Of a DNA stretch of 64,000 nucleotides, positions 1 through 64,000 are shown piece by piece. A program made the position numbers and the translations under genes. The stretch's first letter is position 1. The number at the start of each line of letters is the position of its first letter. A model generated the notes under the pieces. That model saw only the letters and a program-made list of their open reading frames with translations, did not search any database and was not told the DNA's origin. The stretch covers positions 124,001 to 188,000 of the forward strand of contig NZ_AZWQ01000019.1 of NCBI RefSeq assembly GCF_000514815.1, written 5' to 3'. The DNA comes from Salinispora fenicalii. GTDB lineage: Bacteria > Actinomycetota > Actinomycetes > Mycobacteriales > Micromonosporaceae.

Positions 1-1563
1 ATACCCCACCTCAAGAGTGGTGTACTTGGCTGGGTAGGCCCGCTCCCACATCTGGGTGGAGAAGCTGTTCGAGGTAATGCTGTAGTCCCACCGGTCCGCC
101 CGGCGAAGTAGCCCGCCGAAGTTCATCCGGCTCCCACCCGGGTAGCGCTGCTGGTCCAGGCCCATCACCTTGACCGGCGTGCCGTGGTGGGTCTGCACGT
201 GCACGGTACCGGGGCGTTTACGGACGAAATCCGGGAAGTTGACATTGTTGACCAGCCAGCGGGCCCGCGCCAACGCCCGGTAGGCGGCAGGGGTGCCGTC
301 GATCACATAGTCCACGCCCGGCGGCAGCGAATCCACCTTGTCCCGCCGAACGATCCACACTCCCCGTATGTGCGGGGCGAGCCGACGAGCGGCTTCATAG
401 ATGGCCGCCGGGTTGCAGGCGTAACCGCGGTACCAGTAGGCGGCGTACACCGCCAGCTGCGGGTCAACCGGCCGCAGCAACTCGGCCTGGTAGTACTTGC
501 GCAACCCGGCGCCCCGAGCCCGCCGGGCGGACCGCCTCGCCCGTCGGCGGACCTGCCGCGACTGCCGGGCAACGACGTCCCGCGCTCGGGATACACCGCG
601 CAGCGCGTTGAACGTACGCCACCGACCGGTGGCGACCAGTCGGTGCTTCAGCCCTTCGATCCCTTCCTGGGCCGGCAGGCCCCGCGCCGGACGCCAGCGG
701 TCGTAGTCAGCGCTGATCTGGGCGAAGAAGGCGGATCGCAGGTCCGGGGGAATCCGCTCCCCGGCACCGAGAACGGTCAGGTAATGCCAGATCATCCGTT
801 CGAAGAGCGCCACGCGGAGATCATCATCCGCCAGCTCTCCCTCATCCAGGAACTCAAACACCCGGTGCCACTGGGTGAAGACCTCGAAGTGCCGGTCCCC
901 GAGGGTCCGGGTAATCGCACCGGCCCGCCGCTGCCGGTAGTTCAGGCAGACCCGATCCAGCACCCCGATCCGCTTAGCGCACAGGAACACGGGATAGCTG
1001 AACGAGACATCCTCGTACCAGCCAGGGGCGAAGCGCAGCCCGTGCTCGAGCAGGAACTCGCGGCGCAGCACCTTATTCCACGCGGTATGCAGCAGGTGGA
1101 GCGTCTCCGGCCGATCACGCAACTCGAACGTCTCCGGTCCGAGCGGATCGGGGAAGACGTCACGCATCCCGCTCCGGGTGGAACGCCCGGTCCACCAGGC
1201 GCGCACATGGTCCACAACGAGGACATCAGGGTCGGTGGCGCGCAGCCGCTCGACTACCTCGGGGAGGCACTCCGGCACCAGCCAGTCGTCACTGTCAACA
1301 AACCACACGTACTCGCCGGTGGCCTGGTCCAAACCGGCGTTACGGGCCGGACCGAGCCCCTGGTTCTCCGGTAGCCGAAGGGCCCGCACCCGTTGGTCTC
1401 GGGCCGCGTACTCGGCCAGGATCTCACCGCTGCCATCCGGCGAGCAGTCATCGACACCAATCACCTCGATATCCGCTACCGGCTGCCCGAGGATCGAGTC
1501 CAGGCATTCGCGCAGGTAGCCCTGCACCCGGTAGGCCGGAACCACGAAACTGATCAGTGCCAC
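1..1563 (-). CDS. GT2 glycosyltransferase fused to CDP-glycerol glycerophosphotransferase-like domain (partial)
   Basis: The reverse strand is open from a GTG at 1563 to the window edge, so the C-terminus is missing. The N-terminus begins MALISFVVPAYRVQGYLREC and carries the GT2 signature VGVDDCSPDGSGE-like region followed by a DSDD metal-binding motif near residue 95, so it should use a nucleotide-sugar donor. After about residue 330 comes an arginine-rich linker, then YWYRGYACNPAAIYE and VQTHHGTPVKVMG, which match the start of the Glyphos_transf (TagB/TagF) domain. An AGGGGGG stretch precedes the GTG. It follows the DUF5941 gene by 11 nt and is last seen member of the exporter operon, so a role in a teichoic-acid-like polymer on the cytoplasmic face is inferred. 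Confidence 0.85.
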   Translation of the reverse strand, partial: MALISFVVPAYRVQGYLRECLDSILGQPVADIEVIGVDDCSPDGSGEILAEYAARDQRVRALRLPENQGLGPARNAGLDQATGEYVWFVDSDDWLVPECLPEVVERLRATDPDVLVVDHVRAWWTGRSTRSGMRDVFPDPLGPETFELRDRPETLHLLHTAWNKVLRREFLLEHGLRFAPGWYEDVSFSYPVFLCAKRIGVLDRVCLNYRQRRAGAITRTLGDRHFEVFTQWHRVFEFLDEGELADDDLRVALFERMIWHYLTVLGAGERIPPDLRSAFFAQISADYDRWRPARGLPAQEGIEGLKHRLVATGRWRTFNALRGVSRARDVVARQSRQVRRRARRSARRARGAGLRKYYQAELLRPVDPQLAVYAAYWYRGYACNPAAIYEAARRLAPHIRGVWIVRRDKVDSLPPGVDYVIDGTPAAYRALARARWLVNNVNFPDFVRKRPGTVHVQTHHGTPVKVMGLDQQRYPGGSRMNFGGLLRRADRWDYSITSNSFSTQMWERAYPAKYTTLEVGY

Positions 1564-1574
1564 CCGATCCCCCC

Positions 1575-3539
1575 CTAACCCGGCGAGCAACCGCTACCAC
1601 CGGTCGATCCCGCCGCCCTTTTGGCGCGGGCAGGCTTGATCACCCAGGCGAGAGTAACACTTCCTGCTAGTACCAACCAAAAGTAGGCAGCGAGTATAGC
1701 TACGCCAATCTCAACAATTCCGGAAATCGCCGATAGAGCCAGCACCGTCGACCGCCCTTCCCAACCCAGCATGGCGTCGTGCAACGGCGGGGCCAGCTTC
1801 CGCTTCTCCAATCGTGCGGTCAGGTCGTAATGGTGCAAGGTCAGCACAAAGATATACCCGAAGATCAGCCAGGCTGGGACGCCGCCGAGCACACCGACCG
1901 CGACCGCGAAGAGATACTCCGCCGCACGCAGCGCCGCCGGCACCAGCCAGTCCAGGGCCCCGCCGTGCGCGGCCCGAGCCCCCGCGGCGGCCAGCAGCAG
2001 CCCACCGAGCCCGACCAACGCCGTCCACCGCGGGAGGGGGTCCGCACCGAAGAGCGCGAGCCCGAGCAACACCGCCGCCACCAGTACCGCCGACACCGCC
2101 AGCCCCAGCGGGCCCGGCCAGCGCAACGTCGGCAGGGCGCGGGCCAGCGGTCCGTCGTCGCGATGCAGGCTGGTATCCACCAGATTCAATACTCCGACCT
2201 GCATCGAGCGGGCCCGCAGCAGCCGCAGCGCCGCGGTGTACCCAAGCGCCAGCACCATCCCGGTCAGCACCGCGAGGAGGGCGACCCGCTGGTCAAACAG
2301 GGCCGCCGCCAGGGCGATCAACGCCCATCGCTCACCGATCGGGAAGACCACCGTCCGCTTCAGCCAGTAGGTCACCGAACCGACGTCGGCCTGCACCCGG
2401 TTGGAGGCGGCACTGAGCCGGGCACCGAACCCACCCGACGAGGTCGCCCGCGGCCGACGGGCCGCCTCGTCGTGCATCGCGCCGTACCAGGTGTCGCTCA
2501 TGTGGCGGACGGTCTGCACGGCCATCGCGGCGATCGCCAGGGCCCAGCCGTAACGGAATCCGGCCTGGGTGGCGCCGTAGCCAAGGCCGGCGTAGACGAT
2601 GAACTCCTTGGCCCGGTCGGCCATGGTGTCGAGCCACCCGCCCCAGGCGCTGAAGTTACGGGTGTAGCGGGCGAGTTGCCCATCCACGCAGTCCAGCACG
2701 AAACCCAGGTAGAGCAGCACCGCACCGGCGACCAACGCGGGCCGCCCCCCGGCGCCGAAGAGCAGCGCAGCCGCCACCGCGAACGCCACCGAGAACATCG
2801 TGACCGTGGTGGGGCTCAGCCGGAGTCGGGCCGCCGCCTTGGTCACATACGGCGACCAGGTACTGACAAAGAAGGTGGTGAAGAAGTCATCGCGCTCCTT
2901 CACCGCCAGCCGCAACTCAGCCCGGTCCGGGTCGACGGCGGAGACGGCCGCCTCGGCTGCGGCCCGGTCGTCGGCAGCGGTGACCCGGTGCGCGACGAGT
3001 AGGCGTACCCGGTGGGCGAAGGTCACCGCGTCGCGGGCCACCAGGTTGGCGAAGAGCCGGTCAACGGCGGGCTCGTCGTCCACCAGACCGTGGGCCGTAG
3101 CGGCTCCCACCGGCACGACCTCAGCGGCGGTCGCACGCGCGGCGGCGACCAGGATCGGCAGATTTGCCGGATCCACCCGCAGCGCACCACCAAACACACC
3201 GGTGGCCTCGCCGTCCAGTGCCGCCGGCGACCCAGCGGCCACCACCTGCCCACGATCCTCTCGGACCACCGTCCGACCGGGCATCGGCGAATCGGCGAGC
3301 ACCAGCGCCACCGTCGGCTCAGCCGGGCTGGTCGCGAGGTGCCGCAGGACGGCCGTGTGCGCGACCAGATCAGCGCCGGTGACGAGAACCGGGCCGGTAG
3401 CCGACTCCGCCAGGTCAGCCAGCGTGGCCAGGTCACCGACCAGCCGCACCTCATCAATCCCCGCGTGGCGGCACTGTCCGGCCAGGCGGTCGGCGAGGCC
3501 CGCTGATCCGTCGTCAGTCAACACGAGCGCGAGCGTCAC
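1575..3539 (-). CDS. CDP-alcohol phosphatidyltransferase with DUF5941-type architecture
   Basis: 654 aa. The CDP-alcohol phosphatidyltransferase motif is complete: D283, D286-G287, A290-R291, G300, D304, D308 with correct spacing, placing a membrane enzyme that swaps CMP for an alcohol. The first 200 residues are soluble and look like a degenerate nucleotidyltransferase (it begins MTLALVLTDDGSAGLADRLA), and the last 250 residues contain further membrane helices. The ATG at 3539 overlaps the stop of the ABC ATPase gene by 4 nt, so it is translationally coupled. Co-location with TagGH-like and TagF-like genes suggests it makes or transfers a lipid or polyol phosphate for the same polymer. The exact substrate cannot be read from sequence. 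Confidence 0.85.
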   Translation of the reverse strand: MTLALVLTDDGSAGLADRLAGQCRHAGIDEVRLVGDLATLADLAESATGPVLVTGADLVAHTAVLRHLATSPAEPTVALVLADSPMPGRTVVREDRGQVVAAGSPAALDGEATGVFGGALRVDPANLPILVAAARATAAEVVPVGAATAHGLVDDEPAVDRLFANLVARDAVTFAHRVRLLVAHRVTAADDRAAAEAAVSAVDPDRAELRLAVKERDDFFTTFFVSTWSPYVTKAAARLRLSPTTVTMFSVAFAVAAALLFGAGGRPALVAGAVLLYLGFVLDCVDGQLARYTRNFSAWGGWLDTMADRAKEFIVYAGLGYGATQAGFRYGWALAIAAMAVQTVRHMSDTWYGAMHDEAARRPRATSSGGFGARLSAASNRVQADVGSVTYWLKRTVVFPIGERWALIALAAALFDQRVALLAVLTGMVLALGYTAALRLLRARSMQVGVLNLVDTSLHRDDGPLARALPTLRWPGPLGLAVSAVLVAAVLLGLALFGADPLPRWTALVGLGGLLLAAAGARAAHGGALDWLVPAALRAAEYLFAVAVGVLGGVPAWLIFGYIFVLTLHHYDLTARLEKRKLAPPLHDAMLGWEGRSTVLALSAISGIVEIGVAILAAYFWLVLAGSVTLAWVIKPARAKRAAGSTGGSGCSPG

Positions 3540-4285
3540 CGGGCCACCGCCCCGTGGTACGCGGCCAGCGCCTGGGCCATCGTCCCGTCCACTACCATTC
3601 GGCCGGCATCGAGGTAGAAGCCGCGCCGGCAGAACCGGGTCAGGTCCTGTTCGTTATGTGATACCAGCACCAGGGTGCGCCCCTCTCCGAGCAGACGGTC
3701 GATCGTCGCATAGCACCGCTGGCGGAATTCGGCGTCCCCGACCGCGGTCACCTCGTCCATCAACAAGACGGGGTGCGGCAGGTGCGAAATGATCGCAAAT
3801 CCGAGCCGGACTTTCATGCCGGACGAGTAGTGCCGCACCGACGTGTCGAGGGCCTGCTCCACCTGCTTGCCCGCGAACGACACGATCTCGTCCACCCGGC
3901 GACGCAGGTAGCTCGGTGAGAGACCGTGTAGGCCCCCAACCAGATACAGGTTCTCCCGGCCGGTCAGCTCGGCGGAGAAGCCGGCGGAGAGCTCCAGCAG
4001 CGGAGCGACCGCGCCGCGCACGGTGATCCAACCCTCATCGGGGATCAGCACCCCGGCGATGAGCCGCAGCAGGGTGCTCTTGCCGGTGCCGTTGCGGCCG
4101 ATCACCCCGACCGTGTCGCCGGCCGCAATCGAGAAGGAGAGATCCCGAAGCGGCCAGAACCGACCATCGGCACGACCACCGCGACGCCCCTGGTGCAGGG
4201 CGAGGTCCCGCAGCCGCAGTTGCCGGCGGCGGTTCCGGACGAAGCGAATTCCGAGCCCCGCTGCTTCGATGATCTGATCGGCCAT
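3536..4285 (-). CDS. ABC transporter ATP-binding protein, TagH/polysaccharide-export type
   Basis: 249 aa with Walker A GRNGTGKST (about residues 63-71), signature YSSGMKVR (about 153-160) and Walker B VLLMDE (about 173-178). The His of the switch is in LVSHNEQD. The family energises export of undecaprenyl-linked polymers such as teichoic acids or O-antigen. This one lacks the extra C-terminal domain of Wzt. The start is ATG 4285, with AAGGAGC upstream and only 1 nt from the permease stop; a longer frame upstream would lie inside the permease gene and is not used. It overlaps the DUF5941 gene by 4 nt. Confidence 0.9.
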   Translation of the reverse strand: MADQIIEAAGLGIRFVRNRRRQLRLRDLALHQGRRGGRADGRFWPLRDLSFSIAAGDTVGVIGRNGTGKSTLLRLIAGVLIPDEGWITVRGAVAPLLELSAGFSAELTGRENLYLVGGLHGLSPSYLRRRVDEIVSFAGKQVEQALDTSVRHYSSGMKVRLGFAIISHLPHPVLLMDEVTAVGDAEFRQRCYATIDRLLGEGRTLVLVSHNEQDLTRFCRRGFYLDAGRMVVDGTMAQALAAYHGAVAR

Positions 4286-4286
4286 C

Positions 4287-5114
4287 TCACAGCTCCTTGA
4301 GGACCGCCGGTTCGAGGCGGCGGAACGTCCACCAACCGACGGCGAGCACCAATAAACAGCCGGTAATCGTGGTACCGAGTAACTGGGCATCGGGGAACTC
4401 GTCGGGGTACCAGACCGCGTGGTGTAGTTGGAAGATCCCGACCAGGGGGTTTAGCTCGTACCCGACTTTAAGCCAGTCGGGCAGGCTGGAGTCCCGAACT
4501 AGGCCGAAAGGGTAAATGATCGGTGTGGCGTAGAAGAGCACCCGGACGACCAACCGCATGACTCGCTCGACGTCGCGCATCAACACGTTGGCCGCGGAGA
4601 GCAACAGGGCCAGGCCGACCAGCAGAACGCCCTGAAGGGTGATGGCCAGCGGGAGGGCGAGCACCGACCAGCCGGGGTGAATCCGCCCCGCCACCGCGTA
4701 CACCGCCGCGGCCGCCACCAGGAGGGGCAGGCCGGCCAGGTACTCGGCGACCCGCCCGGCAACCCGCCCGATCGGAAAGAACTGGCGGGGAAGGTTCATC
4801 GTGGTGATCAACCTGGCCTGGCCGGTCAGCGCGTTGGTCGCCTCCCCCAGCGCGGAGCTAGCCCACATCCAGGCGAAGATCCCGGTGAACAGGAACAACG
4901 GGTACGAGTCAGCCGCCTCGCCTAGATACCGACCAGTGTCCCGCTCGTACAGCACACCGAAGACGAACCAGTAGGTGGCTCCGAAGCCCAGCGGCTCGAT
5001 CAGGGACCAGAGATAACCCAACGCGGACTGCTGGTACTTAACCGCGAGGTCCCGCCGAACGAGGATGCGTAGCGCGCCCCGATGCGACCAGAGTGTCCCG
5101 ACGCCAGCGTTCAC
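4287..5114 (-). CDS. ABC-2 type permease, TagG/polysaccharide-export family
   Basis: 275 aa, six predicted membrane segments. The N-terminal amphipathic stretch RRDLAVKYQQSALGYLWSLI is characteristic of polysaccharide/teichoic acid exporters (RfbA, TagG). It should form the membrane channel with the ATPase directly downstream. Start is GTG 5114 with GCAGGAGG upstream. First gene of the leftward operon 5114-1, and 51 bp downstream of the serine dehydratase gene, so read-through from there is possible. Confidence 0.9.
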   Translation of the reverse strand: MNAGVGTLWSHRGALRILVRRDLAVKYQQSALGYLWSLIEPLGFGATYWFVFGVLYERDTGRYLGEAADSYPLFLFTGIFAWMWASSALGEATNALTGQARLITTMNLPRQFFPIGRVAGRVAEYLAGLPLLVAAAAVYAVAGRIHPGWSVLALPLAITLQGVLLVGLALLLSAANVLMRDVERVMRLVVRVLFYATPIIYPFGLVRDSSLPDWLKVGYELNPLVGIFQLHHAVWYPDEFPDAQLLGTTITGCLLVLAVGWWTFRRLEPAVLKEL

Positions 5115-5165
5115 CGCGTCGCCTCCTGCCCGGTCCGCGCCGCACCCCCGGTGCGCCGGTGGCGC

Positions 5166-6563
5166 TCAGCACTCGATCACGTTGACGGCGAGGCCGCCTC
5201 GCGCCGTCTCCTTGTACTTGACCTTCATGTCCGCCCCGGTCTCCCGCATCGTCTTGATCACCTTGTCGAGCGAGACGTGGTGCACACCATCACCCCGCAA
5301 CGCGAGCCGGGCAGCCGTGATCGCCTTGATGCTAGCCACCGCGTTCCGCTCGATGCAGGGGATCTGCACGAGGCCGCCGACCGGATCGCACGTCAGCCCC
5401 AGGTTGTGTTCCATGCCGATCTCGGCGGCGTTCTCCACCTGCTCCGGGCTGCCCCCCAGCGCCTCGGCCAGCCCGGCCGCCGCCATCGAGCAGGCCGAAC
5501 CCACCTCACCCTGGCAACCCACCTCAGCGCCGGAGATGGAGGCGTTCTCCTTGAACAGCACACCGATGGCGCCGGCGGCGAGCAGGAACCGCACCACACC
5601 ATCCGGGGTGGCACCCGGCCCGAACCGGTCGTAGTAGTGCAGGACCGCCGGAATAATCCCAGCCGCGCCGTTGGTTGGCGCGGTCACCACCCGGCCACCA
5701 CCGGCGTTCTCCTCGTTGACCGCGAGGGCGAAGAGGGTCACCCAATCCATCGCGCGCAGCGGATCCACCGCCCCCCGGCCCGCCGTCGACCGCATCGGGT
5801 CGGCGTCCATCATCAGACCGCGGTACAGCTCGGCGGCCCGCCGCCGGACCCGCAGCCGGCCGGGGAGCACACCGTCGCGTTCGCAGCCCCGCGCCACGCA
5901 CTCCCGCATCACCCGCCAGATCTCCAGCAGGCCGGCGCGCACCTCCCGCTCGCTCCGCCAGGACAGCTCGTTGGCGAGCATGACCTCACTGATGGACAGC
6001 CCGGTCTCCCGGGTCACGGCCAGCAGCTGCGCACCGGTCGAGAAGGGGTAGCGCACCGGGGTGGTATCCGAGGTGATCCGGTCCGCCCCCGCCGCCGCCT
6101 CATCCACGACGAACCCACCGCCAACCGAGTAGTAGGTACGGGCCCGGAGCTCGCCACTGGTCGAGTCGTAGGCGGCGAAGGTCATCCCGTTCGGGTGGTA
6201 CGGCAGTGACCGGCGGCGGTGCAGCACCAGGTCCCGAGCCGGATCGAAGTCAATCTCATGTGCGGCGAGCAGCGAGAGCCGGTGTTCGGCGCGGATCTGA
6301 TCAATCCAGCCCTCCACGGCGTCGGTGTCGACCGTCTCCGGCTCCTCACCGGCGAGCCCGAGCAGGACCGCCCGATCGCTGCCGTGGCCGCGACCGGTCG
6401 CTCCCAATGAACCGAACAGCTCGGCGCGGATCCGTACCGTCGCGTTGAGCAGCCCGTCCGCCTTGAGGCCGGCGACGAACGTCCGGGCGGCACGCATCGG
6501 CCCGACGGTGTGCGAGCTGGACGGCCCGATACCGACACTGAAGAGATCGAAAATACTGATCAT
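5166..6563 (-). CDS. sdaA: L-serine ammonia-lyase (single-chain, iron-sulfur)
   Basis: 465 aa from ATG 6563 (GAGGAAG upstream); begins [20 protein letters not shown], the standard opening of the SDH beta domain, so the 13-residue longer frame is rejected. The C-terminal alpha domain has the conserved cysteines in [16 protein letters not shown] and [16 protein letters not shown] that bind a 4Fe-4S cluster. It deaminates L-serine to pyruvate and ammonia in the cytoplasm. Full length for the family, all cluster cysteines present. It stands alone after a 232-bp upstream gap. It opposes SerC (encoded at 13646), which makes serine. Confidence 0.95.
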
Positions 6564-6732
6564 TGCTGCACTTCCTCGCCGTCCTACCCGCCGTGCGGGC
6601 ACCGGTCCGGGTGACCGCCGTCAAACGGACATCCCGGGTGCCCGGATCTGTCGGGCCGGCCGGCCAGCCTACCCGCCCCGGCCCCGACACCCACCCTGAT
6701 GTCGCAGCCCACACCGGGGCCCGCCCTTGCCG

Positions 6733-6821
6733 AAGCGGTCCGGCGAGAGCGGACAGGCCGGTCAGCGCGGGCGCCAACCCCTCGCCGGCAAGCGATCAGG
6801 CGAAAGCGGACAGACCGGTCA
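6733..6821. repeat. Imperfect direct repeat copying the 3' end of the acyl-CoA dehydrogenase gene
   Basis: A 32-bp block at 6790-6821, which contains the last codons and stop of the gene at 6796, recurs at 6733-6764 with five mismatches (57-bp spacing). Both contain the core GCGGACAG-CCGGTCA. The copy lies in the non-coding gap before sdaA. Confidence 0.7.
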
Positions 6822-7956
6822 ACCGCTGCCCGATGACAAGCTGGTGGATCTCGGAGGTGCCCTCATAGGTAAGCACGCTCTCCAGGTTGTTGGCGTGCCG
6901 CAGCACCGGGTATTCACCGGAGACGCCGTTGGCCCCCAGGATCGTGCGGCATTGCCGGGCGATGGCCAACGCCTCCCGCACGTTGTTGAGCTTGCCCACG
7001 CTGACCTGGTCGGGGCGGAGCCGATGGGCGTCAGCGAGCCGACCGAGCTGCAAGGCCAACAGGTAGCCCTTGCTCCACTCCACCGCCATGTCGGCGAGCT
7101 TCGCCTGGGTGAGCTGGAACCCGGCGAGCGGGCGGCCGAACTGGGTACGGCTGCTCGCGTACTGCAGCGCCGTCTCCAGGCAGTCCCGGGCCGCGCCGAG
7201 CGCGCCCCAGACAATCCCGTGCCGCGCTTCGGTGAGGCAGCCCAGCGGCGCCTTCAACCCGACGGCCTCGGGCAGTTGGGCCGATGCCGGCACCCGTACG
7301 TCGTCCAGAGAGATCTCCCCCGTCACCGACGCCCGGAGTGACATTTTGCGCCGGATCTCGCGCACCGTCACCCCGGGCGTCCTGGTCGGCACGGCGAAAC
7401 CGCGGATCCCCTCGTCGGTGCGCGCCCAGATCACCGCGACGTCCGCAATCGTCGCGTTGGTGATCCACATCTTGGTGCCGTGCAGCACCCAGTCGTCGCC
7501 ATCGCGACGGGCCCGGGTGGCCATCGACGCCGGGTCGGAACCGTGGTCCGGCTCGGTCAGCGCGAAACAGCCGATCGTCTCCCCGGTAGCCATCGTGGGC
7601 AGCCAACGCTGCTTCTGCTCCGCGCTGCCGTAGCGCCAGATGGCGTACATCGCCAGCGACCCCTGCACCGAGACCAGAGAGCGGATGCCCGAGTCACCTG
7701 CCTCCAACTCCAGGCAGGCCAGACCGTAGGCGATGGCCGAGGAGCCGGCGCAGCCATACCCGGTCAGGTGCATGCCGAGCAGGCCCAGCTTGCCGAACTC
7801 CCGGGCCAGTTCCCGGGCAGGCACGCGACCTTCCTCGTACCAGGCGGCGACGTACGGCCGCACCTGCTCGTCAACGAGTTGACGGACGACGGTGCGAATC
7901 TGCCGCTCCTCGGCGCTCAGCGACGAATCGACGTCCAGCAAGTCGAGAGGGCTCAT
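6796..7956 (-). CDS. gcdH: Acyl-CoA dehydrogenase, glutaryl-CoA dehydrogenase-like
   Basis: 386 aa, full length. FAD and substrate motifs are CFALTEPDHGSDP, KMWITNA and SRTQFGRPLAGFQ; the catalytic base is the Glu of TYEGTSEIHQ near the C-terminus. The run SVQGSLAMYAIWRYGS resembles the glutaryl-CoA branch rather than short-chain enzymes. The branch oxidatively decarboxylates glutaryl-CoA to crotonyl-CoA in lysine/tryptophan breakdown, passing electrons to ETF. No ETF or CoA-transferase gene is nearby, so the substrate is a family inference. The small conserved gene at 7991 ends 34 bp upstream and may share its transcript. Confidence 0.85.
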   Translation of the reverse strand: MSPLDLLDVDSSLSAEERQIRTVVRQLVDEQVRPYVAAWYEEGRVPARELAREFGKLGLLGMHLTGYGCAGSSAIAYGLACLELEAGDSGIRSLVSVQGSLAMYAIWRYGSAEQKQRWLPTMATGETIGCFALTEPDHGSDPASMATRARRDGDDWVLHGTKMWITNATIADVAVIWARTDEGIRGFAVPTRTPGVTVREIRRKMSLRASVTGEISLDDVRVPASAQLPEAVGLKAPLGCLTEARHGIVWGALGAARDCLETALQYASSRTQFGRPLAGFQLTQAKLADMAVEWSKGYLLALQLGRLADAHRLRPDQVSVGKLNNVREALAIARQCRTILGANGVSGEYPVLRHANNLESVLTYEGTSEIHQLVIGQRLTGLSAFA

Positions 7957-7990
7957 AGCAGCACCTTAACGAAGACTCATCCCGCGTCGC

Positions 7991-8296
7991 TCAGTCGACC
8001 GCCGCGGGAAAGACGAATACCCGGGCATGGATCTGGTTACGCTGCTGCAGCGCGGCTCGCAGCGCCCGATGCAGCCCATCCTCCAGGTAGAGACCGCCGT
8101 TCCACTGCACCACGTGTGGAAACAGGTCGCCGTAGAAGGTCGAATCCTCGGCGAGGAGTTTGTCCAGCGCCAACTCACGCTTCGTAGTGATCAACTGATC
8201 CAGTCGCAACGGGCGCGGAGGGATCTCGGCCCACTGCTTGAGCGTCAGGCTGTGCTCGGGGTATGGACGCCCATCCCGGACCGCTCTGAAGATCAC
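7991..8296 (-). CDS. Small conserved actinobacterial protein, ParB-like dsDNA/toxin-antitoxin-type annotation possible
   Basis: 101 aa from GTG 8296, chosen because GGGGAGGGGAG lies 8-12 nt upstream; the longer frame has no SD. The sequence runs VIFRAVRDGRPYPEH... and contains LYLEDGLHRALRAALQQR, a motif reminiscent of ParB/sulfiredoxin-like folds (xDGxHR). Similar proteins are common in Streptomyces and are sometimes labelled VapB-type antitoxins, but no partner toxin is adjacent here. Function unknown. Confidence 0.75.
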   Translation of the reverse strand: MIFRAVRDGRPYPEHSLTLKQWAEIPPRPLRLDQLITTKRELALDKLLAEDSTFYGDLFPHVVQWNGGLYLEDGLHRALRAALQQRNQIHARVFVFPAAVD

Positions 8297-8480
8297 GACA
8301 GTTAGCTCCCCTCCCCGCGACCGGCTGCCCCGACCCGGCACCGCTGCACGCGACGCCGCGGGCAGCGGCGCCAATGACCATGTCAGCCTAACCGGCCAAG
8401 TCACGCCGTGTTCTACTGCTTTATGCCATTTTCGCCTCGACAGTTCGGTTTATCAACCGGACAAACCGCATTCTTCGGCA

Positions 8481-9083
8481 TTAACTCCATCGACCACGGC
8501 GGACCACCTCGTCCACCGGGCGACGTCCACGGCGCAGCGACGATGATCGTTGATCCACCGCACGGTAGCCGATGGTGACCGCGCCGACCGGCTCATACTC
8601 CAGGGGCACACCAAAAGCGGCTCGATACTCCTCCAGCCGCTGCGGCGGAATACCGAAAAAGCACGCCCCCAGACCCTCATCAACGGCGGTGAGCAGCATC
8701 AACAACGCGGCGAAGCCGGTGTCGATGTACCAGTAGGGCATCGACCAGCGCCCCGTCGACCGGTCCGCCCACCCCTTGTCCGGCTCCGCGTACCGGTCCA
8801 GGTATGCCGACCGGTTGGCGTGCGGCACGATGATCAGCGGGGCCCGACGCATTCCGGCCAACCAGCGTTCCCGGCCGCCCGTACCCGGCGTGGTCGCCGC
8901 CCAGAACCGATCCCGATCCTCGGCGGCCTCCAACACCAGGAAACCCCACCCCTGGGAGAAGCCCGCCGACGGCGCCCGGATCGCATGCGCCAACACGCGG
9001 TCCACCACCTCCGGCGGGACCGGCCGATCCGGGTCGTAGTTACGGACCATCCGACGACGCCGGACCACCTCGACGAACTCCAT
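8481..9083 (-). CDS. Nitroreductase family protein
   Basis: 200 aa from ATG 9083 (CGAGGAGGTGCG upstream). FMN-binding features are RRRRMVRNYDPDRPVP at the N-terminus and APSAGFSQGW, plus GLGACFFGIP for the second flavin contact. The family uses NAD(P)H and FMN to reduce nitro compounds or quinones. It starts 13 nt after the aldose epimerase stop, so the two are co-transcribed. Substrate unknown. Confidence 0.88.
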   Translation of the reverse strand: MEFVEVVRRRRMVRNYDPDRPVPPEVVDRVLAHAIRAPSAGFSQGWGFLVLEAAEDRDRFWAATTPGTGGRERWLAGMRRAPLIIVPHANRSAYLDRYAEPDKGWADRSTGRWSMPYWYIDTGFAALLMLLTAVDEGLGACFFGIPPQRLEEYRAAFGVPLEYEPVGAVTIGYRAVDQRSSSLRRGRRPVDEVVRRGRWS

Positions 9084-9096
9084 CGCACCTCCTCGA

Positions 9097-10023
9097 CTAC
9101 GCCAGCCGGATGCCCCAGGCGCCGCGCCAGGTCTCACCCGGCCGTAACGTAATCAGATCCCGGCCAGAGCGAAACGCATCCGGCGGGCAGGTCATCGGCT
9201 CCAGCGCCACCGAACGCCGACGCCGTGGCCCGGGTCGGGTGTCCCCGGTGAAGACCTGCCACCAGCCGAACCGCCGGTCCGCCCAGACCCGAATCCGGGC
9301 CTCGCCGTCCGGGGCGGCCAGCTCAACCGCCGAACCGCCGTCGCCGTCACGGATCACGTCACCGAAGGTGTCGTCGAGCACCGCCCGGCCGATCCGACGC
9401 GGCGCGGTCCAGTCGTACTCGGTGCCGACGACCGAGGACTGGGCGATCGGTAGTAGCCGCCCGTCCACCTGCAACCGGCTCCGCGCCGGCAACCGCAGCA
9501 CCACATCGTCCACCGAGCCGCCCGGCACCCGCAGGTACGGGTGCGCCGCGAAGCCGAAGGGCGCTGGTTCGCCGCCGCCGTTGGTCACCTCGTGCTCGGC
9601 GTGCAGCCCGTCCGGGCCGACACGCCACCGACTCCGCAGCCGAAGCGACCAGGGATAGCCGGGGGTCGCGGCCAACTCATAGCCGAGCGTCACCGCGTCG
9701 GCCGATCGTTCCAGCAACTGCCAAGGCACCCAGTTGACCAGCCCGTGGAAGGCCGCGTTGTGCTCCGGATCGCTGATCGCCAGCTGAAGGTCGCGGCCCT
9801 CGAAGTGGTAGCTACCGTCCCGAAGCCGGTTCGGCCAGGGAGCGAGCACCTGGCCGGCGGAGTCCGGGCACAGCTCGGCTGAGCTGTACCCGTCCAGGTG
9901 CTCCACCCCGTCGGACCGGTAGGTACGGATTCCACCACCAACCTCGACGATCACCGCCTCGTGTCCGGCAGCCGCGATGGTCCACTGTGCCCCCGAAGGG
10001 GCCCACTGCCCGGGGAAGTCCAT
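9097..10023 (-). CDS. Aldose 1-epimerase family protein
   Basis: 308 aa. Galactose mutarotase fold with NRLRDGSYHFEG, the catalytic His in AAFHGLVNW, the second His in FAAHPYLRV, and the catalytic Glu in VALEPMTCPPDAF near the C-terminus. It interconverts alpha and beta anomers of an aldose in the cytoplasm. It lies 17 nt after the MFS gene in the leftward run pdxH - MFS - epimerase - nitroreductase, so the permease may import a sugar, though this is inference. Confidence 0.9.
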   Translation of the reverse strand: MDFPGQWAPSGAQWTIAAAGHEAVIVEVGGGIRTYRSDGVEHLDGYSSAELCPDSAGQVLAPWPNRLRDGSYHFEGRDLQLAISDPEHNAAFHGLVNWVPWQLLERSADAVTLGYELAATPGYPWSLRLRSRWRVGPDGLHAEHEVTNGGGEPAPFGFAAHPYLRVPGGSVDDVVLRLPARSRLQVDGRLLPIAQSSVVGTEYDWTAPRRIGRAVLDDTFGDVIRDGDGGSAVELAAPDGEARIRVWADRRFGWWQVFTGDTRPGPRRRRSVALEPMTCPPDAFRSGRDLITLRPGETWRGAWGIRLA

Positions 10024-10040
10024 CCCCGGACCTTAACCGG

Positions 10041-11333
10041 TCAAACCCGCTGCTCGCTGGCGACAGCGGCCGCCCGATAGCGAATCAGGGCCGGGAAGGC
10101 CACCGCCAGCCCGAGCGCGAATACGGCCGAGAGCAGACCACCACCGACCCAGGCGACACCGCTGCCGAAGCCACCCGCCATCGCGCCGGCCCGCAGATCA
10201 CCGAGGCGCGGTCCCCCGGCGACGACCACCGTGTTCACCCCCTGAAGCCGGCCCCGCATCCGGTCCGGCGCGTAGACCAACAGCATCGACTGGCGAATCA
10301 CCGCGCTGACCAGATCAGCCGCCCCGGCGACCGCGAGCAACAGGACCATCAGCCAGAGCTGCTGGGCCAACCCCGCCGCCGCGACCGCCAGACCCCAGCC
10401 GACTACCACCACGACCAGCCCGAGCCCCTGCCGGCGCAGCCGGCTGATCCAGCCGGAGGTGAGGCCGGCCAGCATGGCGCCGATCGCGATGGCGCTGAAG
10501 AGCCAGCCGACCGCCGCCCCGCCGCCGAACCGCTCCTCGGCGATCTCCGGAAACAACGCCCGTGGCATCGCCAGCACCATCGCGATCAGGTCAATGCCGA
10601 ACGACAACAGCAGCACCGGCGTGGTGGCCAGGTACCGGAGTCCGTCCCTGATCCCCGCCAACCCACCACGCCGCGCCTCGCCGTCGCGAAGCGGCTCCGG
10701 CGGCATCGCCGGCAGCCGCAGCGCGGCCACCACCAACCCGGTGAACAGGAGCGCGTCCGCCGCGTACGCGATCGGCAGTCCACGCTCGGTGCCGCCGACC
10801 GCGAAGATCAAACCGGCGGCGAGCGGACCGACCACCGAGGCCGCCGTGAAGGCGGTGTAGTTCAGGGTGGCTGCCGCCGGAACCAGCCCCGGTGGCAGCA
10901 GTCGGGGCAGAGCCGCGGATCGCGCCGGCGAGCTGATCGCGAAGCCGGCCGAGTGGACGGCCACCAGCGCCAGCAGCAGCACCGGGCTGCCCACGCCGAA
11001 CGAGGCCTGCGCCAGCAGGCCGAGCATCGTGGTCCAGAGCAGCGCCGAACCGGCGAGCAGCACCCGACGCCGGTCCCGCGCATCGGCCACCGCTCCACCC
11101 CAGAGCCCAAAGAGCAGCAGGGGTACAAAACCGGCGAGGCCGAGCAGGCCGACCCAGAAGGACTCTCCGGTCAGGGCGTACATTTCGACCGAGACGGCGA
11201 CCGAGGTGAGCTGGAAGCCGAACATCGCCATGGTGTTGCCGAGCCACATCCGACGGAACGCCGGCACCGACAGCGGACGCAGGTCGATCGCCCACCGGCC
11301 GCTCCGCCGCTGGGCCTGACGCACCTCGGTCAC
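10041..11333 (-). CDS. MFS transporter (MFS_3/EntS-like)
   Basis: 430 aa with twelve predicted membrane helices and the loop motif [15 protein letters not shown] between helices 2 and 3. The subfamily contains exporters of siderophores, macrolides and other small molecules. ATG 11333 overlaps the pdxH stop by 4 nt, so it is translationally coupled. The substrate is not visible from sequence. Confidence 0.85.
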
Positions 11334-11989
11334 GGCGCCAGCCGCTCGACGACCCAGCCGCCCCCGTCGGTGACACGGAACCGCAGCCGGTCGTGCAGCC
11401 GGCTCGCCTGGCCCTGCCAGAACTCCACCTCGTCGGGGCGAACCCGAAAGCCACCCCAGTGCGGCGGCGCCGGGATCGACGACCCGTCAACGAAGCGCTC
11501 CGCCACCGCCCGGTACGCGGCGTCCAGCGCGGCCCGGTCCGGGAGCACTCGCGACTGCTCACTCGCCCACGCCCCGAGTTGGGAGCCCCGCGGCCGGCTG
11601 GCGAAGTACGCCTCGGTCTCGGCACGCTCGAGCCGCTCCACCCGGCCGGTCACCACCACCTGGCGCTCCAGCACGAACCAGGGGAAGACCAGGCTCGCGT
11701 ACGGGCTGGCGGCTAGCTCGGTGCCCTTGCGCGACCCATAGTTGGTGAACAGGACGAAGCCGTCCGGTCCATACCCCTTCAGCAGCACCGTACGGGCGCT
11801 CGGCCGGCCAGCCGCGTCGGCGGTGCCGAGCACCATCGCGTTCGGCTCGGGCAGACCGCCGGCCACCGCTTCGGTGAACCAGCGGTCGAACTGGGCATAC
11901 CAGTCACCGGCCAGGTTCGTCTCGGTCAGGCCCAGGTCCGCGGCGTACTCGTTACGCAGGTTCGCCGGCGGCACTGTGTCGCCTGTCAC
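11330..11989 (-). CDS. pdxH: Pyridoxamine 5'-phosphate oxidase
   Basis: 219 aa starting at GTG 11989, eight bases after a GGAGG; a GTG six bases earlier is too close to that SD. Begins [21 protein letters not shown] contacts are [28 protein letters not shown], and [15 protein letters not shown]; the C-terminus RLHDRLRF...WVVERLAP is the standard PdxH_C ending. It oxidises pyridoxamine/pyridoxine phosphate to PLP. SerC, also a PLP-pathway enzyme in some bacteria, is encoded nearby at 13646. Divergent from citrate synthase across about 250 bp. Confidence 0.95.
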
Positions 11990-12235
11990 ATCCACTCCCC
12001 TCCCAGATGGCAGGCCGACCCGTTGTGGCGCTGGCAGCCTGCCCGTACACCCCAGTGTCACTGATCCCCCGACGGCCGTTCCGGCCGGGGATGTCGCGTG
12101 AGGCACAACGGTCACGGGTCGAAAGTCCCGTAGTCAGCAGGCAAGATGTCACGAACACATCCCTGAGGGTCGCCATGGGCGCCGGGCCCGACGAGGGCCC
12201 GTCCCGGGCGCACCGTGCCAGATCCAGGAGACGAC

Positions 12236-13342
12236 ATGGCCGACTTCAAACCGGGACTGGAGGGCGTCATAGCCTTCGAGACCGAGATCGCCGAACCCGA
12301 CCGGGAGGGTGGCTCGCTGCGTTATCGCGGCGTGGACATCGAAGATCTCATCGGTCAAGTCTCGTTCGGCAACGTCTGGGCCCTGTTGGTGGATGGACGA
12401 TTCGGCCCGGGGCTACCGCCGGCCGAGCCATTCCCCGTCCCGGTTCACTCCGGTGACATTCGGGTGGACGTACAGTCCGCGGTGGCGATGCTCGCCCCGT
12501 ACTGGGGTCTACACCAGCTGCTCGACATCGCCGACGAGCAGGCCCGCGAGGACCTGGCCCGGGTATCGGTAACCGCGCTCTCCTTCGTTGCCCAGTCCGC
12601 GCGGGGCCTGGGCCTGCCGGCCGTGCCGCAGAAGGAGATCGACAAGGCCTCCACCATCGTCGAGCGCTTCATGAAGCGCTGGCGGGGCGAGCCGGACCCG
12701 CGGCACGTCAAGGCCGTGGACGCGTACTTCATCTCGGCCGCCGAGCACGGCCTGAACGCCTCCACCTTCACCGCCCGCATCGTCGCCTCCACCGGCGCGG
12801 ACGCGGCGGCCTGCATCTCCTCCGGCATCGGTGCGCTCTCCGGGCCGCTGCACGGCGGTGCGCCCTCCCGGGTGCTGAACATGCTCGAGGCAGTGGAGCG
12901 CAGTGGTGACGCCGAGGGGTACGTCCGGGGCGTGCTCGACCGCGGTGAGCGGCTGATGGGCTTCGGTCATCGGGTCTACCGGGCCGAGGACCCGCGCGCC
13001 CGGGTGCTTCGCCGCACCGCCAAGGAGTTGGGGGCCCCACGCTTCGAGGTCGCCGAGGCCCTGGAGAAGGCCGCCCTGGCCGAACTGCACAGCCGCAAGC
13101 CGGACCGGGTTCTCGCCACCAATGTCGAGTTCTGGTCCGCGGTCGTGCTGGACTTCGCCGAGGTGCCCGCCCACATGTTCACCTCGATGTTCACCTGCGC
13201 CCGAATGGGCGGCTGGAGCGCCCACATTCTGGAGCAGAAGAAGCTTCAGCGGCTCGTCCGCCCCTCCGCCCGCTACGTCGGACCCGGCCCCCGCCGGCCG
13301 CACGAGGTCGAGGGCTGGGACCAGGTTCCGCACGGCGTCTGA
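12236..13342 (+). CDS. citA: Citrate synthase, citA/citrate synthase 2 type
   Basis: 368 aa from ATG 12236 (CAGGAG upstream). The catalytic triad is present: His in SAAEHGLNAST, His in GFGHRVYR, Asp in WSAVVLDFAEVP. It condenses acetyl-CoA and oxaloacetate in the TCA cycle. The closest described relatives are mycobacterial CitA-type proteins encoded near serC and sepH, as here. The final codons WDQVPHGV are the first copy of a 40-bp tandem repeat, so the extreme C-terminus may be repeat-derived. Confidence 0.93.
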   Translation: MADFKPGLEGVIAFETEIAEPDREGGSLRYRGVDIEDLIGQVSFGNVWALLVDGRFGPGLPPAEPFPVPVHSGDIRVDVQSAVAMLAPYWGLHQLLDIADEQAREDLARVSVTALSFVAQSARGLGLPAVPQKEIDKASTIVERFMKRWRGEPDPRHVKAVDAYFISAAEHGLNASTFTARIVASTGADAAACISSGIGALSGPLHGGAPSRVLNMLEAVERSGDAEGYVRGVLDRGERLMGFGHRVYRAEDPRARVLRRTAKELGAPRFEVAEALEKAALAELHSRKPDRVLATNVEFWSAVVLDFAEVPAHMFTSMFTCARMGGWSAHILEQKKLQRLVRPSARYVGPGPRRPHEVEGWDQVPHGV

Positions 13343-13433
13343 CCGTCGCCCGAGCTGGGACGAGGTTCCGCAGGGCGTCGCACGGTCGCCCGAACTGAGA
13401 CCAGGTTCCGCACGGCGTCGGACCGTCATCCGA
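13314..13433. repeat. Three-copy 40-bp tandem repeat across the citA stop codon
   Basis: Copies are 13314-13353, 13354-13393 and 13394-13433, followed by a partial GCTGAGC. Each reads approximately (G/A)CTG(G/A)GA then a GAGGTTCCGCA-like block and CCGA at the end. Copy 1 encodes the last eight residues and stop of citrate synthase; copies 2 and 3 lack an in-frame stop role and are non-coding. Confidence 0.9.
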
Positions 13434-14773
<1,340 letters not shown>

Positions 14774-14780
14774 CCGCCCG

Positions 14781-14824
14781 TCACGGTGGGTGGCCTTCCG
14801 GACCCCGGCAGCCACCCACCGTGA
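14781..14824 (+). terminator. Hairpin terminator after serC
   Basis: A perfect 14-bp inverted repeat, TCACGGTGGGTGGC at 14781-14794 and its complement at 14811-14824, loop 16 nt, beginning 8 nt after the serC stop. No long T run follows, as usual for high-GC actinomycete terminators. Confidence 0.8.
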
Positions 14825-14957
14825 TCATTGTCGCAGCTCCGTCGGGAATCGCGGGGTGTCGGTTCCCCCACCTGCGCGCCGATGGGCGTACGGTGGTGCG
14901 AGACGCCCGGGTGGCTCGCCTGTGGCGCGGGCCAGCGAAGCGGGACGGAGGCAGACC

Positions 14958-16031
14958 ATGCGCCCAGTACGCTTCGTCGCCCTCTCCGAGGACGGCCAGG
15001 CACTGGTCCTCACCGACGAGGTCGGGCGACTTCTCGCGCTCCCCCTTGACGAGCGCGTCTCCACCGCCCTGCACACCGAGCCCGGGGCCGCACCCCTGGC
15101 GGTGGCCTCGACGCCGGGCACCGATCCGGCCCCGACCCTGGCCCCACGCGACATCCAGGCCCGGATCCGGGCCGGTGAGTCCGCTGAGGATGTCGCCCGG
15201 ATCGCTAGCGTCCCCGTTGACCGCGTGCTGCGCTACGCCGGCCCGGTTCTCCAGGAGCGGGCCATGCTCGCCCAGCATGCCCGGCGCACCCGCCTGCGGG
15301 GGGCCGAGAAGCCGACCCCGCTCGCCGAGGTGGTCAACGGTCGGCTGTCCCAGCACGGCATCGACACTGAGAAGATCTCGTGGGATGCGTGGCGTCGCGA
15401 CGACGGGACCTGGCGCATCGTCGCCACCTGGCCCTCCGGCAAGGCCACCGCCCAGGCGGTGTGGGAGCTGGAGAAGTCCCGGCAGTCGGTCACGCCGCAC
15501 GACGACATGGCGCAGTACCTCTGCGCCGAGCGTCCCATGCCGATCCTCGGGCAGGAATCGACGTCCGATCGTGGTGGCCACGGGCTGCCCGGCCCGGCAC
15601 GGGCCGAGCCCGGGCGCGGTGGGCACGCCCTGCCAGGTCCGGCTGAGCCCGCCCGGCCGAGCCGCGATCCGATTCGTGCCGGTCGGGACGCCCTGCTCGC
15701 CTCCCTGGACCGCCCACTCGGCGGTGCTTCCGGCCGTGGCCTTGAGCCCCGGAGCCCGGCTACCCCGGAGGCGCCGCGGCCACGAACAGTCGCTGGCGGC
15801 GCGGCGGCGCTACTCGGCGGCGGCCCGGGTTCGGCCTTCGACGACGACTCGGACGCGCCGAAGGAGGTGCCGGCTGTCCCCTCGCTGGCCGTGCTCCGGC
15901 CGCGCCGTACGGGTGCCGCGACGGCGGGCAGCACCGAGTCGGGCGAGAGCAGCAGCAAACCGCGCAAGCGGCTACCGAGCTGGGACGACGTGCTCTTCGG
16001 CAGCGCCCCGGCAGCCCGCGAGTCCTCCTGA
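14958..16031 (+). CDS. sepH: Septation protein SepH (DUF3071)
   Basis: 357 aa from ATG 14958 (GGAGGCAG upstream). The N-terminal DUF3071 domain starts MRPVRFVALSEDGQALVLTD and contains a helix-turn-helix-like segment, RIRAGESAEDVARIASVPVD. The middle is Gly/Pro-rich and disordered with an internal duplication (GGHGLPGPA / GGHALPGPA, about residues 205-225). The C-terminal conserved motif RKRLPSWDDVLFGS is intact. In Streptomyces SepH binds FtsZ and promotes Z-ring assembly. Location next to serC is conserved in actinobacteria. Confidence 0.95.
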   Translation: MRPVRFVALSEDGQALVLTDEVGRLLALPLDERVSTALHTEPGAAPLAVASTPGTDPAPTLAPRDIQARIRAGESAEDVARIASVPVDRVLRYAGPVLQERAMLAQHARRTRLRGAEKPTPLAEVVNGRLSQHGIDTEKISWDAWRRDDGTWRIVATWPSGKATAQAVWELEKSRQSVTPHDDMAQYLCAERPMPILGQESTSDRGGHGLPGPARAEPGRGGHALPGPAEPARPSRDPIRAGRDALLASLDRPLGGASGRGLEPRSPATPEAPRPRTVAGGAAALLGGGPGSAFDDDSDAPKEVPAVPSLAVLRPRRTGAATAGSTESGESSSKPRKRLPSWDDVLFGSAPAARESS

Positions 16032-16032
16032 C

Positions 16033-16641
16033 TCACAGCTGCCAGCCGGCCAGGCGGTCATAGCTTCGGCGCGGGCCCGGTTGGCTGCGCGTCAACACCA
16101 GTTCCCGCGCCGACCACTGCGGGCCCTCGTAGGCCTGTAGCGCCGCGACATCGGCCGCCACCTCGGCCGACGGCAGTCGGTCGCGGGGCCGGGCCACCGT
16201 CAGGTGCGGGCGCAACGGCTTCTCGTCGTAGCGCAGGTCGTTGGCCCGCAGCCGGGATCGGACCAGTCGTCCCAGCAGGTGCAGCTGCGCCACCTCACCC
16301 CGCAGGTCCACCCACAGGACGGTGGAGCGGCCCTGTCCGAACGTCCCGCCGCCAGCCAGGCGAAGCCGCGGCGGGCTCGGCCATGAGTCGCGTGACCGCC
16401 GCGCAGCCTGGTCGAGCGAGCGCTCCACGTCCCCCAGCCGGTCCGCTGCCACCGCTGCGAGGAAGGCGAGCGTGACGTGCGCCTGGGTCGGGTCGGCGAG
16501 GCGGACACCGACGCCGGCGCCGGCGGCCCTGCCGACTCGCAGCTCCGTGACCCGCACGCGGAGGTGCTCCACCGCCGCTGGTGGCGGGTAGACGGCGACG
16601 AAGAGTCTCAACCTGACCGCCGTCGCTCCGCCAACTACCAC
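16033..16641 (-). CDS. thpR: RNA 2',3'-cyclic phosphodiesterase (2'-5' RNA ligase family)
   Basis: About 202 aa with the two HxT motifs of the 2H phosphoesterase fold, AHVTLAFL and PHLTVARP. The family hydrolyses 2',3'-cyclic phosphate RNA ends. The start is uncertain: GTG 16641 abuts the stop of the upstream gene (16642) but lacks an SD; a TTG eight codons in (just before RLFVAVYPP) is an alternative. Convergent with sepH, with stops one base apart. Confidence 0.88.
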   Translation of the reverse strand: MVVGGATAVRLRLFVAVYPPPAAVEHLRVRVTELRVGRAAGAGVGVRLADPTQAHVTLAFLAAVAADRLGDVERSLDQAARRSRDSWPSPPRLRLAGGGTFGQGRSTVLWVDLRGEVAQLHLLGRLVRSRLRANDLRYDEKPLRPHLTVARPRDRLPSAEVAADVAALQAYEGPQWSARELVLTRSQPGPRRSYDRLAGWQL

Positions 16642-17148
16642 TCAACGGTGGCGCTGTCGGTGCTCGGGCCGGGCTGCCGGCAAGATCAGCCCCGCCCGGT
16701 GCAGCAGTCCCTCGACCCGGACCCGCTCAATCTCCCGGTCCGCCCCGGTCAGCTCGTCCAGGTGCTGCGTGATTCCGAGGGCGGCACAGGCCAGCCGAAG
16801 TCGACCGTCGTAGCTGGCGAGCGCCGCTTCATGCCAGGCGGTGGCCCGCCCGTACCCGAACCGATGGCCCCGGAGCTGGCGGAGCTCCGTGGCGAGTTTT
16901 TCCAGGGGCTGCCGATCCGGTCGGTCCAGCCGACTCAGGTCGATGTTCCGGGTGAGCGCGTCGGCCTCGACCGCCCGATCCAGGCGAGCGATTATCCGCC
17001 GTTCCCGGTGCCGGTTCCGCCACTGCGCCCATCGGAAGGCGAAGCGGTCAACCAGTTCGTCGGCGCAGATGAGCAGGGCGATCAGCATGGGTAGGCACAC
17101 CACGGCAGCGACCATCAGGGTCACCAGCAGCGCACGTCCCACCTCCAC
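16642..17148 (-). CDS. Small membrane-anchored protein of unknown function
   Basis: 168 aa with one N-terminal hydrophobic helix (VTLMVAAVVCLPMLIALLIC) followed by a basic, Arg-rich cytoplasmic region (RNRHRERRIIARLDRAVE). No enzyme motif seen. Start GTG 17148, with a second GTG two codons later also plausible. It immediately precedes thpR (1-nt gap), so the two are translationally coupled. Confidence 0.7.
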   Translation of the reverse strand: MEVGRALLVTLMVAAVVCLPMLIALLICADELVDRFAFRWAQWRNRHRERRIIARLDRAVEADALTRNIDLSRLDRPDRQPLEKLATELRQLRGHRFGYGRATAWHEAALASYDGRLRLACAALGITQHLDELTGADREIERVRVEGLLHRAGLILPAARPEHRQRHR

Positions 17149-17227
17149 GCCCCGACGCTAAGCCGGTTGCGATCGCCCTGCCACCGATTTGCCGTAATAA
17201 ACCGTTTTGTCCGCTTGGACGCGGGGC

Positions 17228-18508
17228 TCACACCCGTTCGGTGACGTAGAAGCGGGGCATCGGCAGCACCCGGAACCGCAGCCGAGCTCCCGAGCGGCGC
17301 AGCTGCCAGACCAGGGCGAGCAGCGCGGCGGTGAGGGAGACCAGCCCGCCCATCCAAATGCTGGCCCCGGCGCCGTACGTCTCGGCGAGCCACCCGATGA
17401 CCGGCGCGCCGACCGGGTTGGTGCCCAGGAAGACCAGCACCCACAGCGCCATGACCCGGCCCCGGAAGGCGGCGTCAGTGCCCAGTTGGATGCGCTGGTT
17501 GCAGGCCTGGGCGAAGAAGACCGTGGAGAAGCCGGTCGGCAGGAGCAGCGCCACCACCAGCCAGTAGGTGGGAGCGAGCCCGACCAGGGTGCCGAAGATG
17601 GCGCAGACGATGGCCGCGGAGAGCACCAGCCACACCGAGGGGCGGCTGCGACGCCCGGTACCGGCCAGGGCCCCGGCCAGTGCGCCTACCGCGAGGGCGC
17701 TGCTGAACAGACCGAACGAGGCGGCCCCGGTGTCGAAGACGGTCTTGGCCAACGCGGCGAGAGTGAGCTGAAAATTGAAGAGTGAGGTGGCGATGACCGA
17801 GATCAGGAACATCGGCAGCAGCAGATCCGGCCGACCCCAGACGTAGCGCAGCCCGTCCACAACCCGGGCCGAGTCCCGCTCCTCGCGCGGCGGTAGCGCC
17901 TCGCGGTGCAGCTCGGCCGGGCGAATCCGGATCACGTTCACCAGCGGCGCGATCGAGCTGAGGGCGGTGACCAGGAAGACCGGCCCCACGTCAACGGCGG
18001 CGATGGCGAGGCCTGCGAGGGCGGGGCCGACGATTCGCGCGGAGTTGAAGGTCGCGGCATTGAGGGAGAGGGCGTTCGGCAGCAGCGGGGTGCCGACCAG
18101 TTCGGAGACGAAGGCCTGCCGGACCGGGGTTTCCACCGCGTTGGCGACGCCGAGGAGGGCGGCGAAGGTGAAGACGTGCCAGAGCTGCACCCGGCCGGTG
18201 ATCACCAACAGGCTCATAGCCAGGGCCAACACCGTCCAGAACAGGTTGGCGGCGAAGAGCAGGACGCGCTTGTCGTACCGGTCGGCGAGCCGCCCGGAGA
18301 TCAGCGTGAGCAACAGAACAGGAGCGAACTGGAGGGCGGTGACGATACCGAGCGCGGTGGCGGAGTTGTCGCTGAGCTCGAGGACGAGCCAGTCCTGGGC
18401 GATGAACATCATCCAGACGCCGATCAGCTTGATCAGCTGTCCGGAGGCGAATAGCCGGTAATTGCGGACCTGTAGGGACTGGAATATCGTGCTCAGCTTC
18501 TTCTGCAC
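17228..18508 (-). CDS. MFS transporter, likely drug exporter
   Basis: 426 aa, start GTG 18508. Twelve helices; loop 2-3 motif GRLADRYDKRVLLF. An MFS_3-type permease. It lies 61 bp downstream of the MarR gene on the same strand, so MarR-controlled efflux is the likely role. Encodes NAVETPVRQAFVSELVG, typical of this exporter branch. Substrate unknown. Confidence 0.88.
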   Translation of the reverse strand: MQKKLSTIFQSLQVRNYRLFASGQLIKLIGVWMMFIAQDWLVLELSDNSATALGIVTALQFAPVLLLTLISGRLADRYDKRVLLFAANLFWTVLALAMSLLVITGRVQLWHVFTFAALLGVANAVETPVRQAFVSELVGTPLLPNALSLNAATFNSARIVGPALAGLAIAAVDVGPVFLVTALSSIAPLVNVIRIRPAELHREALPPREERDSARVVDGLRYVWGRPDLLLPMFLISVIATSLFNFQLTLAALAKTVFDTGAASFGLFSSALAVGALAGALAGTGRRSRPSVWLVLSAAIVCAIFGTLVGLAPTYWLVVALLLPTGFSTVFFAQACNQRIQLGTDAAFRGRVMALWVLVFLGTNPVGAPVIGWLAETYGAGASIWMGGLVSLTAALLALVWQLRRSGARLRFRVLPMPRFYVTERV

Positions 18509-18569
18509 TCTTGGTGCGCCTCCCTCGCGTACGCGTCATCGCCGTGACGGCGCAGGCGAGGCGGGAGCC

Positions 18570-19019
18570 TCAGGTACGGGTGACCTGTTGCAGAATCTCT
18601 GCTGCCTGGCGCAGCGTCTCCCGTTCCTCCGCACTCAGTTCGGCCAACCGGTGGGCCAGCCATTGGTCCCGAACGCGCTCAAACTGGTCCAGCACCGCTC
18701 CGCCCCCCTCCGTCGGGGCAAGGATCACCTGCCGGCCGTCGGTCGGGTGGGGGGTTCGCTGCACGAGGCCGCGCTCCTCCAGTTTCGCGACGATCTTGGT
18801 CATCGTCGGCGGCTGAACCCGTTCGACGTCGGCAAGTTCCCGGGGCGTCAGCGCGCCCGCCAGCCGGAGGCTGGTGAGCGCGGAGAGCTGGGTAACCGTT
18901 AGGTCACCAACCGGTCTGGCCTGGCGGACCCGCCGGTTGAGTCGGGTAATCGCATCCCGCAGCTGGACTGCCAGCTGCGCCGGTGGCACGCTCTTCGCCG
19001 TCACCGTCTGCTCCGTCAC
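18570..19019 (-). CDS. MarR family transcriptional regulator
   Basis: 149 aa. Winged helix with recognition region LTPRELADVERVQPPTMTKI and wing HPTDGRQVILAPTE. GTG 19019 has no SD and sits two bases from the operator-like palindrome, so the mRNA is likely leaderless or nearly so. It probably represses itself and the downstream MFS gene until a ligand binds. Confidence 0.92.
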   Translation of the reverse strand: MTEQTVTAKSVPPAQLAVQLRDAITRLNRRVRQARPVGDLTVTQLSALTSLRLAGALTPRELADVERVQPPTMTKIVAKLEERGLVQRTPHPTDGRQVILAPTEGGGAVLDQFERVRDQWLAHRLAELSAEERETLRQAAEILQQVTRT

Positions 19020-19021
19020 TG

Positions 19022-19050
19022 TAGTTAGCCTAACTAATAAGCCTAGCTAA
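19022..19050 (-). promoter_or_regulatory. MarR-type operator
   Basis: TAGTTA-GCC-TAACTA at 19022-19036 is a perfect inverted repeat. On the minus strand an 11-bp direct repeat TTAG(C/T)TAGGCT occurs twice, 13 bp apart (19050-19040 and 19037-19027). It abuts the start of the MarR gene, so binding would block transcription. Confidence 0.75.
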
Positions 19051-19134
19051 CGACATGCGATATGACCAGGCTCACGCGGAGTACGCCCTACGCGGGGCGC
19101 AGGGCCGGTCCGCTACCCGGCCCTGCGCCCGGCG

Positions 19135-20607
19135 TCACAGCAGCACAGACTCGATCGGCCCGCGCAGGAAATACAACACGAAGAGCGCCGCCACGCCGTA
19201 CAACAGCGGATGAACCTCCCGCGCCTTACCCCGAGCGACCTTCATCAACACGTACACGATCAGACCGGCACCGATGCCGTTGGAGATCGAGTACGTGAAC
19301 GGCATCAACACGATCGTGAGGAACGCTGGGATCGCGATCTCGAAGTCGGTCCAGTCGATGGTCCGCACCGCGGTCATCATCAGGAACCCGACCACCACAA
19401 GCGCGGTTGACGCGGCCTCGAAGGGCACCACCAACACCAGCGGCGTAAGGAACATCGCCAGTAGGAAGAGCACCCCGGTGACCAGGTTGGCCGCGCCCGT
19501 CCGGGCACCCTCCGCGACACCGGCCGCACTCTCGATGTACGCCGTGTTACTCGACACGCTCGCGGCGCCACCGCCGGCCGCGGCGATCGAGTCGACCAGC
19601 AGGATCTCCTTCGCCCGGGGCGGGGTGCCCTGCTCGTCGAGCATCCCACCCTCCTGGCCGACAGCCACCATCGTGCCCATCGTGTCGAAGAAGTCGGTAA
19701 TGATCAGCGTGAAGATGAACATCAGCACGACCAGCCAGCCGGCTCGGCTCCACGAATCGAGCACGTTGAACCGGCCGAGTAGCGACAGATCCGGCACATC
19801 CAGGATTCGGCTCGGCAACTCGGGCACGGTCAGCGACCAGCCCTTGGGGTTCGACACCCCGTTGACCACGGACGGGCCGATGTTGCCCAGCGCCTCGATG
19901 ACGAGCGCCAGCCCGGTCGAGGCGAGGATGCCGATCAGGATCGCGCCCTTGACCCGACGCACCACCAGCACCAGAGTCAGCAGCAGACCCACCACGAAGA
20001 CCAACATCGGCCAACTGACCAGCTTGCCGCCGATGCCCAGGCCGACCGGGACGGTGGTGTTCGCCGCGTCCGGGAGCCGCCGGACGAAACCCGCGTCAAC
20101 CAGACCGATGATGGTCAGGAACAGCCCGATGCCGACCCCGATCGCCGCCTTCATCTGGGTGGGCACCGAACGGAACACCGCGGTACGCAGCCCAGTCAAC
20201 ACCAGCACCGCGATGATCAAACCTTCGATCACCACCAGACCCATCGCGTCCGCCCAGGTCATCTCCGGAGCGATCTCGTACGCGACCAGCGCGTTGACAC
20301 CGAGACCGGCGGCGACCGCCAGCGGGAACCGGCCCACCACACCCATCAAGATCGTCGCCAGGCCGGCAACCAACGCGGTCGCCGCAGCGAGCGCCGGGAT
20401 CGGCAGCCGTTCCCCGGCGCCGTCAACGGCGGAGCCGAGGATCAGCGGGTTGAGCACCACGATGTAGGCCATCGTGAAGAAGGTCGCCAACCCACCCCGC
20501 ACCTCACGGCCCAGCGTCGAACCGCGGGCGGATATCTCGAAGTAGCGGTCGAAGCCGTTCCGCGGTGTCGCGGGCGGCGTGGCGTCGTCGGGCGGGGCTA
20601 CTGCCAT
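19135..20607 (-). CDS. NCS2 family purine permease (AzgA-like)
   Basis: 490 aa from ATG 20607 (GCGAGGAACC upstream). Begins after a soluble tail at FDRYFEISARGSTLGREVRG, then the AzgA-type first helix TFFTMAYIVVLNPLIL. GLGVNALVAY and VSSNTAYIESAAGVAEGART are the substrate-site signatures of guanine/hypoxanthine importers. Twelve or more helices. Divergent from the DUF2530 gene across 89 bp. Confidence 0.92.
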   Translation of the reverse strand: MAVAPPDDATPPATPRNGFDRYFEISARGSTLGREVRGGLATFFTMAYIVVLNPLILGSAVDGAGERLPIPALAAATALVAGLATILMGVVGRFPLAVAAGLGVNALVAYEIAPEMTWADAMGLVVIEGLIIAVLVLTGLRTAVFRSVPTQMKAAIGVGIGLFLTIIGLVDAGFVRRLPDAANTTVPVGLGIGGKLVSWPMLVFVVGLLLTLVLVVRRVKGAILIGILASTGLALVIEALGNIGPSVVNGVSNPKGWSLTVPELPSRILDVPDLSLLGRFNVLDSWSRAGWLVVLMFIFTLIITDFFDTMGTMVAVGQEGGMLDEQGTPPRAKEILLVDSIAAAGGGAASVSSNTAYIESAAGVAEGARTGAANLVTGVLFLLAMFLTPLVLVVPFEAASTALVVVGFLMMTAVRTIDWTDFEIAIPAFLTIVLMPFTYSISNGIGAGLIVYVLMKVARGKAREVHPLLYGVAALFVLYFLRGPIESVLL

Positions 20608-20696
20608 CGGTTCCTCGCAGGTGCTCTCTTGTTTCGTCGGCCGCATCGTCGCAGATCGTCGGCCTGCCAGGAAAACTGATCCCGTACGCTTGCTCC

Positions 20697-20942
20697 GTGC
20701 TGAAGCAGCCGCAACCGCGGCCCGAACCGCTCGACCCGCCGATGGTGCCGTTTACCCTCGCCGGGATGGCCGGCTGGGCGATCGCCGGAATCGTGCTGCT
20801 GTTCTTCCGCGACCAGTTGGTGGAGACCGGCCGCGAGGGCTGGCTCTGGACCTGCCTGGCTGGGTTCCTGTGGGGTCTGCCCGGTCTCGCCGTGATGAGG
20901 CGGCACGACACGCACCGACGTCGCCGCCGCGCCGGTCACTGA
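20697..20942 (+). CDS. DUF2530 family small membrane protein
   Basis: 81 aa from GTG 20697. Proline-rich N-terminus (LKQPQPRPEPLDPP), two helices (AGWAIAGIVLLFF and WTCLAGFLWGLPGLAV) and a basic C-terminal tail (RRHDTHRRRRRAGH). Pattern fits DUF2530; function unknown. Commonly found beside the DUF3027 gene, as here. Confidence 0.85.
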   Translation: MLKQPQPRPEPLDPPMVPFTLAGMAGWAIAGIVLLFFRDQLVETGREGWLWTCLAGFLWGLPGLAVMRRHDTHRRRRRAGH

Positions 20943-20960
20943 CCCAGGCCGACGATCACC

Positions 20961-21839
20961 TCACGGTTGGCCATTCGACTCCGCCACCTCGACAACCTCG
21001 GCCGCCGCATCGGCGACCTCCGTCACCTCGGCGACCTCGGCCAACCCATCGGCCTCCCGCACCGAGACAGCCTCCACCGCGCTGTCATCGTAGACGGTCG
21101 GTAGCTCCTCGACCGGGGTCTCGGGCGGCTCGACCAGAATCTCCGAGTGCGCACCGCAGCCGTGGTCGGCGCTGACCACCCGGCCGTCGTCCGGGGCGAA
21201 GAGGTTGCCACAGGCACCGAAGGACTGGCACAGCGCGCCGGCGAGCGGCAGATAGAAGCCGCAGGTCCCACAGCGGGCAGTCACCGGAGCGGCGGTGGCG
21301 ATCGGTGCGGTTGGCCCGTGGTCGCCGTCGTACCACCGTTGGGCTGCTTCGCCGCGCCCCTCCCGGGACATCACCCGCGCCCGGCCGAGACCCAACTCCC
21401 AGGCGGTCTCCTCGACCGCCGGGTCGTCGGAGAGCAGGTAACCAGGCTGGAGCCGGTCGTCGTCGGGCGGGCTGGGCAGCAGGTCACCCGGGCCGAGGTC
21501 ACCGGGCTGCAGCCGCTCCTGCCAGGGCAGCCAGCCCGGGGCGAGCAACGCATCCGGGCCGGGCAACAGCACGGTCTCACACACGGTGACCGCACGACTG
21601 CGGGGCACCCGGGTGACGGTGACAGCCCAGCGCCAGCCGCGATAGCCCGCGAGCCGACACTCGAAGTAGTGCGTGACGAGGCGATCACCCTCGGCAAGGG
21701 TCTGCAGATGATCGCCGACATCCGCCGGGTCGACCTCGGTGATGGCCTCGCGCGCCACCTCGACGGCGGCGGCACAGACCTGGTCGAGACGGGGGGCACG
21801 AGCGGAGGCGGACCTGGTCACCCGACCATTGTTCCCCAT
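20961..21839 (-). CDS. DUF3027 family protein with C-terminal zinc-ribbon-like module
   Basis: 292 aa from ATG 21839. Body contains WRWAVTVTRVPRSRAVTVCE and LLPGPDALLAPGWLPWQERL, hallmarks of DUF3027. The C-terminal Cys pattern CGTCGFYLPLAG...CQSFGACGN...HGCGAHSE could bind zinc. The last 60 residues are acidic and valine-rich (EVAEVTEVADAAAEVVEVAE), a low-complexity tail. A longer in-frame extension upstream overlaps the divergent MFS promoter and is rejected. Function unknown. Confidence 0.85.
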   Translation of the reverse strand: MGNNGRVTRSASARAPRLDQVCAAAVEVAREAITEVDPADVGDHLQTLAEGDRLVTHYFECRLAGYRGWRWAVTVTRVPRSRAVTVCETVLLPGPDALLAPGWLPWQERLQPGDLGPGDLLPSPPDDDRLQPGYLLSDDPAVEETAWELGLGRARVMSREGRGEAAQRWYDGDHGPTAPIATAAPVTARCGTCGFYLPLAGALCQSFGACGNLFAPDDGRVVSADHGCGAHSEILVEPPETPVEELPTVYDDSAVEAVSVREADGLAEVAEVTEVADAAAEVVEVAESNGQP

Positions 21840-21924
21840 GCGTGGGACCACCCGACAGGGACTCCCCGAACCAAACGCGGCAGTGGTGGCGCGCATATCG
21901 AGCCGATGGGCAAGACTGGTGCAC

Positions 21925-23514
21925 ATGCCGTCCTCCGTCCGCTCCGAGCGCTCCTTCCTCGGCTGGACTGTCGGCAGCGGCGTCAAGGCCGTTCGCCTGC
22001 TGCTGCGCGGTTCGGTCAACGGCGGCCGCTGGATGACCCGGTCAGTGGGGCGGGCCCGCGCCCGGGGCGCCGGCGGGGAGACCGGCATGGTCCGCCTCTT
22101 CGACCTGCACGCGCTCTCCTGCGCCGGGGACACCCTGATCGCGATCGGCTTGGCCGGGACGATCTTCTTCAACGTGCCGCTCGGAGAGGCGCGCAGCAAG
22201 GTCGCGCTCTACCTGCTGGTGACCATGATCCCGTTCGCCCTACTCGCCCCGGTGGTCGGCCCGCTGCTTGATCACTTCCGGCACGGCCGACGGTACGCAC
22301 TGGCCACCAGCATGCTTGGACGGGCCTTCCTGGCATGGTTGATCTCTGACTACATTCACGGCTTCGGCCTGTACCCGGCGGCCTTCGGAGTGTTGGCGCT
22401 CTCCCGGGCGTACGGGGTGGCCCGGTCCGCCGCCGTACCCCGGCTCCTCCCGGAAGGGCTCGGGCTCTCCCAGGTCGGGGCCAGAGCCAGCGTGTACGGC
22501 ACCATAGCCGGCGCCCTACTCGCACCGATCGGTCTGGCCGCCTTCTGGTTCGGTCCGCAGTGGCCGCTGCGGGTCGCCTCGGTGATCTTCCTGGTTGGCA
22601 TGGTCATCGCCCTGCGGCTACCACCGAAGGCGGACTCGGAGCCGCCCGAGCGGGTACCGCGCCCGCTGCGGGCGCTCCGGCGAAGCTCCGACGACCGTCC
22701 CCTCGGCCGGGGCCGCCCGCATGGCCGGCTGGTGATCGCCACTCTGATCGGCGCCGCCACGCTACGCGCGGTCTACGGCTTCCTACTGCTCTTCCTGGCC
22801 TTTGCCATCAAGGCCGGCGACCTGACCACCGCTGTCTTCGGCCGGGACCTGGGCGACGAGGCCGCCCTCGGGCTGGTCGGCGGGGCACTGGCGATTGGCA
22901 GCTTCCTGGCCACCGCGATCGGCACCCGGCTGCGGATCCACCGCCCGGCGGCGCTCCAATCCAGCGGCATGGTGATCATTGCCGGGGTGGCCGTCCTCGC
23001 CACGCTCAAGTTCTCGCTGCTGATGGTCGCTCTGCTCTGCCTGGTCACCGCACTGACCAGCGGCATCGCCAAGCTCGCGGTAGACGCCTCGATCCAGGAG
23101 CGCATCCCCGAACGGCTGCGTGCCAGCTCGTTCGCCCACTCGGAGACAGCGCTGATGCTCGCCTTCGTCGCTGGCGGCGGGCTGGGCCTCGTCCCCTTCG
23201 ATGGCCGGCTCGGCATCGCCGTCTCCGCCGGGGTCGCGACGCTCGCCACGGCCCGCGGCATCCTGGTCGCGGGCCGGCTGCGGGCGGAGCGGCTAGCTGG
23301 CCGGCCGTTGGCGGATGACGAACTCGCCGAGGACGAGTCGGCCCTGGTCGAGCCCGCCTCCGACGACCCGACCCCCACCTCGCCCGCCCCGAGACCGGGC
23401 ACCGGGGGCGACGTTGACCCGGCACCACCGGGGTTCCATCTCTACCGCCCGTCGTCGGCGGTCGGCGGGCCGGGCAGCAGCGACGACGAGACTCGCCAGG
23501 GGCCGATCCCGTGA
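21925..23514 (+). CDS. MFS transporter with long acidic C-terminal tail
   Basis: 529 aa from ATG 21925 (a GTG two codons earlier is possible; neither has a strong SD). Twelve helices begin after an N-terminal soluble segment; SRAYGVARSAAVPRLLP is a conserved loop. The final 75 residues are hydrophilic and acidic (LADDELAEDESALVEP...). GTG of mqnB overlaps the stop by 4 nt, coupling transport to a menaquinone step; whether it carries a pathway intermediate is unknown. Confidence 0.85.
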   Translation: MPSSVRSERSFLGWTVGSGVKAVRLLLRGSVNGGRWMTRSVGRARARGAGGETGMVRLFDLHALSCAGDTLIAIGLAGTIFFNVPLGEARSKVALYLLVTMIPFALLAPVVGPLLDHFRHGRRYALATSMLGRAFLAWLISDYIHGFGLYPAAFGVLALSRAYGVARSAAVPRLLPEGLGLSQVGARASVYGTIAGALLAPIGLAAFWFGPQWPLRVASVIFLVGMVIALRLPPKADSEPPERVPRPLRALRRSSDDRPLGRGRPHGRLVIATLIGAATLRAVYGFLLLFLAFAIKAGDLTTAVFGRDLGDEAALGLVGGALAIGSFLATAIGTRLRIHRPAALQSSGMVIIAGVAVLATLKFSLLMVALLCLVTALTSGIAKLAVDASIQERIPERLRASSFAHSETALMLAFVAGGGLGLVPFDGRLGIAVSAGVATLATARGILVAGRLRAERLAGRPLADDELAEDESALVEPASDDPTPTSPAPRPGTGGDVDPAPPGFHLYRPSSAVGGPGSSDDETRQGPIP

Positions 23515-24161
23515 CCGGCGTCCTGGTCGTCACCGCGGTTCCCGCCGAGGCCGAGGCGGTCCGTGCGGGGCGGGGGCCGACGGTCACGGTAGCGCCGGTC
23601 GGGGTCGGTCCGGCGGTGGCCGGGGCTGGCACCGCCCGGCTGCTGGCCGTGGCAGAGGCCGCCGGCCGCCCCTACCGCCTGGTCGTCAGCGCGGGCGTAG
23701 CGGGTGGCTTCCCGGATCGGGTGGAGGTCGGTGGAACGGTCGTCGGCACCAGTGCGATCGCGGCCGACCTGGGTGCCGACTCCCCGACGGGTTTCATCCC
23801 CGTGGACCAGCTCGGGATGCCGGCCGAGTTGCTGGGCGCCGGCCCCACCATCACCGCGGACCCAAGCCTGGTGGCCACACTCCGGGCTGCAATTCCGGCC
23901 GCCGCGGTGGGTCCGGTGCTGACCGTCAGCACGGTAACCGGAACAGTCGCCGGGACCGACGCGCTCGTCCGCCGGCACCCCGACGCGGTGGCCGAGGCCA
24001 TGGAGGGCTACGGGGTGGCCGTCGCCGCCGCAGACGCCGGCCTGCCTTTCGTCGAGCTACGCACCATCTCCAACCCGGTCGGGCCACGCGACCGCAACGC
24101 CTGGCGCCTCCGCGAGGCTCTCGCCGCCCTCACCGAAGCCGCCGCGGCCCTTCCCGGCTAG
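23511..24161 (+). CDS. mqnB: Futalosine hydrolase
   Basis: 216 aa from GTG 23511. Nucleoside phosphorylase-like fold; the catalytic/nucleoside motif EAMEGYGVA is followed by ELRTISNPVGPRDRNAW, which distinguishes MqnB from MTA/SAH nucleosidases. It cleaves futalosine to hypoxanthine and dehypoxanthine futalosine in the alternative menaquinone pathway used by Micromonosporaceae and Streptomyces. Last core gene before the accessory zone. Confidence 0.93.
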   Translation: MTGVLVVTAVPAEAEAVRAGRGPTVTVAPVGVGPAVAGAGTARLLAVAEAAGRPYRLVVSAGVAGGFPDRVEVGGTVVGTSAIAADLGADSPTGFIPVDQLGMPAELLGAGPTITADPSLVATLRAAIPAAAVGPVLTVSTVTGTVAGTDALVRRHPDAVAEAMEGYGVAVAAADAGLPFVELRTISNPVGPRDRNAWRLREALAALTEAAAALPG

Positions 24162-24167
24162 AAGGTG

Positions 24168-24226
24168 GTCGGGTCGGGCGGTCTGGGCATAGTCGGGTCG
24201 GGGGCATAGTCGGGTCGGGGGGCATG
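24168..24226. repeat. Short G-rich direct repeats
   Basis: GTCGGGTCGGG occurs at 24168, 24192 and 24209; the last two copies are in a 17-bp unit including GGGGCATA. It lies directly after mqnB, between it and the IS3 remnant. Confidence 0.7.
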
Positions 24227-24314
24227 GTCGGGGAGGTCGAACCGCGGTGTCAGCACCAATCCGTCGCGCTGCTGTTGATAGCCGCACGCGAGTAGGAATC
24301 CGAGGCCAGGAACT

Positions 24315-24560
24315 CTCCTCCAACTGGCGAACCCTGCGCCGCAACGCCGCGTTCTCGTCCTCCACTGACCCAGCCGTCGGCGGCGCCACCGCCCCGGCCG
24401 CGTCACCCCGACGCTGATCACCAGCGTGGACCCAACTACGCAACGTCGCTCGGTTCACCCCGAGATCGTCAGCGATCTGCGCGACCGTCGCCCCCGGCTG
24501 AGACCGATACAACGTGACCGCATCGGCCTTGAACTCAGCGGGGTAGTGCTTGTTCACCAT
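24315..24560 (-). pseudogene. IS3-family transposase orfA remnant
   Basis: From ATG 24560 the first 82 residues (MVNKHYPAEFKADAVTLYRS, then the helix-turn-helix VAQIADDLGVNRATLRSWV and a leucine-zipper-like ENAALRRRVRQLEE) are a typical IS3 OrfA. The family normally continues with an ERDILRKA-type ending and then orfB; here homology stops at 24315 and unrelated sequence follows. No orfB is present. Confidence 0.8.
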
Positions 24561-24630
24561 CTGTCAGGAACCCTGATCTCCCCGGACATCACGCTCCAAG
24601 GCTCAAGTGTCCAAGACCAGGGGGACAACT

Positions 24631-24658
24631 CCCGTCCCGTGCCTCGCGGAGGGACGGG
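24631..24658 (-). terminator. Hairpin downstream of the ArsR-type regulator
   Basis: Perfect 8-bp stem: CCCGTCCC at 24631-24638 and GGGACGGG at 24651-24658, loop 12 nt. It lies about 40 bp beyond the stop of the leftward regulator gene and before the IS3 remnant. Confidence 0.55.
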
Positions 24659-24699
24659 CCAGGCAGGGTTCCGGGTGACGTCGTGAACGTAGGCTCGGA

Positions 24700-25422
24700 C
24701 TAGTCAGCCCGGGGCTGGCGCAGCGATTGCTCCTCCATGCCCAGGTGTCGCACCAACGCCTGACGGCCCGCGACGGTGATGGTGACCGCACGGCTGGTAC
24801 CGATACGGGTGATCCAGCCGGAGGTGAACGCGTGGTGGCACAGTGCGGCGCCGACCGCTCCGGCTAGGTGGGGGCGGCGGGCAGTGAAGTCCAGGCAGGC
24901 GCGTAGTGCCGGTCGGCGACGCGCATTGGCCGCGGATACGGCAATGCCGAGATCACCCAGCCAGGCCACCCCATCAGTGGTCAGCGACAACCCGTGTCGC
25001 CAGGTCAACAGGCCACGCTCGGTCATCGCGTCGGCTATGGCTACCGCAACGGTGCCAGCCAGGTGGTCGTAGCAGGTCCGCGCGTGCGCCAGAGCATGTC
25101 CGCGACGTGCGCCCGCCAGCGACCGCGTGGGAGCCGAGCGGTGTCCGGCCGCGGCGGCCACGGCCTCGATCAGCGGCGCGGCCTGACCGTCGATCTGCAG
25201 ATATCGGTGTCGGCCCTGACGGTGCTGTACCAACAGCCCCGCGGCGACCATCCGATCAGCGTGCTGGCTCAGCGTCGACGCCGCCACCCCGGCGTGGCGG
25301 GCCAACTCGCCCAGTGTCCAGGCCCGTCCATCGAGCAGAACCAGGCACACCATTGCCCGGGTGTCATCGGCGAGCAACGACGCCCAGCCTGCGACCGCCG
25401 AGGCGGCCTCGCGGGAGTCCAT
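24700..25422 (-). CDS. ArsR-type winged-helix regulator with long C-terminal domain
   Basis: 240 aa from the internal ATG 25422 (MDSREAASAVAG). HTH region at about residues 18-80: LADDTRAMVCLVLLDG, WTLGELARHAGVAASTLSQH and wing RQGRHRYLQI. The C-terminal 150 residues contain CHHAFTSGWI and four cysteines, possibly a sensing domain. Divergent from the flavin-reductase-like gene across 66 bp holding a perfect palindrome, so it probably regulates both. Confidence 0.88.
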   Translation of the reverse strand: MDSREAASAVAGWASLLADDTRAMVCLVLLDGRAWTLGELARHAGVAASTLSQHADRMVAAGLLVQHRQGRHRYLQIDGQAAPLIEAVAAAAGHRSAPTRSLAGARRGHALAHARTCYDHLAGTVAVAIADAMTERGLLTWRHGLSLTTDGVAWLGDLGIAVSAANARRRPALRACLDFTARRPHLAGAVGAALCHHAFTSGWITRIGTSRAVTITVAGRQALVRHLGMEEQSLRQPRAD

Positions 25423-25445
25423 CGCCCGAGCATGGCACGGCGACA

Positions 25446-25463
25446 TTTCGGCGACCACCGAAA
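25446..25463. promoter_or_regulatory. Palindromic operator in the ArsR / flavin reductase divergon
   Basis: TTTCGG-CGACCA-CCGAAA is a perfect 6-6-6 inverted repeat midway between the two divergent starts; a further CTTCGG half-site follows at 25466. Size and position suit a dimeric ArsR regulator. Confidence 0.75.
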
Positions 25464-25488
25464 CACTTCGGGCCTAGCCTCGCCACCT

Positions 25489-26136
25489 ATGCCAACCCTC
25501 AGTGACCCGACTGCCGCCACACACGTAACAATCAGCCCGAAGATCCTGTATTTCGGTACCCCGGTGGTGCTGCTCAGTACCGAGAACGACGATGGCAGTG
25601 CCAACCTGGCACCGATTTCGTCGGCATGGGCACTGGGCCACACCGTCGTACTCGGCCTCGGCTCCGACGGGCAGAGCGGCCACAACCTCACCGCACGTCC
25701 CGAGATGGTCATCAACCTGCCCGCCGCCCATCAGTGGCAGGCGGTCGAACGTATCGCGTCGCTGACCGGCCGGCATCCGGTACCGGCCAGCAAACGCGAC
25801 CGGTTTCGCTTCGAACCTGCGAAGTTCACCGCCGCCGGCCTGCGCCCGCAAGACTCACTGCACGTACACCCGCCTCGGGTCGCCGACTGCCCGCTACAGG
25901 TGGAGGCCCGGGCCAGCCGGATCCACACCGCCACCGGCGGCGCCTTCCTCATCGTCGAAGCCCAGGTCCTCGCCGTGCACGCCGACGCCGGTATCGTCGT
26001 GACCGGCACCGACCACGTCGACCCCAACGCCTGGAATCCACTGATCTACAACTTCCGCCACTACTTCGGCCTCGGCGCCCAACTCGGCCACAGCTTTCGC
26101 TCCGAGACGCCCGCGGCCAATCCGAGTTCTTCTTGA
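25489..26136 (+). CDS. Flavin reductase family (FMN-binding split-barrel) protein
   Basis: 215 aa from ATG 25489. Split-barrel features: TPVVLLSTENDDGSANLAPI, SAWALGHTVVLGL, NLTARPEMVINLPA and the late GAFLIVEAQVLAVHAD. Such proteins bind FMN and act as flavin reductases or related oxidoreductases. The last residues (SETPAANPSSS) run into an AT-richer junction with a decayed regulator, so the C-terminus may be truncated slightly. No SD is obvious; leaderless expression from the divergon is possible. Confidence 0.85.
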   Translation: MPTLSDPTAATHVTISPKILYFGTPVVLLSTENDDGSANLAPISSAWALGHTVVLGLGSDGQSGHNLTARPEMVINLPAAHQWQAVERIASLTGRHPVPASKRDRFRFEPAKFTAAGLRPQDSLHVHPPRVADCPLQVEARASRIHTATGGAFLIVEAQVLAVHADAGIVVTGTDHVDPNAWNPLIYNFRHYFGLGAQLGHSFRSETPAANPSSS

Positions 26137-26139
26137 GAA

Positions 26140-26270
26140 GATGTCGCACAACACGGCCAGCACCATCAGCGACAGCCGCTCCGGGTGCCGGTGACCAGCC
26201 GGTGAACCTGGGAGGCGGACAAGTCGATCCCGTGCTCGTGCAGCAGCGGCTCTCCCAGGCGCGGTAGCCA
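26140..26270 (-). pseudogene. Remnant of an XRE-type regulator C-terminus
   Basis: In one minus frame LLHEHGIDLSASQVHRLVTG can be read, and in another PERLSLMVLAVLCDIF. Together they match the C-terminal half of small HTH proteins that accompany integrases in actinomycetes. A frameshift separates the two halves and the N-terminus is missing. Confidence 0.6.
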
Positions 26271-26338
26271 ATGGTCAGAGGGACGGGCAGCTCAACGACC
26301 GCTTGTGGACAACATGGCAGTACGGTCTTCGCGAGTCC

Positions 26339-26582
26339 TCACCGGAACCACCCATCCCCAGCAATGTTCTCAGAGCCTCCAGGCAGGCAGGCGACGAGTT
26401 CGACGCCAACGGCATGGAACAGGCGCTCGACCGTCCGTACCCGGGTCCGCCCCGGGCTGGGCCTCGATTCGCGCCACGGTGCTCTTTCGTACGCCCGAAC
26501 GCTCCGCCAGCTCGCGTTGGCTCAGGTCGGCCCGATGGCGCAGGACGCGCAACGTGGCGCCGAGATCGAGGCGTGCGCCTCG
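26339..26582 (-). pseudogene. Frameshifted XRE/Cro-type HTH regulator
   Basis: Minus-strand reading gives LDLGATLRVLRHRADLSQRE and LAERSGVRKSTVARIEAQP, a clear HTH_3 motif; after a one-base frameshift near 26440 the expected continuation TVERLFHAVGVELVACL is found, ending at TGA 26341-26339. No good start is left. Confidence 0.65.
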
Positions 26583-26626
26583 GGGTGGAGGTCGGGGTGC
26601 GCCTCGGGGTGGATCTGCGCTTCAGG

Positions 26627-26974
26627 ATGGAGAGACACAAAACGATGTTCCTCGGGCGCGGACGCGGGCTTCAACAGGCCCGCAGACTGGGAGAAGAGCC
26701 GGTGCTCGCCGCCCGGATTCGCTACCTGCCAGAGGTGGTCAAGTTCGAACGCGTGGAAATACGTACCAAGTGCCGGGGAAGAGGCTACGGTCACCTACTG
26801 TTCCGTTTCATGATCGACTTCAGCAGGCGAAAAGGGTACGACCGCCTCTACCTACACGCCCAGTCTCGGCCGCAGCAATTCTACGAAGGCTACGGCTTTC
26901 ACACCGTCGGCAGTCCTTTCGTGTTTTCCGACCATGCGTACGTAGAGATGCTGGCTTCGGGGATGCCAAAGTAA
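26627..26974 (+). CDS. GNAT family acetyltransferase, N-terminally short
   Basis: 115 aa from ATG 26627 (alternative ATG 26645). The acetyl-CoA-binding motif A is KCRGRGYGHLLFRFMI, followed by KGYDRLYLHAQSRPQQFYEG and YGFHTVGSPFVFSDHAYVEM, a normal GNAT C-terminus. A usual GNAT has about 40 more N-terminal residues, which overlap the decayed HTH gene here, so this copy is probably truncated. Preceded by a duplicated GTGCGCCTCGGGGTGGA. Substrate unknown. Confidence 0.65.
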   Translation: MERHKTMFLGRGRGLQQARRLGEEPVLAARIRYLPEVVKFERVEIRTKCRGRGYGHLLFRFMIDFSRRKGYDRLYLHAQSRPQQFYEGYGFHTVGSPFVFSDHAYVEMLASGMPK

Positions 26975-27051
26975 CAGCGGGGAAGCTCTGGTCGGGACAG
27001 CGGTTTGCCGGATCGCCGTCCCGACCCGGGCCTCCCGCCCGGTCATAGCGG

Positions 27052-27663
27052 CTATGCCTCGCCCGAGCCCGAGTTACCCGACGGCATGGACGGCAGCGGC
27101 AACGGTAGGCCTGGGAGTCCGTCGATGCTGGTGGCGACGAATTCCTTCTTCTCGAAGTACTGCCCCAGCGACGCGTCATCCTCCCGGGAGAAGCGCTTGG
27201 CGTGCAGATCCCGATCAACTTCGTAGGTCATCAACGGCACAGCATAGCCGCAGGTATCGCGGATGAGATCGGCGTGCACGATGATAATCGCGCGTAGGCC
27301 GTGCAGCGAGGTGTCGATGTGGGGAAAGTTGGACATGACATCACACCAACGTGGGTCATCCCGGAAGACAGGCTCACCGCGCCCATGGATGCGCACAATG
27401 TTGGGTGGCCCCTGGAACGCACACCACATCAGGGTGATACGCCCATTCTCGCGCAGATGCGCGATCGTCTCCGCGTTGCTTCCTGCGAAGTCCAGGTAGG
27501 CCACCGTCAAGTCGTCGAGGACGGCGAACGATCCAGCGAGTCCCTTCGGCGACAGGTTGACGGTTCCTGACTCGGACAGCGGTGCCGTCGCAGCGAAGAA
27601 TATCGGCTGCGCCTCAATAAACTCCCTGAGCCGACCAGAAATCTTCTCATGCGTCTTCCCCAT
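27052..27663 (-). CDS. Pyridoxamine 5'-phosphate oxidase-like FMN-binding protein
   Basis: 203 aa from ATG 27663 (GAAGGGTG upstream). Motifs TVNLSPKG, VAYLDFAGSNAETIAHLREN and GRITLMWCAF fit the PNPOx-like split barrel, not PdxH itself, which is encoded at 11330. C-terminal half contains YEVDRDLHAKRFSREDDASL. Likely an FMN or F420-dependent reductase of unknown substrate. Convergent with the GNAT gene. Confidence 0.85.
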   Translation of the reverse strand: MGKTHEKISGRLREFIEAQPIFFAATAPLSESGTVNLSPKGLAGSFAVLDDLTVAYLDFAGSNAETIAHLRENGRITLMWCAFQGPPNIVRIHGRGEPVFRDDPRWCDVMSNFPHIDTSLHGLRAIIIVHADLIRDTCGYAVPLMTYEVDRDLHAKRFSREDDASLGQYFEKKEFVATSIDGLPGLPLPLPSMPSGNSGSGEA

Positions 27664-27756
27664 GATTGACACCCTTCCAGTCCAGACGAAAAAAGACATT
27701 GGCGCACGCCGCCGTCATTGGAGGCGGCTGCTGCTGCCTCTACCGGCTCAGTCGAC

Positions 27757-28056
27757 TCAGATCCACCGCACATCATCAGCCTCAAGAAGCAGCCTCTTCA
27801 AGCCACTGCGTGTCTCGGTATCGTGCTTGAAGGTGATGCTGACTCGCCCACCATCGATATGTTCCATCTCTGCGGGAATCCAGAGCTCGGTCAGCAGTGG
27901 TATGGCGTTGGTGACTTCGCGAATCGTAAGCACGGACACCTTCTCCACAATTCGGTGCTCCTGACCAGCGGCGTCCACGATGCTCACCGCCAGGCTGCCG
28001 GGGAATGGATCACTGGCCCACCGAAGAGCGGTCGCGCGCACGATCACGTCCGTCAT
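27757..28056 (-). CDS. Small conserved hypothetical protein
   Basis: 99 aa from ATG 28056 (MTDVIVRATALRWASDPFPG). Predicted all-beta with no catalytic motif; ends LLLEADDVRWI. Similar small proteins seem to occur across actinobacteria, function unknown. It ends 93 bp upstream of the PNPOx-like gene on the same strand. Confidence 0.7.
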   Translation of the reverse strand: MTDVIVRATALRWASDPFPGSLAVSIVDAAGQEHRIVEKVSVLTIREVTNAIPLLTELWIPAEMEHIDGGRVSITFKHDTETRSGLKRLLLEADDVRWI

Positions 28057-28212
28057 ATTCACAGCGTAAAGCCTGGGCGCATACCGCCGGAACACGCATC
28101 TGCCGCATCGGCGGGTGGTAGCAGCTGTCGGTGGTGGTCTCATGGAGTCCACTACCACGTGGTGGAGTCGGCGGGCCGACATGCTGTCGCCGGCTGTGCC
28201 AAGATTTCTGCT

Positions 28213-28655
28213 GTGGCAATGATCGAGATCGTTATGGGTGACATCACGCGCGAACGGGTCGACCTGCCGGACCCCGGCTGGCGCGGGCCGGGGGTGCGGT
28301 CGGCCCCTGCGAGCCGGGTGACGCGAAGGCGACTCCGGCGTTTGACCTCGACCCGCCGGTTCGGCACGTCATCCACACCGTCGGGCCGATCTGGGAAGGC
28401 GGTGGCTGCGATGAAGCCAACGTCCTGGCCTCCTGCTACCGCAGGAGTCTGCAGGTCGCTGACGGACTCGGCGCCCGGACAGTTGCCTTCCCGGCGATCG
28501 CGACCGGCGTGTACGGCTTCCCTCCCGAGCAGGCCGCCCGAATCTCGGTGACAACGATCAGATCAACGCCAACAACTGTTCAACGGGTACGACTCGTCGC
28601 GTTCGACGACGACACTCGGGCGTACCTGCAAGTCGCGATGGCAGCCACCAGGTGA
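28213..28655 (+). pseudogene. Macro-domain (ADP-ribose-binding) protein, deleted and frameshifted
   Basis: Starts VAMIEIVMGDITRERVD, the normal macro-domain N-terminus, but the segment with the substrate-binding Asn and the glycine-rich GGGGVDGAI-type loop is missing. In a different frame from 28308 the rest is intact: DAKATPAFDL, VRHVIHTVGPIWEGGG, RTVAFPAIATGVYGFPPEQA, ending at TGA 28655. So an O-acetyl-ADP-ribose deacetylase-like gene has lost about 40 codons and its frame. Confidence 0.8.
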
Positions 28656-28720
28656 CCCATCCGCAGCTAGCCACGAGGCGGACGGCCGACAAAACCTCTT
28701 GGACGGGGCAATCGCTGTCA

Positions 28721-29116
28721 CTACGTCACAGTGAGATTGTCGAAGTAGGCAACGTCCGGCGAGTTCGACACGATGTTGACGCGGTAGCCCCAACGCCGGA
28801 GGGCCTGGGCCATCTTCGTGGCTCCGGCCGGGTTGGCGGAGTGGATGTTGATGATGCCGACATCAAGCGGTCGGCCATCGAAGGCAGCATGCTCCAGAAC
28901 CTCGACAACCGGCCAGATCGTGTCGCCCTCTCCAAGATCGTGATCGAGCCACAGTTCGTCCAACCGTTGATCGCGGCAACGCTCGAGAAGTTCCGCTCCC
29001 GCGGTACTAGTACGGGCCACGTCCGCGCTTCGGCCGTCAACGAACGAGCGTAGATCGTCTACAAGGACGATTCGGTATTCATACGATGGCACACGAAGAT
29101 GATGCCGGCCTTGCAC
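28721..29116 (-). CDS. cREC (cyclic-phosphate processing receiver-like) domain protein
   Basis: 131 aa. Receiver-like core: VLVDDLRSF near the N-terminus supplies the acidic pair and ELWLDHDLGEGDTIWPVVE the phospho-acceptor-type Asp; then INIHSANPAGATKM and RWGYRV. This pattern matches the cREC domain family (Pfam cyclic-phosphate processing receiver), not a two-component regulator, and no output domain is present. Start GTG 29116 uncertain; GTG 29092 is an alternative. Convergent with the decayed macro-domain gene. Confidence 0.75.
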   Translation of the reverse strand: MQGRHHLRVPSYEYRIVLVDDLRSFVDGRSADVARTSTAGAELLERCRDQRLDELWLDHDLGEGDTIWPVVEVLEHAAFDGRPLDVGIINIHSANPAGATKMAQALRRWGYRVNIVSNSPDVAYFDNLTVT

Positions 29117-29267
29117 CCACCTTGACCAGGTGCATGGATCTGCCTCGATCGGCCCGCCTAGGATGCGGACAAGTCCCTACCAGCACATTTGACGGTTAAG
29201 CTTGGGTTCCATATGGAACAGAGCCAGGCTGCTCGATACCGACACCGGGCCTCCTCACCCTGGGCCG

Positions 29268-29438
29268 GCAACCATACGACCTCCGGGCCGCGTGCGCGTC
29301 CTACTGGCTCTCCCGTGGGATCTCCCTGGCGTTGGTAGCCCGGCGGGCGGGGCACAGCATCAAGGTTCTGCTGGAGATCTACGCGAGTTGGATCTTCGGC
29401 GAGGAGGCGGCAGCGACGAAGCGGATCGAGGAGAGGTG
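29268..29438 (+). pseudogene. Tyrosine recombinase C-terminal fragment (copy 1)
   Basis: Reads PYDLRAACASYWLSRG, SLALVARRAGHSIKVLLEIY and ASWIFGEEAAATKRIEE, the end of a phage-type integrase with the AGHS His and the catalytic Tyr. It closely matches the fragment at 31683-31865 and stops abruptly where the 26-bp tRNA-Tyr-like block begins (29439). Nothing upstream of 29268 is integrase-like. Confidence 0.8.
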
Positions 29439-29464
29439 CGAACCTTCGAAGCTTTCGCGACGGA
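29439..29464. repeat. Attachment-site-like 26-bp copy of tRNA-Tyr
   Basis: Identical over 26 bp (starts CGAACCTTCGAAG, ends CGCGACGGA) and in the same orientation to 32061-32086 inside tRNA-Tyr (T arm and variable region). Interpreted as an att core or scar of an element that used tRNA-Tyr. Confidence 0.7.
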
Positions 29465-29559
29465 CTAAGCATTCATGTTACCTTTTAGGATGATTTGCTG
29501 CCTGTTCATCAACTCCATCCCAGCGGCTTTACTGCTATGACAACGCAGAATGCCCGATC

Positions 29560-29751
29560 TTATACGGTCGCACCCTGCGCGGCAGTTTCCGAACCTGACT
29601 TCCTTGACTGAACGGAATATTGGCCAGTTTTCACTCTAAATGGACGCCAGGTTTGCCGACTCAAAACGGTGACTACCAGCCAAGCAAGAACAAACATGAT
29701 TAAAACACCCAGCGAGAACCACCGCCGCGAGCCAGAGGCAATAGAAGCCAT
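29560..29751 (-). CDS. Possible small single-pass membrane protein
   Basis: 63 aa from ATG 29751: a short basic lead, one helix (FSLGVLIMFVLAWLVVTVLS) and a basic hydrophilic tail. Lies in the low-GC segment 29465-30740. No SD or homolog recognised; could be spurious. The rest of 29465-29919 holds no other recognisable gene. Confidence 0.3.
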   Translation of the reverse strand: MASIASGSRRWFSLGVLIMFVLAWLVVTVLSRQTWRPFRVKTGQYSVQSRKSGSETAAQGATV

Positions 29752-29919
29752 TCTGATACATACAAGTCTGTCGAATTCACGACAGCGGTGGCAGCCTCCG
29801 AACATTGAGCCTCAGGAGTACGGTAGCCAATAGCTGGCCGTGACTTGAAATTGTCGATGCCGTCAATTTCAGATCGCCGAATATTTGGCAATAGCTCATG
29901 GGGAGAGGATGGGTATACG

Positions 29920-30711
29920 ATGAGACTCGTCGAACTCGACAGAAGTACTGTGACCGAGAGGCAGATCCGGGAAACGGACGACTACAGGGCAATGTGCCAA
30001 AACAATGACCCAGCCCGTGTCCTCACAGCTTGTATCCTCTTCCTTCGCGGTGACTTCGACTCACTCGATGACGCTATCGCGCAAGCGGCACTACAACGGG
30101 AAGTCGCCCATACCGCCGAGCAAAAATTAGTGGATCGCGCGACGATGAGGTGGGTTCCGTCAGGACCCGTGGGCGAATCACCTACGAACAACAGCTTCGT
30201 CAACCTCATCACCGGCGAGGGCGAGGTGAATCTCTTCGACAGAAGCGCCGAAATGAACTGCTGGGAAGCGGTGATCGTCGCAGCAATGCTGAACGGAAAC
30301 ATCGTGAATCCCGATACGCTGAAGCACCTCTACACCAAGGACGAACCGAGAAGTTTCACACCGACACTCGTTCGCCACCTGGCAATGCAAAGGCACGCCT
30401 ACAACGGCGCAGGGCCTCTACTGTCTCGCCCCGTCATGGGTGACGTCGTCATGTTCTCCGACCTGGATCATGTCGTACTGGCCACCGGCAAAGGCGTATA
30501 CGCACCAGCAGCACGAGAAGGCCATCCGGAACAGGCCGGAGGTAGGCAGGTGATTAGCTTCTGGCCCGCGCCGTTTATTAAGAACTTTCAGCCAGGAACC
30601 GCGGCGACCGTGTCCCTAACCACGGTGGAAGGCATCCACCAGTGGATACGCGAATACGGCAAGAACGCGGATGTGATCTTCGGCTGCCCCAATTGGCGAG
30701 CTCTCAGGTGA
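29920..30711 (+). CDS. Orphan protein with a possible papain/NlpC-like Cys-His pair
   Basis: 263 aa from ATG 29920 (GGGAGAGG upstream). Two segments resemble cysteine-peptidase/amidase folds: NCWEAVIVAAMLNG near residue 112 with a possible nucleophile, and PVMGDVVMFSDLDHVVLATG near residue 175, laid out like the GD-HVxIY-G histidine strand of NlpC/P60. The N-terminal 90 residues are helical. No signal peptide or membrane segment. GC content is visibly lower than the core genome, so it arrived by transfer. Function unknown; a toxin or effector enzyme is one possibility. Confidence 0.6.
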   Translation: MRLVELDRSTVTERQIRETDDYRAMCQNNDPARVLTACILFLRGDFDSLDDAIAQAALQREVAHTAEQKLVDRATMRWVPSGPVGESPTNNSFVNLITGEGEVNLFDRSAEMNCWEAVIVAAMLNGNIVNPDTLKHLYTKDEPRSFTPTLVRHLAMQRHAYNGAGPLLSRPVMGDVVMFSDLDHVVLATGKGVYAPAAREGHPEQAGGRQVISFWPAPFIKNFQPGTAATVSLTTVEGIHQWIREYGKNADVIFGCPNWRALR

Positions 30712-31015
30712 TCAACTAGCCGTGTGACCAAACAGTAAGGATCGAGTGCAGCATAACGAGCCTCCTCAACATATGACTACCCATGACTGCCGGCCGGAGG
30801 CCACAGCCGTAGCTGATCTTTGATAGTCACGTTCTGAGGCCGGGGACATGCGGTTGAAGCGTTGCCTGGTCTCGCATGATGGTTGACGAATCGGCGTCGC
30901 AGGATGCTTGACGCCAGGTCGAGATCGAATAGTGCTGGTGTTTCGGTCGATGATAGGGGTGTTGGGCCCTGAGTGGTCATGGTCCTGTAGGCCGTTGCGC
31001 CTGTAGGATCTGCTG
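30712..31015. other. Intergenic segment without recognised gene
   Basis: No frame shows family motifs on either strand; GC rises from left to right, marking the edge of the low-GC insert at about 30750. An SD-like AGGATC precedes the next gene. Confidence 0.5.
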
Positions 31016-31501
31016 ATGATCGAACCGTCGCTGGTCACTCGGTCGTCGTTGCGGCGCGTGGTGCCGATCGTGGCACCGATGCCGATGGCCAAGCTGCCGA
31101 CCCGTATGTGGTCCGCCGAGCAGTGGGAACGGATCAAGCTCGGTTACAAGGCTCGCAACATGGACGAGAAGTGGAACGTGTTCGTTGAGGACCAGGTCGC
31201 GTTCCTGCATCGCAGTTGGACCGGCAACGGGGTCTTCGAAATGTCGTTTGCGCCCGTTGGTGGCGGTGGTTGGCGTATTTCAGCGGCAGCGGTGGAGTCC
31301 GACCCGTCGCGTTACCGTCGCAGCTCTGAACGGTACGACCGGGTGATGGTCGAGCTGGTGCTCAGCACGATCGTGCTCGGTGAGCCTGCCCTGGATCTGC
31401 GCGGCGAGCTGGTCGCGCTGACATCGCAGGAGTCTGGACGCACCGATCTCCCTGCAGGCGTCACCGAACACAGTGCGCTCGGGCTGAGGTCTGCCCCATA
31501 G
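31016..31501 (+). CDS. Conserved hypothetical protein
   Basis: 161 aa from ATG 31016 with AGGATC nine bases upstream; a later ATG (31079-31090 region, MPMAKLPTRMW) is also possible. Contains MWSAEQWERIKLGYKARNMD and FLHRSWTGNGVFEMSFAPV, a pattern I associate with uncharacterised actinobacterial proteins. Soluble. It runs directly into the integrase remnant, so its C-terminus may be fused or altered. Confidence 0.65.
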   Translation: MIEPSLVTRSSLRRVVPIVAPMPMAKLPTRMWSAEQWERIKLGYKARNMDEKWNVFVEDQVAFLHRSWTGNGVFEMSFAPVGGGGWRISAAAVESDPSRYRRSSERYDRVMVELVLSTIVLGEPALDLRGELVALTSQESGRTDLPAGVTEHSALGLRSAP

Positions 31502-31502
31502 C

Positions 31503-31910
31503 CCTGCTTGATCGCCACATCGAGCAGTGGCCGCCCGGACCCAACAGCCGGCTCTTTGTCACCCGACGCGCGGGCCGGGCGGGATCTACATCGCCGCGAA
31601 GAGCCGGCCGGTTACCCGCAATGCGATAGACACGGCGTTCCGCAAGGCCCGGGCTGCCGCGTTTACCCCGATCGAGCAGGCATCGCCGCTCGCACGCCGA
31701 CCGTACGACCTTCGGGCCGCATGCGTGTCCTACTGGCCCTCCCGTGGGATCTCCCCGGCGCTGGTAGCCCGGTGGGCGGGGCACAGCATCAAGGTTCTGC
31801 TGGAGATCTACGCGAGTTGGATCTTCGGCGAGAAGGCGGCAGCGACGAAGCGGATCGAGGAGGCGTTCGAGCTCTTCCCCGACAGCGACGGGGACATCCG
31901 CCCCACCTGA
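31503..31910 (+). pseudogene. Tyrosine recombinase C-terminal half, frameshifted (copy 2)
   Basis: LLDRHIEQWPPGPNSRLFVT reads in one frame, then GGIYIAAKSRPVTRNAIDTA, RRPYDLRAACVSYWPSRG, RWAGHSIKVLLEIYASWIF in another, ending with a natural C-terminus (FPDSDGDIRPT, TGA 31910). The N-terminal half with Arg I is absent. Its position immediately left of tRNA-Tyr fits an element integrated there. Confidence 0.85.
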
Positions 31911-31995
31911 TCAGGCCCGAATTTCGGGGGACGTATGGGGGACAGATAGCGAGATCAAGTGGCACCGAGTGAGACCGAATGAGACTCACGAAGAA

Positions 31996-32029
31996 GGCCC
32001 CTGACCGGCGTTTGCGCTGGTCAGGGGCC
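31996..32029 (-). terminator. Rho-independent terminator after tRNA-Tyr
   Basis: Perfect 11-bp stem GGCCCCTGACC (31996-32006) with its complement (32019-32029), loop 12 nt; reading leftward it is followed by TTCTTC. It ends the minus-strand tRNA-Tyr transcript, whose CCA end is 13 bp away. Confidence 0.9.
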
Positions 32030-32041
32030 CCTTTCTGCACC

Positions 32042-32125
32042 TGGTGGCGGGTGAAGGATTCGAACCTTCGAAGCTTTCGCGACGGATTTACAGTCCGCTC
32101 CCATTGGCCGCTCGGGCAACCCGCC
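32042..32125 (-). tRNA. tRNA-Tyr(GTA)
   Basis: Minus-strand class II tRNA: 7-bp acceptor stem GGCGGGT/ACCCGCC, anticodon GTA (complement at 32089-32091), long variable arm GCGAAAGC-type, T loop GTTCGAATC and encoded CCA at 32042-32044. The T arm/variable region is the 26-bp block repeated at 29439. Confidence 0.97.
32061..32086. repeat. tRNA-Tyr internal copy of the 26-bp direct repeat
   Basis: Partner of 29439-29464. Together they bracket 2.6 kb holding the low-GC orphan genes and integrase copy 2. Confidence 0.7.
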
Positions 32126-32272
32126 AGGGCACCCGCCGCGTCATGACGCGGCGGTGAGAGCAAGGATAGCGGCTCGCCCCGACACGGCCGCAACCGGGTA
32201 CCGTCAGGGGGCGCACGGCTGGCCCGTAGTGCACATAACAGGACAGACCGCCAGGACAACAGGAGTATCAGC

Positions 32273-32767
32273 ATGGCAGCCAACCCGTCGTTCGACATCG
32301 TGAGCAAGGTCGACCGTCAGGAGGTTGACAACGCCCTCCGCCAGACGGAGCGGGAGCTCTCGACGCGGTTCGACTTCCGGGGCACCGGCGCCGAGATCTC
32401 CTGGTCCGGCGAGGAGGCGATCAGCCTTCGGGCGGAGACCGAGGAGCGGGTCCGAGCCGCGCTCGATGTCTTCAAGGAGAAGCTGGTCAAGCGGAACATC
32501 TCGCTGAAGTCGTTGGACGCCGGGGACCCGCGCGGGTCGGGTAAGGAATTCAAGGTCGACTGCAAGGTGATCCAGGGCATCGAGACGGACAAGGCCAAGG
32601 CGATCAGTAAGAAGATCCGCGACGAGGGCCCGAAGGGTATCCAGGCGCAGATCCAGGGTGACCAACTCCGCGTGACCGGCAAGAAGAAGGACGACCTGCA
32701 GGCCATCATCGCCATGCTGAAGGGTGAGGACTTCGGCGTGGCACTCCAGTTCACCAACTACCGCTGA
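32273..32767 (+). CDS. yajQ: YajQ family nucleotide-binding protein
   Basis: 164 aa, full length for the family; CAGGAGT precedes the ATG. Contains [20 protein letters not shown], the family N-terminus, and the ending [14 protein letters not shown]. YajQ proteins bind nucleotides, cyclic di-GMP in some species. Divergent from tRNA-Tyr. A core gene caught between the two mobile segments. Confidence 0.93.
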
Positions 32768-32780
32768 GGTCAGCCCGGAA

Positions 32781-32827
32781 TGTGCCCGCGACCAGGAGCA
32801 GAGCAACCCGCCAGGATCGCGGGCACA
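32781..32827 (+). terminator. Long inverted repeat between yajQ and the integrase
   Basis: Perfect 11-bp arms TGTGCCCGCGA (32781-32791) and complement (32817-32827) with a 25-nt loop. Suits a bidirectional terminator for the convergent yajQ and integrase genes; the loop carries GCAACCCGCCAGG, also found at the 5' end of tRNA-Tyr. Confidence 0.6.
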
Positions 32828-32845
32828 GATCTGGCACAACTCGGC

Positions 32846-34057
32846 TTATCGTGTCCCCCGCAATCCGGTCGAGCGGAGCAACGCCGAGTCAATCAGGGAT
32901 CTGGTCGTGTCGACCGCATCCGGCCAGTGGCCGACGTAAGTGTTCAGTGTGATCGTTGGCGTGGTGTGGCCCAACGCGAGCTGGACAGTCTTCACGCTCG
33001 CCCCACCGTGAATCAGCACCGTGGCATAGTAGTGCCGCAGCGAATCAAACCTGGTCCCCTTCGGCAGGCCGGCCTCGGCCACGGCCAGCGGCCAACGGTG
33101 CGACCAGCTGTTGCGATTGATCGGTGCCCCGTCGGTGTCCAGAAAGACCAGCTTGGCCAACCGGCGGACCGGCCGGCGCGGGTCTGTGTCGTCGTCGATC
33201 TCCACCTCGGTCACCGGGAACGCCTCGATGTGCCGGGAGAAAGCCTCGCCGACGACATCGCTCAGGTCCACGGTCCGCTTGCTTGTGGGCGTCTTCGGCG
33301 GGGCGAGAAACGGCTTGCGACCGGCGGTCACCTTGAGCTGCTGCACCACGCTGATCTTCCGGCGCAGAAAGTCGATGTGCTCCAGCTCCAGGCCCCACAA
33401 CTCACCCTGCCGAAGCCCGGAACCGGCCGCGATGACCGGCTGAGCCTGGTAACGGCCCGGCCGGCCGTCGAACAAGGCAAACGCATCCGACAACGCGTAC
33501 ACCTGGGCACCTGTCGGCACCCACAGGTCCGCCCGATCAACCTCTGGTAGCTGGATGCCCTGGCACGGGTTGAAGTCAATCACCCGGTCGATCGCCGCCG
33601 TGGTGAACATCGACACCAGGTAGGAGTAGACAACCCGAAGGGTGCTCGCCTCCAATACCCCGGACCGGTCTTTCACCCAGCTCTGCACGTTACTCGCCCG
33701 CACCCTGGCGATCGGCACCTTCCCCATGATCGGATAGACGTGGACCCGCAACGCCCGCTCGACCCGCTCCGCCGTCGAGTCCTGGTGCAACCGGCCCTTC
33801 CGCCATTCCTCGCCGTACGACTCCACGGTGACCCGGTCGGCCGCCTGGTCGACATACACGCCACGGGATACATCAGCCCGCATCGTGGCATCGTGCCTCT
33901 CGGCATCCGGCTTCTTGGCAAAAAGCGCCTCGCGCTTGCGGCCGGCGTCATCGACGTACCGAACGCGCCAGCGTTTCCCACGGCCGTGCCGCTTGGACGG
34001 CACCCGTTCGCCGTCCGGGCCGCGCTTTGTCAAATACCAGAGATCGTCAACGGCCAT
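32846..34057 (-). CDS. Tyrosine recombinase/integrase
   Basis: 403 aa from ATG 34057 (MAVDDLWYLTKRGPDGERV). N-terminal Arm-binding region (RWRVRYVDDAGRKREALFAK), SAM-like core-binding domain, then catalytic domain with Arg in AGSGLRQGELWGLE, RFDSLRHYYATVLI, LGHTTPTIT and Tyr in LNTYVGHW. The HxxR box reads D-S-L-R, with Asp where His is usual. Full length, no stops. Overlaps the HTH gene by 11 nt. Resembles integrases of actinomycete integrative elements, but no excisionase-replication module is attached, so the element is a remnant. Confidence 0.9.
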   Translation of the reverse strand: MAVDDLWYLTKRGPDGERVPSKRHGRGKRWRVRYVDDAGRKREALFAKKPDAERHDATMRADVSRGVYVDQAADRVTVESYGEEWRKGRLHQDSTAERVERALRVHVYPIMGKVPIARVRASNVQSWVKDRSGVLEASTLRVVYSYLVSMFTTAAIDRVIDFNPCQGIQLPEVDRADLWVPTGAQVYALSDAFALFDGRPGRYQAQPVIAAGSGLRQGELWGLELEHIDFLRRKISVVQQLKVTAGRKPFLAPPKTPTSKRTVDLSDVVGEAFSRHIEAFPVTEVEIDDDTDPRRPVRRLAKLVFLDTDGAPINRNSWSHRWPLAVAEAGLPKGTRFDSLRHYYATVLIHGGASVKTVQLALGHTTPTITLNTYVGHWPDAVDTTRSLIDSALLRSTGLRGTR

Positions 34058-34493
34058 CCCGGCCCACCTGATAGCGCTCCGGGGTCCATGGCCAGCCCGA
34101 GGGCGCTTGCCATTCCGCGTCGGGCACCTCGGAAAAGTACTGCTTCGGATCGACAGTGTCGATGATCGTCTGACCGCGAATCCATGCACGCACGGGCAGC
34201 GCAGGGATCGGTCCGCCGACAGGAACCAGCTGATAAGGCGTGTCTTCGTTCGCGTCGATCGGCATGAGCAGGTGCACCGGTGCCACGTCGAGCACGTAGG
34301 CCAGCACCAGCCATTCCTCCACTGTGACGTACGAGCGGCGTCCGGATTCGAAGTTGGTGACGATCGACCTGTCCAACCTGGTGCCGAGCTTCGCTATCTC
34401 TTCGCCCAGGCGCTGCGCAGACCAGCCCCGGCCCTCCCGAAGTTCCTTGACGCGGTTTGCGATCGCGCGGTGCGGCGTGAGCAAATGTGTCAC
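34047..34493 (-). CDS. XRE-type helix-turn-helix regulator
   Basis: 148 aa from GTG 34493 (VTHLLTPHRAIANRVKELRE), leaderless-looking. HTH at about residues 10-65: GWSAQRLGEEIAKLG, DRSIVTNFESGRR, then VEEWLVLAYVLDVAPVHLL. C-terminus is hydrophilic (EWQAPSGWPWTPERYQ). Overlap with the integrase gene implies coupled expression; it may regulate the integrase or act in excision. A palindrome lies 39 bp upstream. Confidence 0.85.
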   Translation of the reverse strand: MTHLLTPHRAIANRVKELREGRGWSAQRLGEEIAKLGTRLDRSIVTNFESGRRSYVTVEEWLVLAYVLDVAPVHLLMPIDANEDTPYQLVPVGGPIPALPVRAWIRGQTIIDTVDPKQYFSEVPDAEWQAPSGWPWTPERYQVGRDGR

Positions 34494-34531
34494 GGACACA
34501 CAATAGCTTGCCTGCTGGACACAGCCGCAAC

Positions 34532-34545
34532 GCACGCTAACGTGC
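34532..34545. promoter_or_regulatory. Palindrome upstream of the HTH/integrase operon
   Basis: GCACG-CTAA-CGTGC, perfect 5-bp arms, 39 bp before the GTG of the HTH gene; a candidate operator for autoregulation. Confidence 0.5.
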
Positions 34546-34761
34546 TCTCTGCATACGAGATTGAGCGTCAGAAGTGCAATCATGCGTGACAAACGCACCC
34601 TCGCCACGACGGCCAAGCGGGCCGCCGCCAAGGATGGCGACCCAGTAAAGATCATGAAGTCGCAGGAAGCGGTAGGGGTCGCCGGACAAGTCGTGGTGCC
34701 GGCATGGCCCCGGCTGACCACCAGCGACGCCGCTCCGGAAGCCTCATCACGCTGCTGGCCA
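34546..34761. other. Upstream region of integrase operon, no certain gene
   Basis: A plus-strand frame (ATG 34582, MRDKRTLATTAKRAAAKDGD) is open into the 33-bp repeat array and onward antisense to the SDR gene. Its first 20 codons have protein-like composition but no SD or recognisable family, so I do not call it. Confidence 0.4.
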
Positions 34762-34890
34762 CTCGGGTCGCCGCCGGAGAGGGTGGGCCGGGCGCTCGGG
34801 TCGCCGCCGGAGAGGGTGGGCCGGGCGCTCGGGTCGCCGCCAGGAAGGGTGGACCGGGCGCTCGGGTCGCCCTTCGAACGGGCCTGGCGG
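34762..34890. repeat. 33-bp tandem repeat, about four copies
   Basis: Units start CTCGGGTCGCC at 34762, 34795, 34828 and 34861; the first two are identical, the third has few changes, the fourth diverges after ten bases. Length is a multiple of three, giving an 11-residue repeat (LGSPPERVGRA) in the plus frame. Confidence 0.9.
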
Positions 34891-34920
34891 CGACCGGACT
34901 CTCCGTTGGGCCCACCACGG

Positions 34921-35640
34921 TCAGCGCTGCGGGCCTACGACCTGCTCGAAACGAAACTCCCGGATGAAGCAGTCCCGCGGCTGACTGACCGCGAAGAGCA
35001 CGCAGTCCACAACAGATCGTGCGGTCAGGTCGTCGGATGCCGCCCGTGGACCGTGTTGCACGAAGTCCGGTGGGAAGAGGGAGATGACTCGAATTCCTTC
35101 GGCCCGTAGTCGATGGGACATGATCTCGGCGAAGCCGGCCTGGGCGTGCTTGGCGGCGTAGAAGGCGGGATGGGCTGCCGAACGGTGGTGGCCGACCTCG
35201 CCGCAGGCAGAGATCATGTTGACGATGTCCGGCCGCGTTGACGCTCGCAGTAGCGCCAGCAGGTGTTTGGTCAGCAGAACCGTACCGGTCGCGGCGCCGC
35301 TGATCGTGGCGATGATGTGGTCATCCTCGACGTCGCCGAGGTCCGCACCGGGCAGGTAGCCAGCACCGTTGTTGACCAGGACGTCGAGGTGGTCGGTACG
35401 CTCGGCCAGCGCCGCCGCGAACGCGCGTACCGAGTTGGGGCTGGTCAGGTCACAGCCGAAGGCCTCGCCGCTCCCCCGCCCCCGCTGTCGGATTATTTCC
35501 GTGGTGCGTCTGGCTGCCGCCTCGTCGCGGGCGGAGACAAACACCTGCGCGCCGTGCTCAGCGAAGGCGGTCGCCAGGAGGCGTCCGGAGTCGCGCCCGG
35601 CGCCGGTAACAGCAACCCGTAGTCCGTCGAGATTCACCAC
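34921..35640 (-). CDS. Short-chain dehydrogenase/reductase
   Basis: 239 aa. Rossmann motif TGAGRDSGRLLA (a variant of TGxxxGxG), NNGAG, active-site Ser in MISACGE and YAAKHAQAGFAE with catalytic Tyr and Lys. Should be an NAD(P)H oxidoreductase of unknown substrate. Upstream on the minus strand TTGACA at about 35665-35670 could be a -35 box; there is no SD, so the mRNA may be leaderless. Last gene of the accessory zone. Confidence 0.88.
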   Translation of the reverse strand: MVNLDGLRVAVTGAGRDSGRLLATAFAEHGAQVFVSARDEAAARRTTEIIRQRGRGSGEAFGCDLTSPNSVRAFAAALAERTDHLDVLVNNGAGYLPGADLGDVEDDHIIATISGAATGTVLLTKHLLALLRASTRPDIVNMISACGEVGHHRSAAHPAFYAAKHAQAGFAEIMSHRLRAEGIRVISLFPPDFVQHGPRAASDDLTARSVVDCVLFAVSQPRDCFIREFRFEQVVGPQR

Positions 35641-35868
35641 AAGATCAGAGCAGTTGAAGCTGACTTGATGTCAAGAGTGGGGTCACCTGCGGTGCCCCTC
35701 GGATGCGCCCGTGCCTGGTCCGGAGCATGAAAGCTGACAACGGGGGAAGAAGCGATCCCGGCGATGGTCGCGAAGGGTGACCAGCCGGAAGGGCGACGGA
35801 CCGGGAAGAATGACGGGTCGCGAAGGGCGACGAACCGGGAAGACTGACGGGCCGGGAAAGGCAGCCGG

Positions 35869-36750
35869 ATGCGGGGGGCGGGAGCGCAGGACGCGAAGTT
35901 CGGCCACCCGGACCTGTCGCACCGGGCTGTGGCGCGTCTCCTCGTCGTACTCTCCGCCTCCTCCGGCTGCCTCGACGTGTTCTGTGTGACACAGCTCGGC
36001 GGGTTCTTCGCCAGCGTGATCACCGGCAATCTGGTCCAGCTCGGGCACAATCTCGTCGCCGTCGATCCTCGCCTGCTCAGTGGCGGGTCCGTTGCGGTCG
36101 GCGGCTACGCGGTCGGTGTGGCCGGCGGCACCCTACCGCTGCGTCACGCCGGGTTGGGCTGGCGTTCCCGTACCCACGTGGTAACCGCGGCCCAGGTGCT
36201 GATCCTGGTCGGGGTGGCGGGTGGCTGGTGGGCCACCGGAGGGCAGCCCGGCTACCCCGCCTCCCTGGTTCTACTCTTCGGCGCCGCGACGGCCAGCGGG
36301 ATACAGAGCGTGGTGACGATCAGCTCCGGAATACCCCACGCCACCACGACGTACCTCACCGGATCGCTCACCTCCATCGTGCGGGGGGTGGTCTTCGACC
36401 CGCACCGGTTCGCGGCGGGTGCGGCCGGCGTGACCCGGTTGGTGGGGCTTCTCGGCGGCGCGGTGCTCGGCGCGGTGGTACTGCGGGTCGCGCCGCTCTG
36501 GGCGCCGGCACTCGCCGCGGCACTGGTGGCCTCGGTCCTGGCCACTGCGATCGCCATCAGCCGGTCACGCCGCCGGCTGCCGTCGCGCTCACCGAGCGAA
36601 GACGAGCAGTCACCAGGCGAAGACGAGCGTTCACCGGGCGAAGATGAGCAGCAGGATCACCGTGAGGATCGCGCTGATCAGCACCGAGCCGAGGCAGCCA
36701 AGGCGGTTGGAGAAGAAGACGAACACGGAGGTCGTGGTACCCACCGCTGA
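35869..36750 (+). CDS. DUF1275 (YoaK-like) membrane protein
   Basis: 293 aa with about six helices. Family features: VLSASSGCLDVFCVTQLGGF, FFASVITGNLVQLG, AASGIQSVVTIS and TTYLTGSLTSIVRG. The hydrophobic body ends near residue 235; the remaining 55 residues are hydrophilic repeats (SPGEDE) that run antisense over the 37-aa protein at 36631, so this tail may be an accident of the repeats. Preceded by GGGAAGACTGACGGG-like degenerate repeats (35740-35865). Function unknown, possibly small-molecule transport. Confidence 0.85.
   Translation: MRGAGAQDAKFGHPDLSHRAVARLLVVLSASSGCLDVFCVTQLGGFFASVITGNLVQLGHNLVAVDPRLLSGGSVAVGGYAVGVAGGTLPLRHAGLGWRSRTHVVTAAQVLILVGVAGGWWATGGQPGYPASLVLLFGAATASGIQSVVTISSGIPHATTTYLTGSLTSIVRGVVFDPHRFAAGAAGVTRLVGLLGGAVLGAVVLRVAPLWAPALAAALVASVLATAIAISRSRRRLPSRSPSEDEQSPGEDERSPGEDEQQDHREDRADQHRAEAAKAVGEEDEHGGRGTHR
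36589..36651. repeat. Three-copy 21-bp tandem repeat
   Basis: Units 36589-36609, 36610-36630, 36631-36651, each TCACC-GGCGAAGA-GAGC-like. On the minus strand the last unit is the 3' end and stop of the small membrane protein gene. Confidence 0.9.
36631..36744 (-). CDS. 37-aa membrane protein
   Basis: GTG 36744 to TGA 36631. Sequence opens VGTTTSVFVFFSNRLGCLG and continues as one hydrophobic helix ending LLLIFAR. The SNRLGCLGS motif followed by a helix is, as I recall, common in small actinobacterial proteins next to housekeeping genes. SD is weak. Convergently overlaps the DUF1275 tail. Role unknown. Confidence 0.65.
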   Translation of the reverse strand: MGTTTSVFVFFSNRLGCLGSVLISAILTVILLLIFAR

Positions 36751-36829
36751 CTGGTTCAGGCACCGACTTGCGCCACGGCGGCCAGGACCTGGGCCGCACC
36801 GGAGGAGCCGGTGCCTGAACTCAGCCGAG

Positions 36830-37699
36830 TCAGCGGTACTGGATCGGGCCGGCGCTACCGGCCATCTGCTCCAGCCGGGCGACCCGCTCCTCCATCCGGG
36901 GGTGGGTGGAGAAGAGCGCCGCCATGCCGCCGCCCTTGAACGGGTTGTCGATCATCAGGTGGGCGGCGCTGGTGAGCTGTCCCTGCGGCGGCAACGGACG
37001 CGCCTGGGTGCCCTTGTGAATCTTCCGAAGGGCGCTGGCCAACGCCAACGGATCTCGGGTGAGCTGGGCGCCGGAGGCGTCCGCCTGGAATTCGCGGCTA
37101 CGGCCGATCGCAAGCTGGATCAGCGTGGCGGCGATCGGTCCCAGGATGATGGTCAACAGCAGCACCACCGGGTTGCGCCCCTCCTCGTCGTCACCCCCGA
37201 GCCGGATGAAGAACGCCAGGTTGGCCAGGGCGGTGATGATGCCGGCCAGGCCGGCGGCCACGCTGGAAATGAGAATGTCCCGGTTGTAGACGTGCGACAA
37301 CTCGTGCCCGATGACCCCACGCAGCTCGCGATAGTCGAGGATCTCGACGATCCCCTGGGTGACACAGACGGCCGCGTTCTGCGGGTTCCGACCGGTCGCG
37401 AATGCGTTGGGCTGTCTGGTCGGGCTTACGTAGAGCCGGGGCATCGGTTGCCGGGCCTCGCCGGCCAGTTCCCGCACCATCTGGTAGAGCTCGGGGAACT
37501 GTGCCTCACTGACCGGTTGGGCCCGCATCGCGCGCAGCGCGAGCTTGTCGGAGTAGAAGTAGCTGACGCCGTTCATCCCCAGCGAGATGACGACGGCGAT
37601 GACCAGTCCGCCACTGCCGCCGAACCAGTAGCCCACCGCCAGGATCAGGGCGGTGAGCAGGCCGAGCAGCGCGGCGGTCTTCAGACGGTTATGGTGCAC
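36830..37699 (-). CDS. htpX: Membrane zinc metalloprotease HtpX
   Basis: 289 aa from GTG 37699 (GAAGGAG upstream; longer frame rejected). Zinc motif HELSH with the third ligand Glu in [11 protein letters not shown]. Two N-terminal and two central hydrophobic segments. M48 peptidase that degrades damaged membrane proteins. C-terminus [17 protein letters not shown] is standard. Confidence 0.95.
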
Positions 37700-37820
37700 G
37701 GTCACTCCTTCGGTGCGCGGACCGCGTCGATCCGCTGACCGGTTCAACACCACCGGTACCCGTCAACCATCCGTCATATGGCTGTGAAATGCCTGGTAAC
37801 GAGGGGTGCAGGCCGCTGGG

Positions 37821-39404
37821 TCAGCGGGCGGCGAGGTCGAGCACGAGCTGCGGGGCGAAGCCGACCACCAGCGCCACGACCGTCGCCGCCGCCAGGACCA
37901 CCGCGACTGGCTTGGCCCGGACCAGCACCGCTGTCGGATCGGCTGGCACCACCGCCGGACCGGTCGCGACCGCTGCCGGGTCGGTCGCCGCCACCACCGG
38001 GTTGGCCGCCGTCGGACCCCTCACCGCCGCCGGGTCGGTCGGTACCGCTGCCGGCCGGTCGGTGGACCAGAGCCCGGCGACGACCCGCAGGTAGTAGGCC
38101 AGGCCGAGCACCGCGTTGACCGCCACCACCAGGGCGAGCCAGCCGGCACCGCCGTCGAGCAGCGACCGGACCACGGTGACCTTGGCGAAGAGCCCGGCGA
38201 GGCCGGGCGGCAGACCGGCGAGACCGACCAGTGCCAGCGCCAGCCCCACCGCCGCCCAGGGCCGGCGCCGGGCCGCGCCCCGCAACTCGTCGAGAGTGCC
38301 GCCGTCCGCGCCCGCCGGTCGCAGTGCGACCACGGCCGCGAACGCCGCCAGCTCCAGGAGCACGAAGAAGACCGTGTACGCCACCGCTGCCGCGTACGCG
38401 GCGGCACGGGCGTCAGCGGTCCGGCCCGCGGCGAGGGCCAGCGCGCCGAGCGGCGCGAGGATGTAGCCCGCCTGGGCCACCGAGGACCAGGCGAGCAGCC
38501 GTACGGTGCGGCGCTGGCGCAGCGCCACCAGGTTACCGACGGTCATGGTCAACACCGCGAGCAGCGCGAGCACCGGGCCGGTGATCCGGGCCGGCAGTGC
38601 GTGCTGCACCACCGCGAGCAGGGCCACCACCCCGCCGAGCTTCGAGACCGTGGAGAGGTACGCGGCCACCGGCAGCGGTGCGCCGTCGTAGGTGGTGGGC
38701 GCCCAGGCGTGGAAGGGCACCGCCGCCACCTTGACCGTCAGCCCCACCACGACCAGCGCCACGGCGACCGTGGTCAGCGGGATGTCAAGGAGCTCCGGCT
38801 GCTCGGCGAAGAGCACCCCGAGCCGGCCGAGGTGCAGCGCGCCGGTGGACGCGTAGAGCAGGGCCGCCCCGAGCAGGGTTAGCGTCGTGGCGACCACGCT
38901 GACCACGAAGAAGGTCACCGCCGCCTCGATGCTGGCCAGGTTGCCCCGGCGCAGGCCCACCAGGACGTACAGCGGAAGGGTTAGCGTCTCCAACGCCACG
39001 ATCAGGGTGATCAGGTCACCGGCCGCACCGAGCGCAACCCCACCGGTCATCGACGCGGCGAGTAGGAAACAGTACTCGCCCACCGGCGTCGCCCCGGCCC
39101 GCAGCAGCGGCCCGGAGAGCCCCAGCACCCCCAGGGTGAGCAGCGCGACGAGTACGGCGACCAGGGCCGCCCGGCCACCGAAGACGTACGAGCAGTCGGC
39201 GCCGACGCAGAACGTACGACGTTCGCCGCCTCCACCGACGAAGATCGCGCCGGTGGCCGTGGCGAGCGCACCGAGCGCGGCGGCGGAGACGGTGACCCGC
39301 GCCCGGGCCACCAGCAGGTCGGCGAGGAGCACCAGCACCGCCGTCCCGGCGGCCAGGTACGCCGGCAGCAGCGCCACGTTGTCGACGATCTGCACCATGC
39401 TCAT
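37821..39404 (-). CDS. nuoN: NADH-quinone oxidoreductase subunit N
   Basis: 527 aa from ATG 39404 (GTGGAGG upstream). Antiporter-like subunit with about 14 helices; KVAAVPFHAWAPTTYDGAPL and the Lys of LSTVSKLGGVVAL are the proton-channel region. Between residues about 455 and 490 a loop has repeated AAV/ADP units (TDPAAVRGPTAANPVVAATD), unusual for NuoN. Last gene of the nuoI-N run. Confidence 0.92.
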   Translation of the reverse strand: MSMVQIVDNVALLPAYLAAGTAVLVLLADLLVARARVTVSAAALGALATATGAIFVGGGGERRTFCVGADCSYVFGGRAALVAVLVALLTLGVLGLSGPLLRAGATPVGEYCFLLAASMTGGVALGAAGDLITLIVALETLTLPLYVLVGLRRGNLASIEAAVTFFVVSVVATTLTLLGAALLYASTGALHLGRLGVLFAEQPELLDIPLTTVAVALVVVGLTVKVAAVPFHAWAPTTYDGAPLPVAAYLSTVSKLGGVVALLAVVQHALPARITGPVLALLAVLTMTVGNLVALRQRRTVRLLAWSSVAQAGYILAPLGALALAAGRTADARAAAYAAAVAYTVFFVLLELAAFAAVVALRPAGADGGTLDELRGAARRRPWAAVGLALALVGLAGLPPGLAGLFAKVTVVRSLLDGGAGWLALVVAVNAVLGLAYYLRVVAGLWSTDRPAAVPTDPAAVRGPTAANPVVAATDPAAVATGPAVVPADPTAVLVRAKPVAVVLAAATVVALVVGFAPQLVLDLAAR

Positions 39405-39423
39405 GCCCGAACCTCCACCCAGC

Positions 39424-40931
<1,508 letters not shown>

Positions 40932-40935
<4 letters not shown>

Positions 40936-42881
40936 GCGTCGCCTCCGATCAGCACCGCCGCCAGCCCGATGAGCAGTGCGCCGGCCAGCACGCCGGCTGC
41001 GGCCCGGGGCAGCGTGGCGCGGTGCCACGCCGCCAGCCCGCCCCCCAGCCACCAGGCGACCCGACCGCTGCCGGTGACCGCACCGTCCACCACCACCTCG
41101 TCGGCGGTACGCGCGCCAGCGGCGAGCCGGCCGATCGGGCGTACCACCAGGGTCTGCTGGAGGTCGTCGAGCCAGAACGCGCGGGCGGAGAGCGGTCGCA
41201 GCGGACCCAGCAGCACGGCCGGGTCACCGGCCGGATCTCGCCGCCAGCGGGCCCAGGCGAGCCCCGCCCCGAGCGCCAGTAGAGCGAGCGGCAGCAGCAC
41301 GGTCGGGCCGAAGTGCACCAGCGGATCGGCGGGCAGCAGCTCCGCGGGGCGCTCCCGAGTGGCCGGCCCGTACGGTTCGAGCCACCCGGCGAAGGTTCCG
41401 GAGAATCCGGCCAGACCGAGCAGCGCCGCCGGGACGGTCAGCAGCAGCACCGGCCAGCGCAGCACCGCGGGCGGGTCGTGTGGCTGAGGCAGCGGGCTGC
41501 GGGGCGCGCCGAAGAAGGTACGCAGCAGCAGCCGGGTGGCGTACCCGGCGGTGAGGGCGACTCCGGCCAGCCCGGCCAGCCAGACCGACCAGCCCACCCA
41601 GGCCGGCGCGGGGCCGCCGTGCCGGGCGGCTTCCTCGGCGGCGTACAGCACGGAGTCCTTGCTGAAGAAGCCGGACAGCGGCGGCAGCCCGGCCAGCGCG
41701 CCGAGGCCGACCAGCATGGACCAGAAGGTCACCGGCATCGTGCGGCGCAGGCCACCGAGCTGGGACATCAGCGCGGTACCCGCGGCGTGGATCACCGCCC
41801 CGGCGGCGAGGAAGAGCAGCGCCTTGAAGGCGGCGTGGGTGAGCAGGTGGAACAGGGCCGCCGCGGGTGCGCCCACGGCCAGCGCGCCGGTCAGGTAGCC
41901 CAGCTGGGAGACCGTTGACCAGGCGAGGACCCGCTTGAGGTCGTCCTGGGCGATGGCGGCGAACGCGCCGAGCAGCAGGGTGATCGAGGCCAGCACACCG
42001 AGCACCGCCAGGGCGACCGGCACCTGCACGAAGAGAGGGAAGAGCCGGGCGACGACGTAGACCCCGGCGGCCACCATGGTCGCCGCGTGGATCAGCGCGG
42101 AGATCGGGGTGGGGCCGGCCATCGCGTCGGGCAGCCAGGTGTGCAGCGGGAACTGGGCGCTCTTGCCGGCCACCCCGGCGAGCAACAGCAGGCAGGCGGC
42201 GGTGAGCAGACCGGTGGCGTGGTCGTGGCCGAGCACGTCGGCGATCCGGAAGCTGCCCGCGGAGACGCCGAGCAGCGCGATCCCGAGCAGGAAACCGACG
42301 TCACCCACCCGGGTTACCAGGAAGGCCTTCATCGCGGCGCCGGGTGCTGCGGGCAGCCGTCGCTCATGGGCGATCAAAAGGTACGAGCAGAGGCCCATCA
42401 CCTCCCAGCCGACCAGCAGCAGGATGAGGTCTCCGGCGACCACCACCAGCAGCATCGCGGCGGTGAAGAGGCTGATCTGGGCCGCGTACGGCGGGTAGCG
42501 GTGGTCGACGTCCACCTCGTCGTGTGGGCCGTTCCGGAGGTAGCCGATCGAGTAGACCTGCACCGCGAGGGCCACCGCGGCGACGGCGACCGCCACCAGC
42601 GCCACCGTCGAGTCCAGCCGGACGCCGAGGGTGACCGTCAGGTCGCCGAAGTCGATCCAGGTCCGGGTGGCCTCGGCCGGTGCGTCGAGGGTGGCCAGCA
42701 GCGCGACCGCGAGAAGTAACGACAGGGCCGCGCCGGTCGTCCCGAGCGTGATCGCCGCCCGACGGGCCCGCTGCCGCGCCGCACCGGCTTGCGGGGACGC
42801 CGGCGGCAGCAGGAGCCCGAGCAGGCCGGTCACCAGGGGTACGGCCGGCAGCAGCGTGCCGAGCAGGGTGGGCGTGCTCAC
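40932..42881 (-). CDS. nuoL: NADH-quinone oxidoreductase subunit L
   Basis: 649 aa from GTG 42881 (4-nt overlap with nuoK). GKSAQFPLHTWLPDAMAGPT, ISALIHAATMVAAGVY and DDLKRVLAWSTVSQLGYLTG are the antiporter signatures; the long C-terminal arm is present. Proton-pumping membrane arm subunit. Confidence 0.95.
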
Positions 42882-43288
42882 CGGTCTGCCTCCCCAGGGG
42901 TGGCCGCCGCGGCGGGCGGGGGTGCCGACGGCTCGGCCGGAGAGTTCGGCGACGGGGCCTCGGTCGGGGAGTTCGGCGACGACGGCTCGGCCAGCGGCAC
43001 CTCGTCCACGGCCACGCTGGCGCGCAGCCGGTAGAGCTGCAGCACGATGGCCAGCCCGACGCCCACCTCAGCAGCGGCCAGCACGATCACGAACAGCGCG
43101 AAGACCTGGCCGCCGTGCGGCAGCTGGGATCGAACGGTGGTGTCGGCGGTGACCAGGATCAGGTTCACCGCGTTCAGCATCAACTCGACCGCGATCAGCA
43201 CCAGGATGGCGTTGCGCCGGCGCAGCACCCCGTACGTGCCGAGCCCGAACAGCAGGGCGGCGGTGACGTAGGGGATGACCGGCCTCAC
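42878..43288 (-). CDS. nuoK: NADH-quinone oxidoreductase subunit K
   Basis: 136 aa; normal NuoK is about 100. Three helices with the buried Glu pair in LIAVELMLNAVNLILV and VLAAAEVGVGLAIVLQ. The last 35 residues are a Pro/Ser/Ala tail (SSPNSPTEAPSPNSPAEPSA) absent from most NuoK. Overlaps nuoJ and nuoL by 4 nt each. Confidence 0.93.
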   Translation of the reverse strand: MRPVIPYVTAALLFGLGTYGVLRRRNAILVLIAVELMLNAVNLILVTADTTVRSQLPHGGQVFALFVIVLAAAEVGVGLAIVLQLYRLRASVAVDEVPLAEPSSPNSPTEAPSPNSPAEPSAPPPAAAATPGEADR

Positions 43289-43848
43289 CGGGACCGCCTG
43301 CCCTCGGCGGAGGTGTCGCCCGCTGCGCTGTCGCCGGCCTGGTCCACCGGCGACCGTCCGATGTCCGGGCGGGACAGGATGATCGCCCCCACCAGGGCGG
43401 CGAGCAGCAGCACCGAGAGCACCTCGAAGGGCAGCACCCAGCTGCCGAAGATCTGCTCCCCGATCCGTTCGGCGCTACCCGCCGTGGGCAGCGGCACCGA
43501 CGACCATCGGTACGCGTCCACCAGCAGCGCGGCCAGCCCGAGCCCGGCGCCGCCGCCGATCAGCGCGGCCGGCCAGCCCGGTCGGTCCAGATCGGTGGAG
43601 GCGCCGATCGGAGCACGGGTGAGCATCACCGCGAAGAGCAGCAGCACCACCACCGCCCCCACGTAGATCAGCACCTGCACCCAGGCGACCAGTTCGGCGG
43701 TGAGGACCAGGTACATCCCGGCCACGGCGGCGAGGCAGAGCACCAGGTAGAGGCCGGCCCGGACCAGGTGTCGGGTGGCCACCGCCAGGGCACCGGAACC
43801 GACTGCCAGCGCGCCAAGGGCGAGCAGCAGCGCGTCGGTGCCGGTCAC
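43285..43848 (-). CDS. nuoJ: NADH-quinone oxidoreductase subunit J
   Basis: 187 aa with five helices; [20 protein letters not shown] is the conserved third-helix region with the pi-bulge. Coupled to nuoI and nuoK by 4-nt overlaps. C-terminal 30 residues are polar. Confidence 0.93.
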
Positions 43849-44573
43849 GGGGTCGGGCCTTCCCCGGTGGCATTCTCCTCAGCTGGTCGGGACCCGGGGC
43901 GGGGCGGTGGGCGTTCAGCAGAGCGGGGCGGAGCGGCCGCCGGGCGATCCGCGGGGCGGGACGGGGCCGCCGGGCGATCCGCGGGGTGGGACGGGGCAGC
44001 CGCCGGGGGCTCGGCGGGGTTGGCCGGGATCGCGGCCTTACGCGCGGCGGCGGTCTCTTCCTTGGCCGGCTCGCCGTTCGGGTCGTGCGCCGGCGGCGGC
44101 GGGACGGTGCCCATCCACTCGCCCAGGTGCTCCTTGTCGTGCAGGAGGTCCTTGATGTCGTACTCGGCGTACTCGAACTCCGGGGACCAGTAGAGCGCGT
44201 CGAACGGGCAGACCTCGATGCAGATCCCGCAGTACATGCAGAGCGAGAAGTCGATGTCGAACCGGTCCAGCACGTTGCGCTGACGGGCACGGGCCGCCCC
44301 GGGCACCACCACCTCCTCCTTGTGCGAGTCGATGTAGATGCACCAGTCCGGACACTCGCGGGCGCACAGCATGCAGACCGTGCAGTTCTCCTCGACCAGC
44401 GCGATCACGCCGCGGGAGCGCGGCGGCAAGGCCGGGGCGACATCCGGGTACTGCTGGGTGGCCGAGCGGCGGGTCATCGTCTTCAACGTGACCCCGAGCC
44501 CCTTAACCAGGCCCACGCCGGGCAGGCTGCGCTCACCGTCGGCCGGGTCGCTGCGCTCGCTGGGGTCGGTCAT
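43845..44573 (-). CDS. nuoI: NADH-quinone oxidoreductase subunit I, extended C-terminus
   Basis: 242 aa from ATG 44573. Two 4Fe-4S motifs: [13 protein letters not shown] and [13 protein letters not shown]. The last 80 residues are a Pro/Ala/Arg tail including a duplicated block ([20 protein letters not shown]) from a 30-bp direct repeat at 43941-44000. First gene of the leftward nuoI-N run; divergent from the GST-like gene at 44811 across 237 bp that must hold both promoters. Confidence 0.93.
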
Positions 44574-44810
44574 GCCGACCATCCTGCCCTGTGCCCCCCG
44601 GCGGGCGCGACCACCACCCGGCGCGGAGTGCGGCGGGCGGCCGGTGCGGGCGGCGACCATCGGCCGGGGCGAGCTGCGGCTGTCGGCCACAGCCGGCGGG
44701 TGACCCATCGGTCGGGCGAGGCACGGCCGGGTTACGGCGCGACGCTTCGTGCGCCGTCTGATCCGGAGATGATGGGTGGTGGGCGCAGCGCGACGACCAG
44801 AGGGGGCAGC

Positions 44811-45872
44811 GTGACCGAGGGCGCGACGGCGGGCAGCGGCGAGGCGGCGCTGCGCCGCACCGGCGGAAGGTACATCGAGCCGGGCGGCGAGTTCACCCGG
44901 GATCAGCGCTACATCGCCACCCGGATCACCGCCGACGGCGGGGACGGCTGGCCAGTGGAGCCGGGGCGGTACCGGCTGGCGGTGAGTCGCGCCTGCCCGT
45001 GGGCGAACCGGCTGGTCATCGTCCGACGGCTACTCGGGCTGGAGGGTGTCCTCTCGATGGCGATCGCCGGCCCGACCCACGACCGGCGAAGCTGGAGCTT
45101 CGACCTCGACCCCGGTGGGCGGGATCCGGTGCTGGACATCGAACGACTCGCGGACGCCTACTTCGCGCGCTTCCCCGGCTACGACCGCGGGATCACGGTC
45201 CCCGCGATCATCGACGTACCGACCGGGCAGGTGGTGACCAACGACTTCGCCCAGATGAGTCTCGACCTGTCGACCGAGTGGACCGCGTACCACCGCGACG
45301 GGGCACCGGAGCTCTACCCGCAGCGGCTCCGGGACGAGATCGACGAGGTGAACGCGGTGGTCTTCGCCGATGTCAACAACGGGGTCTACCGCTGTGGCTT
45401 CGCCGGCAGCCAGTCGGCGTACGACCGGGCGTACCAACGGCTTTTCGACCGACTGGACTGGCTGAGCGACCGGCTGGCCGAACGCCGCTACCTGGTCGGG
45501 GAGACGATCACCGAGGCGGACGTACGGCTGTTCACCACGCTGGTCCGCTTCGACCCGGTCTACCACGGCCACTTCAAGTGCAACCGCAGCAAGTTGACCG
45601 AGATGCCGGTGCTCTGGGCGTACACCCGGGACCTGTTCCAGACCCCCGGATTCGGCGACACCATCGACTTCGATCACATCAAGCGGCACTATTACGAGGT
45701 GCACGGGGACCTCAACCCGACCGGGATCGTCCCGCTCGGGCCGGACCTGGCGAACTGGCTGACACCGCACGGTCGGGGGGAGTTGGGTGGTCGCCCCTTC
45801 GGCGACGGCACCGCCCCACCGCCGCCCCCACCAGCCGAGCGGGTCGACCCCGCACACACCCCACTGCGCTGA
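44811..45872 (+). CDS. Glutathionyl-hydroquinone reductase-like (xi-class GST) protein
   Basis: 353 aa from GTG 44811 (AGAGGGGGCAG upstream). Redox motif [19 protein letters not shown] with the active Cys; [19 protein letters not shown] and [20 protein letters not shown] are xi-class signatures. Reduces glutathionyl- (in actinomycetes perhaps mycothiol-) hydroquinones. C-terminus is proline-rich. Longer in-frame extension upstream lies in the nuoI region and is rejected. Confidence 0.9.
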
Positions 45873-46180
45873 CTGAGCCGCCGTGAGTCGCCGCCGGTGA
45901 GCCCCGGAGGTCGAGAGCGTCGACGGTCGGCCGGTCCGGCCTTGTCGTCGGTCTCGAAGTCTCGGAGCAGTGCGTCCGTACGAACCTCGGGACGACATGT
46001 CGATCCTTGGCGAGCGAGGTGAAACCGCCCCGCCCAGCTGTGAGGCCGAGGGCGGGGCAGTTCGCTGCCATACGACGCTTGTTGCGACCCCGTCAGACGT
46101 GATGAGTGACGCGCAGGGACGCCTCATGCCCAATCCAGAGTTCTTGACCGTGGCGACGCCGGGCTGCCGTGTGTCGCGCA
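45873..46180. other. Convergent intergenic region with terminator
   Basis: Between convergent genes. Apart from the hairpin at 46027-46058 I see no gene; open frames on either strand lack SD and family motifs. Confidence 0.5.
46027..46058. terminator. Bidirectional hairpin between convergent genes
   Basis: Perfect 9-bp arms GCCCCGCCC (46027-46035) and GGGCGGGGC (46050-46058), loop 14 nt. Serves the rightward GST-like and leftward ABC permease transcripts. Confidence 0.75.
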
Positions 46181-46966
46181 TCAGGAAACCTCCCGCCTCA
46201 GGGTCCGCAGCAGGCCGGCGACCAAGGGCACGGCCACCCAGGCCAGTACCGAGACCGCCAGCCGGCCCCACTGCCCGGCGGTCATCTCATTGCCGTAGAG
46301 CGGTTCCATGGTGATCGAGGTGTCGAGCCAGTTGGCTGGTCCCTGCAGCGCCGAGATCATCGCGGCGAGGATGCTCCAGACCGTCGGCAGCAGCAGATAG
46401 CCGACGATCGCCAGCGGGGTGTTGAGCAGCAGCAGGCCAAATGCGGCCCCCATCAGTACGTTGACCAACTGGATCACAGCCGCGTTTAGTACCAACGCCC
46501 ACTCGCCGTCCCAGCTTCCCGCGCCACCGGTGGCCTTGGCGGCGAGGGTACCGGCGGCGGCCACAGCCAGGCTCACCAGCACCGACGCGAGTGCCGCCAG
46601 CACCACCGCCGCGAGTTTGGCCAGCACCACCCGTTCCCGATGTGGAACCAGGGCGTACGTGGTCAGCGCGGTGCGCTGCGTCCACTCCGAGGTGATTGAC
46701 AGGATGCCGACCACCGGCAGCAGCAGGCCCACCGGGAGCAGCGACGGAGCGAGGAAGCCGGTGAAGGTCTGCTCCGCGTCGTCCAGCACGAACAGCTGCA
46801 CCACGGCGATGGCGACCGCGATCAGCCCGATGGTGGCCAGCAGCCAGCGGCCGGCCCTGGTGTCGGTGAGCTTGCGTAGCTCGATCGAGGTCAGTCGGGC
46901 TATGGACGGCCTGACGGCCGCGACGCGGGAGTCCGTCTCGGTGGTGGGCTCGGCGGTCATGGTCAC
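46181..46966 (-). CDS. ABC-2 type transporter permease
   Basis: 261 aa from GTG 46966, which overlaps the ATPase stop by 4 nt and lies seven bases after GGAGG; ATG 46960 is the alternative. Six helices; SIELRKLTDTRAGRWLLATI start and the conserved GILSITSEWTQRTALTTYAL region. Pairs with the ATPase upstream. Substrate unknown (drug, lantibiotic or lipid). Confidence 0.9.
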   Translation of the reverse strand: MTMTAEPTTETDSRVAAVRPSIARLTSIELRKLTDTRAGRWLLATIGLIAVAIAVVQLFVLDDAEQTFTGFLAPSLLPVGLLLPVVGILSITSEWTQRTALTTYALVPHRERVVLAKLAAVVLAALASVLVSLAVAAAGTLAAKATGGAGSWDGEWALVLNAAVIQLVNVLMGAAFGLLLLNTPLAIVGYLLLPTVWSILAAMISALQGPANWLDTSITMEPLYGNEMTAGQWGRLAVSVLAWVAVPLVAGLLRTLRREVS

Positions 46967-47862
46967 TTGACGGCCTCCTTCGTGGTCGCGCCCGCGGTGA
47001 GGGTGAGGAAGAGCTGTTCGAGGCCGCCGCCGGCGGCGGGCCGCAGCTCGGTGAGGACCAACCCGGCGTCGGCGGCGGCCTGGCCCACCACGCCCGGCTC
47101 GGCGTGCACGACGAAACCGCCATTGGTGTCGGCGGTGGCGTCCAGTGCAGCCCGCTGCAGAGTGAGCCACAGGGCATGCGAGTCCCGTGCCCGGACCAGG
47201 GTGCCCGTGTCGGCGAGCAACTCATCCCTGCCGCCCTGGGCAACAATCCGGCCGCCCCCGATCACCAGCAGCCGGTCGGCGACCGCCTCCACCTCGCGCA
47301 GCAGGTGCGACGACAGCAGCACGGTGCCACCCCGGTCAGCGAAGTCGCGCAGCAGGCCGCGCATCCAGTAGATGCCCTCTGGGTCCAAGCCGTTGGCCGG
47401 CTCGTCGAGGATCAGCACCCGGGGGTCACCGAGCAGCGCCAGCGCTAGGCCGAGTCGCTGCCGCATCCCCAATGAATAGGCACCGACCCGCCGCCTGGCG
47501 GCGACCGCGTTCAATCCGACCAGGTCCAGCACCTCGGCGACCCGGCTACGGTCCACGCCCATCGTCGTGGCGGCCAGGGCCAGCGTCTCCCGCCCGGTGC
47601 GCCCCGAGTGCTGGGCCGAGGCGTCGAGCAGCACCCCGATCTCCCGCCCCGGATTGGGTAGCTGCCGGTACAGCCGGCCGGCGACCGTTGCGCTGCCGTC
47701 GGTCGGCGGGGTCAACCCGCAGATCATCCGCATGGTGGTGGATTTGCCGGCACCGTTCGGCCCGAGGAAGCCGGTAACAGTGCCGGGCTCGCAGTGGAAC
47801 GAGACGTTGTCGACGACCGTGTGCGGGCCGTACCGCTTGATGAGGTGTTCGACCATGATCAT
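46963..47862 (-). CDS. ABC transporter ATP-binding protein (drug/lantibiotic export type)
   Basis: 299 aa from ATG 47862 (alternative ATG 47856). Walker A GPNGAGKST, signature YSLGMRQRLGLALAL, Walker B VLILDEPANGLDP, H-loop LLSSHLL. DrrA/BcrA-type subunit with C-terminal extension of about 80 residues. Divergent from the sensor kinase gene (131-bp gap), whose regulator probably controls it. Confidence 0.92.
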   Translation of the reverse strand: MIMVEHLIKRYGPHTVVDNVSFHCEPGTVTGFLGPNGAGKSTTMRMICGLTPPTDGSATVAGRLYRQLPNPGREIGVLLDASAQHSGRTGRETLALAATTMGVDRSRVAEVLDLVGLNAVAARRRVGAYSLGMRQRLGLALALLGDPRVLILDEPANGLDPEGIYWMRGLLRDFADRGGTVLLSSHLLREVEAVADRLLVIGGGRIVAQGGRDELLADTGTLVRARDSHALWLTLQRAALDATADTNGGFVVHAEPGVVGQAAADAGLVLTELRPAAGGGLEQLFLTLTAGATTKEAVK

Positions 47863-47993
47863 GGCATCGAAACTGCCGGAACCACCCGGCGGTGTGCTGC
47901 GGCCGGCCGACTGTCGTCGGGTAGACCTTGGACCATGACCGGCGTCGACTTTAGTAGCTGTCGGGTCCCCCGGCCGGTCCCTACGATTGACCA

Positions 47994-49253
47994 GTGACCA
48001 GCGCCGCCGTATCCGAACACTCCTGGCTCCTTCCGAGCACTCTGACGGCCCCCACGGCCCGAGCCCGGCGGACACTGCGGGATTGGTTCGTCGACAGCCT
48101 TTGCTTCCTGGTTGCCCTCGGCTGGGCGGTGGTGGCGTGGGACGATTCGCTGTCGGCCGAGCCGGCGTTGGCGCTGAACGCCGGACCGGGCTGGCTCAAC
48201 GAGGTCGACCTCCTGGCCAGCCTGGTGCTCTGCGGTGCTCTCTGGGTCCGTCGGCGCTGGCCGGTGGGCCTGGCGTTGGCCAGCCTGCCGCTGGCGCTGT
48301 TCTCGGTCGGTGGCGGCGCGGCGCTGCTGATCATTTTGTTCACGGTGACCGTGCACCGGCCGTTCCCGGTCGCCGCCGGCATGTTCGGTGCACACCTGCT
48401 CGCCACGCCGATCCATCTGCGGCTGCGCCCCGAACCGGTGACGTCGCTGTGGTTGATCGTGGGTTGGACCCTGTTGACCCTCGGGGCCGTGCTGGCTTGG
48501 GGCATGTTCGTCCGGGCACGCCGGCAGCTGGTGGTGTCGCTGCGGGAGCGGGCGCACCGGGCCGAGGCTGAGCAACAGCTGCGAGTGACGCAGGCTCGAC
48601 AGTTGGAACGTACCCGCATCGCCCGGGAGATGCATGATGTGTTGGCGCACCGCATCTCGTTGCTCAGCCTGCACGCTGGAGCACTGGAATTCCGTCCAGA
48701 TGCCTCGCCCAAGGAGGTGGCCAGGGCGGCCGGGGTGATCCGGGACAGCGCACACGCCGCCCTGCGGGACCTGCGGGAGGTGATCGGAGTACTCCGGGCG
48801 GAGACCGGAGTGGCGGAGGGCGCCGAACCGGAACGACCTCAGCCCACCCTCGTCGACGTGCCGACGCTGATCGGCGAGTCTCGAGCCGCCGGTGTCCGGG
48901 TGAGTGTCGTCGAGGAAGTCGCCGACCGGGTGGAGCTGCCGCCCGCGGTGGGGCGCAGCGTGTACCGGATCGTGCAGGAGGGGCTGACCAACGCCCGCAA
49001 GCACGCCCCGGGTGCGGTGGTCGACGTGCGGCTCGCCGGGTGCCGGGGCGACGGGCTCACTGTCGAGATCCGCAATCCCTGGCCGGTAGGTGCGGCGAGC
49101 CCCGTTGCCGGCTCCGGTGACGGCATCCCCGGTGCCGGGACTGGGCTTATCGGTGTGGCCGAGCGGGTCGGTCTGGCGGGCGGGCGACTGGAGCACGGAC
49201 GGGACGCAGCCGGGCACTTCCGGCTCGCCGCGTGGCTGCCGTGGCCGGCCTGA
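47994..49253 (+). CDS. Sensor histidine kinase, NarL/DesK-type
   Basis: 419 aa. Five or so N-terminal helices form a membrane sensor, then HisKA_3 with phospho-His in RTRIAREMHDVLAHRISLLS, and an HATPase ending in GLIGVAERVGLAGGRLEHG. Loop N-box reads QEGLTNARKHAP. Overlaps the regulator gene by 22 nt. Likely senses membrane or antibiotic stress handled by the divergent ABC exporter. Confidence 0.92.
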   Translation: MTSAAVSEHSWLLPSTLTAPTARARRTLRDWFVDSLCFLVALGWAVVAWDDSLSAEPALALNAGPGWLNEVDLLASLVLCGALWVRRRWPVGLALASLPLALFSVGGGAALLIILFTVTVHRPFPVAAGMFGAHLLATPIHLRLRPEPVTSLWLIVGWTLLTLGAVLAWGMFVRARRQLVVSLRERAHRAEAEQQLRVTQARQLERTRIAREMHDVLAHRISLLSLHAGALEFRPDASPKEVARAAGVIRDSAHAALRDLREVIGVLRAETGVAEGAEPERPQPTLVDVPTLIGESRAAGVRVSVVEEVADRVELPPAVGRSVYRIVQEGLTNARKHAPGAVVDVRLAGCRGDGLTVEIRNPWPVGAASPVAGSGDGIPGAGTGLIGVAERVGLAGGRLEHGRDAAGHFRLAAWLPWPA

Positions 49254-49978
49254 CCAGTCCGTCCGGCGAGCCGGGCCCGGTGGGGTCAAGCGGCTTGCCG
49301 GGTGGTGGGGGGGCACCGGCCGGTCCGGTTCGGGTGTTGATCGTCGATGACGATCCGCTGGTTCGGGCTGCGCTGTTGATGATTATCGACACTGTGGCGG
49401 ATCTTTTGGTGGTGGGAGAGGCCACCGACGGCACCGAGGTGCCCGCTGCCGTGGCCGCGTACGCGCCGGACGTCGTGTTGATGGACATCCGGATGCCGCG
49501 GCTCGACGGGCTGGCGGCCACTGAGAAGTTGCGGTCCACGACCAACCCACCCGAAGTATTAATATTGACTACCTTCGATGCTGATGAGCAGGTGCTGCGG
49601 GCGTTGCGGGCTGGGGCGGCTGGCTTTCTGCTAAAGGACACCGCACCGACTGAGATCGTGCACGCCGTCCGGCGGGTGGCAGTGGGTGAGACCATGTTGT
49701 CTCCGACGGTTACCCGCCAACTGGTCGCGCACGTCACCGGGGGCGTTGGCGCCGATTCACGCCGGCAGCGGGCGCAGGGGCGTCTTGCCGTGTTGAGTGA
49801 GCGGGAGCGGGAGGTCGCGATCGCGCTCGGCCAGGGCCGCAGCAACGCCGAGATTGCGGGGGAACTGTTCATGAGTGTGGCGACAGTCAAGGCGTACGTG
49901 TCGCGGCTGCTGGCGAAACTGGACCTCAACAACCGGGTCCAGGTGGCGCTTCTGGTCCACGACGCCGGTCTGGTCTGA
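49232..49978 (+). CDS. LuxR/NarL-type response regulator
   Basis: 248 aa from GTG 49232. The receiver starts at about residue 33 after a Gly/Pro-rich lead: VLIVDDDPLVRAALL, phospho-Asp in VVLMDIRMPRLDG, Lys in FLLKDTAP. The DNA-binding half has LSEREREVAIALGQGRSNAE and VATVKAYVSRLLAKL. Start may be later than annotated because the lead is low complexity. Partner of the kinase. Confidence 0.92.
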   Translation: MAAVAGLTSPSGEPGPVGSSGLPGGGGAPAGPVRVLIVDDDPLVRAALLMIIDTVADLLVVGEATDGTEVPAAVAAYAPDVVLMDIRMPRLDGLAATEKLRSTTNPPEVLILTTFDADEQVLRALRAGAAGFLLKDTAPTEIVHAVRRVAVGETMLSPTVTRQLVAHVTGGVGADSRRQRAQGRLAVLSEREREVAIALGQGRSNAEIAGELFMSVATVKAYVSRLLAKLDLNNRVQVALLVHDAGLV

Positions 49979-49986
49979 GCAGAGGG

Positions 49987-51168
49987 TCAGACGGGCAATG
50001 GCCAGCGGAAGACACCGGCACGGCCACCTCCGCCCTGGTGGCGAGCCGGGTGATCGAGCCACGCGTACTGGATGCCGCCAGTGGTGGCGGTGATCCCGAG
50101 ACGATCGCGTCGCGGCTTGTGGTGGTCAATCCACGACCGCCACGCCGCTTCGACGGTGTCCCACAGCCGCCTGGAGGACGACTGCCGGACGTACAGCGGC
50201 CCATCGGCACATCGTTCTGCGGTGGCGATATCAGCTCCGTCGTGGACGGTAAGGCCGGTATGCGCCAACTCGTTGTCGAAGTGCTCGACAAAATGCAGCG
50301 TCGGCTGGTGGAGCAGGAGCCACAGCCGAAAGTCGGGGTCAGCCAGCGCCTCGGGATCAAGGCCACTGACGCCGAGGCCCGCGAGATCATCAGAAACAGG
50401 TTGGGGCTGGTCGGCGAGGAAGCCGACCGGCATCGCCCGGGTGGCAGGACGCATCGCCATGAACCACGCCTGTTCCACGTCGAAATGACCGGACACCTTG
50501 TCGGGGCCAGATTTGGTCAGCACCGCGAGCGCCCCGCCCATGGTTAACGGGGTGACGATCCGTCCGCCGTCGGCAAGCTGATCGATCCATGCTGGTGGCA
50601 CCCCTCGGGTGGCGCAGGTCGACAGGATGCGGTCATACAGGCCGTGACCCTTGACGCCCAGCGCACCGTCTCCGGCAACCACCGTGGGCGCATAACCCAC
50701 GGCATTCAAGCGGCCGGTGGCTTCGGCCACCAGGGCGGCGTCGATGTCCACACTGACCACGTTCTGCGCGCCGACCCGGTGGCACAGTAGGGCGGTGTTG
50801 TAGCCGGTACCAGTACCGATTTCTAGCACGCGGTGACCGTCTGTAACGTCAAGGATATGCAGCATCCTGGCCACCAGTGACGGTAGGGAGGCTGAGCTGG
50901 TGACGACCCTCCTGTCCTCGTCAGCCACCCACTGGGTCACCAGGAAACGGTCCGTGTACGCAGCTTTCAGCCACTCCGGACGGTGAGCGGAGATGGCGCC
51001 GTCCACGAGCCGGCTGGGACGGTTGTACTCGTCAAGTTCCCAATATCGAGGTACGAACACGTGTCGCGGGGTGCCCTCGAACGCCGCCCGCCACTGGTCA
51101 TCGGCTATCGCGGATTCAGCGGCAAGCTTGTCTGCCAACGTAGCCGCCCACGGCTGCCAGTCAGTCAA
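49987..51168 (-). CDS. PCMT-type methyltransferase (FxLD-system/lanthipeptide-associated branch)
   Basis: 393 aa from TTG 51168, chosen because AGAAAGG lies upstream and family proteins begin at TDWQPWAATLADKL; an in-frame GTG at 51231 would add 21 residues. FEGTPRHVFVPRYW then SAM motif VLEIGTGTGYNTALLC, VDIDAALV and GLYDRILSTCATRGVPPAWI match protein L-isoaspartate methyltransferases. The 200-residue C-terminal extension is typical of the actinobacterial branch that modifies ribosomal peptides. No precursor peptide or lanthionine synthetase is nearby, so the substrate is unknown. Confidence 0.8.
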   Translation of the reverse strand: MTDWQPWAATLADKLAAESAIADDQWRAAFEGTPRHVFVPRYWELDEYNRPSRLVDGAISAHRPEWLKAAYTDRFLVTQWVADEDRRVVTSSASLPSLVARMLHILDVTDGHRVLEIGTGTGYNTALLCHRVGAQNVVSVDIDAALVAEATGRLNAVGYAPTVVAGDGALGVKGHGLYDRILSTCATRGVPPAWIDQLADGGRIVTPLTMGGALAVLTKSGPDKVSGHFDVEQAWFMAMRPATRAMPVGFLADQPQPVSDDLAGLGVSGLDPEALADPDFRLWLLLHQPTLHFVEHFDNELAHTGLTVHDGADIATAERCADGPLYVRQSSSRRLWDTVEAAWRSWIDHHKPRRDRLGITATTGGIQYAWLDHPARHQGGGGRAGVFRWPLPV

Positions 51169-51248
51169 TTCGTCACCCTTTCTCCAGTAGGTCAGCAGGT
51201 AGCCGGGGGTAGTTCGCCCGGAACCAGTCACTACTCAGGACCGACAGT

Positions 51249-52211
51249 TCAGCCCGAAACGATCTTGCGCTCTTGCTGAGGTGAAGTACCCGACCTGGGT
51301 TGAACCGCGGGCAAAGCTCCTTCCGCAGGGTGCGGGGGGAGGCGGCGGGCGGCGCGGACGGCATCGACGGTGAAGACGGCGAGCGCGAGCCAGACCAGGG
51401 CGAAGCCCGCCAGGCGCGCGGGAGGCATGGGCTCGCGGAAGATGATGACGCCGCAGCCGAGTTGGAGAATCGGGGCGAGATACTGAAGCATCCCGAGGCT
51501 GGTGAACGGCAGCCGGTTGGCCGCACCAGCGAACAGCAGCAGGGGAATCGCGGTTGCCGCTCCGGCCGAAACCAACAGGGCGGTGTGTCCCGCCGACACC
51601 GCCCCGAACGCGGCCCCGCCGGTGCCACCCAGCCACGCCAGGTACGCGAGCGCGGGGAGGGCGAGGACCGCCGACTCCACGAAGAGCCCCTCGGCGGCGG
51701 GTAGGCCGAGCCTCTTCTTGACCAGCCCGTACCCGGCGAAAGTGAACGAGAGGACCAGCGCCAGGTACGGCGGGCGGCCGTAGTCGACGGTCAGCACCAC
51801 GACCGCCGCCCCGCCCACGCCCAGGGCCGCCCACTGCGCGGGGCGCAGCCGCTCCCGCAGTACAAAGACTCCGAGTAGCACCACGACGAGCGGGTTGACG
51901 AAGTATCCGAGGGAAGTCTCCACCACCCGCTCGGAGTTGACCCCGTAGATGTAGGTGCCCCAGTTGAGGGCGACCAGCACGGCGGCGACGCCGAGCGCGG
52001 CCAGGGCCCGTGGTCTGCGCAGCAGCGCCCGCAGGAAGCTGCGGTTGCGCATCGCTGCCAGCACCAGCGCGACGAAGACCACGGACCAGACGATCCGGTG
52101 GGCCAGGATCTCCACCGGGCCCGCCGGCCGCAGCAGTCTCATGTAGAGCGGAGAGAACCCCCAGAGCACGTACGCACCGATGCCGTACAGGTAGCCGAGC
52201 TTGCGAGGCAT
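51249..52211 (-). CDS. rarD: EamA family transporter RarD
   Basis: 320 aa; GTG 52214 or ATG 52211 both follow a very close GGAG. Ten helices: GYLYGIGAYVLWGFSPLYMR, LNWGTYIYGVNSERVVETSL and LGYFVNPLVVVLLG are RarD hallmarks, and RLPFTSLGMLQYLAPILQL is conserved. Export of an amino acid or drug is assumed for the family (chloramphenicol resistance name is historical). Lies between nuoH and the PCMT gene. Confidence 0.9.
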   Translation of the reverse strand: MPRKLGYLYGIGAYVLWGFSPLYMRLLRPAGPVEILAHRIVWSVVFVALVLAAMRNRSFLRALLRRPRALAALGVAAVLVALNWGTYIYGVNSERVVETSLGYFVNPLVVVLLGVFVLRERLRPAQWAALGVGGAAVVVLTVDYGRPPYLALVLSFTFAGYGLVKKRLGLPAAEGLFVESAVLALPALAYLAWLGGTGGAAFGAVSAGHTALLVSAGAATAIPLLLFAGAANRLPFTSLGMLQYLAPILQLGCGVIIFREPMPPARLAGFALVWLALAVFTVDAVRAARRLPPHPAEGALPAVQPRSGTSPQQERKIVSG

Positions 52212-52240
52212 CACTCCGCAACGCTAAGGGACGGCATGCG

Positions 52241-53203
52241 TTACAGGGCGATGCGGACGGTGACGGTCAGGACAAGCTGGGCCAGCGACACGGGGACCAG
52301 CACCAGCCAACAGAGCCGCTGGAGCTGATCCGCACGCAGGCGCGGGTAGCTGACCCGGAACCAGATGATCACGAAGCTGACCGCGGCGACCTTGAGCAGG
52401 GTCCAGAGCCAGCCGAGCTGCGCGTCGGCGAACGGCCCCTGCCAACCGCCGAGGAACAGCACGGTGGTGAGCGCGGCGATCACCACGACCCCCACGTACT
52501 CGGCGAGCAGGAAGAACGCGAAGCGCAGACCGGTGTACTCGGTCAGGTAGCCGAACACCAGCTCCGAGTCGGCGATCGGCATGTCGAACGGCGGCCGCCG
52601 GATCTCGGCGAGCCCCGCTACGAAGAAGACAATCATCGCGGGGGCCTGCCAGATCAGCCACCAGGGCTGCCACGCCTCGACGATGCCCGGCAGGCTCAGG
52701 GTGCCGGCCGCCATCGCCACCGACGCGGCGGCGAGCACGAACGGCAACTCGTAGCCGAGCAGTTGGGCCGCGGCCCGCAGACCGCCGAGGAGGCTGTACT
52801 TGTTGGCGGAGGCCCACGCCGACATCAGCACGGCGACCACCCCGACACCGACCACGGCGAGCACGAAGAAGAGCCCGATGTCCAGCGGTTGCCCGACCAG
52901 ATCGCCCGGCCCCAGTGGGATCACCATCAGTACCAGCAGGTAGGGCACCAGGGCCACCACCGGGGCGAGCCGGAACACCGGACGGTCCGCCCCGTGGGGG
53001 GTGATCTCCTCCTTCTGCACGAACTTCACGCCGTCCGCGATCAGCTGCGCCCAACCGTGGAAGGCGCCGGCGTACATCGGGCCCAGCCGGCCCTGCATGT
53101 GCGCCATGACCTTGTGCTCGGCCTGGCCGACCAGCAGCGGCAGCGTGAGGAACGCGACCAGCACCCCACCGACCCGGAGTAGCAGCTCTGCCCAGAGCGG
53201 CAT
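52241..53203 (-). CDS. nuoH: NADH-quinone oxidoreductase subunit H
   Basis: 320 aa from ATG 53203, TGATG overlap with nuoC. Eight helices; QAEHKVMAHMQGRLGPMYAG, DGVKFVQKEEITP and LAEIRRPPFDMPIADSELV are the quinone-site motifs of NuoH. In normal operons nuoD and nuoG separate C from H; here C and H are fused in expression. Confidence 0.94.
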   Translation of the reverse strand: MPLWAELLLRVGGVLVAFLTLPLLVGQAEHKVMAHMQGRLGPMYAGAFHGWAQLIADGVKFVQKEEITPHGADRPVFRLAPVVALVPYLLVLMVIPLGPGDLVGQPLDIGLFFVLAVVGVGVVAVLMSAWASANKYSLLGGLRAAAQLLGYELPFVLAAASVAMAAGTLSLPGIVEAWQPWWLIWQAPAMIVFFVAGLAEIRRPPFDMPIADSELVFGYLTEYTGLRFAFFLLAEYVGVVVIAALTTVLFLGGWQGPFADAQLGWLWTLLKVAAVSFVIIWFRVSYPRLRADQLQRLCWLVLVPVSLAQLVLTVTVRIAL

Positions 53204-53808
53204 CAGGCCGTCCCCCCGCTCTCGGGGGAAGTTGGTGCCGGGCCCCACTCCCCCGGCGCCGGCACGCCCGGTGGGCGCATCGGCCGGCGACCGCCACCGG
53301 CCTTGGCCTCGCCCGGTTCCTTCGCCCCCGGCCAGGGTTTGGCCACCCGGGAGGCGAGGACGAACTCCTTACGCAGCGGATGCCCCTCGAACTCCGGGGG
53401 CAGCAGCAGCGGCTTGAGGCCGACGTGGTTGACGAAGTCGATGCCGAACATCTCGTGCGTCTCGCGCTCGTGCCAGGCCGCACCCGGAAAGATGTCGACC
53501 ACCGAGGCGACCCGTGGCGCCGAGCGAGGCACCCGGGTGCGCAGCAGCAGCCCGTGCCGACGCGTACTGGACCACAGGTGCACCACCACGTCGAACCCGG
53601 CGGCCAACTCGTCCACCGCGGAGAGCCAGTCGAAGAAGTCACAGGCCAGTTCAGCGTCGTCCCGAGCCGCGCGCAGCGCGTCGGTCCAGCTCTCCGCGGG
53701 CACGTCAACGGTGGCGCGGGCGTACGCCTGACCGCCGGAGACCGAGGTGGTGACCTCGACCGGGGCGAGCAACGCGGCCATCCGCTGGCCTACCTCGTCC
53801 AGAGTCAT
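53203..53808 (-). CDS. nuoC: NADH-quinone oxidoreductase subunit C
   Basis: 201 aa from ATG 53808. 30-kDa subunit signature HERETHEMFGIDFVNHVGLK then LLPPEFEGHPLRKEFVL. C-terminal tail of 50 polar, Pro-rich residues is extra. No nuoD follows. Confidence 0.9.
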   Translation of the reverse strand: MTLDEVGQRMAALLAPVEVTTSVSGGQAYARATVDVPAESWTDALRAARDDAELACDFFDWLSAVDELAAGFDVVVHLWSSTRRHGLLLRTRVPRSAPRVASVVDIFPGAAWHERETHEMFGIDFVNHVGLKPLLLPPEFEGHPLRKEFVLASRVAKPWPGAKEPGEAKAGGGRRPMRPPGVPAPGEWGPAPTSPESGGTA

Positions 53809-53985
53809 GTCGCCGATCCTATGACCGCTGGCGTCGGCGTGCGTTGCCCAGCGGCGGCCAATCTCCACCGCGCCGACGGCCGGCCGAGGGCGTGGCCGCG
53901 GACTCTCGGCCGGTCGGTGGCTCGATCGGGGGTCCGCGTGGCATTCGGCGCTCGGCGCCCGCCTCCCTCGGCGAAGGTCAGGATC

Positions 53986-55032
53986 ATGCGCGCAGTGACG
54001 GTTTCTCCCCGGGGCCCCGGCTCGCTCCGCCTGGTCGAGGACTGGCCCGAGCCGGCCGCCGAGGAGGGCGCGATCCTGGTCGAGGCGCTGGCGGTGGGTG
54101 TCTGCGGCACCGATCAGGACATTATCGCTGGCGAGCGTGGTGACGCTCCCCCCGACCAGGAGCGGCTGGTCATCGGGCACGAGTCGCTGGGCCGGGTGCT
54201 GGAGGACCCGACCGGCACCCTGCGCCGCGGGGACCTGGTGGCCGCGATCGTTCGGCATCCCGACCCGGTGCCCTGCCCGAACTGCGCCGTGGACGAGTGG
54301 GACATGTGCCGCAATGGGCTGTACACCGAGCACGGCATCAGCGGGCTTCCCGGCTTCGCGCGGGACCGGTGGCGGGTGCAGCCGAAGTTCGCCGTGCCGC
54401 TCGATGCCACCCTCGCCCGGGTGGGGACGCTGCTGGAACCAACCAGCGTGGTCGCCAAGGCGTGGGAGCAAATCGAGCGGTTCGGCCAGCGCGCCCGGTG
54501 GGACCCGCGGACCGTCCTGGTCACCGGCGCCGGGCCGATCGGCCTGCTCGCCGCGCTGCTCGCCACCCAACGTGGACTGACCGTGCACGTACTGGACCGA
54601 AACACGACGGGACCGAAGCCGGGCATGGTCCGGGCGCTCGGTGCCAGCTACCACACCGGGTCGGTCAATGAGCTGGACTTCCAGCCGGATGTACTGGTGG
54701 AGTGCACCGGCAGCCCGACGGTGGTGCTGGACTCGATGTGCAAGGTCGGCCCGAACGGCATCGTCTGCCTGACCGGCATGTCCAGCGGCGGCCGGACCAT
54801 CGACTTTGATGCCGGGGCGCTGAACGGGACGCTCGTGTTGGAGAACAAGGTGGTCTTCGGCTCGGTCACCGGCAACCGCCGGCACTGGGAACAGTCCGTG
54901 GCGGCGCTGACCCGGGCCGACCACTCGTGGCTGGACTCCCTGATCACCCACCGGATACCGATGTCCGACTTCACGACCGCGTACGAGGTCAGCGACGAGA
55001 AAATCAAGGTGGTCCTGGACCTCACCGCCTGA
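53986..55032 (+). CDS. Zinc-dependent medium-chain dehydrogenase, glucose 1-dehydrogenase-like
   Basis: 348 aa from ATG 53986. Catalytic zinc Cys in VGVCGTDQDIIAGERGD, LVIGHESLGRV, structural zinc cysteines CPNCAVDEWDMC, Rossmann VTGAGPIGLLAALLA and the archaeal/actinobacterial glucose dehydrogenase ending KIKVVLDLTA. Oxidises a sugar or alcohol with NAD(P). It sits on the opposite strand between nuoB and nuoC. Confidence 0.88.
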   Translation: MRAVTVSPRGPGSLRLVEDWPEPAAEEGAILVEALAVGVCGTDQDIIAGERGDAPPDQERLVIGHESLGRVLEDPTGTLRRGDLVAAIVRHPDPVPCPNCAVDEWDMCRNGLYTEHGISGLPGFARDRWRVQPKFAVPLDATLARVGTLLEPTSVVAKAWEQIERFGQRARWDPRTVLVTGAGPIGLLAALLATQRGLTVHVLDRNTTGPKPGMVRALGASYHTGSVNELDFQPDVLVECTGSPTVVLDSMCKVGPNGIVCLTGMSSGGRTIDFDAGALNGTLVLENKVVFGSVTGNRRHWEQSVAALTRADHSWLDSLITHRIPMSDFTTAYEVSDEKIKVVLDLTA

Positions 55033-55064
55033 GCTGGGGACGCTCAGCCAGGGAACGGGTCGGG

Positions 55065-55631
55065 TCAGGACGGGTCGGGCGGACGGACTGGAGGGGCGGT
55101 CAGCGACTCGGCCGAGCGAGGGGCGGGGGCGTCGGCCGGTGCGGCGAGGGCATCCGGACGGGAGACCCCGCCGATGCCGGCCTCCTCGGCGGCGATCTTC
55201 TCCTGCAGCCGCAGGATGCCGTGCAGCAGCGCCTCCGGCCGGGGTGGGCAGCCCGGAACGTACACGTCGACCGGGATGAGCTGGTCAACGCCCTTGGTGA
55301 CCGAGTACGAGTCCCAGTACGGCCCACCGCAGTTGGAACAGGCACCGAAGGAGATCACGTACTTCGGCTCCGGCATCTGGTCGTAGAGCCGCTTGATGGC
55401 GGGCGCCATCTTGTCGGTGACCGTGCCCGACACCACCATGAGGTCGGCCTGCCGGGGACCGTGCGCGAACGGGATCACCCCGAGGCGCATGAAGTCGTGT
55501 CGGCTCATGCTGGTGGCGATGAACTCGATCGCGCAGCAGGCGAGGCCGAAGTTGAAGACCCAGAGCGAGTAGCGCCGGCCCCAGTTCAGCACGAATCGGA
55601 TCGGCTCGCCCAGCACAGCCGGCACCTGCAC
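55065..55631 (-). CDS. nuoB: NADH-quinone oxidoreductase subunit B
   Basis: 188 aa. N2 cluster cysteines: pair in [15 protein letters not shown], then [13 protein letters not shown] and [15 protein letters not shown]. Pro/Ala tail of about 40 residues. The leftward orientation and order B, C, H, I-N match a nuo operon, though other genes intervene and A, D-G are absent. Confidence 0.94.
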
Positions 55632-55765
55632 CTCGGGCCTCCCTCATCCGTTCCCGGTACGACAGTCAACCACAGCCCCCGCGGCGGCGCCCGACGCAAC
55701 CGGGCCGGTGTCGACCCGGTCGCGCCGGCAGACGCCAGTTGCGCCGCTCGGGGGCGTCCCCGCCG

Positions 55766-57268
55766 TCAGTCGTGGGACCAGGTGGGTCGTTGCAGCAGGC
55801 CGACGAACTCCATGAGCAGACGCTCCTGTAGCGCCGCCGGCACCTCTTCGAGCATGGTGTTCACCACGGCCATCCGGTCCGGCACCGGCTCGGCCGACCC
55901 GGCGTCCGCCGCCTCGCCCAGGCCGAGACCGAGCCCGGCCGCCAGGCCGGCCACCAGGTCCGAGGTCAGCCCTTCCGGGGTCAGTGAGCGGGCGAGGGTG
56001 AGCAGTTCCGCAGGGAGCTTGACCGGCCCGGCCGCCCGGGTCGCCGCGATGGCGTCGGCCAGGTCACCGCCGAACTTGGCCACCACCGGCGCCACCGACG
56101 CGGTCACCGTCAGGTGCACGGTGCGCGGCAGACCGGCGTAGGCGAGCTGCGGTTGGGTGTGCCAGCCCCGCGCGGCCAGTTCGTCCACGAGCACGAAGAG
56201 GTCCAGCTCCGGATCGGTCGCGGTAAAGCAGATCACGGTCGACTCGGGCTCGGCCACGAGCCGCAGCCCGCCCGTGGCCCGGACGACGTCGGCCAGCTCT
56301 CGCACCGCGTCCCGGGTCACCGCCGCCAGCCGGAGGTAGCCCTCCTCGCCCAGGTGACGCAGGGTCGCGTAGGCGGCGGCGATCGGCCCGCCGGAGCGGG
56401 TGGAGGCGATCACTGGGTTGATCATCGTGTAGCCGGGCCAGTCGGCGTGCACGAAGTACTGCGGCTTGCGCAGCTCCGGGTCCCGGTGTAGCAGGATCGA
56501 CACGCCCTTCGGGGCGTACGCGTACTTGTGCAGGTCGACCGAGATCGAGGTGACCCCGGGTACGGCGAAGTCGAACGCCGGCACCGGTTCGCCGAGGCGG
56601 CGGAGCCAGGGCAGGGCCCAGCCACCGAAGCAGGCGTCCACGTGGCAGCGCACCCCGGCGTCGGCGGCGACCGCCGCGATCTCGGTGACCGGGTCGATGA
56701 CCCCGTGCGCGTACCCCGGGGCGGAGGCGACGACCAGCACGGTTTCGGGGCGGATCGCGGCGGCGATGGCGGCCGGGTCCGGGCGCAGGGTCTCCGCCGA
56801 CACCGGCACCATGTCCACGGCCACCCGCAGGTAGTGGCCGGCTTTGGCGAACGCGGCGTGCGCGGTGACCGGCATCACGATCCGGGGTTCGGTGATCTCG
56901 GGGTGGGCGTCCCGGGCCGCCTTCACCGCCAGGATCAACGATTCGGTGCCCCCGCCGGTGACCGAGCCCACCACGTCCGGCGCAGCCGTGCCGGGCCCGC
57001 CCCCGAGTAGCTGGGCGGCGGCACCGACCAACGCGTTCTCCATCGCGAGCAGGGACGGGAAGGCGGTCGGGTCGAGCCCGTTGACGTGGGCGCTCTCCGC
57101 GTGCGCGGCGGCGGTCAGCTCATCCAGGCCGGGAACCGCCGGGTCGTAGACGTACGCGAACAGCCGTCCGCCGTGGGTGGGCCGGTCCCCGCTGCGCAGT
57201 GCCCGGATTCCAGCCAGCACGCGCTCCGCCGGCAGTCCGTGGGCGGGCAGCCCCGCTTCGTCGATCAT
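55766..57268 (-). CDS. PLP-dependent group II decarboxylase / sphingosine-1-phosphate lyase-like
   Basis: 500 aa. PLP Lys in SISVDLHKYAYAPKGVSILL; cofactor contacts GSVTGGGTESLILAVKAARD and HVDACFGGWALPWLRRLG. Closer to sphingosine-phosphate lyases than to glutamate decarboxylase. The C-terminal 90 residues are an added, poorly conserved segment. ATG 57268 overlaps the upstream permease stop by 4 nt. Substrate unknown. Confidence 0.87.
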   Translation of the reverse strand: MIDEAGLPAHGLPAERVLAGIRALRSGDRPTHGGRLFAYVYDPAVPGLDELTAAAHAESAHVNGLDPTAFPSLLAMENALVGAAAQLLGGGPGTAAPDVVGSVTGGGTESLILAVKAARDAHPEITEPRIVMPVTAHAAFAKAGHYLRVAVDMVPVSAETLRPDPAAIAAAIRPETVLVVASAPGYAHGVIDPVTEIAAVAADAGVRCHVDACFGGWALPWLRRLGEPVPAFDFAVPGVTSISVDLHKYAYAPKGVSILLHRDPELRKPQYFVHADWPGYTMINPVIASTRSGGPIAAAYATLRHLGEEGYLRLAAVTRDAVRELADVVRATGGLRLVAEPESTVICFTATDPELDLFVLVDELAARGWHTQPQLAYAGLPRTVHLTVTASVAPVVAKFGGDLADAIAATRAAGPVKLPAELLTLARSLTPEGLTSDLVAGLAAGLGLGLGEAADAGSAEPVPDRMAVVNTMLEEVPAALQERLLMEFVGLLQRPTWSHD

Positions 57269-58758
57269 TCAGTGGTGCCCTTTCCGTGGTTTTCGGTGAC
57301 CGTACTCCCCGCCGGATGTTCGGACTCGTGGACAGGTGGCTCCGCCATGGCGTTGCCGAGATCGACGGGGGTTAGGGCGTAGGGGCGTAGCAGCAGGGTG
57401 GCGGCACCGACCAGGATGGCGGGGAGGACGGTGAAGCCGAGGAGGATGCCGAGCCGGGCGGAATCCGGCTGGGTCGCGGCGGCTCCGGTGTCCGACGAGA
57501 GGTAGCCGGAGAGCTGGAGCACCAGACCGAAGATGCCCGGTCCCAGCGCCAGTCCGAAGGTCTCGCCGGCGGTCCACACCCCGGTGAAGACGCCTGCCTG
57601 CCGGCGACCGGTGCGGGCCTCGTCGTAGGCGATGCAGTCGGGCAACATGGCGAGGGCGAAGACCTGCTGGCCGGCGTACCCGACGCCGATCAGTGCCACC
57701 AGCAGGTAGATCCCGACGGCGGGAAGCACCTCGGCAGCGACCAGGGCCAACGCACCGGCTGCGAAGAGGAGCGCGGCGGCGACCAGCCCGGCGAGCTTGC
57801 CGAATCGCTGTCCGAACCGGCTCCACAGCGGCATGACCAACAGCGCCGGCCCGACGAAGCAGGCGAACAGGACGGTCGGCCCGCTCTCCGGGTTACGCAG
57901 GATCTGGGTGGCGAAGTAGTTCACCCCGGCCAGGATCGTCGCCACCCCGGCGGACTGGATCACAAAGCAGGCCAGGAGCGCCCGGAACGCTCGGTTACGT
58001 CCGGCTATCGCGAGTTGGGCCCGCAACGACGGCTCGCTCTCCTGCACGATGCCGATCGGGGCGGACCGGGTGCCCACGAACGCCCCAACCGCTCCCAGCA
58101 GGATCAGGCCGGCGACGAAGAGCCCCATCCAACGGTGCCCGGTAATACCGCCGCCGCCCGCGTCCCGCACCAGCGGGGCCACCGCGCCGGAGACCAGGAT
58201 GGCCAGCGCCAGCACCGCGATCCGCCAGGTCATCAACCGAGTGCGCTCGGTGTAGCCGGTGGTCAGCTCAGCCGGCATCGCCACGTACGGAACCTGGAAG
58301 AAGGCGAACGCGGTCGCGGTGGCCAGGAAGGCCAGCGCCACGTAGCCGCCGGCCGCCGCCCCGGTGCCGAACGGCGCTGCGAAGATCGCGGCGAAGCAGA
58401 TGGCGAGCGCGATCCCGGCGCCCAGCAGGTACGGGCGGCGAGCTCCCCACCGGGAGCGGGTGCGGTCGGAGATCCGGCCGGCGACCGGGTTGACCAGCAC
58501 GTCCCACGCCTTCGGCAGCAGCACGAGCAGGGCGGCAATTCCCGCCGTCACGCCCAGCGTGTCGGTCAGGTAGGGCAGCAGAAGCAGCCCGGGTACGGTG
58601 CCGAAGGCCCCGGTGGCCAGCGACCCGGTGGCGTAACCGAGGTGCACCCGGCGGGGCAGCGCCTCGCCTCCGGACAGCCCGGCAGTGTCGCCGGCCGGCG
58701 TCGGGAGGGCGGCGGAGCCAGCAGCAGGTGGACCGGTTCCAACCGGCGGCGCGTCCAT
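57265..58758 (-). CDS. MFS permease of GPH/MelB type
   Basis: 497 aa from ATG 58758. Begins with a low-complexity lead; the GPH first helix follows at VHLGYATGSLATGAFGTVPG, and DVLVNPVAGRISDRTRSRWG, ARRPYLLGAGIALA are signature loops. Cation-coupled sugar or organic ion transport. Co-transcribed with the PLP enzyme, which suggests it imports or exports that enzyme's substrate or product. Confidence 0.88.
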   Translation of the reverse strand: MDAPPVGTGPPAAGSAALPTPAGDTAGLSGGEALPRRVHLGYATGSLATGAFGTVPGLLLLPYLTDTLGVTAGIAALLVLLPKAWDVLVNPVAGRISDRTRSRWGARRPYLLGAGIALAICFAAIFAAPFGTGAAAGGYVALAFLATATAFAFFQVPYVAMPAELTTGYTERTRLMTWRIAVLALAILVSGAVAPLVRDAGGGGITGHRWMGLFVAGLILLGAVGAFVGTRSAPIGIVQESEPSLRAQLAIAGRNRAFRALLACFVIQSAGVATILAGVNYFATQILRNPESGPTVLFACFVGPALLVMPLWSRFGQRFGKLAGLVAAALLFAAGALALVAAEVLPAVGIYLLVALIGVGYAGQQVFALAMLPDCIAYDEARTGRRQAGVFTGVWTAGETFGLALGPGIFGLVLQLSGYLSSDTGAAATQPDSARLGILLGFTVLPAILVGAATLLLRPYALTPVDLGNAMAEPPVHESEHPAGSTVTENHGKGTTE

Positions 58759-58766
58759 GGCGCCGA

Positions 58767-58795
58767 ATATTACTCGCAAGTATGGCGGCGGTCAC
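58767..58795 (-). promoter_or_regulatory. Likely promoter of the permease-decarboxylase operon
   Basis: TAATAT (minus strand, 58772-58767) with GTGACC 17 bp upstream (58795-58790), ending 8 nt before the ATG, so the mRNA would be nearly leaderless. The TAA of the ATL gene (58772-58770) is the first half of the -10 box. Confidence 0.6.
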
Positions 58796-59105
58796 ATCCC
58801 TGCTCCGGCGACCAGCCCGCCGCCCGCAGGTCAACCCGGTCGCCGCGCAGCGGTGTCCCCTCGGCGAGCAGCCGGGCCCGGGCCGGGAGTTCATGCCCGG
58901 GCGGGAGCCGGCCGGCCGAGTTCACCACGCGATGCCAGGGCACACCTCCGCCGTAGCGTGCCAGGATCGAACCGACCAGCCGGGGCGAGGCGCGTCCCGA
59001 GCGCTCGGCGAGCGCATCGGCCACCGCCCCGTACGACATTGCCCGGCCGGGCGGGATGCGCTCGACCAGTTCCAGCACCGCCTCGACATACTCCTCGGGT
59101 CCCAC
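58770..59105 (-). CDS. Alkyltransferase-like (ATL) protein
   Basis: 111 aa from GTG 59105; MGMT-type helix-turn-helix DNA-binding fold: LVERIPPGRAMSYGAVADAL and VGSILARYGGGVPWHRVVNS. The active-site PCHR is PWHR, so it cannot take alkyl groups but can bind O6-alkylguanine and recruit nucleotide excision repair. Start has no SD. Divergent from proB across 61 bp. Confidence 0.92.
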   Translation of the reverse strand: MGPEEYVEAVLELVERIPPGRAMSYGAVADALAERSGRASPRLVGSILARYGGGVPWHRVVNSAGRLPPGHELPARARLLAEGTPLRGDRVDLRAAGWSPEQGCDRRHTCE

Positions 59106-59166
59106 GACGTGCCACGATATGGGAGCCGGGCCGAGTCCTGACCGACCGACATCGCAGAATGGGCGG

Positions 59167-60276
59167 GTGCGAGACAAGGTGACGGCGGCCCGGCTGGTGG
59201 TCGTCAAGATCGGCTCTTCCTCGTTGACCACGGCCGCTGGCGGCCTGGATGACGGGCGGGTGGACGCGCTCGTGGACACCCTCGGCGCTCTCGCCGCCCA
59301 AGGCCGGGAGGTCGTGCTGGTCTCCTCCGGCGCGATCGCCGCGGGGTTGGCCCCACTGGGGTTGACCCGCCGCCCCCGGGACCTGGCCACCCAGCAGGCC
59401 GCCGCCAGCGTTGGCCAGGGGCTGCTGATCCGGCGCTACGCCGCCGCCTTCGCCCGGCACCAACGCGCCGTCGGTCAGGTCCTGCTCACCGTGGACGACC
59501 TGACCCGGCGGGTGCACTACCGCAACGCGTACCGGACCCTGCGCAAGCTACTTGACCTGGGAGCGGTGCCGATCGTCAACGAGAATGACACGGTCGCCAC
59601 CGAGGAGATCCGGTTCGGCGACAACGACCGGCTCGCCGCCCTGGTGGCCGCCCTGGTCGACGCCGATCTACTCCTTCTGCTCTCTGATGTGGACGCGCTC
59701 TGGACCGGGGATCCGGCCCGCCCCGGATCGACCCGGATCGCCGAGGTCCACGACGAGCGGGACCTGTCCGGGGTGGCGATCGGTGGCGCCGGCCGGGCCG
59801 GGGTCGGCACCGGGGGCATGGTGACCAAGGTGGAGGCAGCCCGGATCGCCACCGGTTTCGGCATCCCGGTGGTCCTGACCTCCGCCGACCAAGCGCCCGA
59901 GGCGCTGGACGGCAAGCCGGTCGGCACGCTCTTTCACCCCGGTCAACGCCGGCCGGCTGCCCGGTTGTTCTGGCTGGCGCACGCCACCACACCGCGTGGC
60001 CGGCTGCAGCTTGACCCGGGCGCGGTCGCGGCCGTTGTCGACCGGCGCAAGTCACTGCTACCCGCGGGGATCACCGCGGTGCGGGGCGCCTTCACCGCCG
60101 GCGATCCGGTTGACCTGGTCGACGCCGACGGCGTGCCGGTGGCCCGCGGGCTGGTCAACTATGACGCGGTGGAGCTGCCTGGCCTGCTCGGACGCTCCAC
60201 CGCTGAGCTCGCCACGGCCCTCGGCCCCGGCTACGAACGGGAGGTCGTCCACTGCGACGACCTGGTGCTGTTGTGA
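59167..60276 (+). CDS. proB: Glutamate 5-kinase
   Basis: 369 aa from GTG 59167; upstream 37 codons in frame overlap the divergent ATL gene and are rejected. Kinase motifs [39 protein letters not shown] and [12 protein letters not shown], then a C-terminal PUA domain (about residues 275-369). First step of proline synthesis, feeding proA. Confidence 0.96.
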
Positions 60277-60328
60277 GGCCGGGGCGCTGTCCCGGCACGA
60301 GTCCTTCCCCCGATCCCAAGGAGCGCAG

Positions 60329-61570
60329 ATGAGCATCGTCGAGCAGGCACGACGAGCCCGGACGGCGGCGGCCGAGTTGGCCCTCGCCACGCGGGCGGGC
60401 AAGGATGCCGCGCTGCACGTGATGGCTGACGCGCTGGTGGCGCGGACCGCCGAGATCCTGGCCGCCAACAGCGCGGACCTTGCCGCCGGACGTGCCGGTG
60501 GGCTGAGTACGGCCATCTTGGACCGGCTCGCCCTCGACTCGGGGCGGGTGGCCGACATCGCCGACGCGCTCCGCCAGATGGCCGCACTCCCCGACCCGAT
60601 CGGCGAGGTGGTCCGGGGGTCGACCCTCCCCAATGGCCTACAGCTGCGGCAGATTCGGGTGCCGTTCGGGGTGGTGGGGATCGTCTACGAGGCACGACCC
60701 AATGTCACCGTTGACGCGGCCGGCATCTGCCTGAAATCTGGCAACGCGGTACTGCTGCGGGGCTCCTCCTCCGCCGCCCGGTCGAACGCCGCGCTGGTCT
60801 CGGTGCTGCGCGACGCGATCATCGACGCCGGCCTGCCAGCGGACTCGGTACAGCTCCTCGACGCCACGACCCGCGATTCGGTCAAGGAGCTGATGCGCGC
60901 CCGGGGCCTGGTGGACGTCCTGATCCCGCGCGGCGGTGCGGACCTGATCCGCACGGTTGTCGAGGAGTCAACCGTCCCGGTGATCGAGACCGGGGTAGGC
61001 AACTGTCACGTCTACGTTGACGCCGCCGCGGACGTGGAGAAGGCGGTCGCGATCGCCCTGAACGCGAAGACGCAGCGCCTCTCCACCTGCAACACGGCCG
61101 AGTCGCTGCTGGTGCACACCGCGGTCGCGGACGCCTTTCTGCCCCCGGCGCTGGCCGCGTTCGCCGCGGCCGGGGTGACCGTCCACGGCTGCCCGCAGGT
61201 CGCTCGATACTCCACAGCCGTGCTGCCGGCGACCGACGAGGACTACGCCACCGAGTACCTGGCGGCGGAGATCTCGGTTGCCGTCGTCGAGTCGCTGGAC
61301 GCGGCGGTCGCGCACATCCAGCGGTACGGGACGGGCCACACCGAGGCGATCGTGACCGACTCCCAGTCGGCTGCCCGCGAGTTCGTGGCCCGGGTTGACG
61401 CGGCGGCGGTGATGGTGAACGCCTCCACCCGGTTCACCGACGGCGGGGAGTTCGGCTTCGGTGCTGAGATCGGCATCTCCACCCAGAAGCTGCACGCCCG
61501 CGGGCCGATGGGGTTGCCGGAGCTGACCAGCACGAAGTACGTCGTGACCGGCGACGGCCAACTACGCTGA
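60329..61570 (+). CDS. proA: Glutamate-5-semialdehyde dehydrogenase (gamma-glutamyl phosphate reductase)
   Basis: 413 aa from ATG 60329 (AAGGAGCG upstream). NADPH-binding [17 protein letters not shown], catalytic Cys in [17 protein letters not shown]; ends [15 protein letters not shown]. Second step of proline synthesis. 52 bp after proB, so one operon. The IS5-type element begins 70 bp downstream. Confidence 0.96.
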
Positions 61571-61694
61571 CTGCCGCCGGACCGGGCCGGTGTCCCGGTG
61601 CCGAGATCTGGGCAGGGCAGCGCTGGGACCACGCCCAAGCTAGGGCGTGTTTCAAAAGTTGCACCGCTGCCTGCGATCTTCGGCTGGAGAGTTT

Positions 61695-62201
61695 TCAGGG
61701 TTGGGTGGTGTTGCCGAGCCGGTGGCGGACTGTCACCGACAGGTCCTCGGCCCAGGCAAGGCGGTGTTCGCCGACTCCGTCGGCGGTGACGGCGCGTAGC
61801 CGGGTTAGGGTGAGCATCGCCTCGTCAGCGTCGAGGTCGCAGGCGCGTAGCAGCGCGTAGGTGAACATGCCGGTGCGATGTATGCCGGCGGAGCAGTGTA
61901 TGACCACTCTGGCGCCGTTGCGGATGTCGTTGGCCAGCGTCGTCAGAGCGGTGACGATCTCGTGGTGGCGTGGGGGTGGTGGTTGTTGACCGTTGGCGAG
62001 TTCGACCCAGATCCACTCCAACCCGGCCGCTTTGGCCGCGGATCCGATCGCGAGGGCGCCCTCACGCCTGGATAGCAGCGTGACTAGGTGTGTTGCGCCC
62101 GCGATTCTCATTACCGGCAGTAGCTTGACCTTCGGCCGGTGCATGACCGCGAGAGCGCCTTCAGCGATACTGACGAATTCGATGCCCGGCGCCTGGGTCA
62201 T
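61695..62201 (-). CDS. Protein tyrosine/dual-specificity phosphatase
   Basis: 168 aa. Active-site loop VIHCSAGIHRTGMFTYAL (HCxxGxxRTG) with catalytic Cys and Arg; a general-acid Asp is not certain. Two upstream beta-strands: GATHLVTLLSRREGALAIG and LEWIWVELANGQQPPPPRHH. Soluble. It lies 30 bp inside the left IS end and is not a usual IS gene, so appears to be a passenger. No SD obvious at ATG 62201. Confidence 0.85.
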   Translation of the reverse strand: MTQAPGIEFVSIAEGALAVMHRPKVKLLPVMRIAGATHLVTLLSRREGALAIGSAAKAAGLEWIWVELANGQQPPPPRHHEIVTALTTLANDIRNGARVVIHCSAGIHRTGMFTYALLRACDLDADEAMLTLTRLRAVTADGVGEHRLAWAEDLSVTVRHRLGNTTQP

Positions 62202-62289
62202 GACGGCAGATGATAGAAACGCATACCCGCCCAGCCAAGGGGTTTTCGTGGCCCGGAGCCGGTCCTTCGAGCGTTTGGTGAGATCAGAG

Positions 62290-62872
62290 CTATTCGTTGA
62301 TCGCGGCTATGGTGACGGTGGCCTCATACCGGACGGCGAGCGTGTCGTACCTGGTCGACACCGCGCGGTGGCGCTTGAGCCGGTTGATGCCGCACTCCAC
62401 CGCGTGCCTCTGCTGGTAGATCTCCTTGTCGAAGGTGGGCGGCCGACCACCGGCGGGGCCCTTGTTACGCCGGTGAGCGGCCCGGTCGTCCTTGATGGGG
62501 ATGGTGGCCTTGATACCTCGCCGACACAGTAGGGCACGGTTGGCCTTCGAACTGTAGGCCTTATCTGACAGCACCCGGTCCGGGCAGGTGCGGGGACGTC
62601 CCCGACCCGGCCGGGGTACCCGGATACCGGCCATTGAAATTCCGCTTCCGGGTGCCGTCACGCTGCCAATGCCGGAACAGCCCATACACCGTCTACCAGG
62701 GCCCGTACCGGGCCGGCACATCGCGCCATGGCGCGCCCGTACGAGTGCGCCACCGAATCCCGTCAACGAGCTGCCGCTTGGTCCACACCGGCGGGCGACC
62801 CGACTTCTTCCCCTTGGGCAGCAACGACTCCAGCCTGGCCCACTGCCGATTGGAAAGATCACCACGACCCAC
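62290..62872 (-). pseudogene. IS5-family transposase with internal deletion and stop
   Basis: From GTG 62872, [20 protein letters not shown], then [20 protein letters not shown] and ARYGPW are followed by an in-frame TAG where the family has Gln. The middle of the DDE domain is absent; the C-terminal part reads in another frame from about 62590 ([37 protein letters not shown]). Only about 580 bp against the usual 800 or more. Confidence 0.85.
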
Positions 62873-62917
62873 GCCGGCAGCGTCTCACAGATCGTCAGCA
62901 CAACTTATGAAACACGC

Positions 62918-62952
62918 GCTAGGTGCTAGGCGCTAGGCGCTAGGCGGCAGGC
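62918..62952. repeat. 7-bp tandem repeat at the IS right end
   Basis: GCTAGGT, then GCTAGGC three times, then GGCAGGC (62918-62952). The element's terminal CTAG falls in the first unit, and the stop of the next gene in the second. Confidence 0.85.
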
Positions 62953-63762
62953 GCGGATCGCGGTCAGCGTCGCGTGGATATCGAACTGGTGCCCGTCCTC
63001 GCTCTCCCAGCCCCCATCGCTGCGCTGGGTCTCGGCGAGTCGGCGGCGAGCGCGCACCAGGACCCGGTCCTGCGGGTCCACGCCGACCCGGCGCAGCGTC
63101 GCGGCCAGCCAGGCGACATTGGCCGGGGTCATATCGCCGATCCGCTCGGTGAGTGCCACCTGGATCCGGGCGGACTCCTGGTGCATCTCCTGCCGGAACA
63201 GCACCGCCGCGCTCAGCCAACCAGCGGCGAGGAATGACGGCCAGGTCCCGTCCGGGCCCAACCGGGCCGCGAGGGAAAGCGCGGCGCCGTGCACGACACC
63301 CGCGTACGCACCGCCGACCCGGGCGTCCAACGGCCCGGCCGCCCGGGCATCCAGGCCGGCGACGCTGAGCCAGAACGCCGCGCTCGCCGTCAGGTAGAAA
63401 CTCGCCTCCGGGTCACCCGGCCGGGCCCACTCGGGGGCGGTGTCGGCCAGCGCGGCGTCCTCTTCCCAGCCCCCCTCCGGTAGCTGGCGCGCGGCGAGCC
63501 AGTCCAGCGCCCGCCGAGCCGACGACCGGCCGAGGCCACCGAGGTCGTCGAGCTCGCCGAGGCGGAAGCAGGTCGCGTCAACGGAGGCGGTCTCCCCCTC
63601 GACGTAGGCCGGCCAACCGCCCTCCGGCAGCTGCCCGGTCTCGGCGACCGCAAACACCTCCTCAGCCGGCGGGGTGCCGGTGCGCAGTCGGGCAAGCCGG
63701 GCCCGCTCCACCACGTCTCCCCGCGCCACCACGTAGCCGATCGCGGCCTCGATATCCACCAC
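62926..63762 (-). CDS. Prenyltransferase/squalene-cyclase-like QW-repeat protein
   Basis: 278 aa from GTG 63762 (GTG 63759 or 63771 also possible; AGGTAG upstream). Three QW motifs: QLPEGGWPAY, RQLPEGGWEE and TQRSDGGWES, each a repeat of the alpha-barrel fold. The DxDD acid of squalene-hopene cyclase is not seen, so catalysis is doubtful. Conserved neighbour of moeZ in related genomes is my recollection, not tested. The C-terminus LAPSA-stop lies in the 7-bp repeats. Confidence 0.82.
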   Translation of the reverse strand: MVDIEAAIGYVVARGDVVERARLARLRTGTPPAEEVFAVAETGQLPEGGWPAYVEGETASVDATCFRLGELDDLGGLGRSSARRALDWLAARQLPEGGWEEDAALADTAPEWARPGDPEASFYLTASAAFWLSVAGLDARAAGPLDARVGGAYAGVVHGAALSLAARLGPDGTWPSFLAAGWLSAAVLFRQEMHQESARIQVALTERIGDMTPANVAWLAATLRRVGVDPQDRVLVRARRRLAETQRSDGGWESEDGHQFDIHATLTAIRACRLAPSA

Positions 63763-63879
63763 GGCGGTCACGCTACCTGGGCAGATGCGATCCCGCTCCA
63801 GGGAATCGGCCGCCCGGCGCCCGGTGCTCGCCGCAACGTCGAGCACCGGGGCGTCCCACGCTGACCAGCCCTGGCCCGA

Positions 63880-64000
63880 TCAGTACGCGGGCAGCGACGG
63901 GTCGACCTGTTTGATCCAAGAGAGGACACCTCCCTGGAGGTGCACCGCGTCCCGGAAGCCAGCGGATTTCAGCGCGGCGAGCGCCTCCGCGGACCGGACG
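63880..64000 (-). CDS. moeZ: C-terminus of MoeZ (adenylyltransferase/sulfurtransferase), partial
   Basis: Minus frame at the right edge: VRSAEALAALKSAGFRDAVH then LQGGVLSWIKQVDPSLPAY and TGA (63880). This is the end of the rhodanese domain of actinobacterial MoeZ/MoeB-R proteins, which activate ubiquitin-like sulfur carriers for molybdopterin, thiamin and cysteine synthesis. Only 39 residues are in the window. Confidence 0.85.
   Translation of the reverse strand, partial: VRSAEALAALKSAGFRDAVHLQGGVLSWIKQVDPSLPAY

Follow-up and report, generated by a model that had tools for sequence, protein, structure and literature searches.

Positions 61640 to 62922 of the window, by which we mean the whole 64,000-nucleotide stretch of Salinispora fenicalii DNA analysed, most probably hold an IS5-family derivative that targets CTAG, carries a passenger gene and is non-autonomous, a reading to which we give a probability of about 0.75. 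The 1283-bp unit has two 18-bp ends, identical at 16 of the 18 positions and each flanked by CTAG, and encloses an open phosphatase gene together with a broken transposase (Table 1), as an earlier note on this DNA had claimed. A segment of about 0.62 kb, with the probably horizontally acquired phosphatase gene, separates the left end's inner edge from the 3' end of the transposase gene, and the whole is still a single unit with one end on either side. Any transposase that acts on the outer ends would carry the phosphatase along with the rest.

Table 1. Features of the element (window positions) and of the small ORF carried by related elements (positions within each locus)
Feature	Position	Strand	Comment
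Left flanking CTAG	61640-61643	.	target; duplicated as TA or CTAG
Left terminal inverted repeat GGCGTGTTTCAAAAGTTG	61644-61661	+	
Passenger cysteine phosphatase of PTP/DSP fold, 168 aa	61695-62201	-	HCSAGIHRTG
Promoter-like pair TTGGCT-17-TATCAT	62210-62238	-	consensus match only
IS5-family transposase, C-terminal remnant	62290-62637	-	
IS5-family transposase, N-terminal remnant (DUF4096)	62642-62881	-	other frame
Right terminal inverted repeat CGCGTGTTTCATAAGTTG	62901-62918	-	minus-strand reading
Right flanking CTAG	62919-62922	.	
103-109-aa ORF	L190:3579-3887, L202:2641-2949, L248:1279-1587, L249:1235-1543, L227:2568-2894		directly downstream of transposase

With the flanking CTAG included, the left end (61640-61661, CTAGGGCGTGTTTCAAAAGTTG) and the reverse complement of 62901-62922 (CTAGCGCGTGTTTCATAAGTTG) were identical at 20 of 22 positions, and they formed the single pair of 22-mers reaching at least 20/22 within positions 60001-64000. 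In Markov shuffles, CTAG-led end pairs arose in none of 200 and pairs of any kind in none of 12. Searching the element's own genome with the end pattern returned exact matches at the element's two ends only; with up to three mismatches the pattern gave eight matches and its reversed control also gave eight, so the six matches outside the element are background. The two ends are of one IS type, which is also found paired in relatives, and an origin of the ends in different IS families is ruled out. The CTAG on both sides fits either a 4-bp duplication or a 2-bp duplication of TA within a CTAG target. Some relatives (for example L206, L223 and L251) have CTAA to the left of the element and TTAG to its right, which favours TA over the 4-bp duplication.

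We compared the insertion site with 29 congeneric loci, 18 of which match both flanks and 11 of which lack a match to the proA-side flank query; the region of the downstream gene was matched in all 160 congeneric genomes. An empty site downstream of proA had been proposed as a check in the earlier note, and such sites exist: the interval from proA to the next gene is 1375 bp in the window and between -4 and 155 bp in 17 of the 18 two-flank loci, so that 17 of the 29 loci (at most 155 bp) hold no element there. The flank of L064 (the G084 locus) reads ...GGGACCACGCCCAAGCTGGGCGGTCAACGGCAGG..., that of the window ...CCCAAGCTAG[element]CTAG..., and this comparison shows that both outer ends of the element abut ancestral flank; L064 has CTGG where the window element has its left CTAG, and L065, L066 and L068 agree in outline with this empty site. 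The insert was also absent from G174, the closest relative at the site (93% over the downstream region), which makes the insertion recent by the time scale of these species. At L086 the interval is 529 bp, exceeding that of each of the 17 other loci measured, and another insertion may have occurred there at the same site. Four CTAG units at 7-bp spacing (62917-62947) adjoin the right end of the window element. The downstream gene (62926-63846, minus strand) loses its native stop to them, and its product ends ...ACRLAPSA* in the window and ...ACR* in relatives such as L064.

These comparisons bear on whether a resident phosphatase gene might by chance have come to lie between a remnant IS and a solo end unrelated to it. 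False pairs can arise from solo ends and neighbouring copies, as in L173, where ends pair over 3731 bp although the native end is present. However, both outer edges of the window element lie against ancestral flank at the same point, so the ends and the gene entered together or one inside the other, and as far as empty sites go the chance arrangement is already refuted. The gene itself matched only its own genome among 160 congeneric genomes at E ≤ 1e-6, and its absence from the other 159 means that it is not a conserved syntenic neighbour; conserved synteny in relatives without the IS ends would, according to the earlier note, have refuted the reading. We therefore regard a fortuitous pairing as very improbable.

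The phosphatase was also sought outside the genus. An order-wide sample contained it in three of 397 genomes at E ≤ 1e-8, namely its own and two remote matches (38% and 34%), and a phylum-wide sample in two of 396, its own and one at 30%. A collection scan with patterns that included IHCSAGIH yielded 30 relatives, the three closest of which, at 66-68% identity, came from Wenjunlia, Virgisporangium and a Streptosporangiaceae MAG. Within about 3 kb on each side of these three (L032, L033 and L034), no such end was found at up to three mismatches, which counts against the preferred reading. No relatives were found in phages, nor in viral contigs by a pattern-based search, a plasmid search gave a single remote match (27.9%), and a PADLOC scan reported nothing for the phosphatase.

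The open reading frame is intact and, as the earlier note had proposed, encodes a predicted phosphatase: Y_phosphatase3 (29.2 bits, cut-off 22.2) and Y_phosphatase (24.2 bits, cut-off 20.9) were both above their Pfam cut-offs, and DSPc, at 24.9 bits, was below its cut-off of 33.5. The product combines the CX5R signature (HCSAGIHR) with a PTP fold; its structure model (pLDDT 94.2, pTM 0.90) matched known PTP/DSP folds with Z scores of 16.9 for Tk-PTP, 16.6 for KAP and 16.6 for a Sulfolobus PTP. In PRL-type enzymes an Asp acts as general acid in the loop that corresponds to position 71. This position is Asn in the predicted phosphatase and varies across the family alignment A1, and a general-acid Asp is not evident from the sequence. 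Outside the IHCSAGIH motif, E47, W63, R136 and T139 are invariant in A1; invariance of the motif itself is partly built in, since IHCSAGIH was among the scan patterns. The family-invariant residues are kept in the window protein. Comparison of the gene with its three nearest relatives gives dN/dS values of 0.30-0.40, and its GC3 is 78%, whereas the flanking genes have 90% and 89%. The promoter-like pair stands just upstream of the phosphatase start (0.2 expected in shuffles), and this consensus match suggests that the gene may be expressed on its own.

The transposase, in contrast to the open phosphatase frame, is disrupted. Read on the minus strand, the N-terminal piece comes first, followed by the C-terminal piece and then the phosphatase gene. 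The two transposase pieces lie in different frames, and 287 alignment columns are absent between them relative to five IS relatives; these features identify an IS derivative rather than an autonomous IS and uphold the description of the transposase as gutted. DUF4096 scored 68.0 bits (cut-off 34.3) and NCBIfam transpos_IS5_3 61 and 69.6 bits, each piece alone falling below the whole-protein cut-off of 110. The pieces belong to an IS5-type DDE transposase, and the short inverted ends and the target duplication agree with this. On its 5' side the window element is without the leader of about 100 bp that precedes the transposase in the five aligned relatives. By transposase similarity L226 and L143 were nearest to the window's, and the transposase tree placed it beside L143 (87% SH-aLRT, not starred, on a long end branch). 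Membership in the short-leader group of L190 and L227 was ruled out by this similarity and by the tree.

No intact helper or IS copy was found in the element's own genome (a draft of 39 contigs, 99.97% complete) by searches with DNA, the end pattern or transposase protein, and at E ≤ 1e-4 only the two remnants matched the group's transposase; intact transposases of the group are present in relatives elsewhere. The element is present as a single copy in its own genome and was found in no other genome searched, a result that weighs against the preferred reading. The proposal in the earlier note of a non-autonomous IS unit carrying a phosphatase is thus still the best reading, but its intact partner was not found in this genome, and mobilisation by an intact copy elsewhere is unsupported today. 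Since the element's own transposase is dead and only remnants occur in the genome, either the helper is now absent or the transposase died after arrival. We infer that the whole element came in together, mobilised in trans by a helper now lost.

We then set the element against its IS group in the host's family, the Micromonosporaceae. The group's end pattern (up to two mismatches) occurred in 47 of 330 genomes, compared with two of 330 for the reversed control. From 169 regions collected, 159 plus L001 were scanned, giving 157 transposase clusters, 63 with a matching end pair and none with any of three control motifs. The remaining 94 lacked an end pair at the threshold used, some being truncated, at contig ends or divergent-ended; L162 and L163, elements of 1064 bp, were paired only at a looser setting. 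Ordinary end-paired elements measured 936-1061 bp, and their end followed the transposase by 15-36 bp. That distance is 647 bp in the window element, where the phosphatase intervenes, and none of the ordinary end-paired relatives contained a comparable segment. Loci were picked by similarity to the window transposase or ends, and this bias means that no frequency can be read from the sample. A MITE-like stretch of 169 bp (L138:243-411) has the same type of end and no room for a transposase.

Extra DNA was present in 14 end-paired elements, the window element included, after removal of L153 and L173 (nearer native end) and L145 (nested transposase); the 1202-bp pair of L173 was scored passenger-free because of its native end. 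Five elements in four genomes (L190, L202, L227, L248 and L249) carry an ORF of 103-109 aa. No Pfam hit was obtained for it in the three tested, and its assignment as an Imm1-type immunity protein was rejected on that ground. It appears weakly constrained, with dN/dS of about 0.6-0.8 against 0.05-0.13 for its transposase. L226 (4243-5912) holds a SUKH-1 (SMI1/KNR4) gene and an intact 297-aa transposase inside one end pair. The passenger of L247 is a HAD hydrolase, beside a broken transposase, and that of L155 a methyltransferase with a partial match to mads_2 in the PADLOC scan, in an element with the weakest ends (13/18) and a broken transposase frame. L297-L300 contain about 375 extra bp with a short ORF only, and L331 (3003-4607) a small ORF between nested ends. 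A GNAT acetyltransferase in L153 (2330-4058) is a candidate passenger; two ends of this IS type bound it, a weak one close by and a better one further away.

Two genomes hold repeated copies of such elements: G195 has two identical 1336-bp copies and G914 four identical 1428-bp copies, at different sites and each beside CTAG, demonstrating that those elements moved with their extra DNA. Outside these genomes each passenger element is known from a single copy. The transposase tree, built with a quick method, had 54 rows, 48 of them different, made up of the 14 passenger-bearing elements and 40 others; nine of the 63 end-paired clusters were left off, namely L145, L153 and seven near copies (L177, L208, L252, L307, L310, L315 and L316). 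On this tree carriage requires at least six changes, of which starred branches force three. The mean with shuffled labels was 12.4, so that carriage is also clustered. That the passengers have no relation to one another likewise argues for repeated capture, and the IS group repeatedly carries unrelated passengers.

How the gene came to be enclosed can be considered in the light of these relatives. An ordinary IS might have inserted downstream of proA and the phosphatase recombined in later, never having travelled on the ends; the single known copy and the lack of the joined unit in a second genome searched would suit such a history. However, the segment adjoins the left end's inner edge and has left that end intact, the lack of the whole insert in G174 leaves little time for two events, and other members of the group have moved with extra DNA. 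We consider this two-step origin unlikely. Arrival of the element as a single unit is compatible with a different route, in which a second, outer end, contributed by a neighbouring IS copy, took the place of the native end and thereby enclosed the gene. L331 resembles such an arrangement, its outer end and leader nearly repeating the inner end that adjoins the transposase, with a gene between, and it may be a snapshot of gene capture; L153 likewise shows a weak end nested within a better one further out. The window element retains no recognisable inner end: the best candidate there matched 11 of 22 positions, a score reached in 33% of shuffles. Under the single-unit reading the original inner end would have been replaced or bypassed when the gene was enclosed, and we see skipping of the native end as a real possibility, at slightly less than even odds.

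More tentatively, and with the odds somewhat against it, the IS5 group of this family could be a recurrent one-gene shuttle, in which a distant end is tolerated or used by the transposase and single genes of about 0.3-0.7 kb are enclosed, moved and kept after transposase death. Its passengers would be the phosphatase, the SUKH-1 protein, the HAD hydrolase, the methyltransferase and the small ORFs, and cassettes like the window element would remain once the transposase dies. Insertion sequences are usually treated as carrying little besides a transposase. A group of this kind, moving at least some of its passengers in units of 1.3-1.4 kb, would give a simple, testable route for the spread of small accessory genes in actinobacteria, with no need for plasmids or composite transposons. 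Elements of this sort readily escape notice, since an annotated genome would list an isolated phosphatase next to part of a transposase. The window element alone is a modest find, its interest being raised by the recurrent carriage of passengers, and the nested ends of L331 make the capture step accessible to experiment.

Open-licence literature yielded nothing on an insertion sequence with a passenger gene and a tyrosine phosphatase, or on one with a passenger gene in Micromonospora; subscription papers and ISfinder lie outside this search, and IS5-family passenger elements may therefore already be reported. The window element shares with the IS5 family its DUF4096 and DDE transposase pieces, short ends, CTAG/TA target and relatives of about 1.04 kb, and belongs to a group that we take to be IS427-like. 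It differs in its length of 1283 bp, its passenger, the missing middle of the transposase and the missing leader. The IS231/IS4 case is an example of a mobile insertion cassette. Such cassettes, a term used in PMC3129680, resemble the window element in having IS ends around a passenger and no working transposase, and they are movable in trans, as the window element would be; the window element keeps a transposase remnant of about 0.6 kb and IS5-type ends, and a cognate transposase acting in trans was not found in its own genome. In transporter insertion sequences (tIS), as described in PMC9330008 and PMC3129680, IS ends hold passenger genes unrelated to transposition, and the phosphatase gene likewise lies inside both ends. 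By that description L226, L190, L202, L248, L249 and L297-L300, with full-length transposases, fit the tIS, whereas the window element has a broken transposase and a tyrosine-phosphatase-fold enzyme as its passenger. Passenger-bearing insertion sequences are thus already known, and by analogy the window element would work like a cassette derived from an IS5-family tIS.
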